From the IMG/VR virus record IMGVR_UViG_3300028802_000060, positions 1 to 22,882 of that record: a DNA stretch of 22,882 nucleotides, one strand, 5' to 3'. This document shows positions 1 to 22,882 of this stretch, piece after piece. Under the pieces are notes generated by a model. The model saw only the letters and a list, made by a program, of their open reading frames with translations. It was not told the origin of the DNA and searched no databases. This DNA comes from a virus. Each line of letters opens with the position of its first letter. Positions within the stretch are counted from its first letter, which is position 1. The translations under genes were made by a program, and so were the position numbers.

Positions 1-1
1 G

Positions 2-307
2 GACGAAGGCGTCCAACAGGAAGCCGAGCGCCAGGCAATAAACAGCCCAGTCCAGGGTTTCGCGAGCGACTTGACAGTCCTAGCGATGATAATCCTGCAC
101 CAGAAGCTGGACAGGCGGGAAGCCCGGATCATCGGCAACGTCCACGACTCGATCATCCTGGAAGTGAGGGAAGACCGGGTAGCGGAAATCGTCGAATTGG
201 TGAAGAGGACGATGGAGCACCTTCCCCTTAGGAAGCTGTTCGGGTATACATTCTCTATTCCGATTGAAGCCGAGGTCAGTGTAGGAAGTCACTGGGGCGA
301 ACCTTGA
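2..307 (+). CDS. DNA polymerase I-like (family A) replicative polymerase, C-terminal fragment
   Basis: This is the last 101 codons of a family A DNA polymerase; the reading frame is open to the left edge, so the N-terminal exonuclease and most of the palm and fingers lie outside the window. The sequence shows the conserved block ERQAINSPVQGFASDL (residues about 9-24 of the fragment) and motif C as VHDSIILEV, whose His-Asp pair is part of the metal-binding palm active site. These are family A hallmarks, so a nucleotidyltransferase copying the phage genome is the expected role. The TGA stop at 305-307 lies inside the -35 box of the next operon's promoter. In-frame TTG and ATG codons near 71 are internal, because the conserved motif continues upstream of them. 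Confidence 0.93.
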   Translation, partial: DEGVQQEAERQAINSPVQGFASDLTVLAMIILHQKLDRREARIIGNVHDSIILEVREDRVAEIVELVKRTMEHLPLRKLFGYTFSIPIEAEVSVGSHWGEP

Positions 308-332
308 CAACCCCCATTGGGTAGTATATAAT
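304..332 (+). promoter_or_regulatory. Strong sigma70-type promoter for the recombination operon
   Basis: TTGACA at 304-309 and TATAAT at 327-332 are both exact consensus hexamers separated by exactly 17 bases. The -35 box overlaps the polymerase stop codon. Transcription would begin near 338-341, giving a leader shorter than 20 bases before the nuclease ATG at 357. A short inverted CCC/GGG element lies in the spacer but is too small to call an operator. This is direct sequence evidence for reading by host RNA polymerase with the primary sigma factor; activity has not been shown. Confidence 0.85.
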
Positions 333-356
333 TAGTAGTAATGACAGGCGGCCTAG

Positions 357-1400
357 ATGACTGATCTCATCCAAGTAAACTTCAATCAATCACGGATCAA
401 GACGTTCAACCGCTGCCCGAAACAGTACGACTACAAGTACAACCAACTTCTGGAACCCAAGAGGAAAGTGCGCCCACTCTTCTTGGGTTCCTGGGTGCAT
501 GCTTGCCTTGAAACCCACTACCGAGATGGCGACTGGAAGATCGGCCACAGGGAGTACACGGCGCAGTGGGATAAGCTTTTCGATGAGGAGAAGATCGCTC
601 TCCAGTCTCGAGGAAAGACCGTCGGGCCACCGTTCCCCGAGCTCGTCGAACGTATCATGAAGTCCTATCTCTGGTACTACCGAGAGGATCACTTCGTTCC
701 ATACATGGTGGAACAGATCCTGGAAGTACCGACACCACTCAAGATCAATGGCAAGCAATTCGTGTTCAAGGGTCGGCTCGATCTGATCATGAGGGACACG
801 GATGACGACACCCTGTGGCTCTGGGATCACAAGACCGCGTCTACCATTCCTCAAGCGACCAGCTTCCATGCCATGGATCCCCAGCTCATGCTCTATCCCT
901 GGGGCGCTCAGGAACAGTACGGGATCGAGATCGCTGGGATCTACTACAACTACGTTCGGAGTCGACCGCCCAGCATTCCCAAACTAAACAAGGATGGGAG
1001 CCTGAGTAAGCGAAAGATTTCGACTGATTACCCGACTCTCTATCGCTTCCTTAAGGAGAACGGGTATAGCCCGAACGACTTCGCACACATCTTGCGACCG
1101 ATGATGCATCAGTCAGATTTCCTTCGTCGGTACAAGCTACCAAGAGAAGCAGTAGTGACGAGGGAGGTACTTCTCGACACACTCTCTGTGGTCAAGAGGA
1201 TCGATGAGACGAAGCGATGGACTCGCACAATCACGCGAGACTGCATGAGATGTTCTTACCACGACATCTGTCGGTCAGAACTCAACGGGTTCGACACGAC
1301 TCTGATGCGAGAAAAGAACTTCACCATCCAACAGGAGGATTATGTAACCGATGGCGGTGACCCTTCAGCCGGCGACGACGAAGACGACGAAGACGAGTAG
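357..1400 (+). CDS. PD-(D/E)XK nuclease, Cas4/RecB-like with Fe-S cysteines
   Basis: This 347-residue protein carries the PDDEXK_1 (Cas4/RecB/AddB-type) signature. The N-terminal block has a tyrosine-rich Cys20 motif (NRCPKQYDYKY) and GSWVHACLETHY. The catalytic core is GRLDLI with Asp142, then WDHKT with Asp157 and Lys159 (D-x14-DxK). Near the C-terminus come Cys296, Cys299 and Cys305 (C-x2-C-x5-C), which with Cys20 match the four-cysteine 4Fe-4S arrangement of Cas4 and AddB. A 5'-3' ssDNA exonuclease role in recombination or end processing is inferred from the family. The last residues are strongly acidic (GDDEDDEDE), a tail that could contact partner proteins. An AGGCGG element at 346-351 supports the ATG at 357. 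The 3' end overlaps the next gene by 50 bases. The gene is first in the operon behind the consensus promoter. Confidence 0.85.
   Translation: MTDLIQVNFNQSRIKTFNRCPKQYDYKYNQLLEPKRKVRPLFLGSWVHACLETHYRDGDWKIGHREYTAQWDKLFDEEKIALQSRGKTVGPPFPELVERIMKSYLWYYREDHFVPYMVEQILEVPTPLKINGKQFVFKGRLDLIMRDTDDDTLWLWDHKTASTIPQATSFHAMDPQLMLYPWGAQEQYGIEIAGIYYNYVRSRPPSIPKLNKDGSLSKRKISTDYPTLYRFLKENGYSPNDFAHILRPMMHQSDFLRRYKLPREAVVTREVLLDTLSVVKRIDETKRWTRTITRDCMRCSYHDICRSELNGFDTTLMREKNFTIQQEDYVTDGGDPSAGDDEDDEDE
1333..1347 (+). promoter_or_regulatory. Ribosome binding site followed by an ATG-TAA start-stop
   Basis: AGGAGG at 1333-1338 is the only good Shine-Dalgarno element before the ATPase gene. It is followed at 1342-1347 by ATGTAA, a start codon directly joined to a stop, in the same frame as the ATPase. 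The next ATG, at 1351, is the first possible start after that stop and lies 12 bases from the Shine-Dalgarno, longer than usual. The in-frame TAA fixes the upstream limit of the ATPase reading frame. Confidence 0.55.
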
Positions 1401-2175
1401 AGATGCTAACGCAGCCAGTGCCGCAGCGAAGATCAAGTCGGCACAGGACATCGACAAGTATCTCAAGATGTGCCTCTATGCCAGGAACAAGGTAGGGAAG
1501 ACCGTCTTCGCCTGTTCCTCCAAGATGAAGACACTCGTCATCGACTTCAATGAGCACGGTTATGACTCAGTTCAACATCGCCCAAACGTCGATATCTACG
1601 AAGCTGCTCGCTGGGATGATATCGATCCAATCTTCTGGCATCTGAGAGGAGGGAAGCACGACTACAAAGTTCTCGTTCTGGACACCTGCACAATGATGGC
1701 CGCGGTCGGAATGAAGTGGGTCCTGAAGGACGACTACGATCGCGATATGAGTAGGGATCCTCTGACTCCTGCACGGCAGAGCTACCTCAAGCTAGGTGAG
1801 ATGCTGTCAGACGCATTCATCAAGTTTAGAAATCTGCCAATGCACGTCATCTTCTGTTGTCAGGAGAAGACATCCACAGAGGAGGACGAAGAGGGCAACA
1901 CTCTGATGGAGACCCATCCAGAACTGTCGCCCAAGCCTCGTTCAGTTCTGTTGTCAGCGACTAATCTGAATGCACGGATGTACGTCGCTGAGGCAGAACT
2001 TCAAGGTAAGAAGGTCATGGAGCGAAGGCTCTTGCTAGGTCCACGACCGAAGTATGTTTCAGGAGGGAGGTTCCCGCAGCTCAAGGCCATCGAGCGGTTG
2101 AAGCCAGAACCTTATCCCAATCTCCAGAACATTCTGGATCGTATCTATGGAGAACCGAATGCCAGTCAAGGGTAA
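1351..2175 (+). CDS. Sak4-like / RecA-fold P-loop ATPase (AAA_24 type)
   Basis: The 274-residue protein has a Walker A at residues 44-51 (ARNKVGKT, with Ala replacing the usual first Gly) and a Walker B at about 107-111 (VLVLD). It follows the plan of phage Sak4/AAA_24 nucleotide-binding proteins: a short lead, P-loop, LVIDFNEHG strand, Walker B, then a C-terminal half in which a basic KYVSGGRFP segment precedes PYPNLQNIL. Sak4-type proteins are RecA-core ATPases that promote ssDNA annealing together with a phage SSB; the next gene encodes such an SSB candidate. The first 30 residues are Thr/Lys/Ala-rich and look disordered; they are read from the same DNA as the acidic end of the nuclease. 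The in-frame TAA at 1345 makes ATG 1351 the earliest start. The family is clear; the precise reaction is inferred. Confidence 0.8.
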   Translation: MAVTLQPATTKTTKTSRDANAASAAAKIKSAQDIDKYLKMCLYARNKVGKTVFACSSKMKTLVIDFNEHGYDSVQHRPNVDIYEAARWDDIDPIFWHLRGGKHDYKVLVLDTCTMMAAVGMKWVLKDDYDRDMSRDPLTPARQSYLKLGEMLSDAFIKFRNLPMHVIFCCQEKTSTEEDEEGNTLMETHPELSPKPRSVLLSATNLNARMYVAEAELQGKKVMERRLLLGPRPKYVSGGRFPQLKAIERLKPEPYPNLQNILDRIYGEPNASQG

Positions 2176-2704
2176 GATGCCCAGCGTCCTCACCGTCGAT
2201 TTTAGCAACGTCGGCGATCGTACTGAGGGTGGTCGCGCCGCTCACGTTCCGCCTGGCGATTATCTCGCTCAGGTCCTGGGAGTGGAGCTTCGATCCAAGA
2301 AGGATGACGAGACTTCCAAGTATCTCAGCTGGAAGCTCGGGATCATCAAGCCGGAGAAGTTCAAGGGTGCCGGAGTCATCTACTTCGTCACCAGCCTCAA
2401 GGAAGAGGCCCTGTGGAACCTCCGGAACTTCCTCGAGGACTGCGGGATCAAGGTCCCGAAGTCGGCAATCAAGCTCCCCCTCGCTGACATCATCGCCAAG
2501 AAGCCGACGCTCGGCGTCACACTTGATGATGACGAGTACAACGGGAAGGTGAAGTCTAAGGTTCAGGCCACCTTCAAGAAGGCTGACTATGAGGATACGG
2601 GGGAAGCTACAACCGAGGATGAGGACGAGGAAGAGGCCACTTCCGACGCCACAGCCGAGGATGAAGAAGAAGACCTCGACGAGATCGGGATCGACGACCT
2701 CTAG
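2159..2704 (+). CDS. DUF669-type protein, putative phage ssDNA-binding protein
   Basis: The 181-residue product resembles DUF669 proteins, which accompany Sak4/AAA_24 ATPases in many phages. The core includes PPGDYLAQVLGVELRSKK, YLSWKLGI, YFVTSLKEEALWNLRNF and LEDCGIKVP, consistent with an OB-like single-strand binding fold. The C-terminal 40 residues are almost entirely acidic, ending DEIGIDDL, like the tip of bacterial and phage SSBs that recruits partner enzymes. Three in-frame ATGs exist (2147, 2159, 2177). I chose 2159 because GGAG at 2149-2152 is spaced 6 bases from it; 2177, one base after the ATPase stop, is also reasonable. The gene is followed immediately by the VRR-NUC gene (TAG then GTG with no spacer). 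The SSB function is inferred from family, tail and context. Confidence 0.72.
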   Translation: MPVKGKMPSVLTVDFSNVGDRTEGGRAAHVPPGDYLAQVLGVELRSKKDDETSKYLSWKLGIIKPEKFKGAGVIYFVTSLKEEALWNLRNFLEDCGIKVPKSAIKLPLADIIAKKPTLGVTLDDDEYNGKVKSKVQATFKKADYEDTGEATTEDEDEEEATSDATAEDEEEDLDEIGIDDL

Positions 2705-3040
2705 GTGAACACACCAAAACCGCCTCTTGAAAAGGTCATCGTCAAGAAAACTATGACGATGCTCAAATCAAGAGGCGGGTTTTGGTTCAAGGTGCACGGT
2801 TCACCGATGCAACTCGCTGGCATCCCTGACATCATAGGATGCTACCGTGGAAGGTTCATCGCCTTCGAGGTCAAGCGAGATGCGAAAGGTAAACCCACCG
2901 CCATGCAAGCATACATGATGGAAAAGATCACCGCCGCGGGCGGCGTCGCAACGGTGATCTTTACAGCCGAGATGGCCGGGACCATTCTCGACCGGATTGA
3001 CGAACGTATCGCAGTGAGACGTTCGCAATCATCTAGTTAG
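2705..3040 (+). CDS. VRR-NUC domain nuclease
   Basis: This 111-residue stand-alone VRR-NUC protein belongs to the PD-(D/E)XK superfamily. Visible active-site elements are Glu9 in the first helix, GIPD with Asp42, Glu55-Val-Lys57 (FEVKR) and the downstream TAMQ with Gln68, followed by the usual AAGGVATVIF strand. Its length is typical of phage stand-alone VRR-NUC proteins, which act as structure-specific or Holliday-junction-type nucleases. Translation starts at a GTG that directly abuts the preceding TAG stop; Glu9 would be lost if a later ATG were used, so the GTG is preferred. It closes the rightward operon, and its stop overlaps the stop of the leftward holin gene. Confidence 0.9.
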   Translation: MNTPKPPLEKVIVKKTMTMLKSRGGFWFKVHGSPMQLAGIPDIIGCYRGRFIAFEVKRDAKGKPTAMQAYMMEKITAAGGVATVIFTAEMAGTILDRIDERIAVRRSQSSS

Positions 3041-3059
3041 CCCCCGGCATCTGGGGGTT
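3001..3059. terminator. Two inverted repeats at the convergent operon junction, possible terminator
   Basis: CGAACGT (3001-3007) pairs with ACGTTCG (3019-3025), a 7-bp stem with an 11-base loop. CCCCC (3041-3045) pairs with GGGGG (3053-3057), extended outward by one G-T and one A-T pair. Both sit at the ends of the two converging genes. Neither is followed by a clear T tract on either strand, so intrinsic termination is only a suggestion. Confidence 0.35.
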
Positions 3060-3360
3060 GTGACTGCACGGCGACCACGTGATCGGCTGCTGACTTGATG
3101 CCGACTGCGCTCGTAGCACATGACAGCCACGCTGTGAAGATCAGGAGACCAGCATCCAGTGTCGCCACAGACGTGCTGATTCCGGCAAGGATGTACAGGA
3201 TGGCTGATAGAACGAAGGCCATCAGCGCTCCCGATACCTTCGCATCGATTGTGGGGAGCACGCTCTTGATGAGCTGAACCAACGTAGTGATGATCGCCGC
3301 TGCGACCACTACACCGGTTGGCTGAAGTAGCGACGCGAACGTGATACCGCTAGTATCCAT
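3037..3360 (-). CDS. Putative holin, three membrane segments
   Basis: The 107-residue protein has three hydrophobic stretches at about residues 16-36, 43-62 and 66-88, with a short polar N-terminus and a polar C-terminus ending QPPDAGG. Small size, three transmembrane segments and position two genes after the lysin make a class I-type holin the best reading: it would form lesions in the host inner membrane to release or trigger the lysin. No sequence motif proves this. Its ATG overlaps the stop of the small acidic gene by one base (TGATG). The TAA stop overlaps the stop of the opposing VRR-NUC gene. Confidence 0.75.
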   Translation of the reverse strand: MDTSGITFASLLQPTGVVVAAAIITTLVQLIKSVLPTIDAKVSGALMAFVLSAILYILAGISTSVATLDAGLLIFTAWLSCATSAVGIKSAADHVVAVQSQPPDAGG

Positions 3361-3572
3361 CAGGCGTCATCCTCAGCTTCGGCTGTGTCGTCGGTCGCAT
3401 CGTCGTCTGCTTCAGCATCCTCCGGTTCAGGCACATCAGCAGCATCGTAGGGTACGCCATCGACCTCGAGGGTGCCAGCCACGCTCTCGATGGCATTCAC
3501 AATGCTGTTGAATGCTTCCCGGATGTCATCTGCGTCGCCCTCTCCGCTGAGGGTCAAATTGAAGTTCGCCAT
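3360..3572 (-). CDS. Small acidic protein between lysin and holin, function unknown
   Basis: I do not recognise this 70-residue protein. The first half (MANFNLTLSGEGDADDI and the following helix with FNSIVNAIESV) looks folded; the last 25 residues are almost all Asp, Glu, Ala and Thr and should be disordered. The frame is open further upstream into the lysin gene, but an AGGAG eight bases before ATG 3572 decides the start, 11 bases after the lysin stop. Sitting between lysin and holin, it could modulate lysis timing or be a virion accessory; there is no sequence evidence for either. No membrane segment or signal peptide is visible. Confidence 0.6.
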   Translation of the reverse strand: MANFNLTLSGEGDADDIREAFNSIVNAIESVAGTLEVDGVPYDAADVPEPEDAEADDDATDDTAEAEDDA

Positions 3573-3582
3573 GTGATGTCTC

Positions 3583-4431
3583 CTAGAACGATGACGAATG
3601 GAGCCAACGGGTGCCGGTGCGATCCCCGTACCAGACGCGAGATCCAGCGAGGAGCTGACCCGTACTGGTGCGTTGGAAGTACTCAACGGCCCTCCCGTTG
3701 TTCAACATGCGAGGACCGCCGTTGAGTGGATCACCGGACTTACCAACAACCAGCGCAGCTTCGGTAGTTGGGCGAGTTCGAACATTGGCCTGACGGCCGG
3801 CGGGTACTGCGATACGCTTAGTACCGTGCAACGCAACACCACCGTAGCGGAGAGTTACGGTAGGAGGCTTGGGAGCTGGTGCGGCGACCTTGGGCACAGC
3901 ATGGGTGAAGTAGCCCCACCGGAGACCACCGACTCTGGCTGCGAAGTCCTTGGCGTAGGCGTGAAGAGTGGAGTCTTTCTCCCATCTCCCAGTCTTGCAG
4001 ATGGGATCATCGATCCAGCGATACTTGACGCCATTCACGAACTTGACATTTGGGCTAACGCCGATACAGTGATCGCCGTCGAACCTACCTGAACAAGTGG
4101 CATTGCTGAAGTGGTCGCTATCGCCCTGGAGAATGCAGTAGTGACCTCCGTCGAGCGCCGCGTCGAAGGCGGTCCAGTTCTCTGCACCAATGGTAAAACC
4201 GACGTTGATCTTCGCCATCGCCCGGTCGGCGTCCACGATCGACCAACCAGCAACATGTGGGTCGGTTTCATGGCTCTTAGGGATCAGGGCGTGGATGGTA
4301 GCCCCTGATGGTCGACGAGTTCCTCCGCTCTGCGCTGCGACACCATTTGCGCAGCTCGTTGGAACGCACGCTGATGATTGGTTCCATGAGCCGTCGAACT
4401 GAGTAACGTGTGGTTGAACGTACCAAACCAT
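3583..4431 (-). CDS. Putative endolysin, C39-like cysteine peptidase plus SH3-like domain
   Basis: The 282-residue protein starts with a papain/C39-like peptidase layout: Gln18 (oxyanion) four residues before Cys22 in NQSSACVPTSCANG, then His121 in GDHCIGVSP, then WIDDP with Asp141/Asp142, matching the C39 pattern of Q-C, H and a late DP. Cys27 is a second candidate nucleophile. After a Pro/Ala linker near 180-190 (VPKVAAPAPKPP), the C-terminal 90 residues include NVRTRPTTEAALV and a final WYGDRTGTRWLHSS, typical of a bacterial SH3 cell-wall-binding domain. Peptidoglycan cross-bridge or stem peptide cleavage is inferred; C39-like N-terminal domains are known in actinophage lysins. There is no signal peptide, so it needs the holin. 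A TAGGAGG element, overlapping the preceding stop codon, sets the ATG at 4431. Confidence 0.75.
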   Translation of the reverse strand: MVWYVQPHVTQFDGSWNQSSACVPTSCANGVAAQSGGTRRPSGATIHALIPKSHETDPHVAGWSIVDADRAMAKINVGFTIGAENWTAFDAALDGGHYCILQGDSDHFSNATCSGRFDGDHCIGVSPNVKFVNGVKYRWIDDPICKTGRWEKDSTLHAYAKDFAARVGGLRWGYFTHAVPKVAAPAPKPPTVTLRYGGVALHGTKRIAVPAGRQANVRTRPTTEAALVVGKSGDPLNGGPRMLNNGRAVEYFQRTSTGQLLAGSRVWYGDRTGTRWLHSSSF

Positions 4432-4439
4432 GCCGCCTC

Positions 4440-5579
4440 CTATCCGTTACAAGGATCTGATTCTCGGTCGCCTTCAAGTTTGCATAGCTTCCTCGATACA
4501 TCCTCTATAGACTTGATTCGGTACTTCGATGGAAGATACGGAAATCCAGTAACAACCTGGTTTCCAAGATATGGGCCTATGATGAAGGTATGCATACCTC
4601 GCCAGTTTGTATCATCTAGATCAGTCCAGTAAGCCTGCCAGTCATCAGGTTCTACATCATCTGCTAACCATATCTTAGCGTGCAGAACCGCGTATCCGTT
4701 ATCTTGACGTTCCAAGCCCCACCGTACGAAAAGTTCATTGTTCCACTTATCGTCACTACCTGGAACAGAGTATTCTTGGTACTGGCTACTAGGTAGATCT
4801 GTAATACCCGGATAGCCCATCCCAAGATTGTCGAAGAAACCTACCCGCATGTTAGGATATTGTGGCTTCCCTAATCCAAAACTACCCACCTCACTAGAAT
4901 CCAGTGTGAGATAGTATGCATCCCCCACTACTCCGACCCCACCAATCCTATCATCAGAGGACCAGTAGAAGTCAATCTGTGGACTAGCAGAATCTCCAAG
5001 AACATGAGTAGGCAGTTCAATTGTCAGATTGATTAAGAACTCTATCTTATCATCTCCGACCGTGAATTCGTCGCTGTTATCTCCAGTCCGATACCAGATC
5101 CAAGGATCATCGTTAATGAACCCTGGATTAGTTAACAAATCGATGATGGCTTCCCCGTCTTGAACATAAAGAACAGACGGAAGAGAACCGCGCCACCAGT
5201 CATCCGGTGGCTCACAGTTCTCCATCAACCAATCCGGGAAGTCTGGGTTCGCTGGAGCCCCAACCACTGGACCAAACCCCTCACCGGGATCAGTATCTAT
5301 CGGGAAAGTAATCTTACAACGATTAGCAAGGTTCCCTAGGAAGACCTCAATGTTGCCCCGATTGGAAACAATCGTAACAGGTGTTCCACGAGGGAAAGTC
5401 CTATCCCCACCAAAATCGCCTGTGGCAACCCGAGCCCGATAGGCAGCTGACAACGACGAGCCGGCAAGAGCTACCATGACATACTGGCCGATCCCATCAT
5501 AGGGCTCCGCCAAGCTGCCACGATAAATCCCGCTCCCGATCGTGGGGAGCAATGCCGCCGGCTTGTAGAGTTGTCTCAC
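4440..5579 (-). CDS. Tail fiber/appendage protein with OB-like N-terminal domain
   Basis: The 379-residue protein has two parts. Residues about 18-82 (YDGIGQYVMVALAGSS, AYRARVATGDFG, FPRGTPVTIVSNRG) form a compact beta-rich, probably OB-like domain that is repeated in the preceding 88-residue gene. Residues about 90-379 are rich in Trp, Tyr, Asp and Gly and look like a beta-sandwich, possibly carbohydrate-binding, domain (KIEFLINLTIELPTHVLGD, HAKIWLADDVEPDDW). The position at the distal end of the tail genes, just before lysis, fits a fiber or receptor-binding accessory. Translation starts with GTG in a GTGA overlap with the preceding stop, indicating coupling. The exact role is inferred from position and fold impression. 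Confidence 0.6.
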   Translation of the reverse strand: MRQLYKPAALLPTIGSGIYRGSLAEPYDGIGQYVMVALAGSSLSAAYRARVATGDFGGDRTFPRGTPVTIVSNRGNIEVFLGNLANRCKITFPIDTDPGEGFGPVVGAPANPDFPDWLMENCEPPDDWWRGSLPSVLYVQDGEAIIDLLTNPGFINDDPWIWYRTGDNSDEFTVGDDKIEFLINLTIELPTHVLGDSASPQIDFYWSSDDRIGGVGVVGDAYYLTLDSSEVGSFGLGKPQYPNMRVGFFDNLGMGYPGITDLPSSQYQEYSVPGSDDKWNNELFVRWGLERQDNGYAVLHAKIWLADDVEPDDWQAYWTDLDDTNWRGMHTFIIGPYLGNQVVTGFPYLPSKYRIKSIEDVSRKLCKLEGDRESDPCNG

Positions 5580-5842
5580 TTCGCCCCCAGGCTCAGCACT
5601 TCAAGCTGTCCTCGATTGGAGAACACCGAGACGGGGGAGCCACGTGGGATGGTCTGTCCAGTTCCGAAGTCACCTGATGCGAGACGCGCCCGATAAGCAG
5701 AACTCATAGATGAACCAGCAAGGGCCACCATCACGTACTGACCAATCCCATCGTACTCTTCTGAAAGAGTGCCACGATAGATCCGTTGTTTACTCGGGGA
5801 TACCTCATGAACGAGGCGCTTGATCTTGACTACTCTTCTCAT
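5576..5842 (-). CDS. Stand-alone OB-like tail accessory domain, paralogue of the next gene's N-terminus
   Basis: This 88-residue protein consists of a basic lead (MRRVVKIKRLVHEV) and the same domain that opens the next gene: IYRGTLSEEYDGIGQY, VMVALAGSS, AYRARLASGDFG, IPRGSPVSVFSNRG. By eye about 45 of 62 aligned residues are identical between the two. It starts in an ATGA overlap with the 898-residue hub gene and ends in a GTGA overlap with its paralogue, so the three are translationally coupled. Comparable short domains occur at the ends of minor tail proteins, where they may anchor fibers to the hub; that role is inference. Confidence 0.6.
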   Translation of the reverse strand: MRRVVKIKRLVHEVSPSKQRIYRGTLSEEYDGIGQYVMVALAGSSMSSAYRARLASGDFGTGQTIPRGSPVSVFSNRGQLEVLSLGAK

Positions 5843-8535
5843 TCGTCTGGCTCCATCAAGCCGTCGTCTGAGCTCTGCGAGTATTCGCTTGTGTCGAACG
5901 TCATGCGCTGATGCGGCTTTACACTCTGATCGATATCCACAGAGAAGCCCTCGATGCGAACAACCTGCTCGTTGCCGGCGTTGTCAATCCAGGTCACCGC
6001 ATCCATTCGCCAGAGATCGAAGTAGAGTGGAGTAGTTCCACCGGGGCTAGAGCCCTGTGCTGCTCGCTTCAACTCCTCACGCGCCCGTTGTGTTACGTCA
6101 TCCTGATACAGCAACTCGGGCAAGTCGAAGTAGGCATTGATCATACGACCTCGCCGGCCAGCGTCGGTCGTATCAACCTCGAGCCAGAACTTGTCATTAC
6201 CGTCGATGGCAACGAGATTGATCCGGCGCTTAGCCTCATCAACTTCCTCGGACTCGATGATCGTATCCACAATGGTACGAACTGGGTCCACATCGTTGAA
6301 CCTACCCACCTGGACGCGATTGTTGATCCAAGCAAGTTGTAGCTTCTGAGTCTCGAGGATTGTCTGTAGCGCCTTCGCTGGGGTGTCGTTGTCAGTTTGG
6401 GGTCCCCAGCTTAGCGCATATGCCTTAGCATCCCCACCACCGACGGTAACATCGTGGAAGTCACCCATCGCCAATGCTTGACGGATCAGGTCTTCCATGT
6501 TGAGATCAGTTTCCCAGTCCTCTAGATGGAAGTTTAGGATCTTGTACTTCCCACGAGTCGCTGCGAAACCAGCGTACCCTTGCTTCCTCACCTTGCTATC
6601 GACTGTGAAGTTATTGATGACCAGACTATCGTTCACCCAGATCTGGAGGTAGGTCCAACGCCACCGGACTCGGATCTTATACACCGAAGGAGTACCGATA
6701 CCGGTGCTGATCATAAGGGTGTTGACTGCAGCCTTACGTTCATACACATTCAGAGTACCGGCGTTTACCTCAACGTAGAAGTAGTTATCTTTATCCTGAT
6801 ACCTAGTGATCACCCTACCATAGCCTGTGTCAGCTTGGAAGGTGACGGTGATGTCTGGATTATGACCCTTCCACCCAGTGTAAAGAACGATGCCTCGTGT
6901 GTACAACCGATTCTCGTCATCCACAGTCGGGTGGGTGTCCGTCGCGAAGAAGTAGTTGAATGGCTCGTTCCGCTTTCCGGTAGACCAGTCATCCCATGTT
7001 GTACGACCAACAAAGTTGATAACATCACGCATGGTGTTATCTAGACGGCCCCAGATATTGCTGATCGCCATTTCAAGTCGATTCGAATTGCCGTTGATAG
7101 ATCGATTGCATTGGGTAATGAAGAACCGATCGAACTGAGTATACTCCCAAGCGCCGGTTTCCAACCTGATGGCAGGATAGATCTCAATCTCTCTATCAGA
7201 AAGATCTTGCAGGAAATCGTTTACACCCGCTGGATTTGCAACCTGAATCACCCCAGAGGCAGGTTGATTGTCTCGAGGCAACTCGAAGTTCAGAGATGGA
7301 ATATAGTTGGAGATATCGTAGTACTGAATCTCCAACGGCCGGCGATATACAACCTCACCGTCCGCGAAGTAGGCGTAGTCGTCTACCTCAATCATCCCTG
7401 TCCCACCCCAAGCACTGTGGATGGGGGGTCCGATTACTGGTTCGGTCCAGTTGACGAAGTCTTTAGATCGTTGCCAAACTGGGAAACCATAACCAAGCGA
7501 CGTGTCTGGTTCATCAGCCTTCTTGTAAGGGCCATGGTTCTCGTACGCGAAGAGGTAGTAGTACCCATCGCCCCCCAGGGTAAGCTTAACGCCACTCAGA
7601 TAGTTGTTACCTGCTCCACCCCCGATACCCCTGAAGCTCCGTAGAGTCGAGGTAGATGAGTGATCTGGAAGGAGTAGATCCTTCGTGAATGAAGCGAGGA
7701 CAGTACCACCGTTCGAATCACGGGGATCTGTATAGAGCGGCGCAGCGAAGATCCCATGAACAGTTGAACCACTCAGGTACGCCGTCAGCGTCTGACGATG
7801 CCATGCGTAGTTCAGACCGTTATCTGGTTCTGCATCGTAACTACTGTAGGATTGCAGGTCTTCAATGAAGAATGAATCGATGACTCGATGGTGATCATAC
7901 TCGTCACGGCGGATGGTCTGGACCCAACCCATGTTCGCCGCGTTGACGACTGGGCGCCAGTACATCGCATGCGGAGGCGTATCCCCATACCAGTTCAGTT
8001 CATCATTGTCAATCATCTTGACGTTATTCCGGTAAAGCCCATCAATCTTACAATGGTAAACATTGTAGACGTTCGGAGTCAGCGACTCTTGAACCACAGG
8101 GGTGCCGTAGTGGGTGCCGGAGTAGAGAACTGACCAGGAGGTCCATTGTGAGAGATTGGTCGGGTCAGTGATTGTTTGTATCCAGAGTTGACGATCGCTG
8201 ATGTTGGACGGATCGCCTTGTCGGAGACGAATGATAGTGCCGTTGGTGAGGGCACAGAACCAACCTGCTCCACGATAAGACCAGAAATCTGGTTCCCACT
8301 GGTGGTAAGTTCCATTCGCGGGCTTGTAAAATCCACGACCCAATCCTGCAGCAGGCTGACTATGAACACCAGTGACGTATTCCCAGGCGTTCAGTCCCTC
8401 GTCAATCACCTGGGCATATAGACCGGTTTCACGAACCTTCCGTGCCTGGGCGTTAAGAAGCTGAGCACTTGCTCGTCCATACAACGCAGTTGGTGATCCG
8501 TAGAGCGTGAACCCAGAGTAGACAGTTCCCGGCAT
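5839..8535 (-). CDS. Tail hub/minor tail protein with propeller-like and lectin-like regions
   Basis: This 898-residue protein is the largest distal tail component. Residues about 80-400 contain Trp/Asp/Gly-rich strands such as WQRSKDFVNWTEPVIG and GMIEVDDYAYFADGEVVY, resembling blades of a glycosidase-type beta-propeller. Residues about 405-520 (YDISNYIPSLNFELPRDN, FLQDLSDREIEIYPAI, LEMAISNIWGRLDNTM) look like a baseplate hub domain. A beta-sandwich resembling LamG/DUF1080 lectins follows at about 545-672 (YQDKDNYFYVEVNAGTLNVY, YAGFAAT), and the rest (TIIESEEVDEAKRRINLVAI to the end) completes the hub-like part. A role at the tail tip in receptor or glycan contact is likely. No catalytic residues could be confirmed. 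Its stop overlaps the next ATG (ATGA). Confidence 0.7.
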   Translation of the reverse strand: MPGTVYSGFTLYGSPTALYGRASAQLLNAQARKVRETGLYAQVIDEGLNAWEYVTGVHSQPAAGLGRGFYKPANGTYHQWEPDFWSYRGAGWFCALTNGTIIRLRQGDPSNISDRQLWIQTITDPTNLSQWTSWSVLYSGTHYGTPVVQESLTPNVYNVYHCKIDGLYRNNVKMIDNDELNWYGDTPPHAMYWRPVVNAANMGWVQTIRRDEYDHHRVIDSFFIEDLQSYSSYDAEPDNGLNYAWHRQTLTAYLSGSTVHGIFAAPLYTDPRDSNGGTVLASFTKDLLLPDHSSTSTLRSFRGIGGGAGNNYLSGVKLTLGGDGYYYLFAYENHGPYKKADEPDTSLGYGFPVWQRSKDFVNWTEPVIGPPIHSAWGGTGMIEVDDYAYFADGEVVYRRPLEIQYYDISNYIPSLNFELPRDNQPASGVIQVANPAGVNDFLQDLSDREIEIYPAIRLETGAWEYTQFDRFFITQCNRSINGNSNRLEMAISNIWGRLDNTMRDVINFVGRTTWDDWSTGKRNEPFNYFFATDTHPTVDDENRLYTRGIVLYTGWKGHNPDITVTFQADTGYGRVITRYQDKDNYFYVEVNAGTLNVYERKAAVNTLMISTGIGTPSVYKIRVRWRWTYLQIWVNDSLVINNFTVDSKVRKQGYAGFAATRGKYKILNFHLEDWETDLNMEDLIRQALAMGDFHDVTVGGGDAKAYALSWGPQTDNDTPAKALQTILETQKLQLAWINNRVQVGRFNDVDPVRTIVDTIIESEEVDEAKRRINLVAIDGNDKFWLEVDTTDAGRRGRMINAYFDLPELLYQDDVTQRAREELKRAAQGSSPGGTTPLYFDLWRMDAVTWIDNAGNEQVVRIEGFSVDIDQSVKPHQRMTFDTSEYSQSSDDGLMEPDE

Positions 8536-8536
8536 T

Positions 8537-9184
8537 CTACTGCTCTCTGAACACTAGCATGAGGGTAGGACGATCAACTGCTTGGCTGGAACCAACTACA
8601 TCCAGGTCAACAGTGACCAAAGCTCCAGAAACACCTGTGACGTAGTTAACGCTACCATGGGTGAAGTAGACTGCGCCGGCTGTGGGTCCCAATCTTGGGC
8701 GAAGACCTTGGGAGGCATACCACAGGGAGGTGGCTCCAATATTAACATCAAACACGGTTGTTCCACCAGATGGACCGCGAAAGGCGGCAATCTCGATGGC
8801 TTCCAGCCACATTGTACGTGGCAGAATGATGGGATGAAAGATGGCACTGGCCACCAATGCCCACGAGTAGTTGTCACCAACTTCGATGACATGTCTACCA
8901 GCTCCACTGGTGATGCTTGCAATTCCGTCGATCGAACTCGCAGAAAGCCTCGGTCCCTGCCCAGAAGCCCCATTGTGGATGTGTCCAGAACTAGGATGTC
9001 CGAGTCGATAGTCCAGCGAGGTTGCTACTGCGGTATTGTAGATACCAACCTTCGCCTCGATCGCCTTCGCTGCTTCCTTCAGATTATTGTGGTGGGAAGC
9101 TAGAAGACCCGAAACTCCGTCGGTGACTTCCTGAAGTGATGTATTGTCATCCAGTGAGGTGGGGAAGTTGGTATTGCCGCTCAT
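8537..9184 (-). CDS. Tail appendage/collar-type structural protein
   Basis: The 215-residue protein has an N-terminal helical region (SLQEVTDGVSGLLASHHNNL, EAAKAIEAKVG), then the segment LDYRLGHPSSGHIHNGASGQ, a pattern seen in many phage tail and fiber proteins where His-rich GHxH precedes a short loop and a trimerising beta segment. The C-terminal half (about 95-215) is beta-rich, with HPIILPRTMWLEAIEIAAFR and LMLVFREQ. It starts in an ATGA overlap with the preceding gene and ends one base before the hub gene. A tail tip, spike or collar role is inferred; the protein family could not be named. Confidence 0.55.
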   Translation of the reverse strand: MSGNTNFPTSLDDNTSLQEVTDGVSGLLASHHNNLKEAAKAIEAKVGIYNTAVATSLDYRLGHPSSGHIHNGASGQGPRLSASSIDGIASITSGAGRHVIEVGDNYSWALVASAIFHPIILPRTMWLEAIEIAAFRGPSGGTTVFDVNIGATSLWYASQGLRPRLGPTAGAVYFTHGSVNYVTGVSGALVTVDLDVVGSSQAVDRPTLMLVFREQ

Positions 9185-9636
9185 GGTGTTCCTTCCTCAA
9201 ACTGGATAGTCACATCATACTCAATCACGTCTCCGACCTGGTGAGGGAAGACTTTGAAAGCCTGGTCAAGATCCGACCCTGACCAGTGAACGTCGTATGT
9301 CCCATCGGGGGCCTGCATCTTAAGCAGACCGGGATGGACCCAGAACCTTCTCAGTCGTGCGTACTGAGTAGCTGCTACAGCACCTGTGATCTGCGTGAAT
9401 GAATTTTCACAGATGACCTGGAATGGACTCCAAGCACGGAACCCAGGTCCGTTGTCATAGACGTACTTGAACTGACCATTCTGATTCTTGACGACATCCT
9501 TATCTAAATACCGCGACTCAGAAGGTGGCTTGTATCCCTTCGTCATGAATGCATACGTCGCCGCGGCTGTGGCACCGGAAGCCCCAACGTAGGTTGCGTG
9601 AGACAGGATGATCATGTTGGGATTTGGTGCGCTCAT
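9181..9636 (-). CDS. Short tail protein directly after the tape measure, Dit-like candidate
   Basis: This 151-residue protein begins MSAPNPNMIILSHATYVGAS and is predicted beta-rich throughout (GFRAWSPFQVICENSF, YDVHWSGSDLDQAFKV, VIEYDVTIQFEE). In siphophages the gene after the tape measure usually encodes the distal tail protein, which uses the same fold as the tail tube; size and strand-rich composition are compatible with a minimal version. No motif confirms this. Start and stop both lie in ATGA overlaps (with tape measure at 9633-9636 and with the next gene at 9181-9184). Confidence 0.5.
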   Translation of the reverse strand: MSAPNPNMIILSHATYVGASGATAAATYAFMTKGYKPPSESRYLDKDVVKNQNGQFKYVYDNGPGFRAWSPFQVICENSFTQITGAVAATQYARLRRFWVHPGLLKMQAPDGTYDVHWSGSDLDQAFKVFPHQVGDVIEYDVTIQFEEGTP

Positions 9637-12110
9637 CGCAGTGCCTCAGCAACAGCTTCTCGGACCATCTTCTTCATCCGGTACTCATCACCCAGTCTGT
9701 CGTCGGAACGGTCGAAGTAGAAGGGACCGATCTGCTCGGTCATCTGCTGCTGTTGCTTCAGCTGCTGGGTAACGCGGTTTGAAAGAACGACACCCAGCTC
9801 TGAGCCTTGCTCACCGAGTCCGATGTTGCTACCGAATGGCGACCGCGAATTCTTCAGATCGATGACGCCACCCTTAGCGAATGGAACTCTCTTCCCAGGA
9901 CCGTAGATGTTCTGAACGAACTTCTTCTCTTTGGCATTGAAGTTCTCGATCAGCCCACTGATCCGAGCAAGAAGAGGTGCAGCCACAGAGGGTGGCAGGG
10001 CGAAGCCTTCTACGAGTCCCTGGATCACACCCTTGGCACGCTGAAGACCGGCAATTCTACCAGCGATGGACTCCAGCTTTTCCAAGTTGTTAGCCCCTCG
10101 GATAGCTGCAGCAGTTTCATCCAGGGCTTGTTGATTAGCCAGTCGAGTGGCTTCTCTCACCTTATCCTGGATTGCCTTCTTCTCCTTCTCGAGTGCCCGT
10201 CGCTTCGACTCAAGAACTTCTTGGTCGTGCTTCTGGCTTGCCTTCAACTGCTTCTGCAAGTTATCGAGATGGTTAGCGGTATCCCTATCTCGTAGTGTCG
10301 CCAGTTTCCGCTGCTCCAGTTCCTGAAGAGCAACGATGTCCTGAACTTCCTGCTGCTTCTCCTGGAGTTTGGTAAGCTGAGACTCACGATCGAGGTCACG
10401 CTGTTCAGAAAGCTGCTGTCGCTGTTCCTGTGCTCTCCGCTCAAGGAAGTCACGGATTGACTCACCGTTCTGACGGCGAATGATCTGAGACATCTTAAAC
10501 TGGAGATCCAGCTGACGATTGAGGTGAGCCTGTGCTTGTCCTTCTTTCTCGATCGCGGCGATCTTGGCATTGATGGCTTCGAGCAAGAACTTGCCGCTGT
10601 ACTTCTCAAGATTGATGGCAGTACCCAACAACCTCAGTCGCATTCGCAGAAGGATCAGCGCCCTCTCTTCTGCGATATTGCGAAGAGCATCACGGGTACC
10701 CTTGCCACCTCCACCTGAGGCACGATCAAGAGCCCCCTGCAGTCGCCGGGTTCTTGCACTCGGTCCAGCATTGCCAAGGGCCGCGATCTTTGAATCAATC
10801 CTACCAGTGGCTGCTTCACCTGATGCCGCAATCGCGTTATTGATGGTATCTTGCTGGATCCTTTGAAGCGCAGCAGCATCTGCCTGTCGCCGGCGAGCCT
10901 CGACATTCTCATTGAGAATTCGAGTATTGGCTTGGGTGATTTCGTTGTACTGAGAAGTTGCCAAGGTCAATGAGTTTTGTCCATCGATCATCTGGACAAC
11001 TTCGCCATTTACGGTACGGATCTGGAGTGGAAGCTTAGCCAGATACTCGGTGTTCGCAATGTTAACTCCAGCTTCCCTGTCCCGCTGGATCATTGCGTCC
11101 GTGCGTGCGGCAGCTTCTTTAACCAGTGCTTTGCGGACCTTCTCAATGTTATCCGCTTCTGTGGCCTGTGGATGAGCGGCGGCTTCTGCGAACTGGACAT
11201 ATTCGGCTACGGCGTCGTTCGCCTTCTTCTGGGCCGCGAACTGCTGAAGCAAAGAAACCGCAGTCTTATCAGACGCAAGCCCCAGCTCGTCAGCTTTCTG
11301 AGTCGCAGCTTCAAAGAGAGTCAACCCAGAGTTTCGGGCCAACTCAAGAACCGACTGACCGAGCTGATCAATCGCTTCTTTCGCGTGACGACTAGGATCA
11401 ATGACATCCTGAATGACGTCGCCAATCTTCTCCAGTGCCGTCTGTGCAAGCTGAAAACCTACACCAAGAATGGCGCCACCGACGATACCACCGACGGCGC
11501 CAATCGCAAGTCCAGCCAGCTTCGGGGCAAGTGATGCCCGCCCTGCCTGGATCTTACTGAGCTGACCTTCTACCTGAGCTCGTTCTCGAGCACGACTAAG
11601 CTGTCCCTCTTCTGCGGCGGCTTGACGAGCGGTAAGAACACCCTGTTCTTTTGTCAGCTCACTCCGCTTCGCAATGAGTTGAAGCTCGGTCTGTGTCAAG
11701 CCCAAACTCTTGGCCGTCTGATTGAAGCGTTGTCGCTCCTGCGCACCCAGAGCTCGATTGGTCTTGGAACGAGATGACTCCAGTTCCTCGATCTTCTTGA
11801 GGTCAGATCTAAGTTCTGTATTCAGTTTTCCGCGAACAATCCGCTCCGACTCTGCAAGATCATTCTTGATCTTGGTCAGACGCTTCTGCCTAGTTTCCTC
11901 AGCCTTGGCAGAGTTGTTGGATGCGTGGTCAATCTGACGAAGGTCGTCGTTCAGAGTCTCCAGTTCCTTGCGATCATAAGTCGTAAGGAACTCTACGAAG
12001 ATCCGAAGTGCACCAGCGGCAGTACCTCTCGCGCCACCAACTGCCCCGAGTGAAGTAAGGGCAGGCGAGCTCTGACCGAGACGCGGTTGGCCTCTAGTAG
12101 AGAAGGTCAC
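9633..12110 (-). CDS. Tape measure protein
   Basis: About 825 residues. The first 180 are a long charged coiled coil (KAEETRQKRLTKIKNDLAES), followed by a glycine-rich hydrophobic stretch near 200-225 (LAIGAVGGIVGGAILGVGF), a second coiled coil rich in Gln/Arg/Glu (residues about 540-680) and a C-terminal FAKGGVIDL...GEQGSELGVVLSNRV segment typical of tape measure ends. It sets tail length and helps DNA passage; at about 0.15 nm per residue (known rule) the tail would be near 120 nm. The GTG at 12110 forms a GTGA overlap with the stop of the frameshifted chaperone and has GAGG five to six bases upstream. An in-frame TTG at 12125 is possible but has a badly placed Shine-Dalgarno. Confidence 0.88.
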   Translation of the reverse strand: MTFSTRGQPRLGQSSPALTSLGAVGGARGTAAGALRIFVEFLTTYDRKELETLNDDLRQIDHASNNSAKAEETRQKRLTKIKNDLAESERIVRGKLNTELRSDLKKIEELESSRSKTNRALGAQERQRFNQTAKSLGLTQTELQLIAKRSELTKEQGVLTARQAAAEEGQLSRARERAQVEGQLSKIQAGRASLAPKLAGLAIGAVGGIVGGAILGVGFQLAQTALEKIGDVIQDVIDPSRHAKEAIDQLGQSVLELARNSGLTLFEAATQKADELGLASDKTAVSLLQQFAAQKKANDAVAEYVQFAEAAAHPQATEADNIEKVRKALVKEAAARTDAMIQRDREAGVNIANTEYLAKLPLQIRTVNGEVVQMIDGQNSLTLATSQYNEITQANTRILNENVEARRRQADAAALQRIQQDTINNAIAASGEAATGRIDSKIAALGNAGPSARTRRLQGALDRASGGGGKGTRDALRNIAEERALILLRMRLRLLGTAINLEKYSGKFLLEAINAKIAAIEKEGQAQAHLNRQLDLQFKMSQIIRRQNGESIRDFLERRAQEQRQQLSEQRDLDRESQLTKLQEKQQEVQDIVALQELEQRKLATLRDRDTANHLDNLQKQLKASQKHDQEVLESKRRALEKEKKAIQDKVREATRLANQQALDETAAAIRGANNLEKLESIAGRIAGLQRAKGVIQGLVEGFALPPSVAAPLLARISGLIENFNAKEKKFVQNIYGPGKRVPFAKGGVIDLKNSRSPFGSNIGLGEQGSELGVVLSNRVTQQLKQQQQMTEQIGPFYFDRSDDRLGDEYRMKKMVREAVAEALR

Positions 12111-12807
12111 GTCGCCCTCAGCCAATCCTTGTTTTCAAGCTCATCCACATCATCACCGTTTCTGCCGATGCGGTTAGCTTCTTGTAGTTGCTTGTAAGCG
12201 TCCACAGGGTTGTCGGCCTTGAGCGCCAACTCCCAACTGCGTTCCTCTATCTCGAGGTTGACGATTTCCTCGAGAATGTTTTTCAGTTCGGGATAGGTGA
12301 GACTTCTGATAACGTCTCGTTCGAATCCTCGGAGGAGGAGCTTGGACCAGATTCTTCTGGTTGAGAACTCGTCGTCTCCATCCCCGACAGCAGCTCGGAT
12401 AGAACTCCACCAAGCATCGTCGGGGTCGTCGAGTTTGGGTCGAGTAAGGGCCTCAACTGAACTAGATCGTTGACCTCACAGATCGCGTCCAGAATAGCAA
12501 CGATCTGATTCATATAGAGTGATCGACCTTTTACCTTCTCGAAGGCCGGTGCCGTCAATCCTAATTCGAAGAGCTTCTGGGGGTCGCTGAACTTCTCAGC
12601 CAGCTTAGCCTCCAGCTGTGGCACCCCAGTATCTGGATCAACGTAGAGTCGAACGGCCTCGTTCATGATTTCTACGTGTTGACGTAGAACCTCATCTCCG
12701 AAGTCATTGCGCTGTTCCCATGGAATAGGATCCACCAAGATGCTATCATCCGCGGTGAGTTGCACCTCGATGGCTTCCCGCTTGAATGCGTGCCGCGCTT
12801 CAGGCAT
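12107..12807 (-). CDS. Tail assembly chaperone G-T, -1 frameshift product
   Basis: This 233-residue product comes from a programmed -1 shift. Residues 1-125 are read in the frame that starts at ATG 12807. Ribosomes slip at CCCAAAC (12433-12439) and continue in the -1 frame for 108 residues, beginning LDDPDDAWWSSIRAAVGD and ending ENKDWLRAT at the TGA 12107-12109. The -1 frame has no stop from the slip site to that TGA and encodes protein-like sequence (ELKNILEEIVNLEIEERSW, LALKADNPVDAYKQLQEANR). In lambda-like phages the G-T protein binds the tape measure and recruits tail tube subunits; the low-frequency long form is essential. Its stop lies in the GTGA overlap with the tape measure start, exactly where coupling is expected. 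No canonical start exists for the T part, so it must be a fusion. Confidence 0.88.
12283..12807 (-). CDS. Tail assembly chaperone G, unshifted form
   Basis: This 174-residue form results when no frameshift occurs. The shared part (residues 1-125) is mainly helical and acidic, with AIEVQLTADDSILVDPIPW, LRQHVEIMNEAVRLYVD and YMNQIVAILDAICEVNDLV. After the slip site the zero frame adds 49 low-complexity residues rich in Ser, Glu and Pro (SQPEESGPSSSSEDSNETLS) ending at TGA 12283. The contrast between this poor tail and the well-formed -1 frame is itself evidence that the downstream DNA is selected in the -1 frame. The gene starts two bases after the tail tube stop, and its place between tail tube and tape measure is diagnostic. 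Confidence 0.82.
   Translation of the reverse strand: MPEARHAFKREAIEVQLTADDSILVDPIPWEQRNDFGDEVLRQHVEIMNEAVRLYVDPDTGVPQLEAKLAEKFSDPQKLFELGLTAPAFEKVKGRSLYMNQIVAILDAICEVNDLVQLRPLLDPNSTTPTMLGGVLSELLSGMETTSSQPEESGPSSSSEDSNETLSEVSPIPN
12382..12425 (-). promoter_or_regulatory. Frameshift-stimulating stem downstream of the heptamer
   Basis: CCCCGAC (12425-12419) is perfectly complementary to GTCGGGG (12388-12382), giving a 7-bp GC-rich stem around a 30-base loop. It begins 7 bases after the slippery heptamer, within the 5-9 base spacing known for -1 frameshift stimulators. The loop is long enough to hold a further hairpin or a pseudoknot contact, which I could not resolve by eye. Confidence 0.65.
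12433..12439 (-). promoter_or_regulatory. -1 ribosomal frameshift slippery heptamer CCCAAAC
   Basis: On the minus strand the zero-frame codons read GAC CCA AAC TCG; the heptamer C CCA AAC has the X XXY YYZ form, so both tRNAs can re-pair as CCC and AAA after a -1 slip. Zero-frame residues Pro124 and Asn125 are decoded at the site. It joins the G and T reading frames of the tail chaperone. Confidence 0.85.
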
Positions 12808-12809
12808 GA

Positions 12810-13442
12810 CTAGTTGTGCTCGTAGAGTCGACCGTAGGAATCCCGCGTGTCAATCGTGGTAGCGATCTCCGGGAAAGCACGGAACTCGAGGGGCGGACTG
12901 GCGGGATCCGACTTGTCAAAGCGGAAGGTCTTCTCACCACCAGAGACAGCTGCACGACGGAAGACAAACGCGAGGAGCTTACCGGCGGCAGCCTTCGGGA
13001 AGATAACTGCAACGCGAAGCTCTGGAGTCTTGTTCGCCCCGTCGTCCAGGAACCTCATGATCTGAGTAGCGCCAGAACCAACGACGATGGTCGGTGACAT
13101 ATCGAACGCCATCGCGTATGCGATCTGGTCGCTGCTGGCAAGAACTTCCGCCAGCTGAGTAGTCACCTGGTAGTTGCGATCAGTGATGTCCTGATCATAG
13201 GCGCCAAGGATCTGGTCCACATCGTCACGGATGGCAATGTCGAGATTCTTGACAACGTTGATGCCGCCTCGTGTGAGGCCGAGAGCAACCCAACTCGCAG
13301 CTGGTGCCCCTGAACTCGGATCGATAACGTTCTCGATCCTAGTCGGCATGGGCAGTCCAGATCCACCGATGAGGATCTTAGCTGGACCGCGAAGAGTGTT
13401 CAGCAGGTTGATGCTGTTTTCAAGGACCTGCCTCTGGGACAC
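12810..13442 (-). CDS. Major tail tube protein
   Basis: The 210-residue protein lies directly before the chaperone pair, the standard position for the tail tube. Sequence features fit: an N-terminal LIGGSGLPMPTRIENVIDP, a long strand-loop region WVALGLTRGGINVVKNLDIA, DQILGAYDQDITDRNYQVTT, and beta strands AVIFPKAAAGKLLAFVFRRA and PPLEFRAFPEIATT typical of the tube fold, where a diagnostic phrase about dependence on baseline voltage-free beta-hairpins is absent but overall strand spacing agrees. It polymerises as hexameric rings around the tape measure. It starts with GTG, with AGGAGG five bases upstream; the preceding gene's TAG stop is part of that Shine-Dalgarno, suggesting strong and coupled expression. 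Confidence 0.78.
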   Translation of the reverse strand: MSQRQVLENSINLLNTLRGPAKILIGGSGLPMPTRIENVIDPSSGAPAASWVALGLTRGGINVVKNLDIAIRDDVDQILGAYDQDITDRNYQVTTQLAEVLASSDQIAYAMAFDMSPTIVVGSGATQIMRFLDDGANKTPELRVAVIFPKAAAGKLLAFVFRRAAVSGGEKTFRFDKSDPASPPLEFRAFPEIATTIDTRDSYGRLYEHN

Positions 13443-13451
13443 TGGATCCTC

Positions 13452-14072
13452 CTACTTCCGACGCATGGTTTTGGTGATCGCCGCGCTCACCGCTGCGGTT
13501 ACGTCACCGATAAAGAACTGCGCTTCTGACTCCGCCACCTCACTTATCACGTCTCTGTGGAACCCACCAGATTTCTTACCCCAGATGACCCGCTTCACCA
13601 AGATCCCGGGAACTCCCTCTCCGTCTTCACCTCCACCGCTAGGTTGTGAACCAGCGAACTGTCCCTTCGATCCCCGAATGAACCGACGAGAGAATCCCGA
13701 TGGGAAACGAAGGAGTAGGAACTTCTTGAACTTAGGAACGATCACGAACGGGGCCACAGGGAAGTGACGGAAGTGACCTCCCATCATGGCTGTGACGAAC
13801 CGTAGTTCTCGTCGTTCGGCGATGAAGAAGTTAACTTCCATGCCATCTGGAGTAGCTCTGGATTTGAACGTAATCCCTTTTGCCAGCTCGCCTGTGGCCC
13901 ACTGACTTCGATAGGCAGCGCCCATCTCTTCTTTGAACCTGAAGACGGTCTGGCGGGCACGATCCTTAGTGGCTTCTTGCAGTTCCTGGACGGAGACTTG
14001 AGCGAACCGCTTCGTCTGCGCCTGGGCTTGTGGAACCCCCGTAACTCGAAATGAGATGAATGGACTAGCCAT
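13452..14072 (-). CDS. HK97 gp10-like / tail completion protein
   Basis: About 206 residues, basic, with MASPFISFRVTGVPQAQAQT, a helix QELQEATKDRARQTVFRFKE and a central AAYRSQWATGELAKGITFKS. The helix followed by a TGELAKGI segment is the usual gp10-like pattern. Residues about 145-165 (RGSKGQFAGSQPSGGGEDG) form a glycine-rich loop before a C-terminal helix (EVAESEAQFFIGDVTAAVSA). Such proteins join head and tail. Two starts are possible: ATG 14072, used here, overlaps the preceding stop by eight bases, and GTG 14093 would add seven residues but has no Shine-Dalgarno. The assignment rests on motif impression plus position between terminator-like and tube genes. Confidence 0.6.
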   Translation of the reverse strand: MASPFISFRVTGVPQAQAQTKRFAQVSVQELQEATKDRARQTVFRFKEEMGAAYRSQWATGELAKGITFKSRATPDGMEVNFFIAERRELRFVTAMMGGHFRHFPVAPFVIVPKFKKFLLLRFPSGFSRRFIRGSKGQFAGSQPSGGGEDGEGVPGILVKRVIWGKKSGGFHRDVISEVAESEAQFFIGDVTAAVSAAITKTMRRK

Positions 14073-14604
14073 GTTGATCCGGTCCAGCTTCACTGGTAGT
14101 CCAGACTAGATCAATCCGGAACCCAGCGATCCACTTCTGTCTGCTTTGTTTCTCCTCGATCATCTCTGCTCCAGAGAAGGCCGCTCCTCCGAAGTTGAGG
14201 CCAACGATAGAGAAGTCGTTCCCCAGTACGCTCTCGACCTGATGCATGAACTGGTGCTTACGGACGAATTCCTCGCATGCCTGTTCATGCCTCTTAATGA
14301 TCGCGTTGCAGCTTTTCTCATCGTTGGCTTCTACGATGCCGGCGATGTGCCCATCGTAGGCGAATAGCCACAGGCCGTCGGGGGTGACGCTATCAAACGC
14401 CTTGCTGATAACATCCACCGCATAGGCGGGCATGTTTCCAGTAGCTGCGTTGTAAACCCCACCAACAAGGTTAGCTGTCTCGATCGCCTTAGGAAACTGA
14501 AGCTTAATCGCGTCTGGGTAGCGGGCTTGAAGAACGGCGAACTCATCAGGCAGATGAAGTCTGAGATGGTCGGCGGTCAGTTGAGCGACTTCTTCTTGGA
14601 ACAT
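14065..14604 (-). CDS. Tail terminator-like protein
   Basis: The 179-residue protein starts two bases after the adaptor stop and overlaps the next gene by eight bases. It contains QARYPDAIKLQFPKAIETAN, PDGLWLFAYDGHIAGIVEAN and the C-terminal strand WIAGFRIDLVWTTSEAG. An alpha/beta layout with a late hydrophobic strand that describes a local structure is common in tail terminators, and its place between connector and tube genes fits. I see no diagnostic motif; a second head-completion protein is the alternative. Confidence 0.5.
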   Translation of the reverse strand: MFQEEVAQLTADHLRLHLPDEFAVLQARYPDAIKLQFPKAIETANLVGGVYNAATGNMPAYAVDVISKAFDSVTPDGLWLFAYDGHIAGIVEANDEKSCNAIIKRHEQACEEFVRKHQFMHQVESVLGNDFSIVGLNFGGAAFSGAEMIEEKQSRQKWIAGFRIDLVWTTSEAGPDQHG

Positions 14605-14606
14605 GG

Positions 14607-15191
14607 CTAGCTCTCACGAATGAGATGCTGCTCTAGCGAATCTCTGACTCCGAACTCCGTCCATGCCGGTTCCGTAATCCCCTCGGCTGGTACCGACGTG
14701 GAGATGTCCTTCTCCATCTGGAGGAGTGCTTGTGCGGTGTTGCGAAGTTCACGGGCGGCGACGGATGTGTCGATGGAGACGGATCCGAGACCTCCACCCC
14801 CTGCCATCGACTCGCGTTGGGCGACTTTCGCGGCATCGGCAGCAATCGCCAGGAGTAGCCTAGCGGAAGCGATAGTGACATTCCCGCCTCCCTCACTGAG
14901 GAAGTACTCGACCTCTTCGTCGCTGAAGATGCTCCAGTAGTAAACGAAATCTACGTTAACCCCGATGGAATGTGGTCCGAGGAAGGTCACAATCCCATTC
15001 CGGTAGTCAACAGCAAATCCCGATACTACTGGAACATCATCGGCAAAGATCTGAATGTCAGGGGAGGTAAGAACGTTCGCGTGAGACAACTTGTAGTAGA
15101 TTGTCTCGCCATCACCAACGGAAGATTCCCGCGTGATGGTACTACGGTCAGAGGTCTTCAGGCGAACGGCGTCGATATCAGAAAGAGTCAT
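14607..15191 (-). CDS. Head-tail adaptor (connector) protein
   Basis: The 194-residue protein has an N-terminal beta-rich part (IYYKLSHANVLTSPDIQIFA, VVSGFAVDYRNGIVTFLGPH, VDFVYYWSIF) followed by a helical part with DEEVEYFLSEGG and ASARLLLAIAADAAKVAQRE. The second part matches the helical core of gp6/gp15-type adaptors, in which a DDE-type turn precedes an Ala/Leu-rich helix. The extra strands at the front resemble a small beta domain seen in some connectors of this class. It would bind beneath the portal. It starts in an ATGA overlap with the stop of the giant repeat gene, so the two are translationally coupled. Confidence 0.7.
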   Translation of the reverse strand: MTLSDIDAVRLKTSDRSTITRESSVGDGETIYYKLSHANVLTSPDIQIFADDVPVVSGFAVDYRNGIVTFLGPHSIGVNVDFVYYWSIFSDEEVEYFLSEGGGNVTIASARLLLAIAADAAKVAQRESMAGGGGLGSVSIDTSVAARELRNTAQALLQMEKDISTSVPAEGITEPAWTEFGVRDSLEQHLIRES

Positions 15192-18100
15192 TCACCTTCC
15201 CGCCTCTTCGGTCTACCGAACTTGTCCTGAACTGCCACCCCACCGGTAGTGCTGGGACGACCGAACTTATCTTGAACCTGTTCATCACCCACAGCCGAGG
15301 TGGTTCTCCAGTTGGGTGTTCGTCCGACGAACCGCCAGCTGATCCTCTGGCCGCTGAGATGAAGATCTCCAACCACCTCTCCGGATGGAATGCCACCTGG
15401 GTAGATGACCACCATACCTGGGATGAGACGTGGGAAGCCCAGTGCCTCGGCAGGTGCGATGCCCTCTGGTTGAATGATGGTCTGAACGACCAGCCTTGGC
15501 AGGCCGAGGATCTCTGCCGACGTAATGCCAGATGGCAGGAAAACTCGGCCGCCCGTGGTGATCGTGGGCGTGCCCAGGGCCTCCTGTGGCCCAACAGATG
15601 TGGGACTAATAGTCGCGGCGCCGTGTAGAACCGTCGGGGAGCCTGAAGCTTCACCTGACGAGATGCCGGACGGCAGAATGACATTAGTTGCTTTGAGGAT
15701 CGGCGTTCCTAGCGCCTCACCGGTCGGAACTGCAGAAGGAAGAATCCTTGCGGTGCCTGGGATGAGGGTAGGTGTACCGACTACTTCCGCTGTGTCGATA
15801 GCAACTGGACGAATGAACCCAGCGCCATAGACGAGAGAAGGTGTTCCTACTGCTTCGCCGGTTGGAATTCCACCTGGCAAGATGTTGACGTTGCCAGCCA
15901 GAAGTGATGGAGTGCCAAGAACTTCCCCGCTGGAGATGCCAGTTGGAAGGATCTTGGCGGAGGTGGTAAGTAGGGGGGTCCCTACCACCTCCGCAGACAG
16001 AATGCCGCCTGGGAGAATTGCCGCAACCCCAGCGATGAGGCTCGGTGTTCCGAGTACCTCACCGGTGGGAATTGCGGTTGGGATGATCCTCGCACTACCC
16101 GTGAGAGTGGGAGCTCCCAGGGCCTCTCCGGTTGGAACCGCAGTGGGGAGGATCCTAACTAGACCAGGAATGAGAGTCGGTGTTCCGAACGCTTCAGCCG
16201 ACGGAACGGCAGTCGGAAGGATTTGCCCAGCACCAGAGATGATGCTTGGAATACCGACCGACTCTCCTGTGGGAATTCCACCGGGCAGGATAAGAACCTG
16301 TCCAGCAACCACCACAGGGGTTCCGAGGGCTTCTCCACTGGAGATAGCTGTCGGTGCTAGAGTCCTGACGATGATCGGGGTACCGAGTGCTTCACCCGGA
16401 CCGATCGAGCTTGGCAGGATGAAGGTAAGCCCAGCACCCTGTGAGAGAATCGGAGTCCCAACCGCTTCGCCGCTGGCGATGCTTGACGGTTGGATGAAGA
16501 CGTTGCCTGCGACAACTACCGGGTTGTTAACGACTTCAGCCGAAGCAATGGAGCCTGGCAGAATGTTCGCCGTAGCGACAACTGTCGGTGTTCCAACTGC
16601 CTCAGCTGAAGTGACCCCCGGCGGCAGGATGCTAACGTTGCCGTGAACAACAACCGGCGTTCCTAGGGCTTCACCAGTAGTGATACCCGTCGGAAGGATG
16701 TTTACATTGCCAGTCAGAACGACTGGAGTACCAACTGCTTCACCAGAAGCAATCGCTGTTGGTTGAATGTTAACGTTGCCATGAACGACTGTCGGCGTTC
16801 CAACAGCCTCGGCACTAGCAATTCCTGTCGGCTGGATGAATGTTCCAGCCCCGACAAGAGTTGGAGAACCTACCGCTTCCGCGCTGGCAATCCCAGATGG
16901 GAGGATGCTAACATTGCCATGCAGAACAACCGGAGTACCGACTGCTTCGGCACTGGCGATGCCGGTTGGGAGAATGTTAACGTTGCCATGAACGACGGTA
17001 GGAGTACCAACACCCTCACCACTGGCAATCCCAGATGGAAGAATGTTGACGTTACCTGCAATGACAACCGGTGTACCAACTGCTTCGCCAGAAGCAATCG
17101 ACGCTGGCTGGATAGTTCTACCAAGGCTGGAAACTACCAGCGTTGGTGTTCCAACAGCAGATCCACCGCCACCTTCTTGGAAGGTATCGGTCTGGAAGGC
17201 GTCTAGCTGGAACCCATCGGCCCCACCAGTTCCACCTGGTTCACTGATTGAACTAGGGAGAACGTAGTCGTTAACCTTGAGGATTGGGGAATTAACAGCT
17301 TCCCCAGTCACAATCCCCACAGGGGCGATGACTACTGAACCGGGCAGAAGAGTGGGTGAGCCAACTACTTCCGTGCTAACGATTGCCGTCGGAAGAATGG
17401 TACGAGCTACGGCACCAGAAACAACAAGAGTTGGAGTTCCAACGGACTCAGCTGAAGTGATGCCCGCTGGAAGAATGTTAACGTTGCCCTTCGAAAGAAC
17501 AACTGCCCCGAGAGCCTCGGCTGAGGCAATCCCACTGGGCTGGATGTTAGCATTCCCAGCTGCAAGAACTACCGCCCCAAGTGCCTGCCCAGAAGCAATC
17601 GAGGTGGGCTGAATGTTAACGTTGCCGGTGGTGATAACAGCCGTACCAAAAGCTTCCGCAGAAGCAATCGAGGTCGGCTGGATGTTAACTCCACCGTGAA
17701 CTACAACCGGAGTACCGACGGCCTCGGCAGAAACGATGCCACTCGGTAGAATGTTGTTGGTTGCCTGGAGTACTGCCGCACCTAGTGCTTCACCGGAAGC
17801 AATGGCGGTCGGCTGAATAGTAACACTACCTGGTCGCAGAGTATGTGAACCAACTGCCTCTGCACTTGCGATAGCAGACGGTGAGATGGTCAGTCCACTG
17901 GATGAACCAAGTGTCCACAGATTAAGAACGTCGGCGTCCGACAGCGCATAGTCGAGGACGAATGGTTCGTCTAGGGTTGCGTTGAGGCCAGGTTTTGACG
18001 CGTTCGCGGTATTGGCGATGATGAAGTTCCCGCTGCCGGGATAGACGATCGGCCCAGCAACTAGAAACGGACCATTAGCTAGAACACCGTCGAAGTAGAG

Positions 18101-19360
18101 ATTATAGATCCCAGCCCCAGAGGGATCCCATGTAAGGATTACAAGATGTTTGGTGCCGTCGTTATAGTTTGACGGATTGATTCCGAGGACGTTACCGTTG
18201 AGGCGCGCCTCAATGTTCGAGCCGCCACCACCAGCACCGTTAACGTCGATAACTACGCCACTGGATCCACCGTCCCACCAACCCATGAGTCCGGCGAATG
18301 CACCAAAGGCTGTGCCTTTGATCCAGACGCCCATCGTGATCGCTGCCGTCGGCGGAGTGTAGCCAAAGACATCGATCAGATCGAACTGACCTGGGAAGGT
18401 CATCGCCTTGTCAGTATCACCGGCGATTAGACCAGTAACACCGAGCGTTACCCCGGACGAACCATTGTTGATTGTACCAGGGTGATTATTTCCACTGGCA
18501 TCTGCCGCGACGGTTCCCGAAGTTTCACCTAGTCGCCAATGAGCGTGCGGCACCAAATCCAGCATAGCATTGAAGTATGCTGAAAGTGGCTGCAGTCGTG
18601 GACGCGGAACTGCCTGAGCGGAAGCTATTGAAGACGGAGAGATCCGTGCTGTACCAGCAACTACCGTCGGTGAACCAACGGCCTCCGCTGAACTGATCGC
18701 GCTAGGATTGAGTTCATTCAGTTTGAAAGAACGAGCAAGAACTACCAGACCTGTGATCGATGTCGTGATCGACAACGTCTGGATAGCAGTATCAGCTGAA
18801 GCCGCGCTGTTAGAGATCAGCGTCGCATGACTGTAGTGGTTTACTGAAGAGACGCCATTGTTCGATGCTCGAAGCGTCGGTGTTCCGTGGTTTGAAGTCC
18901 AGGTATCATTACTAGCTCTGGCCACAGACCGGAAGTCTGCTCCAACCATCGCCACCAATTCATTGACATCCGCGTTAGCAGCTGCTAGAGTAGCGGTCGT
19001 TGGGCTAGTAGTTCCTGAAGCGTTACCGACTTGGTCTGCTGCTGGAGATGGAGCTTGTCCTGTCCACTCCTCGAGATGGGCCGCGATGATACCAGAAGGA
19101 ATGGCTGGAACGGTTGGAGCAGCATCCGCCCCGGTGGCAACTTTCCTGTAGAGACCAACCGCGCAGCTTGTACCAGTTGCGGAATCTAGCGTCCAACCCG
19201 AGATTGCTGCCGGAGCTGTAGCAACGCCTGTGACGGAGACGAAGAGGAGAAGAAGATGACCAGCATCCCGGTTCTCACCAGCTCCCCAAGCAGGGGTAAC
19301 TGCGGTATTGACTGCGCCCTGTGATGCCGCGCCGACAGAACCTACGAGGTTAAACCCCAT
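15188..19360 (-). CDS. Giant repeat-containing virion protein with LamG-like domain
   Basis: This 1390-residue protein has four parts. Residues 1-210 form a beta-sandwich-like domain (AGHLLLLFVSVTGVATAPAA, GIIAAHLEEWTGQ). Two repeat units follow near 215-250, then a LamG/concanavalin-like domain at about 262-485 (HAHWRLGETSGTVAADASGN, TLDEPFVLDYALSDADVL). About 36 further units of a 23-residue repeat, consensus ILPSGIASAEAVGTPTVV-x-GNVN, run to about residue 1340, broken once by a Gly-rich insert with DGFQLDAFQTDTFQ. The end carries two VQDKFGRP motifs. It is probably a fiber, a decoration or a host-glycan-binding surface protein; the regular repeat suggests a beta-solenoid rod. A strong AGGAAGG sits eight bases before the ATG. 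Function is not established. Confidence 0.8.
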   Translation of the reverse strand: MGFNLVGSVGAASQGAVNTAVTPAWGAGENRDAGHLLLLFVSVTGVATAPAAISGWTLDSATGTSCAVGLYRKVATGADAAPTVPAIPSGIIAAHLEEWTGQAPSPAADQVGNASGTTSPTTATLAAANADVNELVAMVGADFRSVARASNDTWTSNHGTPTLRASNNGVSSVNHYSHATLISNSAASADTAIQTLSITTSITGLVVLARSFKLNELNPSAISSAEAVGSPTVVAGTARISPSSIASAQAVPRPRLQPLSAYFNAMLDLVPHAHWRLGETSGTVAADASGNNHPGTINNGSSGVTLGVTGLIAGDTDKAMTFPGQFDLIDVFGYTPPTAAITMGVWIKGTAFGAFAGLMGWWDGGSSGVVIDVNGAGGGGSNIEARLNGNVLGINPSNYNDGTKHLVILTWDPSGAGIYNLYFDGVLANGPFLVAGPIVYPGSGNFIIANTANASKPGLNATLDEPFVLDYALSDADVLNLWTLGSSSGLTISPSAIASAEAVGSHTLRPGSVTIQPTAIASGEALGAAVLQATNNILPSGIVSAEAVGTPVVVHGGVNIQPTSIASAEAFGTAVITTGNVNIQPTSIASGQALGAVVLAAGNANIQPSGIASAEALGAVVLSKGNVNILPAGITSAESVGTPTLVVSGAVARTILPTAIVSTEVVGSPTLLPGSVVIAPVGIVTGEAVNSPILKVNDYVLPSSISEPGGTGGADGFQLDAFQTDTFQEGGGGSAVGTPTLVVSSLGRTIQPASIASGEAVGTPVVIAGNVNILPSGIASGEGVGTPTVVHGNVNILPTGIASAEAVGTPVVLHGNVSILPSGIASAEAVGSPTLVGAGTFIQPTGIASAEAVGTPTVVHGNVNIQPTAIASGEAVGTPVVLTGNVNILPTGITTGEALGTPVVVHGNVSILPPGVTSAEAVGTPTVVATANILPGSIASAEVVNNPVVVAGNVFIQPSSIASGEAVGTPILSQGAGLTFILPSSIGPGEALGTPIIVRTLAPTAISSGEALGTPVVVAGQVLILPGGIPTGESVGIPSIISGAGQILPTAVPSAEAFGTPTLIPGLVRILPTAVPTGEALGAPTLTGSARIIPTAIPTGEVLGTPSLIAGVAAILPGGILSAEVVGTPLLTTSAKILPTGISSGEVLGTPSLLAGNVNILPGGIPTGEAVGTPSLVYGAGFIRPVAIDTAEVVGTPTLIPGTARILPSAVPTGEALGTPILKATNVILPSGISSGEASGSPTVLHGAATISPTSVGPQEALGTPTITTGGRVFLPSGITSAEILGLPRLVVQTIIQPEGIAPAEALGFPRLIPGMVVIYPGGIPSGEVVGDLHLSGQRISWRFVGRTPNWRTTSAVGDEQVQDKFGRPSTTGGVAVQDKFGRPKRREGE
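15345..17898 (-). repeat. 69-bp minisatellite encoding 23-residue repeats
   Basis: About 36 imperfect, in-frame copies of a 69-base unit fill this stretch; unit length varies between 20 and 25 codons, and one unit is interrupted by a glycine-rich insert near 17150-17240. Conserved positions in each unit are Pro3, Ile6, Glu10, Gly13 and Pro15, while the first Ile and the spacer vary. The copies in the middle (about 16600-17100) are the most alike and those near both ends more diverged, a pattern expected if the array grows by internal duplication. Confidence 0.85.
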
Positions 19361-19398
19361 CGTAAATCCCTTCCTAGGCGGCTGTCATAGGTCTGGAA

Positions 19399-20202
19399 CT
19401 AGATAAAGATTGCTAACAGATCAACTCCACCTGCGCTGGTTCCGACGCTGAAAGCGGCAGAGATGGAAGAAATCGGCGGTGTGATTTTGTAGCAAGCGTT
19501 TCCATCTGTGGATGCATTCCCCATCGTAGTCCAGCCTGCTGGAGGCGTCGCTGTAGCTCCACCACCAGTTCCACCCTTCCAAGAAGCGATGGCTAACTTA
19601 CCTGCATAAGGTTGAGCCAAGTTCAAGCTATTAGTAGTTGAAGGCTCTGTGGCGCCTTTCGCTGTTGGTCCGTCAGTTTGGATTCCCGCCAAATCCTTCA
19701 CTTCCATAGCCCAGATCGTGGTCCAGTTTCCACCTGTCCAAGCTGACTGGATCACGTTATTAGCACCAGCAGCAATCAGCCCAAGCCAAACTTCAATCAC
19801 ACAGCCGTTAGCTGGCCCGATGTTACTGATCACCCTTTGAAATGTCACGCCCGTACAACTGGGTGAATCCCCTGTGGGTGTACTGGCTCTACTGGTAACG
19901 TAGAGGATCTTGTTATTAGGAGTCACAGCTTGCGGAAGTGTAATGCTTGGTTGAGCACCACTACCACCAGCAGTTCCTACCACCTGGAGCACAGTTGGCG
20001 AGGTCGAGCCAAGTGCACCAAACCAGTACCCATTGACGAACGCGTAGTAGTTTCCAGTTAAACGATCTCGGGCAACGTAGGGTCCACCAACTGGTGGTGT
20101 TCCGCTTGGTGGACCAGTTACGTCCTTCACCATAAGCTGAAGTCTACCCTGTCCAAAAGCACCCCCAAAAGCTCCGCCGCGGGGGTTAGGAAGAGTAGGC
20201 AT
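19399..20202 (-). CDS. Virion structural protein, beta-sandwich type
   Basis: The 267-residue protein begins with a Gly/Pro-rich lead (PRGGAFGGAFGQGRLQL) and a short Tyr/Trp segment (RDRLTGNYYAFVNGYWFGAL). Residues about 70-267 resemble the first 200 residues of the 1390-residue protein: a strand near KILYVTSRAST, a Cys/Thr-rich turn, WTTIWAMEVKDLAGIQ, then LAIASWKGGTGG, PPAGWTTMGNAS and a final VDLLAIFI. The resemblance is in layout rather than close identity. A head or tail surface protein is inferred from position in the late operon. Its ATG overlaps the preceding stop by one base. Confidence 0.55.
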   Translation of the reverse strand: MPTLPNPRGGAFGGAFGQGRLQLMVKDVTGPPSGTPPVGGPYVARDRLTGNYYAFVNGYWFGALGSTSPTVLQVVGTAGGSGAQPSITLPQAVTPNNKILYVTSRASTPTGDSPSCTGVTFQRVISNIGPANGCVIEVWLGLIAAGANNVIQSAWTGGNWTTIWAMEVKDLAGIQTDGPTAKGATEPSTTNSLNLAQPYAGKLAIASWKGGTGGGATATPPAGWTTMGNASTDGNACYKITPPISSISAAFSVGTSAGGVDLLAIFI

Positions 20203-20615
20203 CAGGCAGTGAACTTACCACCACGGGCAACGATCGTAACCGTCTTCGCCGCAGTGATGGTTGTCGCGTTCTCTGCTTGCAGCTTATGTCCCGACATCAG
20301 GGTGATATAACCGAGTGCCGGAGCCAGAGTTGTCATTGCATCAACCAGCGCCGTAGATCCATCTGTACCCGCCAACGTGGGAACGTTGACCGATCCAATC
20401 AGGTAACTGACAGATCCATCATGATCATAAAACTTGATCACTCTAGCAGAGGTATCGTCCGAGGTGATAGTAATCTGATCGACTCTACTTCCCTCCGTCG
20501 GCACTCCACCGGTGGGAACTAGATCTTTCTTGGTTGGTGAGCTATCGGCATTCACATACGTGATACCGTAGCTGATAGGATCCTTCTCAAAGACTGGAGA
20601 AGTGTTTGCGGCCAT
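20202..20615 (-). CDS. Small virion-like protein, possible decoration protein
   Basis: This 137-residue protein is beta-rich with few charged clusters: YGITYVNADSSPTKKDLVPT, VDQITITSDDTSARVIKFYD, YLIGSVNVPTLAGTDGS, ending KTVTIVARGGKFTA. TAGGAG five to six bases before ATG 20615 gives a good start. Composition and place next to other small structural genes suggest a capsid decoration or fiber-base protein, but no motif identifies it. It is translationally linked to the next gene by a TGATG junction. Confidence 0.5.
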   Translation of the reverse strand: MAANTSPVFEKDPISYGITYVNADSSPTKKDLVPTGGVPTEGSRVDQITITSDDTSARVIKFYDHDGSVSYLIGSVNVPTLAGTDGSTALVDAMTTLAPALGYITLMSGHKLQAENATTITAAKTVTIVARGGKFTA

Positions 20616-20623
20616 GCTTACTC

Positions 20624-20839
20624 CTACCGGAAGTTGGCAGCGGCGTAGATCTTGCCGGCCGCGAGAACAGCTGAGTCGTTAGCGAACATGAGGCCGCCAG
20701 CACCATCAGGAGCCAGACGTCTATTCACATCAGTTTCAGTAGTATTGTGGCTGGCGTTCCAATCACTAGGCTTGACCAGTGTGGCATCGCCCCCATCTGA
20801 TTTGGCACTTGTGAATGAATGCTTGACCTCGCCAGCCAC
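20624..20839 (-). CDS. Small 71-residue protein, probable fiber or virion accessory
   Basis: The protein reads MAGEVKHSFTSAKSDGGDAT, then VKPSDWNASHNTT and LAPDGAGGLMFANDSAVLAA. The pattern of a short beta tip followed by PSDWNASH is common at the N-terminus of phage fiber and tail-spike proteins, here occurring alone. It begins with GTG, with GGGAG seven bases upstream, 11 bases after the preceding stop. A shorter, independently encoded fiber adaptor is one reading; a remnant of a longer fiber gene is the other. Confidence 0.5.
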   Translation of the reverse strand: MAGEVKHSFTSAKSDGGDATLVKPSDWNASHNTTETDVNRRLAPDGAGGLMFANDSAVLAAGKIYAAANFR

Positions 20840-20850
20840 TCCACTACTCC

Positions 20851-21279
20851 CTAGAGCTTGAAGATCCGGTTAGTGGTGTTGTCCCACTGAACCGTGATGT
20901 CACCGCCGTTCGGTCCCACAGGCATCCCGGTCGCCGTGTCGATGTAGGCGATCAGAGGCCAGTCAGAAGCGTTGGCTGTGGCAGTTGAAGCGAAGACAAC
21001 AATCGCGCCAACGGTTGGGCCAGAAACTGCAGAGAAGACCGAGTCAGCACCGTCCGCGATCCCGGAAGTAGCTGTCTTGGTTCCTAGAGATGCAGAAGAG
21101 AACCCGACTCGGGCACCCGTTGGAACTGAAGCATAGACCGTGTCCAACGAAGCATTGAACACATAGGCGGTGGGCTGGTTAGAGATCGAGAGGAGGCCAA
21201 CCCGGATCGGAGCGGTCAGCCAGTTAATCGACCCGTTCAGGAAGTAGTTCCGGCCCACGTCGTACAGGACGTTCGCCAC
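20851..21279 (-). CDS. Conserved phage virion-type protein of unknown role
   Basis: The 142-residue protein (opening MANVLYDVGRNYFLNGSINW, then IRVGLLSISN, ending GGDITVQWDNTTNRIFKL) belongs to a widespread phage family with the same opening and the same Gly-Gly-Asp-Ile-Thr-Val end. Members usually lie among head genes and are annotated as structural or hypothetical; I know of no assigned reaction. It is beta-rich, with GARVGFSSASLGTKTA, VFSAVSGPTVGAIVVF and LIAYIDTATGMPV. Translation starts at GTG 21279 with AAGGAG nine bases upstream, and the start lies 56 bases inside the preceding glycosyltransferase gene. Confidence 0.65.
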   Translation of the reverse strand: MANVLYDVGRNYFLNGSINWLTAPIRVGLLSISNQPTAYVFNASLDTVYASVPTGARVGFSSASLGTKTATSGIADGADSVFSAVSGPTVGAIVVFASTATANASDWPLIAYIDTATGMPVGPNGGDITVQWDNTTNRIFKL

Positions 21280-22882
21280 GAGTTAGCTCTCCTTTCTGAA
21301 GAAACAACGCCCGCCACTGTCGGGCAACCCAATCCCATGACTTTGCTGGAACATTGGCTATCACCTGCTCATGGATTTGCGCCCGTTCACTGAGGGGCGT
21401 CTTCAGAGTCTTAATCACAGCGTTCGCGTATTCCTGAAGTACCTCCGGGTTGCGAACATCCTGTGAAAGGATCAAGCCTGACCCGACAGTTTCCTCAAGT
21501 GCCGCCAGATTGTTCGTGATCGGGATTGCACCACCGAGCTGTGCTTCAACGGCAGTGATGCAATACGTCTCCGTGAAGTAGGTCGGGTAGAGCCAGACCG
21601 ACGATCGCTTGAAGGCATCGGCGAGTTCCTGCTGGTTCACCCTCCCATGCTGAATCACATTCCTGGTCTGAGCGATCTGAGACAGGATCTTGTTCTGGAA
21701 CTCTCTTAGATGCGGAAAAGCGTCGGCGAAGATATCGAAGTTCTTCCAGCCGTAATAGATATGAAGCTCGGCGTCTGGAACCTCCTCGATGACCTTCGGC
21801 CAGATGTACTCCATGATCAGGTCGAGTCCACGATCTGGCGATGACGAATAGATGACTCGATGCGGCTCCCTCTCCACAGGCTCGGCGAACCGTTCAATAT
21901 CAACCCCATTGCCGATCACGAAGATTTTCTCGGGATCGATGAAGGGGTATTTCTCGATCATGAACTGCTTATGCCACTTGGAAAGAACAACGATTGCATT
22001 GAACCGCCGAGCCCGTTCTGGAGTCAGTCGATCACCGGCATCTGTATCGTGCATCCAGAGGACGAAGCATTTGGTTTCCGGGTTCCAGTCCGCCATCTCT
22101 GGGGCTCGCCAGGCGATGAATAGATCACTAGGAATCTCTGCTCGGAAGTGATCATTCGAACGATATCCGACTCCGTTGTAGTAGCCGGGCTCATCGATCT
22201 GGGAATAGACGTGAACTCGGTGACCCGCGTTTGCGAGTTCCTCCCCCAGGCGAATGACGGCAGTCTCCGAGCCACCCAACCCGCCTGTCCCAAAGCTTCT
22301 AGGATTCCAGACTTCTGGAGCTCCATTGGCGGCGATGATGACCTGCTTGTCATACTTCACCCCAGGTTCGTAGTCGACGAACAGCCAACCTGTGGCGCCC
22401 CATGGTTCTCGATAGAGCTGGTGGATCTTGCCCCTGTCCCACAGGAGGCGCTCCATGTCGAACTGATCCATGATCCTCAGATGACCCTTCGGTTCGAGTC
22501 TATCCCAAGCTTCGATCCGTCCGCCTTCCCATGACAGGTAGGGGGTCGTCATGATGATCCGGTTCGCCGTCTTCTCGACCTTCGCCAACGTCTCCGCTGG
22601 ATCTACGACGTGTTCGATGACTTCGAAGAAGACTCCAAGGTCAGCTTTTTCGCCTTCCCATCCTCCGATCTGATCAACATTACCGACTTCGAAACGGGCA
22701 TCCACCTCCCATTTCTCAGCTCGTAGTGTCGCCAGCTCAATACATCTAGGGTCGAGATCGAAGCCTGTGACGTGGGCTCCGGTGGTTTTGGCGAGCGGAA
22801 GTGCGATGAAGCCATCTGAACATCCCCAATCAACGATTGTCTTCGCGTTGATCTGGGTAGCCACATCGATAGCAAATCGCAT
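21224..22882 (-). CDS. Methyltransferase-glycosyltransferase fusion, 5' end uncertain
   Basis: At least 552 residues, with an ATG exactly at the window edge, so the true start may lie further right. Residues 1-150 are a Rossmann SAM-dependent methyltransferase: motif I VDWGCSDGF (Asp18, Gly20, Gly24), an acidic residue at Asp42 (TGFDLDP) and FEVIEHVVDP at 86-95. Residues about 180-520 are a GT4-type glycosyltransferase: GGLGGSETAVIRLGEELANA near the N-side, IVVLSKWHKQFM and IFVIGNGVDIERF, SSSPDRGLDLI near 345, and the ETYCITAVE motif (E-x7-E) near 437-445 that binds the donor nucleotide. It could build and methylate a glycan on virion proteins, or modify host surface sugars. Its C-terminal 18 codons overlap the next gene in another frame. 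Confidence 0.82.
   Translation of the reverse strand: MRFAIDVATQINAKTIVDWGCSDGFIALPLAKTTGAHVTGFDLDPRCIELATLRAEKWEVDARFEVGNVDQIGGWEGEKADLGVFFEVIEHVVDPAETLAKVEKTANRIIMTTPYLSWEGGRIEAWDRLEPKGHLRIMDQFDMERLLWDRGKIHQLYREPWGATGWLFVDYEPGVKYDKQVIIAANGAPEVWNPRSFGTGGLGGSETAVIRLGEELANAGHRVHVYSQIDEPGYYNGVGYRSNDHFRAEIPSDLFIAWRAPEMADWNPETKCFVLWMHDTDAGDRLTPERARRFNAIVVLSKWHKQFMIEKYPFIDPEKIFVIGNGVDIERFAEPVEREPHRVIYSSSPDRGLDLIMEYIWPKVIEEVPDAELHIYYGWKNFDIFADAFPHLREFQNKILSQIAQTRNVIQHGRVNQQELADAFKRSSVWLYPTYFTETYCITAVEAQLGGAIPITNNLAALEETVGSGLILSQDVRNPEVLQEYANAVIKTLKTPLSERAQIHEQVIANVPAKSWDWVARQWRALFLQKGELTRGERPVRRGPELLPERVD

Follow-up and report, generated by a model that had tools for sequence, protein, structure and literature searches.

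A reading frame that is conserved, and has no start codon near its beginning, lies in the tail gene region of an uncultivated tailed phage (IMG/VR record IMGVR_UViG_3300028802_000060), and the locus raises the question of how this frame comes to be translated. The frame, here called T, overlaps in the -1 register the end of a gene, G, that precedes the presumed tape measure gene. A preliminary description of the DNA had proposed a complete programmed -1 frameshift in G. We compared the window (the whole stretch of 22,882 nucleotides that was analysed) with related viral contigs, and with near certainty we predict from the comparison a lambda-type programmed -1 ribosomal frameshift in a tail assembly chaperone gene. 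The features concerned are these:

12810..13442, minus strand: putative major tail (tube) protein, 210 aa, next gene upstream of G; phrog_21417 and phrog_2175, 'protein with Ig domain'
12283..12807, minus strand: G gene, predicted zero-frame tail assembly chaperone, 174 aa, from ATG at 12807 to a stop ending at 12283; 12 homologues aligned
12433..12439, minus strand: candidate slippery heptamer C_CCA_AAC, its codons shared without change by the window and 11 of the 12 relatives selected by tail protein
12426..12432, minus strand: 7-nt spacer from heptamer to stem, of equal length in 13 of 13 heptamer-bearing sequences
12382..12425, minus strand: putative stimulatory stem, 5' arm CCCCGACG at 12425-12418 and 3' arm TGTCGGGG at 12389-12382
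12283..12432, minus strand: dual-coding overlap of the serine-rich 49-aa zero-frame tail of G and the first half of T
12107..12433, minus strand: T segment in the -1 frame, 108 codons and a stop, predicted to be reached only after the slip
9633..12110, minus strand: tape measure protein, 825 aa, start GTG at 12110; identity from position and length

The T frame and its relatives

The reading frames are laid out as the preliminary description had them. The heptamer CCCAAAC at 12439-12433 stands in the exact X_XXY_YYZ phase over the zero-frame codons GA[C CCA AAC]. Past it the -1 frame is open for 108 codons (LDDPDDAWW...DWLRAT, stop TGA at 12109-12107), which would yield a G-T fusion of 233 residues made up of G residues 1-125 and the 108 T codons; the zero frame runs for 49 further codons to the stop ending at 12283.

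A search with the major tail protein returned eight IMG/VR contigs and its alignment returned four more, and the frameshift was not a criterion in either step. The most distant of these 12 is L021, whose major tail protein has 51% identity. A pattern scan of the viral collection found the cassette in two further contigs, L024 and L028, which are identical over G/T and were counted as one, for a total of 13 relatives. Both were found by the pattern only, having been missed by the tail-protein scan, and because they were selected on the motif we excluded them from the evidence for heptamer conservation; their T frame is open and homologous. Direct searches of viral contigs with G, T, the tape measure protein and an 898-aa protein gave nothing, as did direct searches of annotated phages with G, the tape measure protein and the 898-aa protein. 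Scanning genome contigs with the tail-protein alignment revealed no relative, and the T alignment was too diverse to build a degenerate scan.

Stop codons in the -1 frame of homologues had been named beforehand as evidence against a frameshift. None was present in any of the 13 distinct contigs examined; each relative has an open, homologous T, which shares 33-49% identity with that of the window (23% for L021). T is conserved at the level of protein: the third position of its codons is the least identical both in the overlap (0.48 vs 0.60 and 0.57) and past it (0.31 vs 0.53 and 0.62), and across the overlap the zero frame has lower identity (0.36) than the T frame (0.43). The window is a single metagenome record, as would be needed if a sequencing or assembly error, or a real indel, had split one gene into two frames, but 13 other contigs show an identical -1 offset at the corresponding position, and past it their zero frame stays open for about 40-50 codons. 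The relatives refute this explanation, and we give it practically no weight.

The first ATG, GTG or TTG in the T frame of the window is T codon 68, and every relative lacks such a codon in the -1 frame upstream of T codon 42; T can therefore be reached only by frameshifting. T is a helical domain, distinct and with its own conserved sequence, as might be expected of a separate protein translated from an internal start or by reinitiation and left unfused to G. However, the conserved T sequence begins directly past the heptamer, within the first few T codons and thus ahead of any of these start codons, and a separate T would leave the invariance of the heptamer codons (below) unexplained. We rejected independent initiation of T, given the lack of early starts in its frame, and consider it very improbable.

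Structure prediction places the ordered domain of G at residues ~10-123, ending beside the slip site, with disorder beyond (AlphaFold2, 13 sequences). Coding for T probably accounts for the serine-rich zero-frame tail, which would then be a by-product and not a functional domain: the leucine-rich T frame uses CTC codons that give TCC in the zero frame.

The slippery heptamer

C_CCA_AAC is the sole in-phase X_XXY_YYZ motif within G. The bare heptamer is not above chance, with five copies of CCCAAAC in the window against 2.5 expected. Among the 12 relatives chosen without regard to the motif, 11 have an in-phase CCCAAAC at the corresponding Asp-Pro-Asn. With the window included, this makes 12 heptamer-bearing sequences found without the motif, and the codons GAC, CCA and AAC are the same in all 66 of their pairs, whereas baseline same-codon rates in the same gene are 0.62 for GAC, 0.30 for CCA and 0.53 for AAC. 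Codons just 5' of the heptamer are near baseline in the 66 pairs. The product of the codon-usage odds for the heptamer is 1e-15, a figure calculated over sequences that are not fully independent.

In two relatives, L015 and L020, a -1-frame TGA lies immediately 5' of CCC AAA, so the shift cannot precede the heptamer. L021 lacks CCCAAAC and reads GAT CCA GAC CGA AAA ACG, with the T homologue in the -1 frame. Because homologous T lies in that frame there, this phage probably slips on A_AAA at the homologous place. The T frame at L021:6160-6275 is reached at CGA AAA ACG, followed by a GC-rich stretch, and L021 thus appears to represent a switch of slippery site within one family. Its run of A residues (CGAAAAACG), located at the homologous place, is the kind of sequence on which transcriptional slippage could occur. 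In CCCAAAC, by contrast, no run exceeds three, and on this ground transcriptional slippage was rejected; a slip elsewhere in the overlap is countered by the stop codons that abut the heptamer in L015 and L020 and by conserved T starting directly after it. We judge transcriptional slippage or a slip at another site to be very unlikely, and retain ribosomal frameshifting at the heptamer as the explanation.

The AAC codon in the A site is the one unusual point of the system. The best AAA-type heptamers in E. coli end in A or G (PMC4066793), so slippage on C_CCA_AAC is expected to be modest. We saw by eye no conserved Shine-Dalgarno-like element just 5' of the heptamer in the sequences of the relatives. 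A heptamer with Asn (AAC) in the A site might slip often enough to be of use in this lineage because the Asn-tRNA of the host would differ from that of E. coli (for example, in lacking queuosine), with the CCCCG stem making up for a weak slippery site, a suggestion that we put forward tentatively and think rather unlikely to be right.

The downstream stem and a model for G and G-T

The CCCCGAC/GTCGGGG stem noticed in the preliminary description does follow the heptamer after a 7-nt spacer; it has eight pairs when an inner G-U is counted, and its 28-nt loop contains an inner helix. Alignment of homologues had been suggested as a check, and it bore out the heptamer, the spacer length and the 5' arm of the stem; the perfection of the stem was less well conserved. 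CCCCG, 7 nt past the heptamer, is invariant in 13 of 13 heptamer-bearing sequences. Ten of the 13 have a 3' arm that forms 6 to 10 pairs with it and no more than one mismatch, and the stems of L002, L006 and L020 are weak, with a four-pair core followed by mismatches. In lambda-type chaperone frameshifts such downstream RNA structure is common but not universal. A search of Rfam gave no match.

The weakness of these three stems, together with the fact that the arms encode conserved Pro-Asp and Gly residues, would fit a real frameshift beside a fortuitous stem, in which CCCCG is dictated by the conserved T peptide xPD and the 3' arm by glycine codons. We compared the stem with sequences in which the T codons were randomised synonymously according to the phage's own codon usage (500 trials). 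The folding energy of the window was equalled in 0 of 500 randomisations (p < 0.002) and its stem in 0.6% (p = 0.006). For 12 sequences combined, the stem score exceeded the randomised expectation with z 8.9 and the folding energy gave z -6.3, values that are indicative because related sequences are not fully independent. The synonymous positions of the 5' arm are also invariant, and L005 has a compensatory stem (CCCCGGAGAA/TTCTCCGGGG, compared with CCCCGACG/TGTCGGGG in the window) in which the sixth and seventh pairs are changed on both sides. A fortuitous stem therefore seems to us improbable, and we favour a stimulatory role.

In the frameshifting model, the majority of ribosomes would translate G to its stop and release the 174-aa protein. 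A smaller share, stalled at the stem 7 nt past the heptamer, would slip by -1 on C_CCA_AAC and continue to the 233-aa G-T. During the slip, Pro-tRNA would re-pair from CCA to CCC and Asn-tRNA from AAC to AAA. By analogy with lambda, G may coat the tape measure protein and the T domain may recruit the major tail protein, starting the tube. The comparison shows the sequence elements and their conservation, the conservation of T as a protein and its lack of a start codon; we infer the slippage and its rate, the effect of the stem and the chaperone roles.

Neighbouring genes, protein family and known systems

The major tail protein gene comes first, followed by G/T and then the tape measure gene; the flanking genes are identified by position and length, with a PHROG match in addition for the tail protein only. 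The tube-protein role of the 12810..13442 product is putative and is assigned from position. The start of the tape measure gene had been placed at GTG 12110, overlapping the T stop as GTGA; the overlap is as described, and a start codon is found at the same aligned residue in 9 of 9 sequences. Of 14 sequences, 11 have an overlap of 4 nt between T and the tape measure gene, and the other three have an overlap of 1 nt or a gap of 1 nt. The tape measure protein has one hydrophobic segment near residue 200, and its alignment matched nothing in PHROGs.

Elsewhere in the window, upstream of the major tail protein gene, 15188-19360 (minus strand) encodes a 1390-aa minor tail protein, which is internally repetitive, since phrog_13352 and phrog_8501 match it nine to ten times over. 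At 20851-21279 (minus strand) there is a 142-aa phrog_644 protein whose counterparts in mycobacteriophages (about 50% identity) and in Pseudomonas F116-like phages (46%) span a very broad range of hosts, set against its otherwise unmatched neighbours. A 552-aa open frame at 21224-22882 (minus strand), beginning at the window edge, encodes a single protein with a methyltransferase domain (residues ~12-151) followed by a glycosyltransferase domain (~200-493). Terminase and exonuclease similarities, at about 32-35% identity, lean towards actinophages.

For G we found no significant match in Pfam or PHROGs and for T none in PHROGs (13 members), and G, T and the tape measure protein of the window matched nothing in either library; absence from a library does not exclude membership of a chaperone family. 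A profile search of solved structures returned nothing meaningful, and in Foldseek searches of the PDB and BFVD no hit fell below E 0.001. Among solved structures YqbN, which we take to be a chaperone-family protein, aligned best, with Z 4.2 over 88 residues, below significance. In the weak BFVD list, eight of the top 32 matches are named tail assembly chaperone, tape measure chaperone or frameshift protein G, and all matches, including phage tail assembly chaperones and a 'pre-tape measure frameshift protein G', have E > 0.04. Structural comparison thus points weakly to tail chaperones, with each match below significance.

The kind of system is well known from lambda G/G-T, and sequence comparison supports well the view that this uncultivated phage holds an uncatalogued case that is ordinary in kind. 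What it contributes is an uncatalogued chaperone family in which comparison gives clear support to frameshifting, and it settles the annotation of three products: G, G-T and the tape measure start. The set of 14 sequences, with its almost unchanging heptamer and variable stem, suits tests of a trade-off between stem and slippery site. The understanding of tail assembly is unchanged by this case.

Joined tail assembly chaperones are annotated in large numbers in actinophages: PRFect counted 2,397 of them in 3,679 genomes, and the 'threethree' heptamer is one of its motifs (PMC10885494). The locus shares the genetic layout of these SEA-PHAGES chaperones (PMC10885494); unlike them, its chaperone family is absent from PHROGs and Pfam. 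In Arthrobacter phage Wollypog, the closest by the terminase of a relative (32%), the annotated join goes to the other frame, and the Wollypog tail proteins have no similarity to this set. Among the g-t sites of haloarchaeal viruses, HCTV-1 has G_GGA_AAC and HCTV-2 has A_AAA_AAC (PMC5009743). These share with the present heptamer an AAC codon in the A site of a tail chaperone gene; they differ in the X base and have archaeal hosts.

For lambda, the account given in PMC5009743, which cites Levin 1993 and Xu, Hendrix and Duda 2004 for the gpG/gpG-T frameshift, describes a low-level -1 shift that produces G and G-T at about 30:1, with G binding the tape measure protein and T recruiting the tail tube protein. 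The same account describes the G/G-T arrangement as widely conserved despite low sequence similarity. The differences from the lambda system are that no sequence similarity to catalogued families was found, that the heptamer CCCAAAC places AAC in the A site, that G runs on for 49 codons past the slip, and that there is a conserved stem. Like lambda gpG/gpG-T, the locus is flanked by the genes for the major tail protein and the tape measure protein, and it has a heptamer within G from which a -1 shift would lead to a longer fusion.
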